Part shown: in pieces, positions 1 to 49,334 of the stretch
Layout: the number at the start of each line of letters is the position of its first letter
How positions within the stretch are numbered: the stretch's first letter is position 1
From: a virus
Length of the DNA: 49,334 nt
Reading direction: 5' to 3' (one strand)
IMG/VR virus record: IMGVR_UViG_3300015360_000007
Coordinates: 1 to 49,334 of that record
Notes under the pieces: generated by a model
What the model was told of the DNA's origin: nothing
Databases searched by the model: none
The model's input: the letters and a program-made list of their open reading frames with translations, nothing else
Program-made: the position numbers and the translations under genes

Positions 1-109
1 ACACAAGGAAAAGCATTGGTACGCTAGGTACAACGTAGGAACTAGAGAGGGCGCTATTAAATCAAAAACAGCTAAAAACTACATAAAACTTGTGTCTAAG
101 TATTTATAA
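1..109 (+). CDS. 3' end of the SLT-type transglycosylase (copy of 49212-49320)
   Basis: The reading frame open from base 1 encodes the last 35 codons of the transglycosylase that begins at 48790, ending in TAA at 107-109. It is the duplicated tail of that gene, created by the terminal repeat, and not a separate gene. On the circular molecule the full gene is read straight into the region that follows here. Confidence 0.9.
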   Translation, partial: HKEKHWYARYNVGTREGAIKSKTAKNYIKLVSKYL

Positions 110-123
110 ACTTGTGTATAAAC
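1..123. repeat. Terminal direct repeat, left copy
   Basis: This stretch is identical to 49212-49334 at the other end of the window. It contains the last 109 bases of the transglycosylase gene plus 14 bases beyond its stop. Because it cuts through a coding gene, an assembly overlap of a circular or circularly permuted molecule is more likely than a physical terminal redundancy. The non-redundant length is then 49,211 bases. Confidence 0.95.
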
Positions 124-138
124 AGATACTTACCCTAC

Positions 139-167
139 TTGTGCAGTTAATTTTTTTGTGCTATAAT
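139..167 (+). promoter_or_regulatory. Candidate sigma-70 promoter with extended -10
   Basis: TATAAT at 162-167 is preceded by TGTGC, giving an extended -10 box. A weak -35 (TTGTGC, 139-144) lies 17 bases upstream. It would drive the 22-residue membrane peptide and the collagen-like lipoprotein. The TGTGN-TAYAAT pattern recurs at four other places in this genome. Confidence 0.65.
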
Positions 168-197
168 AGTATTACCACTGACCAACAAGGAGTAGTT

Positions 198-266
198 ATG
201 GGATACATCTCAAAAAACTTAATTTTGTTACTAGTTATGATTATTGTTGCTACAAATATTAAATAA
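198..266 (+). CDS. Tiny single-span membrane peptide (22 aa)
   Basis: An ATG at 198 follows AAGGAG at a good distance. The 22-residue product is almost entirely one hydrophobic helix (LILLLVMIIVA) with a short charged end. It sits between an extended -10 promoter and the collagen-like lipoprotein, whose ribosome site begins right after its stop. The clear ribosome site argues that it is translated. I do not recognise a family; it is one of at least seven comparable mini-membrane peptides in this arm. Confidence 0.5.
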   Translation: MGYISKNLILLLVMIIVATNIK

Positions 267-281
267 AAAAGGAGACTGATT

Positions 282-1214
282 ATGAAAAAAACAATTTTAT
301 TTCTAATATGTTTTAGTTTAGTCTCATGCGCCAAACCCCCCAAAGGAGAAAAAGGTGAAACAGGTACTCAAGGTAGTAGAGGGCAACAAGGATTTACTGG
401 CAATACTGGATCTACTGGTGCACAAGGGAGTTCTGGCGATAAAGGACCTGCAGGCGGATCCGGTCACGATGGAGCTGCGGGTAGTGCTGGAAGTGTTGGA
501 GCCACAGGCGTATCAGGCGCGCAAGGCGATCAAGGCAGCCAAGGGCAAACTGGCGCCCAAGGTGTCCAAGGTGTCCAAGGGCAGACTGGCGATCAAGGGC
601 AAGCTGGTGTCCAAGGGCAAACCGGCGCTCAAGGGCAAACCGGCGCTCAAGGGCAAACCGGCGCTCAAGGGCAAGCTGGTGTCCAAGGGCAAACCGGCGC
701 TCAAGGCATCCAAGGGACGCAGGGCATTCACGGCGTAGCCGGAACTCCTGGTAGTCACGGTGTTGATGGTGCTGATGGTACTGATGGTGCTAATGGTACT
801 AATGGCACTAACTCCAAGGCTAGCTCCATATCTTTAATAGTAGACAGATCTGTGCTTCCGTGGGTCAATAACAACTACCATACTCTGGACCACAGCGCAG
901 TAGTAATGTTGCCACAGATTTTAACCATAACCGCTATGTTAAGTAATGACAATGGCGGATGGTTGGAAATCAAAGCTGGGACTAAGGTCTTATGTTACCG
1001 GGGAAAAAACAATACTAAAAGCTTTTACATTACGTATATTAAGACCCCGGCTGCGGTTTTAAGCTGTGATTCAAACAGTGAAAAAAGTAACGAGGCTTTA
1101 ATAACTTTTGTAAACGTAAACAAAAACGCACAAGTGCAAGTTATACCTAGAGCGCCAAAGCTAGCAGGATCAGTATTTGAACTAATAATACCAATTGTTG
1201 AAGTTGAGGATTAA
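282..1214 (+). CDS. Collagen-like surface lipoprotein
   Basis: The 310-residue protein begins with a lipoprotein signal peptide: a short basic start, a hydrophobic core and the lipobox L-V-S-C with Cys16. Residues 22-177 are 52 uninterrupted Gly-X-Y triplets, rich in Gln and Thr with very little proline, the signature of a bacterial or phage collagen-like triple helix. Residues 178-310 form a non-repetitive C-terminal domain that may trimerise the stalk. Phage collagen repeats usually sit in tail fibres. Here the lipobox predicts that the protein is exported by the infected host and lipid-anchored. It belongs to the early arm, far from the virion genes, which suggests remodelling of the host surface, for example blocking superinfection. 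That role is inference. The start is fixed by AAAGGAG upstream. Confidence 0.85.
   Translation: MKKTILFLICFSLVSCAKPPKGEKGETGTQGSRGQQGFTGNTGSTGAQGSSGDKGPAGGSGHDGAAGSAGSVGATGVSGAQGDQGSQGQTGAQGVQGVQGQTGDQGQAGVQGQTGAQGQTGAQGQTGAQGQAGVQGQTGAQGIQGTQGIHGVAGTPGSHGVDGADGTDGANGTNGTNSKASSISLIVDRSVLPWVNNNYHTLDHSAVVMLPQILTITAMLSNDNGGWLEIKAGTKVLCYRGKNNTKSFYITYIKTPAAVLSCDSNSEKSNEALITFVNVNKNAQVQVIPRAPKLAGSVFELIIPIVEVED
345..812 (+). repeat. Gly-X-Y collagen repeat, with near-identical 18-base units
   Basis: This is the DNA for the 52 Gly-X-Y triplets of the lipoprotein. Between about 590 and 710 the units CAAGGGCAAACCGGCGCT recur almost unchanged, so this part probably expands and contracts by slippage. Open frames on the opposite strand and in another frame here are products of the repeat and are not genes. 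Confidence 0.9.
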
Positions 1215-1216
1215 AT

Positions 1217-1372
1217 ATGAAAGAAATCAAAATTGCTATATTGTTACTAGAATTAGAACTATTAGAGGGCGGAGAAGAATATAAAAAACATTTAATGAAA
1301 CTTTGCAAAGAAAAAGAATTAGCAAGAAGAGTTAAAGAAATAAACGATATGCCCGATTACCTATGGATGTAA
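1217..1372 (+). CDS. Small hypothetical protein (51 aa)
   Basis: The ATG lies two bases after the stop of the lipoprotein gene, and the next gene begins two bases after its own stop. The 51-residue product is highly charged and Lys/Glu-rich, with a leucine-rich first third (AILLLELELL), and is probably an amphipathic helix. The ribosome site is weak (GAGG), so translation may be coupled to the gene upstream. No family recognised. Confidence 0.5.
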   Translation: MKEIKIAILLLELELLEGGEEYKKHLMKLCKEKELARRVKEINDMPDYLWM

Positions 1373-1374
1373 AT

Positions 1375-1521
1375 ATGAGAATTTATTTAGTGGTGCTAAC
1401 TGTATTTATTTTAGGATTGTACGCCGGACACGTAACTATAGGCAGACCTCTAGCCGAAGCAGTTACTGAGGCTTTTAGACAGCATAAACAGAAAATAGAT
1501 GAGCTATTGGAGGAAAAATGA
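1375..1521 (+). CDS. Small membrane-anchored protein (48 aa)
   Basis: An N-terminal hydrophobic segment (LVVLTVFILGLYAG) is followed by a helical, charged tail ending in LLEEK. The topology suggests one membrane span with a short soluble helix. Its TGA overlaps the ATG of the HAD-like gene in an ATGA junction, so the two are translationally coupled. No family recognised. Confidence 0.5.
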   Translation: MRIYLVVLTVFILGLYAGHVTIGRPLAEAVTEAFRQHKQKIDELLEEK

Positions 1522-1895
1522 TCGCATGTAACCCGGGCACTACAGTTTATTGGGATGTGGACGATACGTTAGTAATGTGGACACAGCCTACAGATACAGA
1601 AGGATTAGAGCTAGTTGAATTTGATTGCAACGGGCACAAATCAGTTGGGTGGGTGCACATTTATCACCGAAATCTGCTTAGGCAGTACGCTCTTCGAGGC
1701 GCTACAAACATTGTTTGGTCCCACGGGGGCAGTGTTTGGGCTAAGGCAGTAGTTCAAGCTTTAGGTCTGGAAGATTACGTTTTTGCCTGTTTAAACAAGC
1801 CAACTATGTACTATGACGATTTAAGTGCCCAAACCTTTATGAAGAAACGTCGATTTATTGACCGCAAAACTGGAAAAGAAAAGGAGGCATCTTAA
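1518..1895 (+). CDS. HAD-superfamily phosphatase-like protein
   Basis: This 125-residue protein has the HAD motif I D-V-D-D-T at residues 13-17; Asp13 would be the nucleophile. A motif II-like segment (IVWSHGGS) follows, and Y-Y-D-D-L near the end resembles motif IV. It is short for the family and has no obvious cap domain. Phage HAD proteins of this kind may act on nucleotides or nucleic-acid ends, but the substrate cannot be read from sequence. The start has GGAGG seven bases upstream and overlaps the stop of the previous gene. Confidence 0.7.
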   Translation: MIACNPGTTVYWDVDDTLVMWTQPTDTEGLELVEFDCNGHKSVGWVHIYHRNLLRQYALRGATNIVWSHGGSVWAKAVVQALGLEDYVFACLNKPTMYYDDLSAQTFMKKRRFIDRKTGKEKEAS

Positions 1896-1896
1896 T

Positions 1897-2076
1897 ATGT
1901 TAAGAGCTATTATTCTAGGTTTAGTGTTTACAATTGCTTACAGCATTACAACTGAAGGCATTCTGCATTACAGGTGCTATCAAGTTATTACTCAATGGAA
2001 AAGTCTACGGGAGCACCCAATTAAAAATACAATAGAATGTGTTAAGATTGCAAAACAACTAGGAGCAGACAAATGA
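1897..2076 (+). CDS. Small membrane protein (59 aa)
   Basis: The start at 1897 is preceded by AAGGAG and lies just after the stop of the HAD gene. The N-terminal 20 residues are hydrophobic (AIILGLVFTIAYSI) and the remaining 40 are soluble with two cysteines, so it is a single-span or signal-anchored protein. The stop overlaps the next start (ATGA). No family recognised. Confidence 0.55.
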   Translation: MLRAIILGLVFTIAYSITTEGILHYRCYQVITQWKSLREHPIKNTIECVKIAKQLGADK

Positions 2077-2147
2077 TAAACAAAATAAAATTTAGTGTGT
2101 ACGTAGCAATAATGATGGTGATTTTAATTATAATTGCAAATCTCTAA
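2073..2147 (+). CDS. Tiny membrane peptide (24 aa)
   Basis: The ATG at 2073 overlaps the upstream stop and has AGGAG at a suitable distance. After a short basic head (MINKIK) the peptide is a single hydrophobic helix ending IIIANL. It is the last gene before a promoter and two terminators; the -35 box of that promoter lies inside this gene. Function unknown. Confidence 0.45.
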   Translation: MINKIKFSVYVAIMMVILIIIANL

Positions 2148-2162
2148 CATCTGTGGTACAAT
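2134..2162 (+). promoter_or_regulatory. Sigma-70 promoter with extended -10
   Basis: TTGCAA (2134-2139), a 17-base spacer and TACAAT (2157-2162) preceded by TGTGG match a sigma-70 promoter with an extended -10. Transcription would start near 2169. No coding gene follows before two intrinsic terminators, so it appears to drive the structured RNA candidate. Confidence 0.7.
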
Positions 2163-2186
2163 AGTACTACCTCCTCCAAGATAAAG

Positions 2187-2216
2187 AAAAAGCCCTGCGA
2201 ATGTGGGGCTTTTTTA
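2187..2216 (+). terminator. Intrinsic terminator
   Basis: AGCCC (2191-2195) pairs with GGGCT (2206-2210), flanked by A and T runs that extend the stem, and a run of six T follows. It ends the first rightward block and/or the short RNA that starts near 2169. Confidence 0.8.
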
Positions 2217-2249
2217 TTTAAGTGCCTACGGGCGCTTTTCTGCTAAGTA

Positions 2250-2297
2250 CCCCAGGTGACCGCTGCCCCCACAAGGTTATGTCCCTGGGGTTTTTTT
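2250..2297 (+). terminator. Intrinsic terminator
   Basis: CCCCAGG (2250-2256) pairs perfectly with CCTGGGG (2284-2290) and is followed by seven T. It lies just upstream of the strongest promoter in the genome and insulates the two transcription units. Confidence 0.8.
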
Positions 2298-2304
2298 ATT
2301 TAAG

Positions 2305-2333
2305 TTGACAAAAAGGCTAACCAGTTATATAAT
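2305..2333 (+). promoter_or_regulatory. Perfect-consensus sigma-70 promoter
   Basis: TTGACA (2305-2310), exactly 17 bases, then TATAAT (2328-2333): both boxes are at full consensus, the only such case found here. The start would be near 2340, ten bases before the acidic zinc protein. Very strong transcription immediately after infection is expected. Confidence 0.9.
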
Positions 2334-2350
2334 AAATTCAGAGGTGTAAA

Positions 2351-2824
2351 ATGAAAAAAACTATGACGTATACAGACTTTGAGCACGATATGGAATTTAC
2401 TTACGGAGTGTATGGGTCTGCAACTGAATCCGAAGAAACAAACTATGAGTCGGACTCAAACTTTGATGCAGATGATTATACAGTACTCGATTCGGAATCG
2501 GTAGATGAAATATTCCGCATGATGAACGAAGGCGGAGTTACAGGGTTTTCAGATGACGAATCCGACTATGAAGACGAATACGAAATTGAACACAATGGGT
2601 ACGGAAAAGGAAAGCCTTGGGGCTACGATCCAACAATGGATTGGGACTATGATGATGAAACTGAAGCTCCGAGTAAAGAAAAATCAGCTAAATGGAAAAA
2701 AGAAGCAGACGATAAAAAGAATTGCGAGCACGTATTTATAAAAACTCAAGGGTTGTCTAGATTTTACGAAGATTGTAAACATTGCGGTATCAAAAAAGAA
2801 GATATCGACGGGAACAAAAAATGA
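2351..2824 (+). CDS. Very acidic protein with a C-terminal zinc motif
   Basis: The 157-residue protein has a low-complexity N-terminal part in which about 34 of the first 110 residues are Asp or Glu with few basic residues. The C-terminal 35 residues contain C-x-H then C-x-x-C (CEH ... CKHCG), a probable zinc site. It is the first gene behind the perfect-consensus promoter, so it is likely abundant and early. Acidic early phage proteins sometimes mimic DNA and block host nucleases, or bind host polymerase; either role is inference. The stop overlaps the next start. No known family recognised. Confidence 0.6.
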   Translation: MKKTMTYTDFEHDMEFTYGVYGSATESEETNYESDSNFDADDYTVLDSESVDEIFRMMNEGGVTGFSDDESDYEDEYEIEHNGYGKGKPWGYDPTMDWDYDDETEAPSKEKSAKWKKEADDKKNCEHVFIKTQGLSRFYEDCKHCGIKKEDIDGNKK

Positions 2825-3027
2825 TTGGATTAATGTGTTTTATTATGTTACATAGTACTAATGTTAGCGTACCTAGCCGAGAGCTGATTATAAATGTAAA
2901 TCAGATTGTTTCGGTAGAGGTAGTTCGGGAGCGAAACGTGTTGACGTACGCATCTGGGGACTACATACTTATTCAAGAAAGTCCCGAAGAAGTTTTAGGG
3001 ATTGTGAAAAAACAGTGCCAAAGATAA
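2821..3027 (+). CDS. Small possibly exported protein (68 aa)
   Basis: The ATG at 2821 overlaps the stop of the acidic gene (ATGA) and follows GGGA. An upstream in-frame start is possible but lacks a ribosome site. A short hydrophobic N-terminus (MIGLMCFIMLH) precedes a domain of alternating hydrophobic and charged residues that looks like a small beta domain. The stop overlaps the next start (TAATG). It opens the lysis-like cluster. No family recognised. Confidence 0.5.
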   Translation: MIGLMCFIMLHSTNVSVPSRELIINVNQIVSVEVVRERNVLTYASGDYILIQESPEEVLGIVKKQCQR

Positions 3028-3131
3028 TGTTACTGTGCTTAGTATTCCTAACTTCGTGTGTGGAAAACCCTAAGCCAGATGACAAAACTTGGTGCCAACT
3101 TCATCCAAGAGTAATTAAATGTCAAAAGTAA
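3027..3131 (+). CDS. Mini-lipoprotein A (34 aa)
   Basis: A very short signal peptide ends in a clear lipobox (FLTSC, Cys11); the mature peptide has only 24 residues. The end W-C-Q-L-H-P-x4-C is shared with the next gene (W-C-Q-S-N-P-x4-C), so the two are tandem paralogues. Start and stop overlap both neighbours. Its size and position just before the endolysin resemble Rz1-type outer-membrane spanins, but it lacks their proline richness. The role is inferred. Confidence 0.6.
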   Translation: MLLCLVFLTSCVENPKPDDKTWCQLHPRVIKCQK

Positions 3132-3244
3132 TGTTAGTATATTTATTACTCCTAACTTCATGCACAATACAGCTTAAACTTGACGATAGCCAATACCGCT
3201 GGTGCCAGTCAAATCCGGAGGACAGAGAATGTCCCAGATGGTAG
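3119..3244 (+). CDS. Mini-lipoprotein B (41 aa), paralogue of A
   Basis: The gene starts inside the end of mini-lipoprotein A in another frame. The signal peptide (VYLLLLTSC) ends in a lipobox with Cys15. The 26-residue mature part carries the same W-C-Q-x-[HN]-P-x4-C signature as its neighbour. The paired cysteines may form a disulfide in the periplasm. Its end overlaps the next membrane peptide. Duplication followed by divergence is the simplest origin. Confidence 0.6.
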   Translation: MSKVMLVYLLLLTSCTIQLKLDDSQYRWCQSNPEDRECPRW

Positions 3245-3297
3245 CCACAATAATAATAGCTTTAATCGTAATAACAATTGTCTCAATTCCCTTTTAA
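3229..3297 (+). CDS. Tiny membrane peptide before the endolysin (22 aa)
   Basis: An ATG at 3229, with GGAGG upstream, overlaps the end of mini-lipoprotein B. The product is a single hydrophobic helix (VATIIIALIVITIVSIPF). It ends 13 bases before the endolysin start. A pinholin-like or holin-regulating role is possible from its position, but with one span and no charge pattern this is only a guess. Confidence 0.5.
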   Translation: MSQMVATIIIALIVITIVSIPF

Positions 3298-3310
3298 ACA
3301 AGGAAACTTT

Positions 3311-3703
3311 ATGCCTAAATTTGGAAAAAAAAGCTTAGACCAGTTACGAACCTGTGATCCCAGATTAATTGAAATTATGATGGAATTGATTAAAGTTATG
3401 GACGTATCTGTAACTGAAGGGCATCGCAATCAAGTTGACCAAGATGCGGCGTTTGCTAAAGGCAACTCTAAATTAAAATACCCTAAAGGCAATCATAATG
3501 CGATTCCCAGTAAAGCCGTGGACGTATGCCCATTTCCGATTGATTATAACGATCGTGAGCGGTTTGTCCTCATGGCTGGAATAGTCCTAGGCATTGCAGC
3601 AATGAAGGGCATAAAGCTGCGCTGGGGCGGTAATTGGAAGGGAGATTTTGACCTTAAAGGAAACACGTTTAATGATCTGCCTCATTTTGAAATAAAGGAG
3701 TAA
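3311..3703 (+). CDS. Endolysin, L-alanyl-D-glutamate peptidase type (M15/VanY-like)
   Basis: The 130-residue protein resembles the T5-endolysin/VanY group of zinc peptidases, which cut the peptide stem of peptidoglycan. Visible family signatures are E-G-H-R (substrate and zinc region), S-K-A-V-D-V-C-P-F (the SxHxxGxAxD-like zinc motif, here S-K-A-V-D), and the final L-P-H-F-E with a zinc histidine. H-N-A-I-P just before provides another candidate histidine. The length is normal for the family. The ATG at 3311 has AAGGAA at good spacing; a TTG further upstream has none. There is no signal peptide, so release needs a holin-like partner, probably one of the small membrane peptides around it. Confidence 0.85.
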   Translation: MPKFGKKSLDQLRTCDPRLIEIMMELIKVMDVSVTEGHRNQVDQDAAFAKGNSKLKYPKGNHNAIPSKAVDVCPFPIDYNDRERFVLMAGIVLGIAAMKGIKLRWGGNWKGDFDLKGNTFNDLPHFEIKE

Positions 3704-3707
3704 ATAT

Positions 3708-3797
3708 ATGGTAGTATTCATGATTTTATTCGATATTGTTTTACTAATAGGCGCAACAGTTTTAATAGTATACTCATTTAGTTCCGGTCAGGGCTAA
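3708..3797 (+). CDS. Tiny membrane peptide after the endolysin (29 aa)
   Basis: An ATG at 3708 lies four bases after the endolysin stop, with GGAG formed by that gene's last codons. The peptide is one hydrophobic helix (MILFDIVLLIGATVLIVYSF) with a short polar tail. Tight linkage to the endolysin makes a lysis role plausible. No family recognised. Confidence 0.5.
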   Translation: MVVFMILFDIVLLIGATVLIVYSFSSGQG

Positions 3798-3818
3798 ATA
3801 AACAAAGGAAGTTTAAAA

Positions 3819-3878
3819 ATGGCTTTACTTTTTTTTGTTCTTATGGTATTATATATTCTAGACATTAACTGGAGGTAA
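3819..3878 (+). CDS. Tiny membrane peptide (19 aa)
   Basis: An ATG at 3819 follows AAAGGAAG at eight bases. Nineteen codons encode a hydrophobic helix (LLFFVLMVLYIL) ending in DINWR; its last codons supply the ribosome site (GGAGG) of the next gene. It may be a real peptide or a leader whose translation opens the next gene. Confidence 0.4.
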   Translation: MALLFFVLMVLYILDINWR

Positions 3879-3881
3879 GTT

Positions 3882-4064
3882 ATGAGAATTAATACACAAA
3901 AAAAGTTTAAAATTTTAATGGACACATTTTCACATAAAGAAATACTAGAAGAAATTTATTTAGACAGTTGCGTAGTTAATAAGGATAATTTTGATATTGA
4001 CGCAACTATTGATGATCTGTTTGAAGAATGGGTTATTAAAGCAAAATTAGGAGATCTTCAATGA
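3882..4064 (+). CDS. Hypothetical protein (60 aa)
   Basis: A soluble, mildly acidic small protein, predicted helical (SHKEILEEIYLDSC and IDDLFEEWVIKAKLG). GGAGG lies eight bases upstream of the ATG and the stop overlaps the next start. No motif or family recognised. Confidence 0.6.
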   Translation: MRINTQKKFKILMDTFSHKEILEEIYLDSCVVNKDNFDIDATIDDLFEEWVIKAKLGDLQ

Positions 4065-4345
4065 GAAAAATCACTTCACTGGACATAATAATAGAACTAG
4101 TAATTCTGACCATAAGCGTGGCATTGCTGTATGAAGTGCACATAAATTTAGTTTATGCGGTTTTGTTGCAGATAGGGCATAAAGCGTATATACTTATAGA
4201 CACCCGGCTAGCCATGATTAAAAGGGCTAAAGATATTGCAGACATGTTGAAACAGTTGGATATGCGAGATTTAGGAAACGGAATGTATTTATCAAAAAAG
4301 GAAGAGGACGATGTACAATCCGATGATGGTAGTGACAAAAAGTGA
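4061..4345 (+). CDS. Membrane protein with a cytoplasmic helical tail (94 aa)
   Basis: Residues 8-38 are hydrophobic (IIIELVILTISVALLYEV and LVYAVLLQIG), one long or two short membrane segments. An amphipathic helix and an acidic tail ending in DDGSDKK follow. The next gene starts inside its last 35 bases in another frame. It could belong to the lysis group upstream, but has no recognised family. Confidence 0.55.
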   Translation: MRKITSLDIIIELVILTISVALLYEVHINLVYAVLLQIGHKAYILIDTRLAMIKRAKDIADMLKQLDMRDLGNGMYLSKKEEDDVQSDDGSDKK

Positions 4346-4523
4346 CGGCTACTATACCGTCATGTGCAGAACTAAGATCTACTTGATCAAGCGCGTAAAT
4401 GAAAACCATTTAATCCTTTATTTTGATCTTAAAGAAATTAAACTAACTTCTTTTATTAATGCTTTTCTAGCTCTAGATATTTTATTGACAGATAGATCAA
4501 AGAAAAACGTCTACCTAAACTAA
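4311..4523 (+). CDS. Hypothetical protein (70 aa)
   Basis: The ATG has GGAAGAGG upstream and overlaps the end of the preceding gene. The sequence alternates hydrophobic and polar residues, suggesting a small alpha/beta fold, with a hydrophobic LTSFINAFLALDIL stretch. It is the last gene before the putative origin; its stop codon touches the first iteron. Confidence 0.6.
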   Translation: MYNPMMVVTKSDGYYTVMCRTKIYLIKRVNENHLILYFDLKEIKLTSFINAFLALDILLTDRSKKNVYLN

Positions 4524-4745
4524 AATCTGTTTACCTTTTAATTAAAATTTGCTCACTTTTAGCCAAAATCTGTTTACATAAACTAAACTAAAATCTGTTA
4601 CCTTTAGCTAAAATCTGTTTACCTTTAGATAAAATCTGTTTACCCACAACCACTTCCCTTAAATAAAAATTGTTTACTGCTGCCTTGCTTTTACAAAATA
4701 AAATCTATTCACTTAAATCAATTTCTCCAAATAAAATCTATTTAC
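4522..4745 (+). repeat. Array of nine iterons (AAAATCTGTTTAC), candidate origin
   Basis: Copies of a 13-base element start at 4522, 4544, 4565, 4590, 4610, 4631, 4665, 4700 and 4733. Four copies match AAAATCTGTTTAC exactly (4522, 4565, 4610, 4631), one lacks a T, and the others differ at one to three positions. The first six are about 21 bases apart (two helical turns); the last three are about 34 apart. All point the same way. Such same-face arrays are typical binding sites for a replication initiator. The array sits between coding genes, directly before an A+T-rich stretch and the primase-helicase gene. Confidence 0.8.
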
Positions 4746-4940
4746 TAAACAAATCTTAATTGCGGGTGACTTTTGCCTCGTCTAGTAAAATTAGGGGGTT
4801 ACCACTTAGGGAGATTTTAATTATACGGGAAAGGGGTACCTATTGCTGTAGAATAAACACAAAAAAAAAAAAAAAAGTTTATTATTAATAATTATATAAT
4901 ATATATTGATATTTATTTTTTTTTTAGAGTGCGTAATATA
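4746..4940. other. A+T-rich stretch next to the iterons (possible DNA unwinding element)
   Basis: After a G-rich patch (4756-4850, including GGGGGTTACC), bases 4859-4926 are nearly pure A and T. They include a run of about 17 A, alternating AT, and a run of T. No credible gene is present. In iteron origins such a stretch next to the repeats is where strands first open, so it is read here as part of the candidate origin. The homopolymer length may be unreliable. Confidence 0.55.
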
Positions 4941-4953
4941 TACAGCAATACCC

Positions 4954-4982
4954 TTGCCTAAACAGTAGAAGTCATATATAAT
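4954..4982 (+). promoter_or_regulatory. Sigma-70 promoter of the primase-helicase gene
   Basis: TTGCCT (4954-4959), 17 bases, TATAAT (4977-4982). The start would be near 4989, giving a leader of about 45 bases before the ATG at 5035. Transcription would leave the origin region toward the replication genes. Confidence 0.75.
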
Positions 4983-5034
4983 ATCTGTAAGTCCAAAGTC
5001 CACTAACTAAATTTTATTGAACGGAGATACTAAC

Positions 5035-7044
5035 ATGGAGACTTACCGCGTTTCTGAACTAACAGGACAACGAGATGACGAAGGGAATATTCTAGATCTG
5101 GGAAAAGTTAACGAAATTGAAGTAGATTTTGATAAATTAAAAAGCCACATTATCACCGCTTCCTGGTCGCCGGCAACCTTTACGGGAAATAGGCGCCTGG
5201 CAGTCGATTTTAAGGCGGCTAGCATGATCGGGCTGGACATTGACGGGGGTATGAGTTTAAACGCCGCAAAAGCCATTGCAGAGCCTTATAAGCATATCAT
5301 AGCCCCGACCCGAAATAACCAAAAAGCAAAGAACGGAATTACGTGCGATAGATTTCGAGTAATCTTGTTTACTTCGCAGCCCATTACAGAAAACGTAACT
5401 TTTAAAAATACTTGGTTTTATTTACAGGAATTGTTTAAAAACGCCGTAGACCCCGCGACTAAGGATTCCTCTAGGTATTTTTTTCCTTCTACCTCTATTT
5501 TTTCCTCTAATCAAGAAGGGTTATTGATTACCCCCATTACATCAAAAGTAGAATTTAAAGATAAAGCAAAGTTGCTAAAGCCCCCGACCGAGCCTGTACT
5601 TGACGATAAGTTAAAACGAGTTAACCCCGCCGCCCTAATACAGTTAGCTTCCGAGCCACCTGCAGATGGCTCTTGGCACGTACAAATGCGCAGACTATGG
5701 GGCTGGTTACGAGATGCCAGTTTAAGTGAGAAAGAAATAGTGCAGATAAGTGAAGATTATTTATCGAAATACGGCATGAGCCTTGACCCGACAGATCTTA
5801 TCCAAATATCTGATACCTGCAATAGGTGGCAAATCAAAGGCGGACCTGGAAAAAAGATGACCGCCAAAGACTTTTTCAACAAAGCCAAAGAAGATGTGAT
5901 TGCCGTATTGAAAGATAAGTTTGTCGTAGTAACCGAAATTAGGGATAAACAAGCGGGTAAAGTTGAAGCAGCGATAACTGGAGAAAACGAAGTAAAGCTG
6001 GTATCCGCCGACGCGGTGCAAGACTACTATGCTGAACAGGCAGTAGGAACAGATTACGAACACAGTTCCGTAGAATATAAGAAGCTGTGTGATACATGGA
6101 GAAGTCAGACCTCGTCCTTGGGCGAGCCCGTTATTGTATCGCTTAACGATCGAAAAACTTTAGCCTATAAACATTTAACAATCGATATAAACGACGGACC
6201 TACGCCTTTATTTGATAAAATTATGAGTGCTACCGCAAACGCTCTGCCATTGCAAGCTTTTTTGTGGTCTGTGCTAGAAAAGAAAAGTTACAATCAGCAG
6301 TTATTAATTTGGCACGGAGCAGGGGGCGATGGAAAGTCTAGTGTAATGAGATTAATGCAAATACTACTAGATTCATCATATGCAGGCGCATCAAGTAAAG
6401 ATCTTGAGAGCTCGCACTTTACAGCAACTCTTATTGGTAAACGGTTTTTAGTGTTTAGTGACGAAAATAACCCGAAGTTGCTTATGTCAGGCGCAATTAA
6501 AAAGTTTACTGGGGAAGATAGCCATTTTATTAACCCTAAAGGCAAACCAGGATACTCTGCTAAACTTCCGCTCAAAGTTGCTATTCTTACTAACCACGAG
6601 CCCGAGTTTGACTCTATGAAAGCCAATTTAAGGCGTATTATCTACTGCCCCATAGTCCAAGAGATAGATAGAGTTAAAGATGCCAATTACGCGGAAAAAC
6701 TCGAGGCAGAGCTTCCACATGTTTTATTTAAATGTCGAGAAGCGTACAATACTTTGTGCCCTGAGCACGAAATGATTCCTTGTGATTATGGGATGGCAGA
6801 ATCAATAGTCGATCAGTATTCGAAAACAGAAAGAAAATTTATTGCCAAATACCTAGAGATAGACAAAGACAGTTGTATTACTAATCAAGAATTTATTGAA
6901 CTATGCGACAAGATTGACCCGACGTCTGGCAACGATAAGATGAAGAAAATTAAAGTATATTTAACTAATAGGCATAAAGTGTTTGCTAGATCAAATGAGC
7001 AAGGCGTAGTGTGTTTATACGGAATTAGATTAAAAACGCGATAA
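5035..7044 (+). CDS. Primase-polymerase / SF3 (D5-like) helicase fusion
   Basis: This 669-residue protein combines priming and unwinding at the fork. The N-terminal part looks like an archaeo-eukaryotic primase/PrimPol: L-D-I-D-G (Asp68, Asp70) would be the metal-binding motif and S-R-Y-F-F-P (146-151) a nucleotide-binding motif. The C-terminal part is a D5-like superfamily 3 helicase. It has Walker A HGAGGDGKSS (427-436), Walker B FLVFSDE (471-477), the sensor Asn520 in L-T-N-H-E-P, and basic residues at 533-534. ATG 5035 is chosen because GGAG precedes it; a TTG at 5017 is in frame but unsupported. Its place beside the iterons suggests that it, or a partner, initiates replication. Confidence 0.88.
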   Translation: METYRVSELTGQRDDEGNILDLGKVNEIEVDFDKLKSHIITASWSPATFTGNRRLAVDFKAASMIGLDIDGGMSLNAAKAIAEPYKHIIAPTRNNQKAKNGITCDRFRVILFTSQPITENVTFKNTWFYLQELFKNAVDPATKDSSRYFFPSTSIFSSNQEGLLITPITSKVEFKDKAKLLKPPTEPVLDDKLKRVNPAALIQLASEPPADGSWHVQMRRLWGWLRDASLSEKEIVQISEDYLSKYGMSLDPTDLIQISDTCNRWQIKGGPGKKMTAKDFFNKAKEDVIAVLKDKFVVVTEIRDKQAGKVEAAITGENEVKLVSADAVQDYYAEQAVGTDYEHSSVEYKKLCDTWRSQTSSLGEPVIVSLNDRKTLAYKHLTIDINDGPTPLFDKIMSATANALPLQAFLWSVLEKKSYNQQLLIWHGAGGDGKSSVMRLMQILLDSSYAGASSKDLESSHFTATLIGKRFLVFSDENNPKLLMSGAIKKFTGEDSHFINPKGKPGYSAKLPLKVAILTNHEPEFDSMKANLRRIIYCPIVQEIDRVKDANYAEKLEAELPHVLFKCREAYNTLCPEHEMIPCDYGMAESIVDQYSKTERKFIAKYLEIDKDSCITNQEFIELCDKIDPTSGNDKMKKIKVYLTNRHKVFARSNEQGVVCLYGIRLKTR

Positions 7045-7047
7045 CAT

Positions 7048-7076
7048 TTGTAAAAGCATTGGTAATAACGTATAAT
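7048..7076 (+). promoter_or_regulatory. Sigma-70 promoter
   Basis: TTGTAA (7048-7053), 17 bases, TATAAT (7071-7076), starting just after the primase-helicase stop. It would start transcription near 7083, about 16 bases before the small gene at 7099. Confidence 0.75.
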
Positions 7077-7098
7077 AGATCTAACAAAAGGAGCCCAT

Positions 7099-7275
7099 AT
7101 GTGTATTATTTGTACAGATCCCATGTTTAGTAAATTAACTCAATTGGAACGCCTTACAGCTTATCAGGAACTGCTTATGACCGAGTTTGGCGGCGACGTA
7201 TCTGATTCGACTAAAGGCATGCATATACTTGACAAACTGCTAGAACTTAAGTTAGAATTGGACAGGACTATATGA
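7099..7275 (+). CDS. Small hypothetical protein with CxxC (58 aa)
   Basis: An ATG with AAGGAG upstream begins a 58-residue product starting M-C-I-I-C, followed by two amphipathic helices (LTQLERLTAYQELL and ILDKLLELKLELD). The lone CxxC could bind metal in a dimer. The TGA overlaps the next ATG. No family recognised. Confidence 0.6.
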   Translation: MCIICTDPMFSKLTQLERLTAYQELLMTEFGGDVSDSTKGMHILDKLLELKLELDRTI

Positions 7276-7472
7276 ACAAGCAAGAAATAAGGGCTTTGGA
7301 AAAGCGAGTAAACCTTATGTGCGAGGAGCTAGGCATTGAACGACAAAATACTAAGAAGAAAACCAAGGAGTCAGCCAATGGAGCCAAAAAGATCTCTCGA
7401 AGAAATTTTAAAAGAGCTGTACGAAATTTTAGCTCGGACTCCAAACGGAAGCGATTACAAAAAAAGCCTTGA
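7272..7472 (+). CDS. Small basic protein, overlapped by the next gene (66 aa)
   Basis: The start is coupled to the upstream stop by an ATGA junction. The first 30 residues form a plausible helix (EIRALEKRVNLMCEELGIE); from about residue 36 the frame overlaps the well-started gene at 7378 and becomes very basic (ending KRLQKKP). The tail may be a by-product of that other frame or a real nucleic-acid-binding tail. The true gene may be short, or the two may be one broken gene. Confidence 0.4.
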   Translation: MNKQEIRALEKRVNLMCEELGIERQNTKKKTKESANGAKKISRRNFKRAVRNFSSDSKRKRLQKKP

Positions 7473-7527
7473 GGAAACTATCAAGCAATTAGTTGAAAGC
7501 GATAAGTTAAAAAATGGGAGGCTGTAA
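7378..7527 (+). CDS. Small helical protein (49 aa)
   Basis: AAGGAG lies at the right distance before ATG 7378. The product is a charged helix pair (RSLEEILKELYEILAR and SLEETIKQLVESDKL). It overlaps 95 bases of the previous frame, and its stop overlaps the next start. An earlier ATG at 7336 in the same frame has no ribosome site. Confidence 0.55.
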   Translation: MEPKRSLEEILKELYEILARTPNGSDYKKSLEETIKQLVESDKLKNGRL

Positions 7528-7730
7528 TGATGTACATACTACATTCGCTACTACTTATTGGTGCAGTAATGGCTATGACTCAAGGGTGCGCAACACGCCC
7601 GGTAGCAGAAACATGCACATACGAACTAGAGCCGGACCCTTCAGGCAAATCAGAGTGGAAAATACGTTGCCGACCCAAAGTTGCCCATGACATTCATCTT
7701 AATGACGGAGAACAACTAAATGAAAATTAA
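7527..7730 (+). CDS. Small lipoprotein (67 aa)
   Basis: A signal peptide (LHSLLLIGAVMAM) ends in a lipobox-like M-T-Q-G-C with Cys21. The mature part contains two more cysteines (ETCTYEL and IRCRP), possibly a disulfide loop, and a polar tail. GGGAGG precedes the start, with two adjacent ATG codons available. The 3' end overlaps the dUTPase by 11 bases. It would be anchored in the envelope of the infected cell. No family recognised. Confidence 0.6.
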   Translation: MMYILHSLLLIGAVMAMTQGCATRPVAETCTYELEPDPSGKSEWKIRCRPKVAHDIHLNDGEQLNEN

Positions 7731-8151
7731 TATTAAAAAACTAGACGAACGAGCAACTCTGCCTACCTACGCAACCGAGGGCAGTTCGGGTTTTGACTTT
7801 GCAGCAATTGAGCGTGTAGAAATTAGACCCGGTGTTCCTAGGCTAATTAGAACTGGAATAGCTATGGAAATACCTTTAGGCTACGAACTTCAGATTAGAT
7901 CGCGAAGTTCCTTAGCTCTTAAGACTAAGCTTCGCATCGCCCCCGGCATCGGCACCGTAGATTCTGATTACCGTGAAGAAATATTTATTATGCTAGAAAA
8001 CACGGACCCCGACGGCAAAGCGTTTGTTATAGCCAAAGGCGATCGTATTGCTCAAGGCGTAATTGTTCCTGTGCTTAAGGTTGAATTAACTGAAGTAACT
8101 GAATTAACCGAAACTAGCCGAACTGGTGGGTTTGGCTCAACAGGGAGATAA
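7720..8151 (+). CDS. dut: dUTP diphosphatase (trimeric dUTPase)
   Basis: The 143-residue enzyme hydrolyses dUTP to dUMP and pyrophosphate, keeping uracil out of phage DNA and supplying dUMP. All five family motifs are visible: G-S-S-G-F-D-F (motif 1), R-S-R-S-S-L-A (motif 2), G-T-V-D-S-D-Y-R (motif 3), G-D-R-I-A-Q (motif 4) and the glycine-rich R-T-G-G-F-G-S-T-G at the C-terminus (motif 5). Length and motif order are normal for homotrimeric dUTPases. GGAG precedes the start. Confidence 0.95.
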   Translation: MKINIKKLDERATLPTYATEGSSGFDFAAIERVEIRPGVPRLIRTGIAMEIPLGYELQIRSRSSLALKTKLRIAPGIGTVDSDYREEIFIMLENTDPDGKAFVIAKGDRIAQGVIVPVLKVELTEVTELTETSRTGGFGSTGR

Positions 8152-8152
8152 A

Positions 8153-8356
8153 ATGCATTTACAAACAATTTCCGTTGTAATTAAAAACAATAGCGACGAT
8201 GGGGAAACTTGCGAACATTGCGGCAAAGTGGCTAAACTTCGAGATTATGAAGGAACGCTAATGACTTCATATCTTGAGCGATTATGTAGGATGTGTTATG
8301 ATAAAAAAGTTAAACAAGTTAATAGTAAATCTAATATGCCAGGTGGTCGGACATAA
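8153..8356 (+). CDS. Small zinc-ribbon-like protein (67 aa)
   Basis: The start at 8153 has GGGAG upstream; an earlier in-frame ATG inside the dUTPase gene lacks one. The protein carries C-E-H-C and C-R-M-C about 33 residues apart, a four-cysteine zinc-ribbon pattern. Its last 59 bases overlap the next gene in another frame. Function unknown; zinc-ribbon proteins this small often bind nucleic acid or protein. Confidence 0.6.
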   Translation: MHLQTISVVIKNNSDDGETCEHCGKVAKLRDYEGTLMTSYLERLCRMCYDKKVKQVNSKSNMPGGRT

Positions 8357-8423
8357 GTGGCTGGTATTTAATGCCAGCATAAAAATAGCATACTGTGTTA
8401 GATGCAAAAGGATAGAGCGGTGA
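8298..8423 (+). CDS. Mini-protein with GHKW and CxxC motifs (41 aa)
   Basis: An ATG at 8298 with AGGA upstream encodes 41 residues with C-Q-V-V-G-H-K-W and, after a short spacer, Y-C-V-R-C. This layout (C-x4-H-K-W ... C-x-x-C) resembles the small DUF1660-type phage proteins with a C/H/C/C metal site. Its TGA overlaps the GTG start of the next gene (GTGA), which supports the frame. Assignment is from memory of the family pattern. Confidence 0.55.
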   Translation: MIKKLNKLIVNLICQVVGHKWLVFNASIKIAYCVRCKRIER

Positions 8424-8611
8424 GAAAAAAAAACCTGGACCCATCAATGACACAGAAACAATTTTTAGAACTTGACAGCCTTAGTCCTTATGATAAAATG
8501 TTAGTAGTGCTTATGATTTCAAAAATGTCAGAAGGTGAACGAATAATTCTAGCCCGAATGCTTAGCATTGAAAGCGATCGTCTAGACATTCGACACTGGT
8601 TAAGGGGATAA
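8420..8611 (+). CDS. Hypothetical protein (63 aa), GTG start
   Basis: GTG at 8420 is chosen because AAAGGA lies upstream and it overlaps the stop of the preceding mini-gene. An ATG at 8402 is in frame but lacks a ribosome site. The product is helical with a conserved-looking core (SPYDKMLVVLMISKMSEGER). No family recognised. Confidence 0.55.
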   Translation: MRKKNLDPSMTQKQFLELDSLSPYDKMLVVLMISKMSEGERIILARMLSIESDRLDIRHWLRG

Positions 8612-8612
8612 T

Positions 8613-9428
8613 ATGCTAGTTACCGGACTAAATTCCATTTCCAACAAAGATTACCATGCAAACAAAACGCATTTAAGTTCATCTAATTTAAAAATGCTGC
8701 TAAAAGACCGGGAACAGTTTCATAAAGAGAAAATTCTTGGCATTAAAGTTGAGCAGCCCGATAACCCCGCGTTTGACGAAGGCACACTCACACACGCTCT
8801 GATATTAGAGCCTGAAATAATTAACACAGAAATAATTGTGTGGGAAGGCTGGACTAAGCGCGGCAAAGAGTGGGAAGAGTTTAAAAACCGCCCTGAGAAT
8901 CTAGGTAAACTAATTGTCTCTAAGCCGCAAAAAGTCAGATGCGATCGATACTATAAATCGTTTTTGGCAAACAAAACCGCGGTGTCCATGATTCAAGGCG
9001 GGGCTTCGGAGTTTACCCTGTGCCAAGAGTTAAGCGACGTTCCTATAAAAGTTCGTTACGACTATGTAAATGTGGACAAAGGCTATATTGCAGATGTAAA
9101 AACCTCTGGTTACGGGGTGGACCTTGACACGTTTAAACAAACAGTGGAGCAATTTGGCTACAACCTATCTGCAACTCTATACCTAATGGTTGCGGAAAAG
9201 TTTTATGGCAAAAAGTTTGATTTCTATTTTGTGGCTATATCTAAATCATCAAATCAATGTGAAGTATTTAGACTTAGTGAAGAGAATCTAAACAAAGGTA
9301 AGATGATGATTGCCGAAGCTCTAGCCATATACAAGTCTTGTTTAAAGTCTGGTGACTGGTCTAATCCTAAAAGCGCCGAAATTCCTAAAATCGAAGAATT
9401 AGACGATTACGAAATACTTTCGGTGTAG
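8613..9428 (+). CDS. PD-(D/E)XK exonuclease, RecE/DUF3799-like
   Basis: The 271-residue protein matches the phage RecE-type nuclease group. It opens with S-S-S-N-L-K-M-L, has T-L-T-H-A-L-I-L-E-P (family His/Glu motif), V-R-Y-D-Y (catalytic Asp) and I-A-D-V-K-T-S, the D-x-K of the nuclease core. Q-F-G-Y-N-L-S-A-T-L-Y follows, as expected for the Q-x-x-x-Y motif. It probably resects DNA ends in replication-linked recombination, beside the ssDNA-binding candidate and polymerase. I see no obvious annealing-protein partner. AAGGGG precedes the start. Confidence 0.85.
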   Translation: MLVTGLNSISNKDYHANKTHLSSSNLKMLLKDREQFHKEKILGIKVEQPDNPAFDEGTLTHALILEPEIINTEIIVWEGWTKRGKEWEEFKNRPENLGKLIVSKPQKVRCDRYYKSFLANKTAVSMIQGGASEFTLCQELSDVPIKVRYDYVNVDKGYIADVKTSGYGVDLDTFKQTVEQFGYNLSATLYLMVAEKFYGKKFDFYFVAISKSSNQCEVFRLSEENLNKGKMMIAEALAIYKSCLKSGDWSNPKSAEIPKIEELDDYEILSV

Positions 9429-9435
9429 CCAAATC

Positions 9436-9446
9436 TGTGATACAAT
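9436..9446 (+). promoter_or_regulatory. Extended -10 promoter element
   Basis: TGTGA-TACAAT matches the recurring extended -10 motif of this phage. The bases 17 upstream (TTTCGG) are a poor -35, as is tolerable for extended -10 promoters. It lies in the short gap between the nuclease gene and the DUF5664 gene. Confidence 0.55.
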
Positions 9447-9468
9447 ATTATAAAAAAGGACGGTGCAT

Positions 9469-9828
9469 ATGAGTAAAGCAGACGGCGGCGGAAAACGACT
9501 AAATACTGGCAAAGTTCCTTTATCTATGGTCCCCTCAAGCACGCTATACGCCATTGCGCGCGTTTTTGAAGCCGGCGCTAAGAAGTATGAAAAAAACAAT
9601 TGGAGACGCGGAATGAAGCACAGCATCCCCTATGAGTGTGCCATGCGTCATCTGCTTAAATACGCCGAAGGAGAAGACCGAGATGCTGAAACAGGCGAGC
9701 TGCATTTATCCCATTGTTTGACAAATTTGGCAATGTTAGTCGAATATCAGACAACTTGTCCAGAATTAGATGATAGATATACCGGAGCAAAATCCACATA
9801 CAAAGAATTTGAAAAAAAAGACATTTAA
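9469..9828 (+). CDS. DUF5664-family dATP/dGTP diphosphohydrolase-like protein
   Basis: The 119-residue protein matches the DUF5664 all-alpha (MazG-like fold) group, one member of which is MazZ of 2-aminoadenine phages. The hallmarks seen are R-L-N-T-G-K-V-P at the N-terminus, A-K-K-Y-E-K-N-N-W-R-R-G, and C-A-M-R-H-L-L-K-Y followed by H-L-S-H-C-L-T-N-L. A role in dNTP pool control is expected. There is no adenylosuccinate-synthetase-like PurZ in this genome, so base replacement is not implied. ATG 9469 has AAGGA upstream; a GTG two codons earlier is also open. Confidence 0.8.
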   Translation: MSKADGGGKRLNTGKVPLSMVPSSTLYAIARVFEAGAKKYEKNNWRRGMKHSIPYECAMRHLLKYAEGEDRDAETGELHLSHCLTNLAMLVEYQTTCPELDDRYTGAKSTYKEFEKKDI

Positions 9829-9837
9829 GGAGTATTT

Positions 9838-10344
9838 ATGAGAATGCATACCGAAGATGAGCTTCAAGCTATAATTAAAGAAGGAAATTCGCATGACATG
9901 GAAACTATAGCTAAGTACGTGTTTTCCGATAAGTTTTACGTTAATTTTGCAAGTAGTTTAAGGCAGTTTATTAACCGTGCTGAGTTTGTCCCTTTAGCAG
10001 ACCTAATCCAGTACTCATTTTCTCGTTCCCATTCTGCTAATTGGTATTTTGAGTTAACTAAACTAACTAACCGAATTAAGCGGGATCCTGATTTGTTCTT
10101 ACTAAACAAACTTATTATTGCTTTTGTCCTAAACAAACCGCATAGTGTTAATTTCAGTTGCGACATAATTAAAACTATGATAGGCTACAATAATACGGAG
10201 TTAGACCGGGATTTAGTGCTTAAAGTATTTAGCCAGCCGCATAGTGCCAAATGGCAAAAATACTTAAAACCAGTTATAGCCCGAGCTAATCCGGAGTTAT
10301 TAGACTTAATACAAAGGAGTTCAAATGTTTCCGATATCAAATAG
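9838..10344 (+). CDS. Four-repeat HEAT-like helical protein
   Basis: The 168-residue protein is built from about four helical units of 32-37 residues, each marked by a signature: F29-S-D-K-F-Y-V-N-F, F61-S-R-S-H-S-A-N-W, L98-N-K-P-H-S-V-N-F and F131-S-Q-P-H-S-A-K-W. The spacing suggests an alpha-solenoid like HEAT repeats, which usually bind protein or DNA. It lies between nucleotide-metabolism genes and the ssDNA-binding candidate. GGAG precedes the ATG. I do not recognise a named family. Confidence 0.6.
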   Translation: MRMHTEDELQAIIKEGNSHDMETIAKYVFSDKFYVNFASSLRQFINRAEFVPLADLIQYSFSRSHSANWYFELTKLTNRIKRDPDLFLLNKLIIAFVLNKPHSVNFSCDIIKTMIGYNNTELDRDLVLKVFSQPHSAKWQKYLKPVIARANPELLDLIQRSSNVSDIK

Positions 10345-10471
10345 TGATTTATTAATTGTTCTTACGGCTTTAGTTACTGGGCAGCTAATAGTACTGTCTT
10401 TATACCTAGCCGGGGCATATGTAGTGCTAAAATTAGGCAAATTTATTGTTGACAAAGTGTTTAAAAAGTAA
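10325..10471 (+). CDS. Small membrane protein (48 aa)
   Basis: The ATG overlaps the last 20 bases of the repeat-protein gene and has AAAGGAG eight bases upstream. A long hydrophobic stretch (LIVLTALVTGQLIVLSLYLAG) is followed by a basic, amphipathic tail ending in KVFKK. The end of the gene carries the -35 box of the next promoter. No family recognised. Confidence 0.55.
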   Translation: MFPISNSDLLIVLTALVTGQLIVLSLYLAGAYVVLKLGKFIVDKVFKK

Positions 10472-10477
10472 TATACT
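10449..10477 (+). promoter_or_regulatory. Strong sigma-70 promoter of the ssDNA-binding candidate
   Basis: TTGACA (10449-10454), 17 bases, TATACT (10472-10477). The start is predicted near 10484, the first base of a perfect hairpin. This is the second-best promoter match in the window, which fits the high demand for a ssDNA-binding protein. Confidence 0.8.
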
Positions 10478-10483
10478 CACAAT

Positions 10484-10499
10484 GTACTCGGCGGAGTAC
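10484..10499 (+). promoter_or_regulatory. 5'-terminal mRNA hairpin
   Basis: GTACTC (10484-10489) pairs perfectly with GAGTAC (10494-10499) around a GGCG loop. Because the promoter start falls at about 10484, the mRNA would begin with this hairpin, which could protect it from 5'-end-dependent decay. It might also be an operator, as the DNA is a 16-base palindrome. Confidence 0.55.
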
Positions 10500-10549
10500 G
10501 GTAAAATAAATTTCCGGCAATAATGCTGGACCTAACCAAAGGAATACGC

Positions 10550-10891
10550 ATGTCATTAAGCAGAGAATTTAAGCCAGTAAATGAAGCAAAATCAAATCTT
10601 AGATTCATTCGACCAGCAGAACTGGCAAAAAATGAAGTACTAGGAGTAATTTTAGAAGGAACTTTTGAAGGAACTCTAGCTTCAAAATTTGATGAAGGAA
10701 AAAACGATTACAAATTTATGACAGAATCAGGCGAAACAGTTATTGTTAATCATTCAGGATCTTTAGCTTACCAGATTGAAAAAATCAATATTGGGGACTA
10801 TGTTCAACTAAGTTACGAAGGTAAGAAAGAAATAACCAAGGGTAAATTAAAGGGCAAATCGGCTCATCAATTTAAACTTGCTGTAGCATAA
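10550..10891 (+). CDS. Probable single-stranded-DNA-binding protein (OB-fold-like)
   Basis: The 113-residue protein has the pattern of small phage ssDNA-binding OB-fold proteins: a beta-rich core with G-V-I-L-E-G-T-F-E-G-T, a G-D-Y-V-Q-L-S-Y-E-G-K turn and a final G-K-S-A-H-Q-F-K-L strand. It has its own strong promoter and terminator and directly precedes the DNA polymerase. ATG 10550 has AAAGGA upstream; an ATG 27 bases earlier is in frame but unsupported. There is no acidic C-terminal tail like that of bacterial SSB, so host-protein contacts may differ. Confidence 0.6.
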   Translation: MSLSREFKPVNEAKSNLRFIRPAELAKNEVLGVILEGTFEGTLASKFDEGKNDYKFMTESGETVIVNHSGSLAYQIEKINIGDYVQLSYEGKKEITKGKLKGKSAHQFKLAVA

Positions 10892-10915
10892 AAGCTACAT
10901 GGTGATCTCGCGATT

Positions 10916-10947
10916 AAAAAGCCTCCTACTCAGGGGGCTTTTTTTAT
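10916..10947 (+). terminator. Intrinsic terminator after the ssDNA-binding candidate
   Basis: AGCCTCC pairs with GGGGGCT (one T-G wobble) across a six-base loop, flanked by five A before and seven T after. A second, smaller hairpin (TGTAGC/GCTACA, 10882-10899) overlaps the stop codon. Together they isolate a monocistronic transcript. Confidence 0.85.
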
Positions 10948-10956
10948 TCCCCAAAA

Positions 10957-10967
10957 TGTGATACAAT
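10957..10967 (+). promoter_or_regulatory. Extended -10 promoter element of the DNA polymerase gene
   Basis: TGTGA-TACAAT repeats the element found at 9436. The -35 position falls in the T run of the terminator (TTTTTT). A second TACAAT lies at 10978. It would start transcription about 35 bases before the polymerase ATG. Confidence 0.55.
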
Positions 10968-11010
10968 AACTTAGTCATACAATAGCTTAGTTTCTAAAAT
11001 AGGTGGACAA

Positions 11011-13263
11011 ATGATAGTTAACACATACCTTGCCTTTCAAGATCTTATGAACGCCCTAGATTCGGCAGACAAAGTTACTTACGATATTGAGACCAATGGA
11101 TTAAACGTACGTAAGGTAGCAATTATTGGCTTTGGCATTGCCACATCCCCCTCAACTAGCTTTTACGTGCCCATCCACGAGTTCAGATCTGGAGAGCTGC
11201 AAGAATACCGAAATAAAATTGACTACTCCATGATTAGAAAAATTCTAGAAAAGCTTAAAAGTAAAAAAATAATTTGCCACAATGCATGGTTTGACTTAGA
11301 AACTACGCGTAACTACTTTGGCGTAGACTTGGTTCCGGCTTTATACTGCGATACAGTACTGCTAAAGCACACAGTGGCAGAAGAGCGCCCCTTTGGTTTA
11401 AAGCCTATTGCTAAAATGCTTTTTGGCGCCCACATCGCTGATGAGCAAAAAGACATGGCAGACTCGGTTAAAGTTAATGGCGGGTCTAAGGGGCAAGTAT
11501 GGTTTGCAGAAATGAGTTTAGTTGCCAAATACTGTGAACAGGATTGTAAACTAACTTACCGCGTGTACCAACACTATCTGCAAATCCTCGAGCGCGAAGA
11601 ATTGACTGATTTCTTTTTTAACAAAGAGGTGATGCCGTTGTACACCAACGTAGTATTCCCTATGCAAAGACGCGGCATTCCATTAGATCTTAAGCGAGTA
11701 AAGCAAGTAAGAGTAGATTTAGTTATGGATATAGCCGTACTTAAAAATAATGTGCAGCAAGCTATTAAGCCGAATTTAGCTTTGTTTGAGGCTTGGTTTC
11801 TTAATAAAGATTACCCGGCAAAGCGAACAGGCTCCTTTGCCCAAGGTGTGGCAGAAATGTTTCGCCTAGAGCTGCCGCGCACCAAATCCGGTAAATACAG
11901 CATTACTCCAAAATTAATAGAAAAATTAGCCCCCTCTCCGTATAAAAATTATCTCCTTGGAGGCGAGTACTTATCCGCGTCTGATGTGCGGCAAGTGCAG
12001 CTAAAACTTTGGGAAGCGGACCGACAAGGCAACGAGCCCATGTTTAATCTTCAAAGCAAACACCATTTAAAAAAACTCTTCTTCGACACTCTGCACGAGG
12101 AGCCCGTGTCTAGGACCAAAAAAGGCGCGCCGCAAGTAGATGATAAATTTCTCAACCTAATGGCGACTAAATACAATTGGGCAGATTTGCTTCGGCAGTA
12201 TAATAAACTTGCTAAACTTTTAGGCACGTACGTTGATCGATTTTTAGACACTCAAGAAGATGGTATTTTTTACCCTTCATTTTTAATGCACGGCACCACG
12301 TCTGGGCGTTTTAGCGGAGATATGCAGCAATTACCTAGGCTCAAAGAAGCTGGAGAACTGCCTCCAATGGTGCTAGCCTATAGTAATCAGATCCGGGGTC
12401 TATTTATCTCCGGACCGGGGTATAAATTTGTTGACGCCGATTACAATTCCCTAGAAGTTGTTGTTTTTGCTGACGATGCCGGCGATGAAAGTCTGCTTAA
12501 CATGATTAAAAAAGACGAGGATTTCTATTCCCGCGTGGCAATAGACATATTCCCTGAGCTAGCCGACTACTCTGCCGATAAAAGGTCCCCAATGTTCCTA
12601 AAAAAGCATAAACCAGAAGTAAGACAAGCAGCTAAAGTTTATGGACTTGGCATCCGTTACGGCATGCAGGCGTTTAAGCTATCCAAAACAATTAATGTTG
12701 ATACAGACGATGCCGCCCTGATAATCGACTCTTATTTTCGAAAATACCCTAAACTGAAAATAAGGATGGACGCTATTATCGCATCGGCTAAGTTTAACGG
12801 GTTTGTGGACTCTAAAGGCGGTCGTAGGCGCCACTACGCCAATCTTAAGCGCATACACGAGTGCTATGGCGATAATATCCTAGATGAACGCTGGATACGC
12901 AAGAAAGCCCAAGTAAAGGTCGAGGATGGCAAGGTGGTCCCTAATTCAGACTATGTTTACCTTAAAGAATTGTCGGGAAAACAAAAATCGGCTATAAACA
13001 ACGCTTTGAATTTTCCAATCCAGTCCATGGCAGCCAGTATCGTTAATGCCGCCAGTATAGCCCTAGCTCGGGCGTTTAAAGCCAATAACCTAGATGCCTA
13101 CATCTGCCTAAACATTCATGATGAAATTTGTGTACGCTGCCCTGACGGCGAAGCGGACCAGGTAGCAAAACTAATGAAACATCATTTAGAAAATACCCTT
13201 ACTTTAGATGCGCCATTGACAGCAGACCCAATTATTGGTATAAACTACGGAGAGGTAAAGTAA
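11011..13263 (+). CDS. Family A DNA polymerase with 3'-5' exonuclease
   Basis: The 750-residue replicative polymerase has a DEDDy proofreading domain: D25-I-E27 (Exo I), N91 and D95 (Exo II), and Y174-C-E-Q-D178 (Exo III). The polymerase domain shows motif A D477-Y-N-S-L-E482, motif B R538-Q-A-A-K542-V-Y-G-L546-G-I-R-Y550-G, and motif C H703-D-E705. There is no 5' nuclease domain, as in T7-like enzymes. Leu546 occupies the position equivalent to Phe762 of E. coli Pol I, a site that controls nucleotide discrimination and tracks phage lifestyle. AGGTGG precedes the start. Confidence 0.95.
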   Translation: MIVNTYLAFQDLMNALDSADKVTYDIETNGLNVRKVAIIGFGIATSPSTSFYVPIHEFRSGELQEYRNKIDYSMIRKILEKLKSKKIICHNAWFDLETTRNYFGVDLVPALYCDTVLLKHTVAEERPFGLKPIAKMLFGAHIADEQKDMADSVKVNGGSKGQVWFAEMSLVAKYCEQDCKLTYRVYQHYLQILEREELTDFFFNKEVMPLYTNVVFPMQRRGIPLDLKRVKQVRVDLVMDIAVLKNNVQQAIKPNLALFEAWFLNKDYPAKRTGSFAQGVAEMFRLELPRTKSGKYSITPKLIEKLAPSPYKNYLLGGEYLSASDVRQVQLKLWEADRQGNEPMFNLQSKHHLKKLFFDTLHEEPVSRTKKGAPQVDDKFLNLMATKYNWADLLRQYNKLAKLLGTYVDRFLDTQEDGIFYPSFLMHGTTSGRFSGDMQQLPRLKEAGELPPMVLAYSNQIRGLFISGPGYKFVDADYNSLEVVVFADDAGDESLLNMIKKDEDFYSRVAIDIFPELADYSADKRSPMFLKKHKPEVRQAAKVYGLGIRYGMQAFKLSKTINVDTDDAALIIDSYFRKYPKLKIRMDAIIASAKFNGFVDSKGGRRRHYANLKRIHECYGDNILDERWIRKKAQVKVEDGKVVPNSDYVYLKELSGKQKSAINNALNFPIQSMAASIVNAASIALARAFKANNLDAYICLNIHDEICVRCPDGEADQVAKLMKHHLENTLTLDAPLTADPIIGINYGEVK

Positions 13264-13265
13264 AT

Positions 13266-13604
13266 ATGAAATTCTATATTAGACTAGTGGTAATCAGTTT
13301 AGGACTTTATGGCTGCGGTCTTAGGGTATCTATAAAACTACCTTCCATAAATATGTCGTGGGCAGATGAATTAGCAAAAAATATGGAATTAGCCAGAAAG
13401 GTTTCTACGGCAGTAACTAATGTCATTCAAAACTGTGAAGGTCCGGGCGCAAAACTGGAGCACGGAGACACCCTGCATAATGATGAGTTTAATAAATGTT
13501 TAGATGCGACTCGTTCCGGATTTGACCTATATTTAGATATTGTTGGAAAGGAAGAGGCTAAAAAAATACTAACCCAATTTATAGAAGAAGGTCAATATGA
13601 GTAA
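13266..13604 (+). CDS. Lipoprotein (112 aa)
   Basis: The N-terminus (FYIRLVVISLGLYGC) is a signal peptide with lipobox L-Y-G-C, Cys17. The mature 95 residues are helical and include two further cysteines (QNCEGPG and NKCLDA). GGAGAGG precedes the start, two bases after the polymerase stop. The end overlaps the next gene. It is the largest early lipoprotein after the collagen-like one. No family recognised; an envelope or superinfection role is possible. Confidence 0.6.
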   Translation: MKFYIRLVVISLGLYGCGLRVSIKLPSINMSWADELAKNMELARKVSTAVTNVIQNCEGPGAKLEHGDTLHNDEFNKCLDATRSGFDLYLDIVGKEEAKKILTQFIEEGQYE

Positions 13605-13929
13605 ACTTTCAGAAGCAGAATGGGCAGCAGCCTGGTTAGCCGAAGTTAAGACATACAGTTTATTTAAAATCGGCGATACAGTCGATTACTACGGCAAACG
13701 ATGCAAAATTATTGACGACTCGGGCGTGGACCCGTTAACCGGCACTAATTTTTATTTAATTCAGGTTATTGACGATAGGGAAAAAGGCACGCACACTTGG
13801 TGGACCGAAGAACGCGAATTGCGTATGTGGCACGGGGTTGGCGTTACGTGCGAGTGCGGAGCTAATTTTGTCAAAGGATCTGAAAATTTTCATGCTCATT
13901 GGTGCCCAGCATATAAGGACCAAAGATGA
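13597..13929 (+). CDS. Hypothetical protein with a C-terminal metal site (110 aa)
   Basis: A central beta-rich part (FKIGDTVDYYGKRCKIIDD) resembles a small barrel. The C-terminus has C-E-C-G, then H-A-H-W-C, a cysteine/histidine cluster that could bind zinc. GAAGG precedes the ATG, which overlaps the lipoprotein end by eight bases. Function unknown. Confidence 0.6.
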   Translation: MSKLSEAEWAAAWLAEVKTYSLFKIGDTVDYYGKRCKIIDDSGVDPLTGTNFYLIQVIDDREKGTHTWWTEERELRMWHGVGVTCECGANFVKGSENFHAHWCPAYKDQR

Positions 13930-14126
13930 AAGAAATTATTGAATTAAAAAAATTGCTAGCGGAACATCCAGAACTAAACGAATATCAGGCTAGATTAAAT
14001 ATAGCTATGGCGGGTCTAGCCCCCGATGAGCGGGTTGTTTTTTTAGCTAGCCTAATGAAGGCACAAATACTGGAACTGTCTAAACAATGGACAGAACTGG
14101 CTAAAACGTTGGAGAAAATAAAATGA
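13926..14126 (+). CDS. Small helical protein (66 aa)
   Basis: A soluble protein predicted to be three helices (EIIELKKLLAEH, YQARLNIAMAG, and a last helix ending LAKTLEKIK). AAGGA precedes the start, which overlaps the upstream stop (ATGA), and its own stop overlaps the next start. No family recognised. Confidence 0.6.
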   Translation: MKEIIELKKLLAEHPELNEYQARLNIAMAGLAPDERVVFLASLMKAQILELSKQWTELAKTLEKIK

Positions 14127-14335
14127 ATTGGCTATTAACTATTTTAATTATGTGGATTAAAGAATATATTATCGGGCTATTCCAAAAATATGAAAAAGAT
14201 GTTAAAATAGAGATACTAGAACAAAAAAAGGAGAAACTAAATGACCTTACTACAAAAGACAGTGCTATTGATTCTGAGCTTGACTCTGCTCTTACTAAGT
14301 ATCGAAGTAAGCCAAAGCCAGGAGACGAGGTGTGA
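14123..14335 (+). CDS. Membrane-anchored coiled-coil protein, inner-membrane spanin candidate (70 aa)
   Basis: An N-terminal membrane segment (WLLTILIMWIKEYIIGLF) is followed by a lysine/glutamate-rich heptad-like helix, the architecture of Rz-type i-spanins. A second gene begins inside it at 14241 in another frame, again as in Rz/Rz1 pairs. Unlike classical pairs, the partner is not a lipoprotein, and the endolysin is 10 kb away. The assignment is therefore tentative. GGAG precedes the start. Confidence 0.5.
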   Translation: MNWLLTILIMWIKEYIIGLFQKYEKDVKIEILEQKKEKLNDLTTKDSAIDSELDSALTKYRSKPKPGDEV

Positions 14336-14534
14336 AGAGGTGCTAGATAAGTGCCTAGATTCAGTTGATTCAAAAAAAGGCGTAATTTCTATACAAAACG
14401 AAATCCTAAAAGTGCAGAACGACACCATAGCCGACCAAGAAGATGAAATTGATGCGTTAAGAGAAACCGGAACTGGGAAAACAGTAATGAACGTGTTTTT
14501 GTCTGTGCTACTGGTGCTAGTAATACTAATCTAA
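14241..14534 (+). CDS. Two-anchor coiled-coil protein, nested with the previous gene (97 aa)
   Basis: AAAGGAG lies eight bases before the ATG, inside the previous gene in a different frame (95-base overlap). The N-terminus is a signal peptide or anchor (TVLLILSLTLLLLSI). The middle is a coiled coil with two cysteines (CEEVLDKC), and the C-terminus is a membrane span (VFLSVLLVLVILI). Two anchors joined by a periplasmic coil recall unimolecular spanins, but there is no lipobox. Function is inferred from architecture only. Confidence 0.55.
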   Translation: MTLLQKTVLLILSLTLLLLSIEVSQSQETRCEEVLDKCLDSVDSKKGVISIQNEILKVQNDTIADQEDEIDALRETGTGKTVMNVFLSVLLVLVILI

Positions 14535-14546
14535 TTAGGGGGCTTT

Positions 14547-14774
14547 ATGGCTAAAGGCTGCTCTCATTGTGGAGAACGTTCGTGTGGAGATGATTGGCAC
14601 ACTCAAACTATTTATAAAAAAGAACGAAATGTAGGGGACAGACTTAAAGTAATTTTATTACAAGTTTATGATTTTATAGATTCCGATAATTTGCAAAAAT
14701 CAGAAATCAAGGCGTTAATTAATAACTTAGTAGATGAGCACATACACGAGGAAGATCTGCATGAAGGCGATTAG
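14547..14774 (+). CDS. Small zinc-binding protein (75 aa)
   Basis: The N-terminus C-S-H-C-G-E-R-S-C-G-D-D-W-H is a compact cysteine/histidine cluster, and the rest is helical with an acidic, His-containing tail. AGGGGG precedes the start. The last 14 bases overlap the next gene. No family recognised. Confidence 0.6.
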   Translation: MAKGCSHCGERSCGDDWHTQTIYKKERNVGDRLKVILLQVYDFIDSDNLQKSEIKALINNLVDEHIHEEDLHEGD

Positions 14775-14910
14775 AATACTGTTTATGCTATTGTTTGTAG
14801 CGCCCTTTGTTTTTTTCTGGTATATTGTAGATGTGGCAATTGACGCAATTGTAAAATACCAGATTAGAAAACGAATTTGCAAAGATTGTCAAAAGGAGTT
14901 TTACGAATGA
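14761..14910 (+). CDS. Small membrane protein with CxxC tail (49 aa)
   Basis: The ATG at 14761 overlaps the preceding gene. A hydrophobic span (ILFMLLFVAPFVFFWYIV) is followed by a basic linker and C-K-D-C near the C-terminus. The stop overlaps the next ATG. A weak upstream GAAG suggests translational coupling. Function unknown. Confidence 0.5.
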   Translation: MKAIRILFMLLFVAPFVFFWYIVDVAIDAIVKYQIRKRICKDCQKEFYE

Positions 14911-15044
14911 AGTTAGGCATATATTTAATTTGTTTATTGCATTTAATCTTTCAAGCTCCGACCTTTACTAAAAATTTAATAGTATCGGCGGTATATATCC
15001 TCACAAGAAAAAAAGGAGATAGACATGAAGATAAAAATAAGTAA
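14907..15044 (+). CDS. Small membrane protein (45 aa)
   Basis: The ATG overlaps the upstream stop, with GGAG eight bases before it. Two hydrophobic stretches (IYLICLLHLIF and LIVSAVYIL) flank a Pro-Thr turn; the end is basic and overlaps the next gene by 20 bases. It could form a helical hairpin. No family recognised. Confidence 0.45.
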   Translation: MKLGIYLICLLHLIFQAPTFTKNLIVSAVYILTRKKGDRHEDKNK

Positions 15045-15567
15045 ATATATTATGGATAAGTGCTTGCTTTTTGCTGGAGCACGGCTGGCTAATTCAGAAA
15101 AAGTATATATGAAGCGCGCTCCTACCGACAAATACAAGATACACAGCGACCTACTGGCGGGCATTATAGGCGAGTACGGGGCGTACAAGTATCTGCTATC
15201 TATTGGGGTAAAAGTCAGCAAACCAGACCTTAAACTTTATGCGGCTAAACAAAAGAATTTTAATGCCGATCTCCAAGGTTCAGAAATTAAAATACACGTA
15301 AAAAGCCAAACTAGCGAATCCGTTAAACGCTATGGGCATAGCTGGATTCTGCAAAAAACCGACCCCATGTTAGCGCGCCCTAACGCCCAAGACTATTTGT
15401 TGTTTACTGAAGTTGAGGGAGATGAAGTTAATATTTTAGGGCTTGTAAATGTTAAAGAAATGGTGGATAATAGACTTATAGGGGAGTGTCGAGTTCCGGC
15501 ATTTAGGCAAACAAAAGTTGCTTTGTACCTTAATCAACTAAGTACAATTGTAAGGAGTAATTTATGA
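15025..15567 (+). CDS. Restriction-endonuclease-like (PD-(D/E)XK) fold candidate
   Basis: The 180-residue protein has the layout of a PD-(D/E)XK core: a helix with G-I-I-G-E-Y-G-A-Y-K-Y (acidic residue), then N-A-D-L-Q-G (Asp) followed after a few residues by I-K-I-H-V-K-S-Q (the x-K strand). Similar small phage proteins with G-x-x-G-E at the N-terminus are nuclease-like. AAGGAG precedes the start. A role in host DNA breakdown or recombination is possible. The second acidic residue next to the lysine is replaced by His/Val, so activity is uncertain. Confidence 0.5.
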   Translation: MKIKISKYIMDKCLLFAGARLANSEKVYMKRAPTDKYKIHSDLLAGIIGEYGAYKYLLSIGVKVSKPDLKLYAAKQKNFNADLQGSEIKIHVKSQTSESVKRYGHSWILQKTDPMLARPNAQDYLLFTEVEGDEVNILGLVNVKEMVDNRLIGECRVPAFRQTKVALYLNQLSTIVRSNL

Positions 15568-15782
15568 TCGATTCAGTTCTAACCGCAGCAGTAATAACGT
15601 TAAGCATAGTAGTAATATTTAATCGATTAAACAAATTTAGTAAGGAAAAACAAAATGAAAAGACAGAAAAAAATTGTTGTGGGACGACAGTCGGGTCTGC
15701 CAATTCAGATAGAAAAGTTAAACGAGTACAAGGCAGAGTTTCAAACAAGGTTCGACGAATTAAAAAAATTGCACGGAAGTGA
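15564..15782 (+). CDS. Small membrane protein with basic tail (72 aa)
   Basis: The start overlaps the upstream stop (ATGA) and follows AAGGAGT. A hydrophobic N-terminus (LTAAVITLSIVVIF) leads to a lysine-rich linker. From about residue 31 the frame overlaps the next gene and becomes very basic, ending KKIARK. The first 30 residues look real; the basic tail may only mirror the other frame. Confidence 0.4.
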   Translation: MIDSVLTAAVITLSIVVIFNRLNKFSKEKQNEKTEKNCCGTTVGSANSDRKVKRVQGRVSNKVRRIKKIARK

Positions 15783-15984
15783 AATGCTGGGATTTTCCGA
15801 AGGGCTGCAAAAAGTTGATCTAGAGCTGTCTGAAAAATATGCTTTAGTTGAAGACTGGGACTTGCCAAAAAGTTTTAAATCTTGGCGGGATTTAATTGAC
15901 GTTCATGGCAATTTTATTATTACTGCAAATAAACATACGGGCGAACTAATGATGTTTATTCTTGACGAGGAGTTTGGACAATGA
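15655..15984 (+). CDS. Hypothetical protein (109 aa)
   Basis: AAGGA precedes the ATG. The N-terminus is basic, followed by a helix-rich middle (LNEYKAEFQTRFDELKKL) and a C-terminal beta hairpin (GNFIITANKHTGELMMFIL). The stop overlaps the next start (ATGA). No family recognised. Confidence 0.6.
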   Translation: MKRQKKIVVGRQSGLPIQIEKLNEYKAEFQTRFDELKKLHGSEMLGFSEGLQKVDLELSEKYALVEDWDLPKSFKSWRDLIDVHGNFIITANKHTGELMMFILDEEFGQ

Positions 15985-16190
15985 AAGTAAAACTTATTTA
16001 TGATTTAGATGATGAAGACGATAAGTATCTGCACTCTTTGGCAATACAGTCGCCGAGGCTAAGTGTAGCATTAACTAGCTTTAGAGATGTGTTGCGAAAA
16101 AAGCGAAAGTATGAAAATAACGAAGAAGCTGCAAACATTGAAGCAGAGTTTTATGAAATAATGGAGCTATACAATATTGATTTAGACTAA
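15981..16190 (+). CDS. Small acidic protein (69 aa), last gene of the rightward arm
   Basis: The N-terminus Y-D-L-D-D-E-D-D and the helical C-terminus (AANIEAEFYEIMELYNIDLD) are acidic around a basic centre (RDVLRKKRKY). GAGGAG precedes the start. Its last nine bases overlap the end of the leftward RusA gene, so the two arms meet here without an intergenic gap. No family recognised. Confidence 0.6.
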   Translation: MKVKLIYDLDDEDDKYLHSLAIQSPRLSVALTSFRDVLRKKRKYENNEEAANIEAEFYEIMELYNIDLD

Positions 16191-16640
16191 ATTAGTTATT
16201 TCAATTAATACGTTAATATAGTGCTTGTCATCTGGACTAATGCACTTTTCTGAACTCAGTCCCACTACGTACTTATCATCAATATTCATGTTTTTAAAGC
16301 CGTAAGGGGCAGGTTCGCTATAGTACTTAGGCAAAAACAGCAGATCAATTAGGGGCTTTTCTATATTAGATAGGTCAAAACACTTAGAACTAAGACTTCC
16401 ATCAGATTTAAACAAAATAGCCTTAGGATAATAGAATTTAAATGAGACTTTAAATCCCTGAGACCCCGGGTCAAATTGATTTCGGAGCTCTAAAAACTTA
16501 TCGGTGATGTCTTTTTGGTCGCATTGGTGAAAGATCTGCTCGGTCCAAGTCTTATAGGCGGCGGTAGTCCGGTTGCGAGTGTTGTAAAACATAGCGTTAA
16601 CGGAAAAAGGCTTTGCGTGTATGGTAAATTCTTGCTTCAT
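16182..16640 (-). CDS. RusA-like Holliday-junction resolvase
   Basis: The 152-residue protein fits the RusA family of dimeric junction endonucleases. Features seen are N15 in S-V-N-A-M at the start of the fold, the motif D89-L-S-N-I-E-K-P-L-I-D99 with two acidic metal ligands, and D121-D122 in I-D-D-K-Y-V-V-G-L. It is somewhat longer than E. coli RusA. It would cut branched DNA made during replication and recombination, so that packaging can proceed. It is the last gene of the late arm. G-G-T-G near the start is a weak ribosome site. Confidence 0.85.
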   Translation of the reverse strand: MKQEFTIHAKPFSVNAMFYNTRNRTTAAYKTWTEQIFHQCDQKDITDKFLELRNQFDPGSQGFKVSFKFYYPKAILFKSDGSLSSKCFDLSNIEKPLIDLLFLPKYYSEPAPYGFKNMNIDDKYVVGLSSEKCISPDDKHYINVLIEITNLV

Positions 16641-16655
16641 TTTACACCAAAAAAT

Positions 16656-16681
16656 AAGGAGACGCTACTGGTCCCCTTTTT
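16656..16681 (+). terminator. Possible imperfect terminator
   Basis: AAGGAGAC pairs with GTCCCCTT (one mismatch) and is followed by T residues on the + strand. It could stop rightward readthrough from the early arm after the convergent point. The mismatch in the stem keeps confidence low. Confidence 0.3.
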
Positions 16682-16706
16682 ATGTTTATACTCTGGTTAG
16701 AGTTAT

Positions 16707-16898
16707 TTATTTTTTTTCTTCTGGATGCAAGGCATCTTTTACCATTACTAAAATTTGATCATCAATTTTATTGCCTGTTTTTTCAGATAGTTTAGTTAAA
16801 GCGTACAAAATAATTTCTTTTAAAAATTTTTCAGTAATTAAACTAACCATTAAAGATTTAAGTATTGCCCGTAGTGTTGTCAAAAGTAATGCGATCAT
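16707..16898 (-). CDS. Small membrane protein (63 aa), holin-like position
   Basis: An N-terminal hydrophobic helix (IALLLTTLRAILKSLMV) is followed by a soluble amphipathic part with E-K-T-G-N-K-I-D-D-Q, a pattern I associate with small phage proteins of unclear role, sometimes labelled holins. AGGAG precedes the start. It lies beside a papain-like peptidase gene at the end of the late arm. A lysis role is only suggested. Confidence 0.55.
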   Translation of the reverse strand: MIALLLTTLRAILKSLMVSLITEKFLKEIILYALTKLSEKTGNKIDDQILVMVKDALHPEEKK

Positions 16899-16922
16899 TT
16901 TTTAGTTCTCCTAATTATGTAG

Positions 16923-17420
16923 TTACGTTATGCGCTTAAAATGCGCTTGACAAATAGTATTAATGTCTCTAGGTCCAATAGAATCCAGATCAAGTGCGGT
17001 ATCTTGGTGTAAATAATCTTTAATTACATAGCCGACAAGTTCAGAGCAGACTTGGGTGTCTCTGCCGTCGCTAAATGGATTTTTTTTAAGCCCAAATATG
17101 CGCTGGATTGCAATACCCAAAATCTGATTATTGCCGTAGTCAGTGCCGGCATTAGTTAAACAATATTTTAATAAGCGGCTATACGCCTCGTTACTAATTT
17201 CGGTTTCATATTCCTCAATAACTAAAGCTTGTTTATCAAAATTTACCTTAGACATAAAGTTAACCATGGTGTGAGATGCCTGATACACTATGTCCACGCC
17301 TACGCTGGTTGTCCACGATAGGTACACATGACTGTATTTTGTTCCCTCACTTAGTCTAATTAACCAAGATCCGGGCTTAAACCATGCTTTAGGGCGGCTA
17401 AACCCAATTTTAATAATCAT
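16923..17420 (-). CDS. Permuted papain-like (NlpC/P60 superfamily) cysteine peptidase
   Basis: The 165-residue protein has the arrangement of permuted NlpC/P60 (YiiX/LRAT-like) proteins: the histidine motif comes first (K-Y-S-H31-V-Y-L) and the catalytic cysteine late (V-C125-S-E-L-V). Phage members may cut amide bonds in peptidoglycan or host lipids, or act as virion-linked amidases. AAGG precedes the start. It is the last of the series of virion-type genes, so it may be carried in the particle or act late. Confidence 0.65.
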   Translation of the reverse strand: MIIKIGFSRPKAWFKPGSWLIRLSEGTKYSHVYLSWTTSVGVDIVYQASHTMVNFMSKVNFDKQALVIEEYETEISNEAYSRLLKYCLTNAGTDYGNNQILGIAIQRIFGLKKNPFSDGRDTQVCSELVGYVIKDYLHQDTALDLDSIGPRDINTICQAHFKRIT

Positions 17421-17421
17421 G

Positions 17422-18159
17422 CTACGCCTTAAATATACTCATAAGCACCATTACCGTGTGTTTAACCCCGGCATCGTGTTTAAAAATAAATCGGATTTTA
17501 CCTGTATGATAAGTGGTATCGTGTTTCATAAACTTAGCCACCCGACCGTCTGCTTCAACTTTACCAAATGCGGCTATAAATTTCATGTTTACTCCGCCCG
17601 CCATTTCCTTAGATCCTCCATAAATTGCGGCTACGTCCGGAACCCCAATTACATATACGCGCACATCGGTTGTTGGAGGCGTAATGTGGCTTATTTCCCC
17701 GCCAATAATTTCGTAATCATAGGCAGGCTCAAAGTCAAACACAGTTTTAACTATAGTGGCGTCATTAGCGCCGTCAGTAACTTCAACATCGTTAATATCA
17801 TAAAACTTAACCGTTATTCCGTTTCTATCAGTTCCGTCAACTAATTTAGATATTTTTGATCCAACAGTTGCCGTAGTTAACTCAGTAGGAATTAGTCCGT
17901 ATGTCCAGCCAGTTTTAGCTGCTTTATTTCTTGTAATTACAGTTCCGTCAGTGTCAATTATAGTTTGATTGGCTGTTAATTTAATCCCGGACTCAAAGTT
18001 TGTTTGGTCTAAATTTGAATCCTTTACTATTACTGTTTCGTATTCAAAGTACCCGTCTTTAGCTTGAATTAAATAATGAGTAGTAAAGTCAACAAATTGC
18101 ACAGGAGCTTTTTTAGTACTAACAAATTGTTTAAAACTATCCCAAGATATTTTTCTCAT
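17422..18159 (-). CDS. Virion-type hypothetical protein (245 aa)
   Basis: A beta-rich protein starting R-K-I-S-W-D-S-F-K-Q-F, with many short strands and the loop A-I-Y-G-G-S-K-E-M-A. ATG 18159 has AGAGGA at proper spacing; two codons upstream an ATG overlaps the previous stop but is too close to the ribosome site. It always follows its neighbour 18162-19304 tightly and is probably a tail-fibre or decoration component. I recall similar proteins in phage structural regions but cannot name a domain. Confidence 0.6.
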   Translation of the reverse strand: MRKISWDSFKQFVSTKKAPVQFVDFTTHYLIQAKDGYFEYETVIVKDSNLDQTNFESGIKLTANQTIIDTDGTVITRNKAAKTGWTYGLIPTELTTATVGSKISKLVDGTDRNGITVKFYDINDVEVTDGANDATIVKTVFDFEPAYDYEIIGGEISHITPPTTDVRVYVIGVPDVAAIYGGSKEMAGGVNMKFIAAFGKVEADGRVAKFMKHDTTYHTGKIRFIFKHDAGVKHTVMVLMSIFKA

Positions 18160-18161
18160 AA

Positions 18162-19304
18162 TCATTCCTCTGTAAATATTACAATAATGTCAAAAGTCCC
18201 CACACTGCTATTAAAAGTTTGTTTAATAGTTAGCCCTTCTCCCTCTCTTATGGTTACAGGCTTTGACCCAGGTTTATCACTATACAGGGGAATTAAAGTT
18301 TGCAACGCGTGGTCGGTAGATTCCACGTCACTAGCTCCGGAACCCCAGTCATCTGTACTAAATCTAGCTACTGAAAGTGCAGTGCTGCCCTCTCCCGAAA
18401 CGGTAGAATTTGTTTTGATTGTGACATTTACGTTTAAACTATCTGCAGTGTCAAAAGTAACCGGCGTTATGTTAGTTCCCGCGCTATGGTTGGAAATTCT
18501 TAGTGTTCTAAAAATACCCACAATTCCGGAGATAGGAGCAGTTTGAGAGTTTATAAGTTTAATTTCTCGTATTTTTACTACTACTCCGCTGCCCACTGCG
18601 TTTACTATACTAAACATTGATTTATTATTGCCTATAGCCGCAAGCTCAATTACTGCAGAAAAAGTTTTTTTCCCCGTGTCCTCAGATGCGGTTATAGGTA
18701 GCGCAGACTGATTAGAAGCAAGGGTAACGGGCATTGATGCAGACATGGTGGTCTGCCCTAGCGCCGCTGGAATTCCTGCATCTATTGAAACTAAACTAGC
18801 GTTTCCAGCAGTTTGTAATGTACTTGTAGCATTGTTGGTTAACTTTGTATCTATTGAAACTAAACTAGCGTTTCCAGCAGTTTGTAATGTACTTGTAGCA
18901 TTGTTGGTTAACTTTGTATCAATAGAATTTAGAGCAGTAGTTTGAATCACCTGATTTGCAGATGACGAGGCTCCCGTAGGCAGTACAATTGTGCCCACAA
19001 TAGAATCCACACTAACTCTGCCAGCTGCGGTTATGTCTAAGGTGTCAGTTCCGTCTGTTATTTTAACTGTAGAAGGAAAATTGCCTTGAATAAGGGCAGT
19101 TCCGTCAGCAATGCTTAAATTAGTGGCGCCGTCGGAGACAATTACGTTTCCGGACCCGATTTGGGTAATAATGTCAGAACTTGCCGCCCAAAGTAAGAAA
19201 TCCGTTGGGGGAATAGTGTAAGTAGCCGGAGACGCTGCAAGGCTAACTCCTGTATCCGGTATAGATATAGGGGACCCGGTTTGGTTTTTTAATACTTTAC
19301 TCAT
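18162..19304 (-). CDS. Repeat-containing fibre/decoration-like protein (380 aa)
   Basis: An N-terminal beta domain is followed by a perfect tandem pair of 23-residue units (S-I-D-T-K-L-T-N-N-A ...) plus a diverged third copy, then a C-terminal beta-sandwich-like domain of about 170 residues. The L-Q-T-A-G-N-A-S-L motif recurs in the 25238-26677 protein. Such trimeric repeats build shafts in phage fibres. The start overlaps the upstream stop (TAATG), with AAGGGA before it. Structural role inferred. Confidence 0.65.
   Translation of the reverse strand: MSKVLKNQTGSPISIPDTGVSLAASPATYTIPPTDFLLWAASSDIITQIGSGNVIVSDGATNLSIADGTALIQGNFPSTVKITDGTDTLDITAAGRVSVDSIVGTIVLPTGASSSANQVIQTTALNSIDTKLTNNATSTLQTAGNASLVSIDTKLTNNATSTLQTAGNASLVSIDAGIPAALGQTTMSASMPVTLASNQSALPITASEDTGKKTFSAVIELAAIGNNKSMFSIVNAVGSGVVVKIREIKLINSQTAPISGIVGIFRTLRISNHSAGTNITPVTFDTADSLNVNVTIKTNSTVSGEGSTALSVARFSTDDWGSGASDVESTDHALQTLIPLYSDKPGSKPVTIREGEGLTIKQTFNSSVGTFDIIVIFTEE
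18781..18918 (-). repeat. Perfect 69-base tandem duplication in a coding gene
   Basis: Bases 18781-18849 and 18850-18918 are identical over 69 bases, exactly 23 codons, in frame. No silent differences exist, so the duplication is recent or kept uniform by recombination. It changes the length of the protein shaft without breaking the frame. Confidence 0.95.
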
Positions 19305-19894
19305 TAATTAGTCCCTTTTACAATAAGTTGTACTGTTAGGTTTTTGCCAGATCCTGCTGATAAAAATGCAGCTAATCTTCGCCCAGAGGTCATGGTTACA
19401 GAAATTACACCAGAATCTGCAGACCTAACCGCAACACTGGATATAGAAGTCAATAAAGTTAAGTTAATTTCGTTACCTTCGTGTTCGTAGATTTGGAGCG
19501 TATAGGTATCTAGATCCTCAGTTCCAGCTGTAATTCGAACAATTTTAGGTAAAGTAATATTTACGGGTATATTAGATTTATTTGATGGAACGCCGGCAAT
19601 TGTTTGTAAATACGTTCCGGAAGTTGTAGTTCCAGACCGACCAAAGCTAAATCCGGGAGAAACGCCGTTACCGCCGTCAAGTAGTTGCCGCAATGTAGTT
19701 TCTGTGGTAACATCTGAATCTTTAAATTTCATTACGCCCGCATCGCCGCGGATGGTTGTATTGTCTAAGCCCTCTAAGGCTAGTCCTTTAGAAGCAACAA
19801 AATCTTGCGCCGGGTTTAGCTCAGTTGGAAACATGTCCAACGAACTGCCTGTTCCGGTGTCTTCTAATTTTAAGGGGCGAACTTTGTCAACCAT
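19304..19894 (-). CDS. Virion-type beta-rich protein (196 aa)
   Basis: The protein has a polar N-terminal half ending in a D-G-G-N-G-V-S-P-G-F turn, typical of fibre-associated domains. The C-terminal half is an immunoglobulin-like series of beta strands (NIPVNITLPKIVRITAG ...). It starts after an intrinsic terminator, with only a weak GAGTG ribosome site. Probably part of the tail or capsid surface; no specific family recognised. Confidence 0.6.
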   Translation of the reverse strand: MVDKVRPLKLEDTGTGSSLDMFPTELNPAQDFVASKGLALEGLDNTTIRGDAGVMKFKDSDVTTETTLRQLLDGGNGVSPGFSFGRSGTTTSGTYLQTIAGVPSNKSNIPVNITLPKIVRITAGTEDLDTYTLQIYEHEGNEINLTLLTSISSVAVRSADSGVISVTMTSGRRLAAFLSAGSGKNLTVQLIVKGTN

Positions 19895-19907
19895 AATTTC
19901 ACTCTAT

Positions 19908-19940
19908 AAAAAAAGACGCGGAGCCCTAAAGCCCCGCATC
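19908..19940 (-). terminator. Intrinsic terminator (leftward)
   Basis: Read leftward, GATGCGGGGC pairs with GCTCCGCGTC with wobbles around a TTTAGG loop, followed by seven T. It lies between the genes ending at 19957 and starting at 19894, so expression of the last structural genes is reduced or needs readthrough. Confidence 0.8.
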
Positions 19941-19956
19941 CGAATTTAGCTACTAA

Positions 19957-20793
19957 TTAAAGAGCTTTTTTACCAATAAATTGAAATCTAATGTGCAAGT
20001 TAGTAGCATTTTTAGCTACTCCGGCTTGTATAACTAAATTTCCAGCGCCCGAAGGAGCAGTTGCAGTAATCAATCCAGCAGTTGCAGCAGACATGTAGTA
20101 TCTACTTCCGGCAGTTAAGCCCGTAAAGCCAGACAACAGTCCTTCTGAAACAACGTCAACGCTAGCCGCTGCAGCCTGGGTAGTGCGAGCAAAACCGATG
20201 TACGAAAGACTTGTCGCGTCTGCGTTTGACCGACCTTTAAGGACCGTATCAGCAGCAGATATGTAAAGAATGTCGTTAGCTGTAACGCCGCCGACGCCTG
20301 CAGTATAGACGTTTGACAAACGGTTAGCATCAGACACGGAGCTCAAGTCATCCCAAACAGATCCGGTCCAAGCAAACATTCTGTCGCCTGTGCTATCCCA
20401 TACCAAAAAGCCTTCGCCTGAAACGGTAGGAGTTGCGGTAGGAACGCCTGCAATTTGAGGCAATCGGAATGAGTCCACTTCCCCAGCAACGTCAGTAATT
20501 ACGGGAAAAAGCACAGACCCGGTTGTTTCCATTGTATTATCAACAGAATCAAACATAAGGTCATCTGGTTTTCGAGTTCCGCTAGTAACTACAATAGATC
20601 CTGCTGTAGGATCGTTAAACGAAAGAAGCTTAATATCAGATACATCTTGATTGTTAAGATCAAGCCCTGTTCCGGCTAAAACAGGTCCGCCACCAGTAAC
20701 AACATACGAAAGTAGCGTAATGTCGTCAGCAGCCGAGTCCATTTCTTCAGGTAAGCCAAGAGCGCCAATTTTCAGTAATTTAATTTGAGCCAT
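19957..20793 (-). CDS. Virion-type protein with a C-terminal YYxS domain (278 aa)
   Basis: The N-terminal 150 residues are a fibre-like beta-rich region (G-S-V-W-D-D-L-S-S-V-S-D-A-N-R-L). The C-terminal 110 residues hold L-T-A-G-S-R-Y-Y-M-S-A-A-T-A-G-L-I-T, a domain shared with the protein at 21312-21782 and common on phage fibre or decoration proteins. ATG 20793 is chosen because GGAG lies eight bases upstream; a TTG at 20808 is unsupported. A terminator follows. Confidence 0.65.
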   Translation of the reverse strand: MAQIKLLKIGALGLPEEMDSAADDITLLSYVVTGGGPVLAGTGLDLNNQDVSDIKLLSFNDPTAGSIVVTSGTRKPDDLMFDSVDNTMETTGSVLFPVITDVAGEVDSFRLPQIAGVPTATPTVSGEGFLVWDSTGDRMFAWTGSVWDDLSSVSDANRLSNVYTAGVGGVTANDILYISAADTVLKGRSNADATSLSYIGFARTTQAAAASVDVVSEGLLSGFTGLTAGSRYYMSAATAGLITATAPSGAGNLVIQAGVAKNATNLHIRFQFIGKKAL

Positions 20794-20854
20794 AAAATAA
20801 TTCTCCAAAAAAGTTATAAATTAAAAACATTTTTGGTCTTGTAAACCTAACTTC

Positions 20855-21253
20855 TTATAACTTTTTAACTTCAAACAATTCATTAATAGCGCAATCTTTC
20901 AAACTCATTCCAATTTCTGCTTCGATACGCTTAACCATATCCAGATAAGAAGTTTCAGATGTCTGAAATACTTTGTCTGCAGCGGTAACGTGATCTTTAA
21001 ACAAATCTAGCTTAAGTTTGTGATTCTCTATATGTTTTGCAAGTAGCTCTTTTTCTAAATTAACAATACGTTTTTTCAATTTGGCTATTTCCATTTCTTC
21101 AATGGTTGTCCGCCATTCCCAATAAAGCTCCGGTCGAATTCTAGCAGCAGATTCCAGCTCTAGAGGAGTTTCCTGCTCTAATTCCGGAAGCAAAACTACT
21201 TTTTCTTCTAAATCCATTTTCTTTAGTTCAATTTCTTTTTTCATTCTAGCCAT
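20855..21253 (-). CDS. Coiled-coil protein (132 aa)
   Basis: Almost entirely helical with long charged heptad stretches (EMEIAKLKKRIVNLEKELLAK). AAAGGGG precedes the ATG. It may be a virion assembly factor or small scaffold for the fibre proteins around it. No family recognised. Confidence 0.6.
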   Translation of the reverse strand: MARMKKEIELKKMDLEEKVVLLPELEQETPLELESAARIRPELYWEWRTTIEEMEIAKLKKRIVNLEKELLAKHIENHKLKLDLFKDHVTAADKVFQTSETSYLDMVKRIEAEIGMSLKDCAINELFEVKKL

Positions 21254-21311
21254 ACTCTGCCCCTTTACTTATCTTATTTTGTTATGCACTAAGTCTATGT
21301 TGCTATAATCA

Positions 21312-21782
21312 TTACGCCGCTCTAATTATCGGTGTCGTAAGCTGTACAAAAAATCTTGTTGAGCTTCGCGGTTGTCCTATATTTATAACCACAGAACTGG
21401 CAGCTGTTGGGACTACCGTAGTAATCAACCCTGCGGTGGCATCAGACAGAAAATAGTACGATCCTATAGACAAACCGGCTAGCACGGCTGTAGTCACACC
21501 GCACATCTGTATATCACAGGTAGTTGCGGTTGGCTTAGCTATAACAATCCCAATAACCCTAGCGTTAGCAATTGCATTAGCTTGTGCATTAACAACTGTG
21601 GAGCCGCTCATACGAACTGCGGCGCCAACATAAACTGTTGCATTGCACAAAGCATTTTCTAAAACGTTGTCTGCTGTACCGCCGCCGCCCGAATAACTAG
21701 CTACTGTATCTGGATACGCAGTAGTGTTCTGATAATTATCCGGTCCTCTTTGCAGTACTGCGTTTGGATCGCACTTACTCAT
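21312..21782 (-). CDS. YYxS-domain virion-type protein (156 aa)
   Basis: After a short N-terminal linker with G-G-G-G-T-A-D-N, the protein consists of the same domain as the end of the 19957-20793 protein (G-S-Y-Y-F-L-S-D-A-T-A-G-L-I-T). The two are therefore paralogous in this module. GAGGG precedes the start. Surface decoration or fibre-tip role inferred. Confidence 0.65.
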   Translation of the reverse strand: MSKCDPNAVLQRGPDNYQNTTAYPDTVASYSGGGGTADNVLENALCNATVYVGAAVRMSGSTVVNAQANAIANARVIGIVIAKPTATTCDIQMCGVTTAVLAGLSIGSYYFLSDATAGLITTVVPTAASSVVINIGQPRSSTRFFVQLTTPIIRAA

Positions 21783-21803
21783 AAGCCCTCATTATTGCAA
21801 AGA

Positions 21804-22475
21804 TTAACCTACGTCACTTTCGCCCATTTCCATACGCAGCTCGCGTTGCTTTTTTTCTTCTAAAAGCTGCTCTGGCGATCTAAAACCACCAATAGTGTCG
21901 CGAGCAACTTCGCCAACTTCTTGAACTCCCGGAGGCAGTGCCGCTGAAGCCGCCCATTGTAGCATATCAGATGCAGATGCCTCGTTGCCGCCGCTGAGAG
22001 CCGAAGCCACTCCTGCCATAAATGCGCCTGCGCCGGCTAATTTGCCTCTAACTGCAGACTTGGCTCTACCTGCCAAAAACTCTGCGCCTTTTTTAGCTGT
22101 GGTGGCTATAGCCCCCGCTGCTTTTTTTCCCGCAGTTCCCCATATATCTTTAGCGCCAACTTTTAACATATCTTCGTTTAATTTTGGGGTAGTTCCAGTT
22201 ATAGTTTTTATAGGAGTATTGGTACTAATAACTTCCGGCTTTCCTACATTAACCTTAAACGTTTGATCTTCGGAACTAGCTAGCTTAAATGCTTCTTTGC
22301 CGCCCGCGCCCGTAACGCCCGTAGATTTAACTAAATTATCGCCGTCTTGCTGCTTTTTTATATTTAATACAATCTGGTTTGCCCTATCCATTTGAGTGGT
22401 AGTGCCAGTTTTAGCAATTGTTTCTTTAAGCCTTAATGCCTCATCTAAACTCGGAATTTTTTTTGGTTCAGCCAT
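21804..22475 (-). CDS. Ala/Gly/Lys-rich protein, possible minor ejection protein (223 aa)
   Basis: The first 100 residues are polar and helical, followed by a small-residue-rich amphipathic region (AGAFMAGVASALSGG) and a charged C-terminus (QLLEEKKQRELRMEMG). The composition resembles the larger candidate ejection proteins at 27095-33007. AAGGAT precedes the start. Function inferred from composition only. Confidence 0.45.
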   Translation of the reverse strand: MAEPKKIPSLDEALRLKETIAKTGTTTQMDRANQIVLNIKKQQDGDNLVKSTGVTGAGGKEAFKLASSEDQTFKVNVGKPEVISTNTPIKTITGTTPKLNEDMLKVGAKDIWGTAGKKAAGAIATTAKKGAEFLAGRAKSAVRGKLAGAGAFMAGVASALSGGNEASASDMLQWAASAALPPGVQEVGEVARDTIGGFRSPEQLLEEKKQRELRMEMGESDVG

Positions 22476-22485
22476 AAAGATATCC

Positions 22486-22734
22486 TTATTGTAACAATTT
22501 AATTATAATCTGAATTGCGCCCGTAGTCGATGCAACCGCAACTAGGAATTTTAACACCCCAGATACTTGCGCAACGTGGGTTTTTATCGGAGCCAAATCG
22601 GTTTCAAGCAGTTCTGTTCGGCGCATATGCTCTTCTAATGAAGACGTATTTTTAATTAACGTCTTATCAACCGAATCTATTCGTTCATCCAATTTATCTA
22701 ATTTTGTAATAACGTCTACGTGAAACTTTTCCAT
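22486..22734 (-). CDS. Coiled-coil protein with C-terminal membrane segment, XhlA-like (82 aa)
   Basis: The N-terminal 50 residues form a coiled coil (LDKLDERIDSVDKTL ... EEHMRRTELLE). The C-terminus is hydrophobic (FLVAVASTTGAIQIIIKLL). This is the arrangement of small phage proteins near lysis or tail genes, some of the XhlA type. AGAGGGA precedes the start. A lysis-helper role is possible. Confidence 0.6.
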   Translation of the reverse strand: MEKFHVDVITKLDKLDERIDSVDKTLIKNTSSLEEHMRRTELLETDLAPIKTHVAQVSGVLKFLVAVASTTGAIQIIIKLLQ

Positions 22735-22736
22735 TT

Positions 22737-22934
22737 TTAGCGATTCCCTCTGCGATTACGTCTTTCTGGCTGACCTCGGTCTATTTGTTCATAAAACTGA
22801 AGTTGGCGTTCTCTTTTTTCAGCTTCAGTCCGGGTGTCAAATTCCCCAACTCTCCGCCCACTAGTTCTCGAAAACAGCACGTATTCGTCATCTATTTTTT
22901 TAATGATATACTTATCTGCTATTTTGTTGCTCAC
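22737..22934 (-). CDS. Small conserved phage protein (65 aa), GTG start
   Basis: The sequence matches a widespread small phage protein: E-Y-V-L-F-S-R-T-S-G-R-R-V-G-E-F-D-T then E-A-E-K-R-E-R-Q-L-Q-F-Y, which I recall as common but without known function. The GTG at 22934 follows AAGGG; no ATG is available. The C-terminus is very basic. Confidence 0.6.
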   Translation of the reverse strand: MSNKIADKYIIKKIDDEYVLFSRTSGRRVGEFDTRTEAEKRERQLQFYEQIDRGQPERRNRRGNR

Positions 22935-22936
22935 AG

Positions 22937-23269
22937 TTACACGCCCTTAGCATTTATTATAACACTGGCGCTGTTTATAGTTCCTGATGCCCGAGTTACT
23001 CGAATCCGTAAATGCTTATAAAACACATCCGCAGTGTTAACCATTATAGTATTTGTGTCAGAGTTAATTGCTTGGCTAGACAAATTGACAAAAGTCAGAC
23101 CGTCGTTAGATATGTCTACTCTAATTGTGCCTACTCCCGTACCAACTACTGCATCCCAAGAAATTTGAAGTGCGTAGCCGTAGAGAGAATCTAAATGCAC
23201 AATTTCACCATTAGTTGAAGCGGCAACAATGCTAGTTCCGCTAAATACGGTATCCTGCATAATTCTCAT
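22937..23269 (-). CDS. Beta-sandwich virion-type protein (110 aa)
   Basis: A single small beta-sandwich: the strand pattern and V-D-I-S-N-D-G-L-T-F-V-N-L turn resemble discoidin/Ig-like decorating domains seen in phage structural regions. It shares overall layout with the protein at 26679-27032. GGGAG precedes the start, which overlaps the previous stop (TAATG). Confidence 0.6.
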   Translation of the reverse strand: MRIMQDTVFSGTSIVAASTNGEIVHLDSLYGYALQISWDAVVGTGVGTIRVDISNDGLTFVNLSSQAINSDTNTIMVNTADVFYKHLRIRVTRASGTINSASVIINAKGV

Positions 23270-23433
23270 TAGAAACTCCCTAGCGTGACGGTATCTGCTT
23301 CATTGCCTAAAGCAACCCACTTTAGGTACTCTTTATACTGAGCATTGTCTAAAGTTACGGGAAAAAATTGGAAAGTTTCGTTGTCTTTAATTACTACAAT
23401 TTCTAAATCTCGAACTAATTTTGTATATTTCAT
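23269..23433 (-). CDS. Small hypothetical protein (54 aa)
   Basis: An ATG at 23433 with AGGAGT upstream opens a 54-residue frame that fills the gap between two structural genes. The product has a beta start (KLVRDLEIVVIKDN) and helical end (YKEYLKWVALGN). Its TAA overlaps the next ATG. Small proteins of this pattern accompany fibre genes in other phages. Confidence 0.6.
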   Translation of the reverse strand: MKYTKLVRDLEIVVIKDNETFQFFPVTLDNAQYKEYLKWVALGNEADTVTLGSF

Positions 23434-23448
23434 ATTTGAACTCCTTTT

Positions 23449-24657
23449 TTACGGTATTTCTGAATCAGCAGCATAGTGATAAACAACCATTGCTCTGTCT
23501 GTAGATGTAAGTCCTGTTCCGATAACTCTAAAAGATTTTTCAGCAATAAAGTCTGCGACTACTGCAATAAAATCATTTCCTACGCGAATATTTCCCAATA
23601 CTCCGTTAGCATCATATGTAGTAATTGTAGGCGCTGCTCTCATGCTAACCGAAAACCTAGAAGTCCAGATCATACTTCTATAATCAACGATTGGGTGCCC
23701 GTCTGAATAAAAACTTTCAATGCCTACGTTTGTAGCAGTTCCAAGATTTGTATCAAGATTGTAACTTTTAGTATAATATCTTTGACAAAGAACTAACTCT
23801 GCTGCTAATGTAGGAGCAGATCTCTGAAACGCTTGCTGATTATTATTGCCTTTAACTAAACTAATATTTGATAATCTAAATGTATTGCCCGCGGTAGCCA
23901 TAGCGTTTGCTTGTCCTGTTACGGCAAATACGGCTGCAGGATCTCCCCATACAGTATTTGCGGCGCCTTGCTGAGAAGCTCCGGCAGCAACCATAAAGTT
24001 TAGCACAAGCCCTCTGCCAGTAGTAAAATTCCAAGCAGTTGCTCCAGATGTAAATGGGTCAGCCGGGATTGTAATATGCTTACGTTCCCAAGTGTTAGAT
24101 GCATTTACGGTATAAGAAGTGCGATATCCCCAGTCATTTCCTGTCTTGCCTATAAATAGTGAATAAGTTCCAGCTACTGTAGCCGTAACATTAAATGATA
24201 TTGTCATTGGCTGGCTAACTAGTCCTCGAATGTTGAAGCCTTCGATCAACTGTCGTATTTGATAAAAATCTGTTGCCGCCATTGCGCCGCCAGTATCGCA
24301 AGTTACTTGCAAAGAATAATTAGTCGCAACGTCTGGAGTTGTGGTAGTCCGGCTTAAAGTTTGTTGCGTGTTAGTTGTGTTGTCATCTACTCGAAAACGG
24401 TCTGCAGTGTAGACTCCGCTAACGTTAGAAAATGAAGTCCCGCGTTGCCAAAAGTCAAACCCGCCGTTAATAATTAGATTCGGCTCTCTATTGTCTAATC
24501 TGACAAAAGCCGCGCCATTGTATTTATAAGTTCCAGCTTCTAAAGAGCCAGTTCCATCATTAATATAAAGATCTCCAGATATTGAATTTGCTGGAGCTGT
24601 GGACTGAGGCACTAAAGCCGCTGTGGTAAATGAAGGTCGTTTTCCGGTATATGACAT
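23449..24657 (-). CDS. Tail-fibre-like protein with carbohydrate-binding-type module (402 aa)
   Basis: The N-terminus resembles a short fibre attachment with a G-T-Y-K-Y-N-G-A-A-F turn. From about residue 60 it shows the phage fibre signature N-G-G-F-D-F-W-Q-R-G-T-S-F followed by A-D-R-F-R-V. This begins a jelly-roll (CBM-like) domain found in many phage receptor-binding or fibre proteins. The rest is beta-rich. AGGAG precedes the start. It is the best candidate for host-surface recognition. Confidence 0.7.
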   Translation of the reverse strand: MSYTGKRPSFTTAALVPQSTAPANSISGDLYINDGTGSLEAGTYKYNGAAFVRLDNREPNLIINGGFDFWQRGTSFSNVSGVYTADRFRVDDNTTNTQQTLSRTTTTPDVATNYSLQVTCDTGGAMAATDFYQIRQLIEGFNIRGLVSQPMTISFNVTATVAGTYSLFIGKTGNDWGYRTSYTVNASNTWERKHITIPADPFTSGATAWNFTTGRGLVLNFMVAAGASQQGAANTVWGDPAAVFAVTGQANAMATAGNTFRLSNISLVKGNNNQQAFQRSAPTLAAELVLCQRYYTKSYNLDTNLGTATNVGIESFYSDGHPIVDYRSMIWTSRFSVSMRAAPTITTYDANGVLGNIRVGNDFIAVVADFIAEKSFRVIGTGLTSTDRAMVVYHYAADSEIP

Positions 24658-24669
24658 ATGTTTCTCCTG

Positions 24670-25170
24670 TTAAGCTCTAAACCAATTAGTTCCATTAGAC
24701 ACAAAAATTGCAGCATCGAGATCCGAGTTCATAATATAGCTAGCGGCTACGGTTTCAATCTGTTCTCCCGCATTTCTCGCTATAGTAATGTTATTTAGCC
24801 GGGCGTTACCAGTGCGGTCCTTTACAATGACATATCGATCTGCAGCTGGAGCAGGTAAGGTGACAGTTATAGCCGTAGCAGAAGTGTCAACTAAATACGT
24901 TGTATTAGCTACAGCATTAGTGTTACCAGATATTGAGCTAACTAAAAACACGCTTGAAGATAGACTTGACCAGTTAGTGCTCAAACCCGCGTCTGTTTTT
25001 TTGTAAATTTCGGAAGTGCCCGAGCGTATGTAGACAGAGCCTATAGGCGCAGATTTGGCTGTGGATGTAGGATTGTCTGTATCTCCGGTAATGATTTCAA
25101 CGGAAGATTTAAAGCGCAAGATATTTTTAAGTATCTTAACCGCAGTGTTATTAAAAATCGAGGCTGGCAT
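24670..25170 (-). CDS. Short fibre-tip-like protein (166 aa)
   Basis: A helical and polar N-terminal stretch (K-I-L-K-N-I-L-R-F-K-S-S) leads to a C-terminal beta domain with T-A-I-T-V-T-L-P and Y-V-I-V-K-D-R-T-G-N-A. This domain is also present at the end of the 36044-36700 protein. AGGAG precedes the start. Likely a trimeric tip or collar component. Confidence 0.6.
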   Translation of the reverse strand: MPASIFNNTAVKILKNILRFKSSVEIITGDTDNPTSTAKSAPIGSVYIRSGTSEIYKKTDAGLSTNWSSLSSSVFLVSSISGNTNAVANTTYLVDTSATAITVTLPAPAADRYVIVKDRTGNARLNNITIARNAGEQIETVAASYIMNSDLDAAIFVSNGTNWFRA

Positions 25171-25237
25171 TAAAGCTCCTGTAAGTAATTCTTATTTAGT
25201 GGGTAGTCCTTTACCCAGTTACATTAATATAAAGCTA

Positions 25238-26677
25238 TTATCCAAGAAAATTGATCGAAATAAAGCCCAAGGTTAAAGCCGTGTTTTTCATGTTTCTTAA
25301 GCTAATTCGGGTACTTGCGGGTATGCTAACTTCCATTTCTCCGCCACCTAGTGGTAAAATGCAATGCAGTACTTCGGCGGCAGCCGCTCCAGTGTACAGA
25401 CCAATAAACTCCCCAATATCGTCAACAACTATGATCTTTCTAACTGCAGCAGCGGTAGAAGCTACGAACTGAGTGGGGCTAGAGGCAGAAGCCGGTATGT
25501 TAGTACTTGATATATCAACTAAGGGAGTATCAAGTTGGTCAACTGGACCAAGTCGGTTAGTATTGGTTAAAACTGTAGCTAAACTAGTTTCGGTTGCTGC
25601 GCCAGAAGGTAAAGGAACTGCAGCCAAAGATACGGGCACAGCGACGGCACGTAATTGCGTATCGGTCAGTGGTCCAGATACAGGTACGGCGGTAGCTCGC
25701 AATTCCGTATTGGTTAGCGGTCCAGATACTGGTTGCGTTCCCTGAAAAAAGGTCCCAGACACAGGTTGAGTGGCTTGAAAAAATGTTCCAGATACTGGTT
25801 GGGTAGCTTGAAAAAAGGTCCCAGACACAGGTTGCGTTACTCCGGACCCATCGGTTAATAGCCTTGTAGCTGTTACGGTCAAGTTTGCCGGCACTTTTCC
25901 ATTTAGCGTACTAAGTGTAGCTTCGGTTGATGCGCCTGCAGGCAATGGCAAAGAGGCAGCTGAAACTGGCTGCGTTACTCCGGACCCATCGGTTAATAGC
26001 CTTGTAGCTGTTACGGTCAAGTTTGCTGGGACTTTGCCGTCAAGGGAGCTTAGAGAACTGTTGCCTGTAGTCTGCAATGCTGAAGTACTGGCGCCCGTAG
26101 GTAAACTAACAGTTCCAGATACGTTTGTAATATTCCAAGTTCCCGACTGCACAGCGGACACGGAGTCAGAAACAGAAGTTAAATCTCTTATGTCTAAATT
26201 TGTAGCGGTAACAGTTACTGATGGCATAGTTAGCACATCAACTTGAATTTCTGTTCCGGCTACGGTCCCGGCTAAAGTAGCTAAATGACCAATTTCAGTA
26301 GTTTGATTTGCACTAGTTGCGGCTCCACTAGGTAATGCAGAGGTAATTACGTCTACTTGTACCTTACTTGCCGTAACTGCAGACGCCAGAGTGCCCGTGT
26401 CTGTTTTTACAGTTAATAGCGTAGCTTCGGTTGAAAAATCTTTAGCAACTAAAAGCCCCGTATCTGTTTTTACCGTTAATAGCGTAGTTTGGGTTGCAAA
26501 ATCTTTAGCAACTAAAAGCCCCGTATCTGTTTTTACAGTTAATAGCGTAGCTTGGGTTGCAAAATCTTTAGCATTTAAGGTTGTGGCTAAAGTAATCTGA
26601 GTATCTTGTTTAATTTCAGTAGCTAACCCAGAACCCGTTGCGGTAATAGGTTGTGCGGGATATACGAATAATGCCAT
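25238..26677 (-). CDS. Repeat-rich shaft protein (479 aa)
   Basis: The N-terminal third has three 21-residue units (T-L-L-T-V-K-T-D-T-G-L-L-V-A-K-D-F). The middle has two copies of a longer unit containing N-L-T-V-T-A-T-R-L-L-T-D-G-S-G-V, and then four 11-residue units (Q-P-V-S-G-T-F-F-Q). The C-terminal 120 residues are a compact non-repetitive beta domain. Repeating beta units in multiples that keep frame are typical of fibrous phage shafts. GGAG precedes the start. Confidence 0.7.
   Translation of the reverse strand: MALFVYPAQPITATGSGLATEIKQDTQITLATTLNAKDFATQATLLTVKTDTGLLVAKDFATQTTLLTVKTDTGLLVAKDFSTEATLLTVKTDTGTLASAVTASKVQVDVITSALPSGAATSANQTTEIGHLATLAGTVAGTEIQVDVLTMPSVTVTATNLDIRDLTSVSDSVSAVQSGTWNITNVSGTVSLPTGASTSALQTTGNSSLSSLDGKVPANLTVTATRLLTDGSGVTQPVSAASLPLPAGASTEATLSTLNGKVPANLTVTATRLLTDGSGVTQPVSGTFFQATQPVSGTFFQATQPVSGTFFQGTQPVSGPLTNTELRATAVPVSGPLTDTQLRAVAVPVSLAAVPLPSGAATETSLATVLTNTNRLGPVDQLDTPLVDISSTNIPASASSPTQFVASTAAAVRKIIVVDDIGEFIGLYTGAAAAEVLHCILPLGGGEMEVSIPASTRISLRNMKNTALTLGFISINFLG
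25739..26589 (-). repeat. Three sets of coding tandem/direct repeats
   Basis: Set one: 33-base units at about 25739-25837. Set two: 56 identical bases at 25833-25888 and 25971-26026, 138 bases apart. Set three: 63-base units beginning near 26401, 26464 and 26527. All periods are multiples of three, so gain or loss of units keeps the frame of the shaft gene. Confidence 0.9.
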
Positions 26678-26678
26678 A

Positions 26679-27032
26679 TTATGCTCCGATGCTTTTCATA
26701 GTTAAAGTTGCAGTTAAGTTACCAACGCCAGATGTGTAAATATATTTTAATCTCATATCTGTAAAAGGCATTTCCTTAAACAAAATTTGATGATCGCCAG
26801 AGGCTCCAGTTATGTCAATGGTTGCAGACCCAAAACTAAGGTTAAACCAAGGGTCAAATTCGCCATTTCGGGCTTGAACGGCAATAGCGCCTACGGGCGC
26901 GGTCCCGGTCCAAGAAATATGAATAGTGGCGTTGTCTAATTGGAGGACATTTGTGGCTGCAGATGTCTGATCAGCGGCTAAACTGACTGCATCTAGCATT
27001 TTAAATGATTTTACGACGTGTTTTCGGCTCAT
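26679..27032 (-). CDS. Beta-sandwich virion-type protein (117 aa)
   Basis: A single beta domain with I-H-I-S-W-T-G-T and W-F-N-L-S-F-G turns, similar in layout to the 110-residue protein at 22937-23269. It starts after AAGG and lies directly upstream of the shaft gene. Probably decorates or joins the fibre. No specific family recognised. Confidence 0.6.
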   Translation of the reverse strand: MSRKHVVKSFKMLDAVSLAADQTSAATNVLQLDNATIHISWTGTAPVGAIAVQARNGEFDPWFNLSFGSATIDITGASGDHQILFKEMPFTDMRLKYIYTSGVGNLTATLTMKSIGA

Positions 27033-27094
27033 ATGGTAACCTTCTTATGGATGCGACTTTATAGGTCTAGGTAGAAACTATTAATCTACCGGTG

Positions 27095-29389
27095 TTATTT
27101 ACGGGTAAGTATGGCTTCGGTCCCTGATTGGCTATTTCCTATAGCGGCTAAAGGCTTACTTGCGGCTTGGCTCCGTCCTGACCCGCCTGTAGGTCCTTCC
27201 TGCTGCAGAAAAGTAGTCTGCAAAGCTTTAATGGAACTGCTTTTAAAACTATAATCAACGGGAGCATCAAATAGCAAACTTAGCTGAGCTTTTTGTTTAT
27301 AGCTCATTTTATCTGCCATTGCTGGGGCTTTTTCCATTACTTTGGCTTTAATTTGCATATATAAATTTGGATACACATTTCTCAATACCTCTACGGTTTC
27401 TGGCGCTAGGGCATTAGCCTTTAAATCTTCTAATGCTTGTAACGGGTTATCCAATGCGTGCATATAACGTTCAAATTTTGCCGTTTCTAGACTGGAAGGC
27501 TGCCATGGCTTTTTCCCTAAGATTTGTAAAGCCCCAATATCCGCAGATTGTTTTGGTATTTTAGTATTAAGAAAATTCAGAGCCCGCATAAACACTTGGT
27601 CTACGTTGTCTGCCGTATTAGGGATAGTGTCTTTTAAATGCGAAGTTGCCCGAATTAAAATTTCGCCTAATTTTTCCGGATCAGTGCGCAATAAATCTAT
27701 ATTTTTCTGTAAATTCTGCAAAGCTCCCACCTTAGTTTCGGCGCCAGAAGGTTTTTGCTGAGATAAATCTTTAGTTAAAAAAGAATCATTTAGTATGGAC
27801 AAAGATCTGGGAGCAAACTTACCGCCCGTGCCAGACATAAAATCGTTAACTGAATTTCCAATTCTTTTAGCTACATCAACCGTATTTTTTTCAACATTAG
27901 TTAGTATATTTAACTTTCGTCTAAAATCAGATTCGGCGTAGTTTTTTACCCCTATGCCTGCTGCGGCAATGCCGGTAAAATCAGATGCAACACCAACACC
28001 CGCAAGTAAAGTGTCTTTTAAACTGATAAAGCCCTTTTCTGCATCTTTTGAAGCTTTCTTTTGCAGTCCGGAACTAAGTTCAGTTGCGGTCCCGTAGTCT
28101 AAATTTAACTGGCGTAACTTGGATCCCAGCTGTGACTCGGGCGCAGCGATTGAAACGTTGTCGGCAAGGTTTAGCAACTGGTCTCTTAACGCTCTAGACC
28201 CTTCTCGGGCTATGTTCTCGGCTACGGGCAGTTGTCCAGTTTTATCCCACCGGGCTTGCTGCTGAAACTGTATTTTTAAATTCTGCAATTCCTGTCCTGT
28301 AATTGGGTCTAAACTATTGTATGCAGATTTTAGGTTCTTAATGTCTTTATCTATACGCTTAACGTTCTTTTTAGCTTCCTCAAGAGGCAAGCCCTTAAAC
28401 GTATTTTTTAGCTCCTCAAGGCGGTCCGTAATTGCGTTACCTACTTGCCGCTTGTTTAGCATTAAATCAGGTCGACTAGTTAATATACTATCTGTCTGCA
28501 CTAAAGTATCGCCAATTTCAGATCCAATACGACCAATATCAGCGTGTACTTTTTCAAAAAACGTAGCAGCAGAGTCGGTCAAGCCCAAGGTTCCCGATCT
28601 TTGGAGATAGCTTTGAGCATTGTTAAATACGACTTTATTCTTTTCAAGTAATTTTGTTACTTCAGTTGGTGTTTTTCCAGCTAATTTCCATGCTTGATAA
28701 TTAGGATCAGATACGCTGACTGTTTTTAATGCAATATCTTTAACTGTTCCGCCTGATCCAACTATTGGGACCAGTGCTTGTTTTTTTCCAAATAGAGCGC
28801 CAATTGTTCCGCCAGTTGCGCCTCCGGTTATGGCGCCTAGACCCGCTGAAGCAACTAAATTTTCGGCATTAAAGTCTGCCTTGCCCAAAGCGTCTTCGGA
28901 CACTAACTGACCTAATCCATATGCGGCGCCTTCTACGGCAGACCCAGCTATTTTAGGCACAGTTTTTTGTACAATTGATTTGGCTAAAACTTTTGATCCG
29001 GTACCCAAAAGCGCCGAAGCAATAAACTTTTCTGAAATTAAACCTGCCTTGGCTACGGCGCCAACAGCTGTAGCTTGCCCGCCAGGAATTAACGCCGGAG
29101 CCACAGCGCCAGCAATTTCTCCAGCAATTGAAGCTTTAGGATTTCGTTCCTGTAGTTCTTTTAAGGTATTGGCATCTACCAGTCCAGATTTAACCATTGC
29201 TTGGTCTGATAATCCAAAAGTTGCTCCGCGAGCAGCGCCAGCAAGTGCGGATTTTACCGGGCTAGCGCCGAATGCTTTTTCATTATCGATTTCTAATTGC
29301 GCAGCAGCAATTGCGGTTGCGTCAACGGGTGTGACTAAATCCGGCGTTTCTATTCCATCAAAATTAAGTTTATTTAAATCTATAGCCAT
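27095..29389 (-). CDS. Large candidate ejection protein (764 aa)
   Basis: The first 200 residues are rich in Ala and Gly with several long amphipathic or weakly hydrophobic segments (GATGGTIGALFG). The rest is helical and charged. This composition and the location downstream of the tail-tube genes, next to two other large helical proteins, fit the internal ejection proteins of short-tailed phages, which leave the virion to extend the tail through the cell envelope. No peptidoglycan-cutting motif is visible. Weak GAGT ribosome site. Confidence 0.6.
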   Translation of the reverse strand: MAIDLNKLNFDGIETPDLVTPVDATAIAAAQLEIDNEKAFGASPVKSALAGAARGATFGLSDQAMVKSGLVDANTLKELQERNPKASIAGEIAGAVAPALIPGGQATAVGAVAKAGLISEKFIASALLGTGSKVLAKSIVQKTVPKIAGSAVEGAAYGLGQLVSEDALGKADFNAENLVASAGLGAITGGATGGTIGALFGKKQALVPIVGSGGTVKDIALKTVSVSDPNYQAWKLAGKTPTEVTKLLEKNKVVFNNAQSYLQRSGTLGLTDSAATFFEKVHADIGRIGSEIGDTLVQTDSILTSRPDLMLNKRQVGNAITDRLEELKNTFKGLPLEEAKKNVKRIDKDIKNLKSAYNSLDPITGQELQNLKIQFQQQARWDKTGQLPVAENIAREGSRALRDQLLNLADNVSIAAPESQLGSKLRQLNLDYGTATELSSGLQKKASKDAEKGFISLKDTLLAGVGVASDFTGIAAAGIGVKNYAESDFRRKLNILTNVEKNTVDVAKRIGNSVNDFMSGTGGKFAPRSLSILNDSFLTKDLSQQKPSGAETKVGALQNLQKNIDLLRTDPEKLGEILIRATSHLKDTIPNTADNVDQVFMRALNFLNTKIPKQSADIGALQILGKKPWQPSSLETAKFERYMHALDNPLQALEDLKANALAPETVEVLRNVYPNLYMQIKAKVMEKAPAMADKMSYKQKAQLSLLFDAPVDYSFKSSSIKALQTTFLQQEGPTGGSGRSQAASKPLAAIGNSQSGTEAILTRK

Positions 29390-29420
29390 AGTTTTACTCG
29401 ATTTGTTAGCGGTTTAGCTC

Positions 29421-30962
29421 TTATTTTACCAGATAACCGGCTTTTTTTAAAGCACCAAGTGCTTGATCTCGGGTTAATCCGGGATTATTTTTCATAAGTT
29501 GATCAACCTTGCCTGTATTTGCATCAACTGGTTTGCCGTATTCTTGTACAACTAATTTAGCAGGAACTAGACTATCTTGACTAAGTTTAGTATACTTGGC
29601 ATTAACTATTTTTTGTTTCTCTATTTTATTATCTGCTAATTTATCAGCTTGTAACATAAAGTCCGTTCGCTGCTTATCGTTTAGTCGAGTACCTTGCATA
29701 GCTTTGTTATAAGCATTTCTTATTTGGTCAGGAACGCCAGCCGCATTTTGAGCAGTAGAAAACTCGCCCTCACGAACTGTAGATCCGGGATCAAGAATTT
29801 TCATGTATGAATAAACTAATCCTATGTCCGCAGCGGGCGAATCTTGGACAGCAAATTTCTTTATCTGACCATGACTAGACAATACTTCTTCAGTGCCTAG
29901 TTCTTTTGTTTGTTTATTATACTCTTGTCGCAAACTTTGAGCTCGGTCCATAGTTTCTTTAGACAGACTTGCTGTATCAACATCAGCGCCAGACTGTATG
30001 TTCTTATTCATCAGACTTTGTTGCTGAAATGCTTTGGCTTTTTCAATTTTATCTTGAGTTGCCACATTGAAAGCAAGCATATATTTCTGCTTTCCTTGTT
30101 CTAAGTCGGCAATAGCAGTGGCAGCTCTTTCTTTAATTTCGGGGGCAGCGTATTGAGACGCCTTTTTTTCAATTTGTACTTTTAAAATGTCTACCGCCGC
30201 CATTTGTGCGGCTGCATCTGCTTGGGCGCCGTCACCAAATTTCTGCCTCATCATTTGATATAATTGGTACTGATTTTGAACGCCTTCTTTTTTAGTAGCT
30301 ATATCATTTCTTTGAGAATCGATATCGCGCTCAATCAAAAGATTTAGCCCATCTAACATTGGGTTTGAGCCTTTTTTACCGCCTCCGGTACTAAATCCTC
30401 CTAATAAAATTCCTATACTAGTAGCAATTTTGTTACCGGTGCTCATATTGTTCCAAAGTCTACCTGGATCAATTGTACTTTCAGATAACGTTTTAGTCAG
30501 GGTAACAAAATCATCTTGGGCTTTTGCAAAACTGGCTGCATCTTGAGCATTTCTTTTTCGAGTAGCCTCTGCGCGCTCTTGTTGGGTATTTTCCATTTTA
30601 TCGAACATGGCGGTTTGCTCAGTGGCTTTTTTAATGCCCGAGGCAGCGCCTGCGACTTCAGCTTGCTTTTTTAATTCATATCCAGCTTCAATGCCGGCAA
30701 GATTTTGTTTTATCTGCTCATTATTTAATTCGCCGGCTTCAGCTAAGGTGCTTGGCATTTTTGGACTTACAGGCGCCACACTCGGCATTGGCATAGAAGG
30801 CGCAACCGGTGCAGGAACTGTAGCCATAGGAGCTGTAGCCGGTGCAGCCATAGGAGCTTCAACCGGTCTAGCCATAGGTCCAGAATAAGGGGCAGGCGAT
30901 TCAGGAAGTCCGGTCATAGGCACTTGTTCAAATAATTGTTCGTCAGTTAATCCTGTAGCCAT
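29421..30962 (-). CDS. Candidate ejection/internal virion protein (513 aa)
   Basis: A proline/alanine/methionine-rich N-terminal region with P-M-A repeats (residues about 20-70) precedes a helical, Gln/Lys-rich body with a short hydrophobic patch (IATSIGILLGGFSTGGG). The C-terminus ends in a helical D-Q-A-L-G-A-L-K-K-A-G. AGGGG precedes the start. Grouped with its neighbours as an internal virion protein on composition and position. Confidence 0.55.
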   Translation of the reverse strand: MATGLTDEQLFEQVPMTGLPESPAPYSGPMARPVEAPMAAPATAPMATVPAPVAPSMPMPSVAPVSPKMPSTLAEAGELNNEQIKQNLAGIEAGYELKKQAEVAGAASGIKKATEQTAMFDKMENTQQERAEATRKRNAQDAASFAKAQDDFVTLTKTLSESTIDPGRLWNNMSTGNKIATSIGILLGGFSTGGGKKGSNPMLDGLNLLIERDIDSQRNDIATKKEGVQNQYQLYQMMRQKFGDGAQADAAAQMAAVDILKVQIEKKASQYAAPEIKERAATAIADLEQGKQKYMLAFNVATQDKIEKAKAFQQQSLMNKNIQSGADVDTASLSKETMDRAQSLRQEYNKQTKELGTEEVLSSHGQIKKFAVQDSPAADIGLVYSYMKILDPGSTVREGEFSTAQNAAGVPDQIRNAYNKAMQGTRLNDKQRTDFMLQADKLADNKIEKQKIVNAKYTKLSQDSLVPAKLVVQEYGKPVDANTGKVDQLMKNNPGLTRDQALGALKKAGYLVK

Positions 30963-30964
30963 GG

Positions 30965-33007
30965 TTATTTCCCCTTCTTTTTTGATTCTAATTCGTTTAG
31001 TCGTTTATTTAACTCTGCCTGCGCAGCTAGAATTGCCCCAAAGCCTTTACCATAGTGGACTACTTTACCCGTGGGAGTATCTGAAACCATTTGTTTACCT
31101 ATTTTGGTTTTCTCTAATTCTTGAGCCATGACCGTTACATACTCTCCATGTCCGCGCAAAGGCATGTCAGGTTCTTGATACTTATACTTATGTGCAGATA
31201 AGGCATCTAAGAATTCTTTAATATCGCCAGATCCCGGTTCAATATCTTTTTTAATTCTTTTATCTGAAAAATCATTCGCAATGTCACCCGCGCCATCGGC
31301 GGCAAGAGCCATAGCCGGAGCGGCTAAGGTGCCTCCCGAAAAATACGCTGCGGCAGCTCCCCCAATAACTTTTAGACCCCCCACTACGGTATTTAAGCCT
31401 GGACCTGCTTTACGCGTAGGTTTAGATTGGTCTAATGCCTGTTGGTTCAGACGTAACTGCTGGGAAAATTGGCTTTCTCCAGTCTTTACAGCCTGTTTTT
31501 GCAGACCAAAATTTAGCATAAACTTACTCAAATCTGCATCAGTCGCTACTGCTGCTTGTTCTAAACTAAGTCCGGAGGATAGGTATTTATCCATCCTAGA
31601 GTCTTTAAAACTCTTTTCTTTTAGTGCAAGTTCTTCAGCTACAAACTTATTTTGTTGATTTTTTTCTTGCGCAGATATATCAGCAGCAAACTCGCTTTGT
31701 GCAATATTCGAATCAATTCCCGCTTGAGTTCCAACTTCGGTAGCACTAGATTGAACGTTAATTGCATTCGCGTTTTGCTTTGCCGTAGCATTAGTTATGC
31801 TTACAGTTAGATTTTTTGCTTGATTAGCTAAATTCGCAGCTTGACGCCAATTGCCATTTTGTTGCGCAATTTCCAAATCTTTTTTTACGTTAGTTAATTC
31901 AACTTGTTGATTAAGTTTAGATTGTTCGATTTTAGCATTATTTATTGCAGCAGTATTAGCCAACATTGTTTGCGCGTCTATTCCGCCTTGAGTTAAATTT
32001 CTTGCACTGTCTTGGGCAGAAGTTTGACTAAACGCCGCCTGTTCTAATCCAGCTTGACTAGTGGCTAGATTGGTGTCCTGACCTCTAGTAGTTTGTAGAA
32101 CGTTAGCCAACTGCTCACGTGCAGATAGTTGTTCTTGCATCCGGGCTTGCGCCGATTGATTTGCAAGTTCCTGACCAGATACCGCCATGTTTTGTTGCAA
32201 TTGTCTTTGTTGAAGCGCCGCATTTCCGCCCCGGGATTGACCGGCGATAGCTAACTGTTGCGCTAAGTTTCGGTTTTGGGCAGTTTTTAACTGAGCCCCA
32301 GCTAATGACGGACCTTCGCCAGCAGATTGTGCTTGCAATTGCCCAATTAAAGTCTGTTGCTGAGCTCTAACTTGTTGTTCTTGAGCCCTTTCTATCTTAG
32401 CCGCACGTACTGGATCTGTTTTAGCAATTTGGGCAATTTCAGATTGAGACATTGGTGCAATTTGAGCCGCAGTTGCGTCCCGAACTGTGCCCATGGTAGC
32501 AGCTTCCGCATCCGCAACTGGGTCTAACTTAGCGGCTTCCATGGTTTTAATCTTGCCCACTATAGTTCTGTTAACTTTTCCAGCCGTAATTTTATCAGGA
32601 GCCGTTAATAAAGACTTTTCTTCTCCAATAGTTTTGCCCATTTGGCGCATTTCTGCACCTTGTTTTTCAAACGTGCCTTTAATTTCTGCAGTTGAGTCAG
32701 TTAAATCCGCTTTTAGCGCCGCTGGCTCATTTACTGCCTCGTATTTGGCTGTTTCTTCCGCATCCCAGCCGCCAGATTTGACGTACTGAATGTCCCGGGC
32801 GATGGCGGCTATCGTGTCGTCAGACGTCTTTATAGCGTTATTGGCTGCATCTTGGTTTTTATCAAATCTGCCTGCTGGCTTTAGCGCCCCGCGGGCTACT
32901 CGAGCCTCATGTGCTTTTCTTTCTAAATCTTCTAATAAACGATTTTTTGTATCGGTTAATCGAATCCCCAGATCTGCTTTAGCTATTTTTATTTTTTCAA
33001 CTGCCAT
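30965..33007 (-). CDS. Internal virion-type protein with C-terminal S74 chaperone domain (680 aa)
   Basis: Residues 1-540 are helical and rich in Ala and Gln (long coiled coils), followed by a glycine-rich hydrophobic patch. The last 102 residues (from about 579) form a Peptidase S74 intramolecular chaperone: F-S581-D-K-R-I-K-K-D-I at the cleavage site, then a histidine-containing body, and a C-terminal coiled coil (LAAQAELNKRLNELE). In tail spikes this domain trimerises the protein and then cuts itself off after the serine. Its presence on an ejection-like protein suggests that this one also folds as a trimer and is processed. AGGAAA precedes the start. Confidence 0.8.
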   Translation of the reverse strand: MAVEKIKIAKADLGIRLTDTKNRLLEDLERKAHEARVARGALKPAGRFDKNQDAANNAIKTSDDTIAAIARDIQYVKSGGWDAEETAKYEAVNEPAALKADLTDSTAEIKGTFEKQGAEMRQMGKTIGEEKSLLTAPDKITAGKVNRTIVGKIKTMEAAKLDPVADAEAATMGTVRDATAAQIAPMSQSEIAQIAKTDPVRAAKIERAQEQQVRAQQQTLIGQLQAQSAGEGPSLAGAQLKTAQNRNLAQQLAIAGQSRGGNAALQQRQLQQNMAVSGQELANQSAQARMQEQLSAREQLANVLQTTRGQDTNLATSQAGLEQAAFSQTSAQDSARNLTQGGIDAQTMLANTAAINNAKIEQSKLNQQVELTNVKKDLEIAQQNGNWRQAANLANQAKNLTVSITNATAKQNANAINVQSSATEVGTQAGIDSNIAQSEFAADISAQEKNQQNKFVAEELALKEKSFKDSRMDKYLSSGLSLEQAAVATDADLSKFMLNFGLQKQAVKTGESQFSQQLRLNQQALDQSKPTRKAGPGLNTVVGGLKVIGGAAAAYFSGGTLAAPAMALAADGAGDIANDFSDKRIKKDIEPGSGDIKEFLDALSAHKYKYQEPDMPLRGHGEYVTVMAQELEKTKIGKQMVSDTPTGKVVHYGKGFGAILAAQAELNKRLNELESKKKGK

Positions 33008-33051
33008 AAATTTTATTTCCTATTGGCTACAGCCTATTAAATGTATATATA

Positions 33052-36030
33052 TTATGAACTAGTGCCGTATTTCTTATTACTACTTGGTTTAAACTCTGTG
33101 CCCTTAGTTCCAACAACAAAAGACATGTTGGACCACTCAGCGCCGCGCCCAAGTTCGGTACCAGATTGTATGTCTTCAATCTTTATCTTTATAGATTCGC
33201 ATTTTTGTTTATTAAAGTCAAGCCTAAATTGATATACGCTACCTAGGCTGCCGTAAGGAGTGCCGGTGCCATAGGGGCTATCTTCCCCATAAGTACTAAT
33301 ATCAATAAAATCCGCTGTATCTATAGTTTTAGAATGTTCAGTGCCTTCTTCAAAGTCATAGGTAGCCGTTACTTTAATTTTATGCGGAGAGTAAAAAGAT
33401 CCCAACATTTCCATTCTATAAACTCGTTTAAAATTCTGCATATCGGCAAAACTCATCCACCCAGTAGTAAGACTCATTTTTACAGATGTACCATTGTCGT
33501 GAAATATGTCATTGTTTTTTTTAAACAAAGTTTTGTCAGTTCTTAGATAGTAATAATCAGAATTTAAAACTAACGAGGCTTGCCCGCCATGATTCGTAAA
33601 GGTTGTCCATTGTTGCATAATGTAGTCGTAAACTAAAGCAATGCGATTATCCGTTATAAACACTACTTGGTTATTTTCAGCAATAATGTCCGCATCGCGT
33701 ATACGATATGAGTTAAATCCCTCAACTGGAGCTCCAATATAGGTTAACTGCAAACCGCGGTCTAGAAGATACAGCCCTTTTACAGACTTAAACATGACGC
33801 CCATGGGAGTTAGCACAACACTATTTCTGTCTACGCAGCCAACATCAGCAGACACGAGTTCGGGCTCTGTAAAGCTGTCTTGTTGACCGAGGTTATTTGG
33901 ACCATCACCAGAGATAAAGTATATAGCACTCTTTTTAAATATAAGTAATTTATCATTAAAGGCAAAAAGCGACTCAATTGCTCCGCCTAAAGTGTTTACG
34001 TTGATTACTAAAGCATCATTAAATTCTACAGGCTGGTTTTCAAATCGAATTTTAGAATACTGAACTTGATTTGGGTTTTCAAGTCCGGCTAAAACTAGTC
34101 GATTAGTAAAGATTTCAACTATAGAACTAGCTGGAGAAGCAAAGTTATCTAAAATTCCGCCAGTAGTGTATAAAATTTCTCTGCTAATTAGACTTGTGTC
34201 GGATTCATAATCCGTTATAGTCATAGAATTAAGCAAAGGAAGGTTGTAATCAAATATTGTAGAGGAAGATACTTTATAAAATACCGATCCTAAGTCTTCA
34301 GTGCGGTATAGTTCAACCACAACGTCAGTTTTTTCTGTAATTCTAAGGGTAGGGATCTCAATGTCTTGAGCTTGGACTGCCCCGCCAGCAGATAAGGTAA
34401 CAGTAATAGGTATAGAGGGAGCAGAACGATGCACCTGCCCAAATTTATCAGTCCACATGTACACAGCAACATACTGATATGTGCCATTTGACATATTTCC
34501 GCCAAGTGCGTAAGGGGTTCCGGCGGTCAAATTCTCTGGATACAAATGAAAACCGTGTTCAACTACTTGCAGTCCGTCGTACATAGCCAAAAATCCTGAA
34601 GATATATGTAAATTATCCCCAAGTTCTTTAGATTGTAGGTTATCTTCTAAGTCAAAGTCAAATATTGTTTGATTAACGCCTAAAAGAGAGTAAAATTCCC
34701 CCTCGTCGGTGATAGTTCTACCCTTAATCTGGTTTCCTACAAGGTATTTTTTGTCTCCTAGGGGGGAAACGCGGCAAGGACCGTTGTCTTCAATTAAATT
34801 TCCAGCAAGTCCAACGCTAGTTCGGGCTACTACCCGCCCATAAACGCTTGGTTGGCAAAGAAAATATGTGGATTGCAGAGTTGACGCGTGCAACCCCAAA
34901 AAATACACCTCGGTTTCTTCCATAAATAGCTTTGACGCTATGCCCATGCCCAGGTACCTGTTAATCGCTGGACCTAAAAATGAGCCCACACTGTCAACAC
35001 TTCGCCCTCGAATGCGGTGATTGTATGTAGAGGCAGCAGTTATTTCATAATATATGTCATAAAAGCCTTGGCTTGAGTCTGATTCAAGGCATACCGTATT
35101 AGTTGCATTAACTACGGTTTCGACGTTTACTGGATTTAAAAAAAAAGAGCTTAAAGGCTGCTCTCGAATTAAAAACTTTACTGTTGTTCCGTCGTAATAA
35201 GCGCAGTTTACTCTATCATTGCTGTCTGCCATTACGTTTACAGACACAGATGCGGAGTTTCCTGGCACTGCAAAGGTAGAAGATGTGGCGTTAACTGAAT
35301 TAAGATTAAAAAATGTTAACTCTCCGCCAGCATTGGAAGACTGATAGGCGTAGATTATTTTATCGTTTAAAGACAGGGTATCATATTTATAAACGGCGTC
35401 TACGTTAGATACCAGCGTAGCTTCGGCGGATAGTAGAGTAGGAAATAAAATATTAACGCGCTTATACTTTAGCTTAGAATCTACCGTATCAATATAATTT
35501 ATATAAATCGTGTTCTGAATATTACCTAGTTTCGGGTTAACTCCGGTTGCAGACACTACCCGGTGGTTTAGTAAAATAACGCCAGAAGTTTGATCAAAGA
35601 TAGTTACCATTACGCCGTAGCCGCTATCTTGATATGCGTATGCAGTTACTCCATTAACGGTAAGAGTATCGATATTTTTTTGCTGCCTAGTATCTCTGTG
35701 TATTATTTTTGATTGGGGAAATACGTTATACAACGATCCCTTTTCAATAAAACGTTCAATATTTGGCGCATAAGAATACAGAGTAGTATCCGAATGTAGA
35801 ATCAATTCATCTTTAAATTTAGATATAGAACTAGCAGTCGTAACTATGTTTGTAGTAATTTCTGTTAAATCTATTTTATTGTAGCCGGATCTTTTTTTAA
35901 ATGATTTCATAGACCCAAAAACAACATTTTCTAGTGCCGAAAAAGAGCCTAAGGTTTGTTGTTTGTCATCTATTTTAGTGCTTAAACCATTTTGAAATGA
36001 TATAGGCAGTTCTGATCTTCGTAAAGTCAT
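33052..36030 (-). CDS. Large tail-tube (nozzle/gp12-like) protein (992 aa)
   Basis: The N-terminus (L-R-R-S-E-L-P-I-S-F-Q-N-G-L-S-T-K-I-D-D) followed by A-L-E-N-V-V-F and K-K-R-S-G-Y matches the start of tail tubular protein B and stabilisation-protein homologues. The body is a long series of beta repeats, as expected for a propeller-like nozzle. It lies next to the gp11-like adaptor, as in T7-like gene order. AGGAG precedes the start. It would close the tail end. Confidence 0.75.
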   Translation of the reverse strand: MTLRRSELPISFQNGLSTKIDDKQQTLGSFSALENVVFGSMKSFKKRSGYNKIDLTEITTNIVTTASSISKFKDELILHSDTTLYSYAPNIERFIEKGSLYNVFPQSKIIHRDTRQQKNIDTLTVNGVTAYAYQDSGYGVMVTIFDQTSGVILLNHRVVSATGVNPKLGNIQNTIYINYIDTVDSKLKYKRVNILFPTLLSAEATLVSNVDAVYKYDTLSLNDKIIYAYQSSNAGGELTFFNLNSVNATSSTFAVPGNSASVSVNVMADSNDRVNCAYYDGTTVKFLIREQPLSSFFLNPVNVETVVNATNTVCLESDSSQGFYDIYYEITAASTYNHRIRGRSVDSVGSFLGPAINRYLGMGIASKLFMEETEVYFLGLHASTLQSTYFLCQPSVYGRVVARTSVGLAGNLIEDNGPCRVSPLGDKKYLVGNQIKGRTITDEGEFYSLLGVNQTIFDFDLEDNLQSKELGDNLHISSGFLAMYDGLQVVEHGFHLYPENLTAGTPYALGGNMSNGTYQYVAVYMWTDKFGQVHRSAPSIPITVTLSAGGAVQAQDIEIPTLRITEKTDVVVELYRTEDLGSVFYKVSSSTIFDYNLPLLNSMTITDYESDTSLISREILYTTGGILDNFASPASSIVEIFTNRLVLAGLENPNQVQYSKIRFENQPVEFNDALVINVNTLGGAIESLFAFNDKLLIFKKSAIYFISGDGPNNLGQQDSFTEPELVSADVGCVDRNSVVLTPMGVMFKSVKGLYLLDRGLQLTYIGAPVEGFNSYRIRDADIIAENNQVVFITDNRIALVYDYIMQQWTTFTNHGGQASLVLNSDYYYLRTDKTLFKKNNDIFHDNGTSVKMSLTTGWMSFADMQNFKRVYRMEMLGSFYSPHKIKVTATYDFEEGTEHSKTIDTADFIDISTYGEDSPYGTGTPYGSLGSVYQFRLDFNKQKCESIKIKIEDIQSGTELGRGAEWSNMSFVVGTKGTEFKPSSNKKYGTSS

Positions 36031-36043
36031 CGCAGCACTCCTA

Positions 36044-36700
36044 TTAACTTAAGAAATATGACGTGGATCCGTTGCCAATTATCATCCAAGTTCCGTAATC
36101 AGAATTTAAAACAACGCTACCACCGCCGTCAATTGTATCTGCGCCTGAAGGAACAACAGTAATTGGGTTAGTTCGAGCTGATCCAGATTTATCTTTAATT
36201 ATATAAATTCTTCCTTCGGCTACTGATGCTACAAGCGGCAGTGTAATAGTTCTTGCCGCGGCTGTGTCTACAGTTAAATAAACAAACGAATCTCCGGAGC
36301 CCACAACTAAACTTGTAGTAACATCTTGAACGTCAAAGGCTTGAGCTGCGCTAGGGGTAGAAACTATAGCGCCACCGGCGGTAATTTGAACGCCTAAGCC
36401 CGAGCCGTTAACAAAATATAGGTTATCGTTGTTAACATAAACACTATTTGCATTTAAAGCCCCAGACAATGCCAAAACTTGAGATGTAAATTGAGTTGCA
36501 AATAAAGCGTAAGGTTTATACCCGCCAAAGTTTAGATTAGCGTTAATGTTCAAACCTGAGGTCGGCACTAAAACGCCTTTTCCAGAGGTGTGATCATGGG
36601 AGTCTATCAGCGTTAAAGCCGTATTTAGCTGACTAGCCCACGCCGGACCCAAGGTTACAGTAGGGATAGGCAGTATCAAGTTAAGAAATGGAGTAGCCAT
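36044..36700 (-). CDS. Tail-associated protein with fibre-tip domain (218 aa)
   Basis: The N-terminus has the fibre signature W-A-S-Q-L-N-T-A-L-T-L-I-D-S-H-D-H, common at the base of phage fibres. The C-terminal 80 residues are the beta domain also found at 24670-25170 (T-I-T-L-P, Y-I-I-K-D-K-S-G-S-A-R). It is probably an appendage bound to the tail. AAAGGAA precedes the start. Confidence 0.65.
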   Translation of the reverse strand: MATPFLNLILPIPTVTLGPAWASQLNTALTLIDSHDHTSGKGVLVPTSGLNINANLNFGGYKPYALFATQFTSQVLALSGALNANSVYVNNDNLYFVNGSGLGVQITAGGAIVSTPSAAQAFDVQDVTTSLVVGSGDSFVYLTVDTAAARTITLPLVASVAEGRIYIIKDKSGSARTNPITVVPSGADTIDGGGSVVLNSDYGTWMIIGNGSTSYFLS

Positions 36701-36716
36701 TATTTATTTCCTTTAA

Positions 36717-37037
36717 TTAAAATACCCAGATATCGATCTGACATTCGTGAGAACAAGCTATGGACAGTGTCTTACTCGGTGTCGAATTGGTGTCTTGCAG
36801 GTCCCAGATTCGGCTATCTTTTCTTTTTCTTACTACCATCCATCCTAATGGAATTCGCCCTAATCCGTGAGTTACTTCGTTTGACACCAAAGGCAATAAA
36901 CAAATGTTCTTTACCAAGTTACCGTCAAGCGTAGGGTTAATGACTAGCGGCTCTACAAATGTCTGTATATTATCTTGGACCTTATTTAGATCCGAATTAA
37001 CCGTGTCTAGTTTTTTAAAATTCTTTATAATGCTCAT
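36717..37037 (-). CDS. Small tail-associated protein (106 aa)
   Basis: A helical N-terminus (LDTVNSDLNKVQDNIQTF) is followed by a beta half with T-H-G-L-G-R-I-P-L-G-W-M-V-V, a pattern frequent in small phage tail or fibre-linked proteins. The ribosome site is weak; translation is probably coupled to the gene upstream, whose stop is directly adjacent. Confidence 0.6.
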   Translation of the reverse strand: MSIIKNFKKLDTVNSDLNKVQDNIQTFVEPLVINPTLDGNLVKNICLLPLVSNEVTHGLGRIPLGWMVVRKRKDSRIWDLQDTNSTPSKTLSIACSHECQIDIWVF

Positions 37038-37736
37038 TTAATTACTGCGCCCATGGGCAAAGTCGCCGTTTTCCCCATAAACGTCCTGAATTGAGTCGCC
37101 TTCGCCTGCGTCCCTATTAGAAGATGCTTCGGAAATTCGTTTCTTTAATTCGGCTTTTTGGGCTATAAAAACTGAGGCATCAGACTCTTCTTTAGTAAGC
37201 ATTTTAATTGCCGCGTCGACCACAACGTATTCAGTATACAGATTTATGTCATTGTAGGTATCGGCGTCTAAAACTAGTTTCGGCGCCTTAGGTATATACC
37301 ATAACTTGACCGTAACAGCTGTATCCGGCTTTGGGGTAAATATTAAATTGTCCCCTACAAGCCTGTAACGGACAGCAGTAATGCCTAAATAGCTCCACAC
37401 GCCATCATGTTTAAACTTATTTCTTTCATTAAAGTTAAATCGTTTTAATGTATAGAAATCGTTTGTATCAAGTTTAGCGTCTACGCCACGCATTTTGTAC
37501 AAATCGTTATCAGGCACTGAAGTAAGCAGACTATAGGAATCTGTACCCGGCACTGTAACAAAAGTAGCAGTTTTAATAAAATAATCCTCGCCATAGGCTT
37601 GGACTAGTATATCATGAAGCTCCGCAACGGAAGCATTTATATAACTATTTAGTTCAGAATCAGTAACAAATGTGGACTGCTCCATATCTGATCTCTGTCT
37701 GGCTTGTGTTCTAAGTTCTAAGAGGGTTACACTCAT
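37038..37736 (-). CDS. Tail adaptor (tail tubular protein A-like) (232 aa)
   Basis: The N-terminal helices (L-R-T-Q-A-R-Q-R-S-D-M and D-S-E-L-N-S-Y-I-N-A-S-V-A-E-L) match the phage adaptor family that joins portal to tail tube. The C-terminal part has Y-I-P-K-A-P-K-L and a helix ending in a Glu/Asp tail. Length is close to T7 gp11 relatives. GGGTG precedes the start. Confidence 0.7.
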   Translation of the reverse strand: MSVTLLELRTQARQRSDMEQSTFVTDSELNSYINASVAELHDILVQAYGEDYFIKTATFVTVPGTDSYSLLTSVPDNDLYKMRGVDAKLDTNDFYTLKRFNFNERNKFKHDGVWSYLGITAVRYRLVGDNLIFTPKPDTAVTVKLWYIPKAPKLVLDADTYNDINLYTEYVVVDAAIKMLTKEESDASVFIAQKAELKKRISEASSNRDAGEGDSIQDVYGENGDFAHGRSN

Positions 37737-37754
37737 ATTTTACACCCATTCAAG

Positions 37755-37780
37755 AAAAGAGCGGGACCTTTCAGCCCCGC
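37755..37780 (-). terminator. Intrinsic terminator (leftward)
   Basis: Read leftward, GCGGGG pairs with TCCCGC (one G-T wobble) around CTGAAAGG, followed by TCTTTTCTT. It sits between the acidic small gene and the tail-adaptor gene and would lower transcription of tail genes relative to capsid genes. Confidence 0.65.
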
Positions 37781-37788
37781 CGCATTTT

Positions 37789-38079
37789 TTAATACTTTTC
37801 GTCTGAAGATTTCTCTTCCTCGGTACCGTTAGAACGCTCCGTGTCCTCTTCTTCGTCGCCGCACATAGCAACAAAAGACTTCAATGCTTCTTTTAGCATC
37901 TTTACGTCTTTTTTCTCGATTGCTTGCATCACTTCTTCTGTTGCGCTATCGTATCCCATTTCGTGATCTGTTTCATCGCCAGCTTCATTCATTGGAGCTT
38001 TTGACATTTCAGACGGCTTGCCTTTTAATCCGGCTAGGATAATTGCAATGCCTTTTTTTCCTTTATCGCCCATCATCAT
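37789..38079 (-). CDS. Acidic small protein (96 aa)
   Basis: A short Lys/Gly-rich start precedes an acidic, helical body ending in [20 protein letters not shown]. Three ATG codons in a row follow AAGGAG. Its place between the capsid/decoration gene and the tail genes suggests a head-completion or scaffold-type role. No family recognised. Confidence 0.5.
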
Positions 38080-38088
38080 AAATACTCC

Positions 38089-38454
38089 TTAAACGCTAGA
38101 GTTTTTAAGTTTAAGAGTTATTAAAAGTCTGTCGCCACTGGCTGGATCCGTTGCAAGGGCGCCCGCAAGTGTAAAGATTTCTATTAACTTAGTTGATTCC
38201 ACAGTTTCCAATTTAACTTGGCTTGTAAGATCTTCCGCTGCTACAGCTAAATGGGTAACGTGAACATCCATTAGTCTAACATATTTGTCTTGTAAAGTAA
38301 TTCGATAAAGACCTGCAGATACGCGTGAAATTGACGTAATGCCAACGCCGCGTGTAAGTGTAGCAACGCCAGCGGCGCCAATAGCGACATCTAAGTGCAA
38401 TTGTTTAATTTCTTTTTCTAATGCTTGTTGTCTGTTGTAATTTCTATTAGCCAT
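38089..38454 (-). CDS. Candidate capsid decoration protein (121 aa)
   Basis: A basic helical start (QQALEKEIKQLHLDVAIG) leads to a beta domain with T-L-T-R-G-V-G-I-T-S-I-S-R-V-S-A-G-L-Y-R-I and D-R-L-L-I-T-L-K. It directly follows the major capsid gene after a terminator, a common position for decoration proteins. GGAG precedes the start. Function inferred. Confidence 0.5.
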   Translation of the reverse strand: MANRNYNRQQALEKEIKQLHLDVAIGAAGVATLTRGVGITSISRVSAGLYRITLQDKYVRLMDVHVTHLAVAAEDLTSQVKLETVESTKLIEIFTLAGALATDPASGDRLLITLKLKNSSV

Positions 38455-38496
38455 TTGATTCTCCGTTTAGTCTCGCGGTTTCCCGGGAGCTAGTGT

Positions 38497-38532
38497 TAAA
38501 AAAAGGGAGAGAAGACACAATGCTACTCTCCC
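38497..38532 (-). terminator. Intrinsic terminator after the major capsid gene
   Basis: Read leftward, GGGAGAG pairs perfectly with CTCTCCC around a 14-base loop, followed by a run of about eight T. This partial stop would make the capsid transcript more abundant than those of downstream tail genes. Confidence 0.85.
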
Positions 38533-38544
38533 GAAGTTAGTTAA

Positions 38545-39750
38545 TTAAAACTTAATTACGCCGTTGTAACCAGGAGCGCGACATCCCATTTGCGCGTAGT
38601 AACCAACGCGTACTTCTACGGCGTCAGCTGAACTTTCTCTAAGCATTTTCATTCCGTCAGTATCTAGAATCTTAGGACATTTACCTAAGCTGTAGATTTT
38701 CCAGAACTCTAAAGAAAGCATATAAGCTCGGTTAGCAGGACAGTTTTGATCAGGTATTACTTTGATAAGTCCACGAGGACCGTTAATCATGATTCCGCGG
38801 AACCCGATATCAACAGATACTTTTTGATCAACATACTGAACTTTAGAGCCTAGAGCTTTTTCAAGATCAGCGAATTTGCTATAAGACATAAAGCACACAT
38901 CTGGCTTTCCGCCTTCTCGAGCAATTCTAGCAGCAGCATCAATAACGGCTTCTTCTATAGGAAGAGCTGTTCCGTCGATACGTAAGCCAGCTAAACGAGT
39001 AGCATCAGCTGAACGGTCAACACCAAAAAAGTTATCTCCAGGAGCAGGAGCAGTATCAGGAATCCAAGCAGCAAGACCTTTAATCTTAAGATCGTAGTCA
39101 CCTTGCTGAAACATAAAGTCAGATTGAGCTATTGCAGCAATACCGGCAGAAAGGTTGCCAGACATTGTTACAGTCCCTAGATCGCGATCAACACCAACAA
39201 CAGTCAAAGACCCGGCTCGCACTGTTCCGCCGCCATCAGTTGAAGAAGCTACAAGTACCATTCCAACTTCAAAGTTTACAACATCCTCAGTTTGCCCAAG
39301 TGTAAGAATAGTAGTTGCAAAACCAGAGTTGCCGACGCTACCGATAGATCCAGATCCTTTACGGAATAGAGCTATTGCAAGCGAACGAGTAGCAGATTCA
39401 ATTGCACCGTCGATTTCTGTAGTAGCAGCTTCCATAAATGCGTTGCTGTTACCTTTAGAAGCTTCGATAGTCTCATTGTCGATAGAAGCGAGTGAATAAT
39501 CTCGTGACCTAGTTAAAAGGAACGCCTTTAACTGTGTATTAGTCTTGTTAGCTTGAGCAGTTGCGAAAGTTGCAGAACGCCCTTGTGGTATACCAAATTT
39601 AATAGGGAGTTTAAGATTCTCTCCACCAAATTGCTCATACTTAGAAAGCATAGCGAATAGTGGGTTATCCTTGTAAACCATGTTTTCAATACGATCACTA
39701 GTATAGTGTTGTTTAAGTGCTGCTGAGAAAGTTGTTAAATTTAAAGCCAT
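38545..39750 (-). CDS. Major capsid protein
   Basis: The 401-residue protein starts with L-K-Q-H-Y-T-S-D-R-I-E-N-M-V-Y-K-D-N-P-L-F, typical of a group of phage capsid proteins thought to have the HK97 fold. The A-Q-A-N-K-T-N-T-Q region and the C-terminal Y-A-Q-M-G-C-R-A-P-G-Y-N-G-V-I-K-F are likewise as expected. It lies between scaffold and decoration genes and is followed by a strong terminator. AGAGGA precedes the start. No long N-terminal propeptide is evident; scaffolding is a separate protein. Confidence 0.85.
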   Translation of the reverse strand: MALNLTTFSAALKQHYTSDRIENMVYKDNPLFAMLSKYEQFGGENLKLPIKFGIPQGRSATFATAQANKTNTQLKAFLLTRSRDYSLASIDNETIEASKGNSNAFMEAATTEIDGAIESATRSLAIALFRKGSGSIGSVGNSGFATTILTLGQTEDVVNFEVGMVLVASSTDGGGTVRAGSLTVVGVDRDLGTVTMSGNLSAGIAAIAQSDFMFQQGDYDLKIKGLAAWIPDTAPAPGDNFFGVDRSADATRLAGLRIDGTALPIEEAVIDAAARIAREGGKPDVCFMSYSKFADLEKALGSKVQYVDQKVSVDIGFRGIMINGPRGLIKVIPDQNCPANRAYMLSLEFWKIYSLGKCPKILDTDGMKMLRESSADAVEVRVGYYAQMGCRAPGYNGVIKF

Positions 39751-39825
39751 AAATAAGTCCTCTTTTTAAAGTTTTTAGCCGGTAGATCTGCTCCTACGGA
39801 ACTAGATTCTGCCTTGCCTTGTTAG

Positions 39826-40773
39826 TTAATCTTCCCACTTTATTAATGATGCCGCTAATTTCTTAGATTCATCATCGCTCAAAAACTGTTTCGGTTGCTT
39901 AGTCTGGCTAATCGCCGATAAAGCATTTGATAAAGTCGGCTTTGAAACCGCCTGGCTCCTTGATTCTACTGGCTTAGATGACGCTTGTGGCGTATTGAAC
40001 AGTGACTGTAGCTTTTTCATGTTTAGTAGTTTCTTGCTTTCTTCAAACAAGTAATTTTCCACATGTTCAGCTGCCTCGTCAATAGGCAATACGTTTTTAG
40101 TATCATTATAATGAGCTTCGATCACGTCATAAACTAGTTGAACTGCAGAATTGGCTTGAATCAGTTCGTATTTCTCGTTACTGTTGACGGTATCGGTTAT
40201 CTCTCGCATAAATCCATTGATTGTCTGATTGAATTTTTCTTGTTCTCGGGATTTTTTATCCTCTAATAATTCAGACTTCAATGCTTGTAATTCCTTGGAA
40301 TGCTTTTCGTCCAAGTCTCTTCTCATAAGCTCTAGTTGCATTTCCATTGGCAACTTACCATCATTTAAAGCTATGTCCGTAAGCTTATTAAATGGGATTC
40401 CTAATTCTTCCAAAGTTTTCATCGGATTCTGCTTTAAGCGGTATTCCAATGGCAACTCGGCGGGCTTAGGGGCTTCTACTGGCTTAGATCTTTCATCAAA
40501 CTGCCTTAATCTAAGGTCCATTTCTGACATCTTGTTCTTAAGTTCCCGTTCTTGGTCCCTTAATTGCTTTTCTTTCCTTGATAATGCTGCAAATTTCAGA
40601 GCAAACTTGTCTTCTTTCGGCTCTTCAATGACCGCAGCAACTTCTGGAGCTACTTCTGCATCATCGCTAAAAAGTTCCGGAGCTGCCTGCTCTACGGACT
40701 CTAAACTGGTTTCAGTATCTGCGCTAACTTCGCCACCATTGTCTACTAAATTTCCAGTAAATAGATCTTGCAT
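39826..40773 (-). CDS. Scaffolding protein
   Basis: The 315-residue protein is acidic at the N-terminus, then strongly coiled coil (LSRKEKQLRDQERELKNKMSEM), with a basic C-terminal end as in phage scaffolds that contact the capsid. It sits between portal and capsid genes in the canonical order. AAGGGA precedes the start. No protease domain is present. Confidence 0.8.
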   Translation of the reverse strand: MQDLFTGNLVDNGGEVSADTETSLESVEQAAPELFSDDAEVAPEVAAVIEEPKEDKFALKFAALSRKEKQLRDQERELKNKMSEMDLRLRQFDERSKPVEAPKPAELPLEYRLKQNPMKTLEELGIPFNKLTDIALNDGKLPMEMQLELMRRDLDEKHSKELQALKSELLEDKKSREQEKFNQTINGFMREITDTVNSNEKYELIQANSAVQLVYDVIEAHYNDTKNVLPIDEAAEHVENYLFEESKKLLNMKKLQSLFNTPQASSKPVESRSQAVSKPTLSNALSAISQTKQPKQFLSDDESKKLAASLIKWED

Positions 40774-40876
40774 GCTTTTTTCCCTTGTTTTCTACCATTT
40801 TAAGGCAGATATTTATAACTTTGTGGGGTTTCCCCCGGGCTTATGCCCTATGATTCATTAATCTCTATACGTTATT

Positions 40877-42715
40877 TTACGCGATCGGGAGCTCGGGATT
40901 TTCAAGAGCTACGGTTTCTCCAGGTGCCGGATTTTCCATAGTTTGCGATGCTTGCTGCATAAGCTCTTCTTTTTGTTGAGATTTGGAAATTAACCCGTTC
41001 GCATCTTCAATCCAACGACGAAGCAACTCTAATCTGCCTTCTGGAGCATTTTGAGACTTATACATAAGATAAGCTTGCTGACACTTAACAACGCCCATAG
41101 CCAAGTTCTGATAAGGCTCTGGCGGCTCGTAGCTTCCTTTATCTATCATAGTTTCAATCATATGCTCAATGTCTTCACTAGGAGCATTATATAGTCTTGT
41201 TGTTGCTTCTAGATCCGGGAAGTCAAGTAATTTCATTGCATCTTCTTTCTGCAAGAAGCCCAAATTCATTAAATCTTGAACGTCTTGTAATCGCCCGGCT
41301 GGAGTAGAACTTAAGGCAGACGTAGGAAACACTTCCATCATGTACTTATCTTCTTCTAAATCTACATCTTTCCAGTCAATAGTTTCAATAAATTTACGAC
41401 CTTTAACTTTAATCTTGTAGCTACCCAGCTCTTCATAAAGGTCTTTAGCCATATCTATCATAATTTCTGCAGCTTTAACGAAACACTGCTCGTACCGTTG
41501 ACCGGTAGCCATAAATCGTTCAGATTCTATGTCGTTAAATTCTCGTAGCGCCTTGCCAGAGTCTAAGCCGCTTGGCTTTTTACTTTGAGCAGACAATTGA
41601 CTAACGCCGGAAATTTCATATGCCTTGTTGTAAAGCCTATCTAAATGGCTAAACAACTCCGGAGGAATGCCTCCTAAAGCTGCATATTGTGGCGGAGTTC
41701 CAGAGTACTTTATAATCCCGCCGATTTTATTGTTCAAATGCGCTGTAACAATTTTACTTGATGCCTCAACCAGTAACTTAGGGACCGAAACTAGGTGCAT
41801 AGCAATTTGAATAGTTCGCAATATTTTGTTTATTTCTAGCTGGGTGCCTTGCAACTGTTCTGACAATCCTTGCCCAAAAAACCCTACGGGGCGCTCTGTC
41901 CAACGAAAGAAAACAAAAGGAAGATAGTCTTTGTCGTACTGCTCGTCAAATAAAGTACAATTGCTTATTGACAGACAATGGCGTCCATCGGTAGAGTGCA
42001 GACTTGACCTAACTCTCCACGATTCGATTACTCGAACCATTGCGCCAGCTTCTTGGTTATAAGACCCAGAGCTAAAGGCGGCTTCGTGCGATCCAGCCGA
42101 TTCTATCTTGCCAGCAAAGTCTGGAAACATTTCTTTTAACACGTCACGGTGAATATACTTAACTTGGTGAATCTGCCTAATTTCGGAATAATAAGACTCA
42201 ACGTCGTCAATCTTAATTTCTTCAATAAATACCCGCTCTGCTTTAATTTCGCCATCGCGTTTAAAAATTTTAATACATCCGGTGCCAAATATGCAAGCAT
42301 CGGTAAAGGCTTTAGTAGCTTGGGCATAAAATTCAGTGTCGTAAAAGATACCTTCTACGTACTTGGTAAGCTTTTTAGCCTTCTGCTGCAGAGACCAGTC
42401 GCCCCCGTCAGTTAAAAAGCTCGGCTTTGGCTTGTTTTTAGCGATTTTAGCCACTACGGTATCGACCATAGATTGAATAACGTTTAGCGTAACCCTATGA
42501 TTTGTTTGGGCAGCCGTTTCTAAACGAAAGTAGTTGTAGGGGTCAATTCCCATGATTTCGTAGTTACTATAAAGTCGGGCAAAGCGCAGATTGTCCGTAG
42601 ACCGGTATGCCTGCTTATTGTCTAAGTAATTAACATAAGAAAAAACATCGTTATGAACTTCTTCAGACGGGTCTTTGTACCAATTGTAACCAGTATTTTG
42701 TAAATATTCAGCCAT
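40877..42715 (-). CDS. Portal protein
   Basis: The 612-residue protein has portal hallmarks: an N-terminal T-N-H-R-V-T-L-N-V-I-Q-S-M-V-D-T-V region, A-C-I-F-G-T-G-C-I-K-I, and a helical stem near R-P-V-G-F-F-G-Q-G-L-S-E-Q-L-Q-G-T-Q. It is followed by a helical C-terminus rich in acidic residues. It forms the dodecameric DNA gate and docks the terminase. AAAGGA precedes the start. Gene order terminase-portal-scaffold-capsid is standard. Confidence 0.85.
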   Translation of the reverse strand: MAEYLQNTGYNWYKDPSEEVHNDVFSYVNYLDNKQAYRSTDNLRFARLYSNYEIMGIDPYNYFRLETAAQTNHRVTLNVIQSMVDTVVAKIAKNKPKPSFLTDGGDWSLQQKAKKLTKYVEGIFYDTEFYAQATKAFTDACIFGTGCIKIFKRDGEIKAERVFIEEIKIDDVESYYSEIRQIHQVKYIHRDVLKEMFPDFAGKIESAGSHEAAFSSGSYNQEAGAMVRVIESWRVRSSLHSTDGRHCLSISNCTLFDEQYDKDYLPFVFFRWTERPVGFFGQGLSEQLQGTQLEINKILRTIQIAMHLVSVPKLLVEASSKIVTAHLNNKIGGIIKYSGTPPQYAALGGIPPELFSHLDRLYNKAYEISGVSQLSAQSKKPSGLDSGKALREFNDIESERFMATGQRYEQCFVKAAEIMIDMAKDLYEELGSYKIKVKGRKFIETIDWKDVDLEEDKYMMEVFPTSALSSTPAGRLQDVQDLMNLGFLQKEDAMKLLDFPDLEATTRLYNAPSEDIEHMIETMIDKGSYEPPEPYQNLAMGVVKCQQAYLMYKSQNAPEGRLELLRRWIEDANGLISKSQQKEELMQQASQTMENPAPGETVALENPELPIA

Positions 42716-42743
42716 GTTTAATCCTTTATGTAAATAAATTTAA

Positions 42744-42971
42744 TTAACGGGCACTCCAGTATAGAGCTTCGTTCTCATCTGCTGGGTCCACTGGCTCGGT
42801 GTCGATTAGATCTTTTTGCTCGAAGTCTGTCACTTCTTTAAGGCTGTCGGAAGCCGATAGTAGAGCTAGATCGCTGAATTCAAACTCAACTTGATCTAAC
42901 TTAAATTTCTTTAGTTTTGTTTCTTTTGCCCAGGTAATAAATTCTTTTAGCTCGCTTACGGTCTTAAACAT
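42744..42971 (-). CDS. Small protein between terminase and portal (75 aa)
   Basis: A helical protein (ELKEFITWAKETKLKKF) with acidic C-terminal half (DFEQKDLIDTEPVDPADENE). AGGAG precedes the start. In podophages, a small gene at this place may be a head-assembly or packaging helper. No family recognised. Confidence 0.6.
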   Translation of the reverse strand: MFKTVSELKEFITWAKETKLKKFKLDQVEFEFSDLALLSASDSLKEVTDFEQKDLIDTEPVDPADENEALYWSAR

Positions 42972-43007
42972 TGCTTACTCCTTTTATGTTCTGATGTTAT
43001 AGTGCTT

Positions 43008-44477
43008 TTACCATATATCTTCAATTTCTTCCAAATCTTGCTCATATTGCTCCATAGCATCTGACATTTCAGGGTCGTCGTGCCTAGATTGGATCTTAGC
43101 CGCCTCGTCGCGTTCCATCTTATCCATATATTCGTTACTGTTTTTGGCATAAGTAGGCTCAATTAGGGCATCGATATAGTGCTTACATTCCCGCCAAGCA
43201 TATAGGACCGCGTCGGTTATATCGCTGTGGTAGCTGGAATCTATTTTCGGATTAACTGGGTTATCGTAGTTCCACTGGACTAGCTTACTATCTTCGGCAA
43301 AGGCAGATGTGGACTTAGCCATAAGCCGACCAGAGCGCAGATCGTCGTTCATAAGTTTAATGAACTCCAGCTTCCGTTCCTTGGTTGCGGCTTCCAAGTT
43401 TAGGGAGTGACGGTGTCTGATCTCTTCTTGGATCTTTTTACCCAAAGCGCCTGCATCCATGACCATCTTTATTGGCTCATACCGGGCTTGAAGCCGCTTT
43501 ATTTCGGCAACTAGATCAGAAATAGTTTGCTTGCTTTTGACAAATTCTTCGACCAAAAAGACTTTACCAGTTACTTGACTAAAAGCCAATACAGCTATGG
43601 CATCTGAATCTTCGTAGCCAATGTCCACCCCAAAGATGTAGTCATACTTATCAACTGGCAGTTTGTCATAATCATTAAAATGAGGATTGTACTTAAAGAC
43701 TAGTGCATCAGAATCTTCAACCCACTCACCTAGACTCTCCCGTCTATAAGTTGCGTCGTTTTCAGTAATACCGCGACGATCACGTTCAGATCGCAAAATT
43801 TCATTTACGGTTTTTCCAGACTTTAATTCAATGTGGGGATTGTCTAATATGTTCCATTTGTGGTTAGACCATTTGCCGCTAGTCGATGCTTCATAAAACG
43901 GACCGGCGCATACAGGACCAGGTGTCCCAATTAGTATTAAACTACCGTCATAGTCAAACAAAGCCGGCACTAGCACGTCATCAATCAATTCTCGAATATA
44001 GCCTCGAAAAGATTGCGCCTCATCTATGTAGACTTTCTTTAGAGCCATGCCTCGGAACTTTTCAATCTCGCTTTTATCTTTAGCCCCAGAAACGTAGATC
44101 TGACTTCCATTGGCAAAAGAAATAGTTAGTTCAGATTCGTTTACTCTCCCATTGAGGTTAAACGTTTTATTAATGTCTAACAACTCTTTCCAGATAATTC
44201 GTTTAGCAGCTAGCCTGTTTAGAGTTATGTACAGCACGTTAATTTTAGCAAAATGGAGGGCGGTATCAATAAGATCTGCGGCACAGGATATGGTCTTACC
44301 TGAACGCCTAGAACATACGGCAGTTTTAAACTTATGAGTGTCGCGTATAAACGCTATCTGCTTATCAAAGCAATACTGCTCAATAACAAAAGTCGGCGCT
44401 TCGGTGTTTTTACGCACCTCCGCCCGACGTCGTTCTAGCTCTGCAAGTATTTGAAGTTTAGATATGTTTTTAGCCAC
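43008..44477 (-). CDS. Terminase large subunit
   Basis: The 489-residue packaging motor contains the ATPase with Walker A (C-S-R-R-S-G-K-T) and Walker B (K-V-Y-I-D-E-A-Q). It also contains the RNase H-like nuclease with F-G-V-D-I-G-Y-E-D-S-D (motif I Asp), K-M-V-M-D-A-G-A (motif II) and H-S-D-I-T-D-A (motif III). Length and order are typical. The start codon is GTG and no convincing ribosome site is seen, so expression may be coupled to the gene upstream, seven bases away. Confidence 0.95.
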   Translation of the reverse strand: MAKNISKLQILAELERRRAEVRKNTEAPTFVIEQYCFDKQIAFIRDTHKFKTAVCSRRSGKTISCAADLIDTALHFAKINVLYITLNRLAAKRIIWKELLDINKTFNLNGRVNESELTISFANGSQIYVSGAKDKSEIEKFRGMALKKVYIDEAQSFRGYIRELIDDVLVPALFDYDGSLILIGTPGPVCAGPFYEASTSGKWSNHKWNILDNPHIELKSGKTVNEILRSERDRRGITENDATYRRESLGEWVEDSDALVFKYNPHFNDYDKLPVDKYDYIFGVDIGYEDSDAIAVLAFSQVTGKVFLVEEFVKSKQTISDLVAEIKRLQARYEPIKMVMDAGALGKKIQEEIRHRHSLNLEAATKERKLEFIKLMNDDLRSGRLMAKSTSAFAEDSKLVQWNYDNPVNPKIDSSYHSDITDAVLYAWRECKHYIDALIEPTYAKNSNEYMDKMERDEAAKIQSRHDDPEMSDAMEQYEQDLEEIEDIW

Positions 44478-44483
44478 GGGAAA

Positions 44484-44777
44484 TTATCGAGGTCTTTTAA
44501 TGTCTTGAATCGATATGCCCGATTTGCGCCCTAATTTTTCTGCCTCAGTAGCAGCGACCTCATCTAGGGCTTGTTGAGTAACTATGTGGATAGCACTAAT
44601 GTTTGTAAACGGCACAAGAACGTGGTCAGTTTCAGACCTGATCTCGACGCACATAAGCTTTTCTAGAAGCTTTAATTCTACTATTTTCTTATTGCCCGCT
44701 GTTAGTGTGCTGAAAAATGTTTCTGATCGTTTGTCAAATGAGATTGCTTGATAAGTACGGATTGCCTTGATGTTCAT
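44484..44777 (-). CDS. Hypothetical protein upstream of terminase (97 aa)
   Basis: A beta-rich first 60 residues (KIVELKLLEKLMCVEIRSE and VLVPFTNISAIHIV) suggest a small barrel, followed by a helix and basic tail ending in IKRPR. AAGGGA precedes the start. Its closeness to the terminase gene makes it one possible small-subunit or packaging cofactor, but it has no helix-turn-helix. No family recognised. Confidence 0.55.
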   Translation of the reverse strand: MNIKAIRTYQAISFDKRSETFFSTLTAGNKKIVELKLLEKLMCVEIRSETDHVLVPFTNISAIHIVTQQALDEVAATEAEKLGRKSGISIQDIKRPR

Positions 44778-44848
44778 AAATGTCCCTTGTTTACTATTGC
44801 CGTCTAACTCTGGCAGTTTTTTAACTCGATTACATTAATTTAAGGGTG

Positions 44849-44919
44849 TTATGCCATCCTTAGCTCGATTAATTATGCCATCCTTGAGTCAATTAATTAT
44901 GCCATCCTTGGCTTATTAA
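44849..44919 (-). repeat. Three 24-base tandem repeats in the gap before the protease gene
   Basis: A 24-base unit containing TTATGCCATCCTTRRSTCRA starts at 44849, 44873 and 44897, inside the 145-base gap 44778-44922. The TTATGCCATCCTT part is invariant. Three closely spaced, same-direction copies suggest a protein-binding array (operator or packaging-related). No promoter is clear. Confidence 0.8.
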
Positions 44920-44922
44920 AGT

Positions 44923-45678
44923 TTAAAAATGGATTGAGTTTAGAAATTCTTTAACATCCTCATACGGTACCAATATACTCATGTGGGCAGACTCGGGATC
45001 ACCAGCAAACAATACCCCAACTAAGTAACCATAAAAGTCAACTACGGGGCTACCAGAGCTTCCAGGTTGTCCAGGAGCAGTGCTAATTCGGGCTGATAAA
45101 GTTTTAAAACATACGTTAAATACGCCAAACATTTTAAACAGTGGAGGCGCGTCAATTAAGTCTCCCCAACACTCATCGGCATTAAACATGTTTATTCCAT
45201 AGGCTATAGTAACTTCATCAAACCCAATAGCCATACCAGTGCTAAGTGTCTGTGGACGACCTTTTGGGTGCCCTACAACAAAAAGATGTTCTTGATGCCC
45301 AATGTCCCAAGGTCGTAGCTTTAGCCCTGGAGCTTCTTGGCTATCTGCGGCTATAGCGCAAAGGTCAGCTTTGTCTGACTTAACTAAAATAGGTCGATCA
45401 ACCTTAATTCCATCAGGAGAGATAATTCGCATTAGCTCACCTTTCTTAGCTATGTCGCATACGTGACGGTTAGTTAAAATGATCTTAACGCCCGAAGGCA
45501 AAGTAACCCTAGAGCCGGATCCGGATCCTTGCTCAAGTTGGTTAGTGATCTTAAACCCTTTAGATCCCATATAGCTCATTAGCAATTCTTGATGCAAATA
45601 AAAGCCTTTAAAAGAAAACAAAGTCGTTGTAACCATTGAAAACACAATCAAGCCTATTGATACGATTTTTTTAAACAT
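44923..45678 (-). CDS. Trypsin-like (S1) serine protease
   Basis: The 251-residue protein has the full triad: H72 in T-N-R-H-V-C, D105 in K-A-D-L-C-A-I, and S208 in G-S-S-G-S-P. The N-terminal 20-25 residues are hydrophobic (IVSIGLIVFSMVTTTLFSF), so it is probably exported or membrane-tethered. The rest resembles HtrA/Glu-endopeptidase-like domains without a PDZ. It overlaps the upstream gene by eight bases. Candidate roles are cleavage of host envelope proteins or virion maturation. Confidence 0.85.
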   Translation of the reverse strand: MFKKIVSIGLIVFSMVTTTLFSFKGFYLHQELLMSYMGSKGFKITNQLEQGSGSGSRVTLPSGVKIILTNRHVCDIAKKGELMRIISPDGIKVDRPILVKSDKADLCAIAADSQEAPGLKLRPWDIGHQEHLFVVGHPKGRPQTLSTGMAIGFDEVTIAYGINMFNADECWGDLIDAPPLFKMFGVFNVCFKTLSARISTAPGQPGSSGSPVVDFYGYLVGVLFAGDPESAHMSILVPYEDVKEFLNSIHF

Positions 45679-46009
45679 GAGATTCCCCTTTTAATTTGAT
45701 ATTTTCTTCGTGCAATTGCTTAGCGATATTTTGTAGATTGTTAAACTGCCAAGCTTGGTTGCCAACAAGTTCAATCAGTTTCTTTTTACTGTGGTCTTTT
45801 AGCTTGCGCTTAAGGTCGCCAATGTACTTAGCATACTCAGCTCGCATAATCTTTTGTTGCGCTAGCTCTGCTGCTTTAGCCTTAAGTTCTGCTTCCAGTT
45901 CTTCGGGCGTTAGTAGTACAGCTTCTGGCGCTACAGCTTCTGGCGCTACAGCTTCTGGCGCTACAGCTTTAAGTTCTTCTTCATTCAATACTAGATCGTG
46001 TTCAGACAT
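45671..46009 (-). CDS. Coiled-coil protein with A-P-E-A-V repeats (112 aa)
   Basis: Three copies of a five-residue A-V-A-P-E unit (15-base DNA repeat near 45910-45965) precede a long charged coiled coil (ELEAELKAKAAELAQQ ... ). AAGGAG precedes the start, which overlaps the SemiSWEET-like gene. The stop overlaps the protease start. It may tether or regulate the protease. No family recognised. Confidence 0.6.
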   Translation of the reverse strand: MSEHDLVLNEEELKAVAPEAVAPEAVAPEAVLLTPEELEAELKAKAAELAQQKIMRAEYAKYIGDLKRKLKDHSKKKLIELVGNQAWQFNNLQNIAKQLHEENIKLKGESHV

Positions 46010-46259
46010 GGGGTCTCCTTGGATAAAATCTATAGTATAATATTATACCTAAAGATATCGAGTTTAGCAAGTAATTTATTATTAAAGGTAGTTTTGGCAC
46101 GTGAAGCACAACATAAGTTATTGTAAACATATTGCCCAAAAGCCAAGCAAGTATGTACAGATCTAACATGTGGGCAGTGTTTCCGCGTTTAATTGTCTGA
46201 TAGGTTTGAATTAATGAGCAGAACATGTATAAACAAGTTCCCACGAGTCCTAGTATCAT
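46002..46259 (-). CDS. SemiSWEET/PQ-loop-like membrane protein (85 aa)
   Basis: The 85-residue length and three hydrophobic spans (GLVGTCLYMFCSLIQTY; ILAWLLGNMFTITYVVL; LIINYLLNSISLGIILYY) match SemiSWEET transporters, which work as dimers to move small sugars. The first span ends S-L-I-Q-T-Y-Q-T-I-K-R-G-N-T, aligning with the P-Q motif and its basic loop; here Pro is replaced by Ile while Gln stays. The start lies right after the stop of the ClpP-like gene. A sugar or solute role in infected cells is inferred; the changed motif may alter gating. Confidence 0.65.
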   Translation of the reverse strand: MILGLVGTCLYMFCSLIQTYQTIKRGNTAHMLDLYILAWLLGNMFTITYVVLHVPKLPLIINYLLNSISLGIILYYRFYPRRPHV

Positions 46260-46829
46260 CTAAAACAACTCGTCTACTACCCCATGCTCCAAACACTCAT
46301 CGGCATTGAGGTAAAAGTCTTTAGATACTGCTCTATTGTACCAGTATTCTGCATCTTTGGTAGAGAATTCTGCCATCCATTTAGCCCAAAGTAGTTCTTC
46401 GCGCTCTTGTTGCTCAACAACGTTTTTTATATCTAAATGTTTACCGTCTAGTCCATAAGAACTTTGGTGCCACATAAAGGTAGCGTATTTACTAAAGCGG
46501 CGTTTGTTACCAGAAGCAAGTATAAGGGTAGCGGCAGACATGACTTGACCATAGCCTTCAGTAATTATCTGGCACTTAGCGCCCCTAATACGACCAACAA
46601 TAGCTAAAGAGTCGTAGGCACTGCCTCCACCAGAGTTAATACGGATAGTTATGGACTTGCGATTAATTGATTCAAGTTCTGATAGGGCTGCATCTACGAA
46701 ATCGTAGGTATATGCATCAATGTCTGACGTGATTCGAACAACTCGATTCTTAAAGTCGACGTTATGTTCAAAGTTATACTGAAGTCTTAATGCTTCTTTA
46801 TCAATTTCGGCATTTTTAATTTGATCCAT
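46260..46829 (-). CDS. ClpP-like serine protease
   Basis: The 189-residue protein has the ClpP triad at near-standard positions: S98 in G-Q-V-M-S-A-A, H121 in F-M-W-H-Q-S-S, and D171 in S-K-D-F-Y-L. The oxyanion loop I-N-S-G-G-G-S is also present. Phage ClpP-like enzymes often process the capsid or scaffold; here it stands upstream of the packaging genes rather than beside the portal. AGGAG precedes the start. It may instead work with a host ClpX/A-type ATPase. Confidence 0.85.
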   Translation of the reverse strand: MDQIKNAEIDKEALRLQYNFEHNVDFKNRVVRITSDIDAYTYDFVDAALSELESINRKSITIRINSGGGSAYDSLAIVGRIRGAKCQIITEGYGQVMSAATLILASGNKRRFSKYATFMWHQSSYGLDGKHLDIKNVVEQQEREELLWAKWMAEFSTKDAEYWYNRAVSKDFYLNADECLEHGVVDELF

Positions 46830-46842
46830 GGCATTACTCCTA

Positions 46843-47301
46843 TTACTCTTTAATTCTATTACTCTCTAAAGCATACAGTACGTACGGATGGTAGACAAAG
46901 TTGTATTTGCTTGCAATCTTGTCTGCTATTTTTGTGTGGTGGGTATATATGCCTGCCGTGGCTAAATCGTGTTCAAAAGCATTAAGCAGAACTTTGCCTA
47001 TGCCTAAATTCCTAAAGTTATGTTTAACATACAGATAATGGAGAGTAAAAATGCCCTCTGTTTGCCCGGCGCAGATGTAGCCATAGATTTGACTAGGATC
47101 AGAGTCATTAACGGCTAGAATTACCGAGTTATTTTTAACTATACGCTCAATTAATTTATGATGCTCGGCAAAATATACGGTGTTAGATACGGTTTTGGCG
47201 CCCGCAGAATCTCGATAGCTCTTAAGCCACGAGTTAAATATGAAGGGGACGTCGGTTTGGTTGGCTGGTCGAAGCCTGACTTGCGGTTTTAGAGTTCCCA
47301 T
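46843..47301 (-). CDS. GNAT-family N-acetyltransferase
   Basis: The 152-residue protein follows the GNAT fold: R-L-R-P-A-N-Q-T-D-V at the N-terminus, the strand L-H-Y-L-Y-V, then the acetyl-CoA-binding loop R-N-L-G-I-G-K-V-L-L (motif A). It starts next to AAGG, overlapping the upstream stop. GNAT proteins occur in podophage packaging or internal-virion regions. The substrate is unknown: it could modify a virion or host protein, or act in resistance to toxins. Confidence 0.8.
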   Translation of the reverse strand: MGTLKPQVRLRPANQTDVPFIFNSWLKSYRDSAGAKTVSNTVYFAEHHKLIERIVKNNSVILAVNDSDPSQIYGYICAGQTEGIFTLHYLYVKHNFRNLGIGKVLLNAFEHDLATAGIYTHHTKIADKIASKYNFVYHPYVLYALESNRIKE

Positions 47302-47492
47302 TATTCTACAACCTTACGTTCCAGCTCTTGCCGTATTTTAACGATGACTGGTTGAAAGTAGTTTAGGGACTCAAGCTTGGATTCAAGGTCTAAAAGGGCA
47401 GCTGATGTCTGCTTTTGACGCAGGACTAGCTCGCCATATTGGGCAAGCAGATCTTTATAGACGTCTGAGATGATTTTGTTTTCTGGATTCAT
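47301..47492 (-). CDS. Small helical protein (63 aa)
   Basis: The ATG at 47492 follows GGAG at nine bases; an upstream in-frame ATG at 47531 has none. The product is helical with heptad character (LLAQYGELVLRQKQTSAALL). Its TAA overlaps the next ATG (TAATG). No family recognised. Confidence 0.55.
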   Translation of the reverse strand: MNPENKIISDVYKDLLAQYGELVLRQKQTSAALLDLESKLESLNYFQPVIVKIRQELERKVVE

Positions 47493-47567
47493 TGTTATTG
47501 CTCCATAGAATTTATTACTTAAAAGACCCAATGTTATTGGACATTTATAGACATGCGTTATGTTATT

Positions 47568-47714
47568 AGCACTATGGGCTGTATTGTTTTAGCACTATGG
47601 GCTGTATTGTTTTAGCACTATGGGCTGTATTGTTTTAGCACTATGGGCTGTATTGTTTTAGCACTATGGGCTGTGTCGTTTTAACACTATGGGCTGTGTC
47701 GTTTTAACACTATA
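47568..47714. repeat. Tandem 23-base repeats, six full copies plus a partial
   Basis: Units start at 47568, 47591, 47614, 47637, 47660 and 47683, with a partial copy at 47706. The core is CACTATGGGCTGTRTYGTTTT. The last two copies share changes (AA for AG, TGTC for TATT), so they diverged together. The array fills most of the otherwise gene-free stretch 47493-47808, upstream of the packaging genes. A packaging, operator or second-origin function is possible. Confidence 0.9.
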
Positions 47715-47786
47715 AGTACTTGAAACCATAGGAAATTTGATTAACTTATTGTGCCAACTGTGCCCAGAAGAAGGTAGTGGGTACAT

Positions 47787-47838
47787 GAATCTTTTTTATT
47801 TACAAGAGCTAAAGTGGCGAATCTTTTTTATTTACAAG
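47787..47838. repeat. 20-base direct repeat at the end of a gene
   Basis: GAATCTTTTTTATTTACAAG occurs at 47787-47806 and 47819-47838. The second copy is the end of the coding region at 47809; the first lies beyond its stop. It looks like a recent short duplication of a gene end. Confidence 0.85.
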
Positions 47839-48177
47839 CTCAGTAGCTAATTGCAACAGTTCTTCGTTAGTTAAATTGGCTAAATCTTGAGACCGGGTCT
47901 GCTCCCTTGCTTCCTTAGACAATTTGACCAAGGTGTCCACATACCCCTGAACGGCTTTAGCTTCTCGAACGTCTAACGGCTTACCTGTCTGAGTCTTGGC
48001 ACGATATACCGCCAACTCGGCGCCAATAATGTTCATTGCATCTGCAAGCAATCGCTCTAACGGAGCTACGGTTATAACCTCAGAAACCCCGTCTCTTTTA
48101 ATAATTATCTTCTTAGATCCAAATTGGTCCGTAAACTTTTGAGGCGCTGGAGCTAATTCTATTGGTTTGTGAGTCAT
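47809..48177 (-). CDS. Small helical protein beside the HTH gene (122 aa)
   Basis: A short beta start (SKKIIIKRDGVSEVITV) precedes helices (LERLLADAMNIIGAELAVYRAK and VQGYVDTLVKLSKEAREQ). The start overlaps the stop of the HTH gene, with GGAG upstream, so the two are co-translated. The helical second half could oligomerise like a terminase small subunit. I do not recognise a family. Confidence 0.55.
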   Translation of the reverse strand: MTHKPIELAPAPQKFTDQFGSKKIIIKRDGVSEVITVAPLERLLADAMNIIGAELAVYRAKTQTGKPLDVREAKAVQGYVDTLVKLSKEAREQTRSQDLANLTNEELLQLATELVNKKDSPL

Positions 48178-48698
48178 TCTTCTTCTCCATTTACTTGGTC
48201 GTCAAACTCTTCATAATCCGTAAGAACATCTACGCAGTCAACTGCTCTAAGCCCGTTAGGATCAGATAGATTGAACTTAATCATAGACATCCTAAGGTGC
48301 TTAATTCTATAAGACACCCAGAACACAGAATACGCCTTGACCTTTTTATAAGTAATTCTTAACTCTTGAGACATTTTTCGGTACGTTGCCCCGGATGCAT
48401 AAAGATCCCACAACGTTCGGTCTACTTCGTGTTCAAAAACGCCGTTTGCATTAAAATGGTCAATAGCCCTTTGGTGCCGAAACTGAGAACTATTAGCTAA
48501 AGTTTCTTGATCGGTAAGCCTATCTCCCAAATAGCTTTGGGCAAAATGCGACTTAAGGTAGGGACTATTTTCCCCATCGCTAGTAATTGCGTCGTGCCAC
48601 TCAATGTCCTCAAACTTATCTTTTTTTAGTTTTTGATACCATGTATTTTTAAGTTTTTTAAACTCTGCGCTTTTATAAAATTTATTTTCGTCTGCCAT
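48174..48698 (-). CDS. Helix-turn-helix protein, candidate terminase small subunit or regulator (174 aa)
   Basis: Residues around 105-135 read D-L-Y-A-S-G-A-T-Y-R-K-M-S-Q-E-L-R-I-T-Y-K-K-V-K-A-Y, a helix-turn-helix. The N-terminus is Lys-rich and the C-terminus acidic (DYEEFDDQVNGEEE). It is the first gene of the leftward arm, behind its own promoter, as expected either for a terminase small subunit or a late regulator. GGGG precedes the ATG. Confidence 0.6.
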   Translation of the reverse strand: MADENKFYKSAEFKKLKNTWYQKLKKDKFEDIEWHDAITSDGENSPYLKSHFAQSYLGDRLTDQETLANSSQFRHQRAIDHFNANGVFEHEVDRTLWDLYASGATYRKMSQELRITYKKVKAYSVFWVSYRIKHLRMSMIKFNLSDPNGLRAVDCVDVLTDYEEFDDQVNGEEE

Positions 48699-48719
48699 AT
48701 TATTAACCCCTTGCCCCTA

Positions 48720-48748
48720 TTTATACCTCCTTCTAAACAAAAAGTCAA
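48720..48748 (-). promoter_or_regulatory. Leftward sigma-70 promoter of the late arm
   Basis: Read leftward: TTGACT (48748-48743), 17 bases, TATAAA (48725-48720). The start is near 48713, about 15 bases before the HTH gene. Its -35 box is only six bases from the -35 of the rightward promoter, so the two face away from each other and may compete or share an operator. Confidence 0.75.
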
Positions 48749-48754
48749 GTCAAT

Positions 48755-48783
48755 TTTACAAAAAAGCCAAAGTGTGCTATAAT
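48755..48783 (+). promoter_or_regulatory. Rightward sigma-70 promoter, apparently leaderless
   Basis: TTTACA (48755-48760), 17 bases, TATAAT (48778-48783), with TGTGC before the -10 box. The predicted start is base 48790, the A of the ATG of the transglycosylase, so the mRNA would have no leader. There is no ribosome site upstream of that ATG. Confidence 0.8.
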
Positions 48784-48789
48784 AGATAA

Positions 48790-49320
48790 ATGAAAACAAT
48801 TTTACTTGCAATTTTAGCTACTACTACTACTAACGTAAAAGCATTTAGCCCCGAGCAAAAGCTAATGGCGGCTTATAAGGCAGACCGGACTGAGGCACAA
48901 TTAGTTTACAATCAAATTTTAGTTAACCGACCAAAAATTAAAGTGCTTTATGCTCAAGCTTTGGCTAATGAAATTCACAAGCAGTCTAAAAATTATAAGA
49001 TTAGTCCTAAAATTATTTCGGCTATATTAGCTGTCGAGTCTATGTACGACCACACTAAAGTAAATAAACATTCTGGAGACTATGGGTTGAGTCAGATTAA
49101 TTATAAAACTATTAAGGCATATAAACTAGACAAAGCTAGATTAAGTAACGATATAGCCTATTCAATAAAATCTGGTGCATTAGTATTAAGTTACTTTCAC
49201 AAACGTTATGCACACAAGGAAAAGCATTGGTACGCTAGGTACAACGTAGGAACTAGAGAGGGCGCTATTAAATCAAAAACAGCTAAAAACTACATAAAAC
49301 TTGTGTCTAAGTATTTATAA
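48790..49320 (+). CDS. Secreted SLT-type lytic transglycosylase
   Basis: The 176-residue protein starts with a signal peptide (T-I-L-L-A-I-L-A-T-T-T-T-N-V-K-A, cleavage after A-like residues near 18). The soluble lytic transglycosylase core has the catalytic Glu in I-L-A-V-E-S-M-Y-D, then G-D-Y-G-L-S-Q-I-N and W-Y-A-R-Y-N-V-G, the standard signatures. It would cleave peptidoglycan glycan strands in the periplasm, for wall weakening during infection or lysis support. Its last 109 bases are repeated at the start of the window. Confidence 0.88.
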   Translation: MKTILLAILATTTTNVKAFSPEQKLMAAYKADRTEAQLVYNQILVNRPKIKVLYAQALANEIHKQSKNYKISPKIISAILAVESMYDHTKVNKHSGDYGLSQINYKTIKAYKLDKARLSNDIAYSIKSGALVLSYFHKRYAHKEKHWYARYNVGTREGAIKSKTAKNYIKLVSKYL

Positions 49321-49334
49321 ACTTGTGTATAAAC
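49212..49334. repeat. Terminal direct repeat, right copy
   Basis: Identical to bases 1-123. See the left copy for interpretation; it joins the end of the window to its start within the transglycosylase gene. Confidence 0.95.

Follow-up and report, generated by a model that had tools for sequence, protein, structure and literature searches.

The alpha protein of phage P4 uses a winged helix to bind its repeats, and stem-loops rather than iterons have been proposed as origins for the pRN1-type PrimPol-SF3 proteins (PMC4234260). In the PICIs, iterons flank an A+T region (PMC6092414). We analysed a complete virus record of 49,334 bases, referred to here as the window, and propose that positions 4522-5034 are probably the main replication origin of this phage, bound by the 669-aa protein encoded directly downstream. 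This reading is based on a non-coding repeat array that exceeds chance, the adjoining A+T maximum, the gene order, the SF3 and PrimPol homology of the protein, and the box clusters found elsewhere. The site is a convincing prediction of an origin of a known kind, as used by phage P4 and plasmids; the locus shows the general layout of an iteron origin, with direct repeats, an A+T-rich element and an adjoining initiator gene. An iteron origin beside a PrimPol-SF3 gene had been suggested in the initial annotation and stands as the best explanation, backed by the clusters of six phages, except for the part that invoked two initiator arrangements, for which we found nothing apart from the spacing itself.

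Genome map and organization of the locus

The genome map is circular, with a length of about 49,211 bp. The first 123 bases of the record equal its last 123 (1-123 and 49212-49334) and fall within a coding gene. A second contig (L002), which comes from a different sample and is 99.2% identical, crosses this junction without duplication, so the 123 bp represent an assembly overlap. Rightward genes from about 0.3 to 16 kb encode lysis and replication functions, and leftward genes from 16 to 48.7 kb encode structural and packaging functions. Searches of the window for RNA families and tRNAs returned none. We also observed a collagen-like tail fibre gene at 282-1214 that carries 18-bp and 36-bp repeats, and a second non-coding direct array at 47561-47713 with a 23-bp unit, TGTTTTAGCACTATGGGCTGTAT. 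The near-identical contig has three copies of this unit and the window seven, with unchanged flanks; thus, the copy number varies or one assembly collapsed. Beside this array lies an exact 20-bp direct repeat, GAATCTTTTTTATTTACAAG, at 47787-47806 and 47819-47838, 32 bp apart.

On the circle, the cumulative GC skew is lowest at 49,073 and highest at 17,058; gene direction changes at both points, and the third-position skew shows no switch at 4.5-5 kb. The skew, which had been put forward as a check on the site, therefore neither supports nor refutes an origin there.

The nine same-direction 13-base elements described earlier (Table 1) were confirmed, one copy being 12 nt long. They start at 4522, 4544, 4565, 4590, 4610, 4631, 4665, 4700 and 4733, with start-to-start spacings of 22, 21, 25, 20, 21, 34, 35 and 33 bp; four of the nine are exact, the copy at 4590 is the short one, and that at 4544 has three mismatches. 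When up to three mismatches are allowed, the largest family of 13-mers in the 515-bp region has 11 members, compared with a maximum of seven in 300 dinucleotide shuffles, which hold no comparable family. Genome-wide, eight of the ten plus-strand sites with up to two mismatches fall inside the array. No long ORF covers the array, which is non-coding, begins at the stop codon of ORF 4311-4523 and ends some 290 bp upstream of the start codon at 5035. The reported whole-turn spacing holds for copies 1-6, which lie close to two helical turns apart, but not for the last three, where 34 bp correspond to about 3.2 turns. Because copies 7-9 have this spacing and are among the divergent copies, the simple reading is that a core group is accompanied by weaker, outlying sites. 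The array itself does not fold (z 0.43), and we therefore rejected the idea that the repeats act as a structured nucleic acid.

Downstream of the array, what had been described as an A+T-only stretch is actually 93% A+T with two internal G (4859-4930), yet it marks the 70-bp A+T maximum of the genome, and 38 of 40 A+T is reached nowhere else. The region of the inverted repeat enclosing this stretch folds better as single-stranded DNA than shuffles do (z -2.2; 4/200). A promoter-like site followed by the primase-helicase gene is present as annotated, although sites of this quality are about equally frequent in shuffles.

Table 1. Features of the predicted origin and the adjoining gene (window coordinates)
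Feature	Position	Strand	Details
Array of nine direct 13-bp repeats	4522-4745	+	Consensus (CT)AAAATCTGTTTAC(C)
Copies 1-6, spacing 20-25 bp	4522-4643	+	CTGTTTAC type; copy 2 divergent, copy 4 without one T
Copies 7-9, spacing 33-35 bp, divergent	4665-4745	+	AATTGTTTAC, CTATTCAC, CTATTTAC
Inverted repeat, left arm	4842-4850		ATTGCTGTA; encloses the A+T-rich stretch; sequence, fold
A+T-richest 70 bp of the genome (66/70), candidate unwinding element	4855-4924		Genome-wide composition scan
Inverted repeat, right arm	4941-4949		TACAGCAAT; directly 5' of the -35 box; sequence, fold
Promoter-like site	4954-4982	+	TTGCCT-17-TATAAT, 10/12; by itself not significant
669-aa PrimPol-like/P4-family SF3 helicase protein, likely initiator	5035-7044	+	GGAG at 5023 before ATG

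The downstream primase-helicase

The assignment of the downstream gene to a PrimPol-SF3 helicase is supported by homology to P4 alpha, DUF5906 and the PrimPol of phage ctKpZ937. Residues 388-608 match the NCBIfam P4-family primase C-terminal model TIGR01613 (E 1.6e-17; 63 bits, below the curated cut-off of 108.7 bits), and residues 427-526 match Pfam DUF5906 over its cut-off. P4 alpha aligns with the protein at 28% over 157 aa (E 3e-8), residues 21-168 align with the ctKpZ937 PrimPol at 32% (E 7e-21), and primases of several contigs are also matched. A low-confidence structural model (pLDDT 48.7) has fold matches in the PDB to the NrS-1 and SaPI5 primase-helicases, as well as to poxvirus D5/E5 and papillomavirus E1. 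The AlphaFold models (pLDDT about 48) are too poor to show a C-terminal winged helix, and no sequence match to the C-terminal domain of P4 alpha was found. Additionally, in PrimPol motif II, the histidine of relatives (PSTSH or TKSHQK) is an asparagine (TRNNQK; residues 92-97, 5308-5325). A single base change could explain this replacement, which may have left the primase modified or without activity.

We infer a mechanism in which the 669-aa protein is the binder and replication starts at 4522-5034. The protein would bind the nine 13-mers via its C-terminal region, through a winged helix, and, once bound, would oligomerise and melt the adjoining A+T-rich stretch. It would then load as a hexameric helicase and allow priming, after which the family-A polymerase of the phage (11011-13263) would carry out extension.

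Box clusters in other phages

Searches of the viral and genome collections found no close relative of the primase. When pairs of the 13-mer were sought, exactly or with degeneracy, the viral contigs had none and a Clostridiales contig had a single isolated pair. At the nucleotide level, the matches in phages were all weak and A/T-rich, and the plasmid collection contained nothing related beyond short primase matches. Since the collections searched contained no relative carrying the 4522-5034 region, with the near-identical contig stopping short of it, phages with related helicases or primases were examined for box clusters.

Non-coding clusters of short boxes were present in six of seven such named phages, namely P4, ctKpZ937, Scapp, R23.1, RS10pmA and Henu15, and absent from Nonnen. 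The P4 clusters are the annotated ori and crr. In ctKpZ937 (MW202458), ten GGTAACAGCA boxes at 9976-10309 form two opposed groups directly 5' of a P4-family helicase gene, and this region is likely an unannotated origin. Scapp and R23.1 each have six boxes just 3' of the helicase gene, and the seven boxes of RS10pmA lie away from it. In Henu15, also away from the helicase gene, seven AAAGTGCAAC / AAACTGCAAC boxes make up each of two non-coding clusters that resemble one another (30248-30555 and 44543-44753); they lie 14 kb apart and recall P4 with its ori and crr. The relatives G004 and G032 have an excess of GTAC boxes in the gaps that precede the corresponding genes; G021 has no gap there. 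Box orientation is mixed in P4 and the other phages, whereas the window copies all point one way. Of the 83 fragments that served as controls (1.54 Mb), only three attain a score of 8 in the masked scan. Because the window itself was used to tune the scan, the controls were fragments, and R23.1 drops out in the masked version, we regard the clusters as support, short of proof.

The boxes can also be compared by sequence. The core of the window box, TGTTTACC (three copies), is one base apart from the P4 alpha type 1 repeat, TGTTCACC; on the minus strand, the window unit reads GTAAACAGATTTT and several copies have a G before it, and the P4 repeat is GGTGAACA(G). By a rough post hoc estimate, such likeness of an 8-mer core has a chance of about 1% per comparison, and whole units with flanks are not significantly alike in a shuffle test (p 0.24). 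This core likeness is a suggestive lead. The boxes of P4 (GGTGAACAG), the window (GGTAAACAG), ctKpZ937 (GGTAACAGCA), RS10pmA (AGTGAAACA), Scapp (AAAGTGCAA) and Henu15 (AAAGTGCAACA) may be grouped around RGTG-AACA. It is conceivable, if doubtful, that one box family around this motif is recognised in common by the P4-family helicases that free-living tailed phages encode, irrespective of the attached primase. If true, sequence could reveal where many uncharacterised phages have their origins.

Alternative readings and comparison with known systems

Among the points that count against the origin reading, the skew is silent at the site, the copies run one way, the P4-core match is post hoc, and Nonnen has no cluster. 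The repeats could instead be operators through which a phage or host regulator controls the promoter of the replication genes, with no origin involved, as their position upstream of the promoter-like site and the primase-helicase gene would allow. However, the array ends about 210 bp short of the promoter, nine sites next to the A+T maximum of the genome exceed what an operator needs, the equivalent P4 clusters lie within the annotated ori and crr, and those of Scapp and R23.1 are 3' of the gene; we therefore consider this explanation clearly unlikely. It is rather unlikely that the site is an origin whose boxes are bound by another protein, either the product of a small upstream ORF in 3882-4523 or a host factor, which hands over to the helicase. 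Two small ORFs with no assigned function (4061-4345 and 4311-4523) do directly precede the array, but the region contains no DnaA or IHF consensus site save one loose DnaA-like 9-mer, and P4 alpha binds its own repeats (PMC4234260).

An origin elsewhere, with the 13-mers as a secondary site, appears highly unlikely. One candidate would be the 23-bp tandem array, which is non-coding, comprises 6.6 copies with 96% matches and is near plasmid iterons in unit length. Nevertheless, it lies among late genes in surroundings of just 61-65% A+T, with no recognised replication gene nearby, and its copy number is not kept in the near-identical contig. For such phages, the start of replication could be tested concretely and at little cost on the probable origin at 4522-5034 and on the matching clusters of the phages with related helicases.

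Among known systems, the alpha, ori and crr arrangement of satellite phage P4 shares with the window a P4-family SF3 helicase and a cluster of short boxes, and the one-base difference between the box cores is suggestive. P4 alpha has a Toprim primase, whereas the window protein is PrimPol-like, and the P4 boxes are of mixed orientation in two clusters, with crr 3' of the alpha gene, in contrast to a single same-direction cluster 5' of the gene. Phage ctKpZ937 has a related PrimPol (32%), a P4-family helicase (27%) and its boxes before the helicase gene, but its primase and helicase are encoded separately and its boxes form opposed groups.

The organization had been called plasmid-like in the initial annotation; it is equally P4-like and satellite-like. 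Theta-type iteron plasmids likewise combine direct repeats, an A+T-rich element and an adjoining initiator gene. The Rep proteins of these plasmids are not known to be helicases, whereas the window encodes an SF3 helicase and has no Rep-family match. pRN1 ORF904 and the NrS-1 polymerase also carry PrimPol and helicase in one chain, and the C-terminal region of NrS-1 resembles the 669-aa protein by fold in the low-confidence model; the pRN1 origin is a stem-loop without iterons (PMC4234260), whereas the window has iterons and an inverted repeat. The pri-rep-ori modules of SaPIs and Gram-negative PICIs are alike in their primase-helicase, iterons and A+T-rich region (PMC6092414), and the SaPI5 primase-helicase resembles the window protein by fold in the same low-confidence model. 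In those islands, two iteron sets flank the A+T region, whereas the window has one set on one side, together with an inverted repeat that encloses the A+T element.
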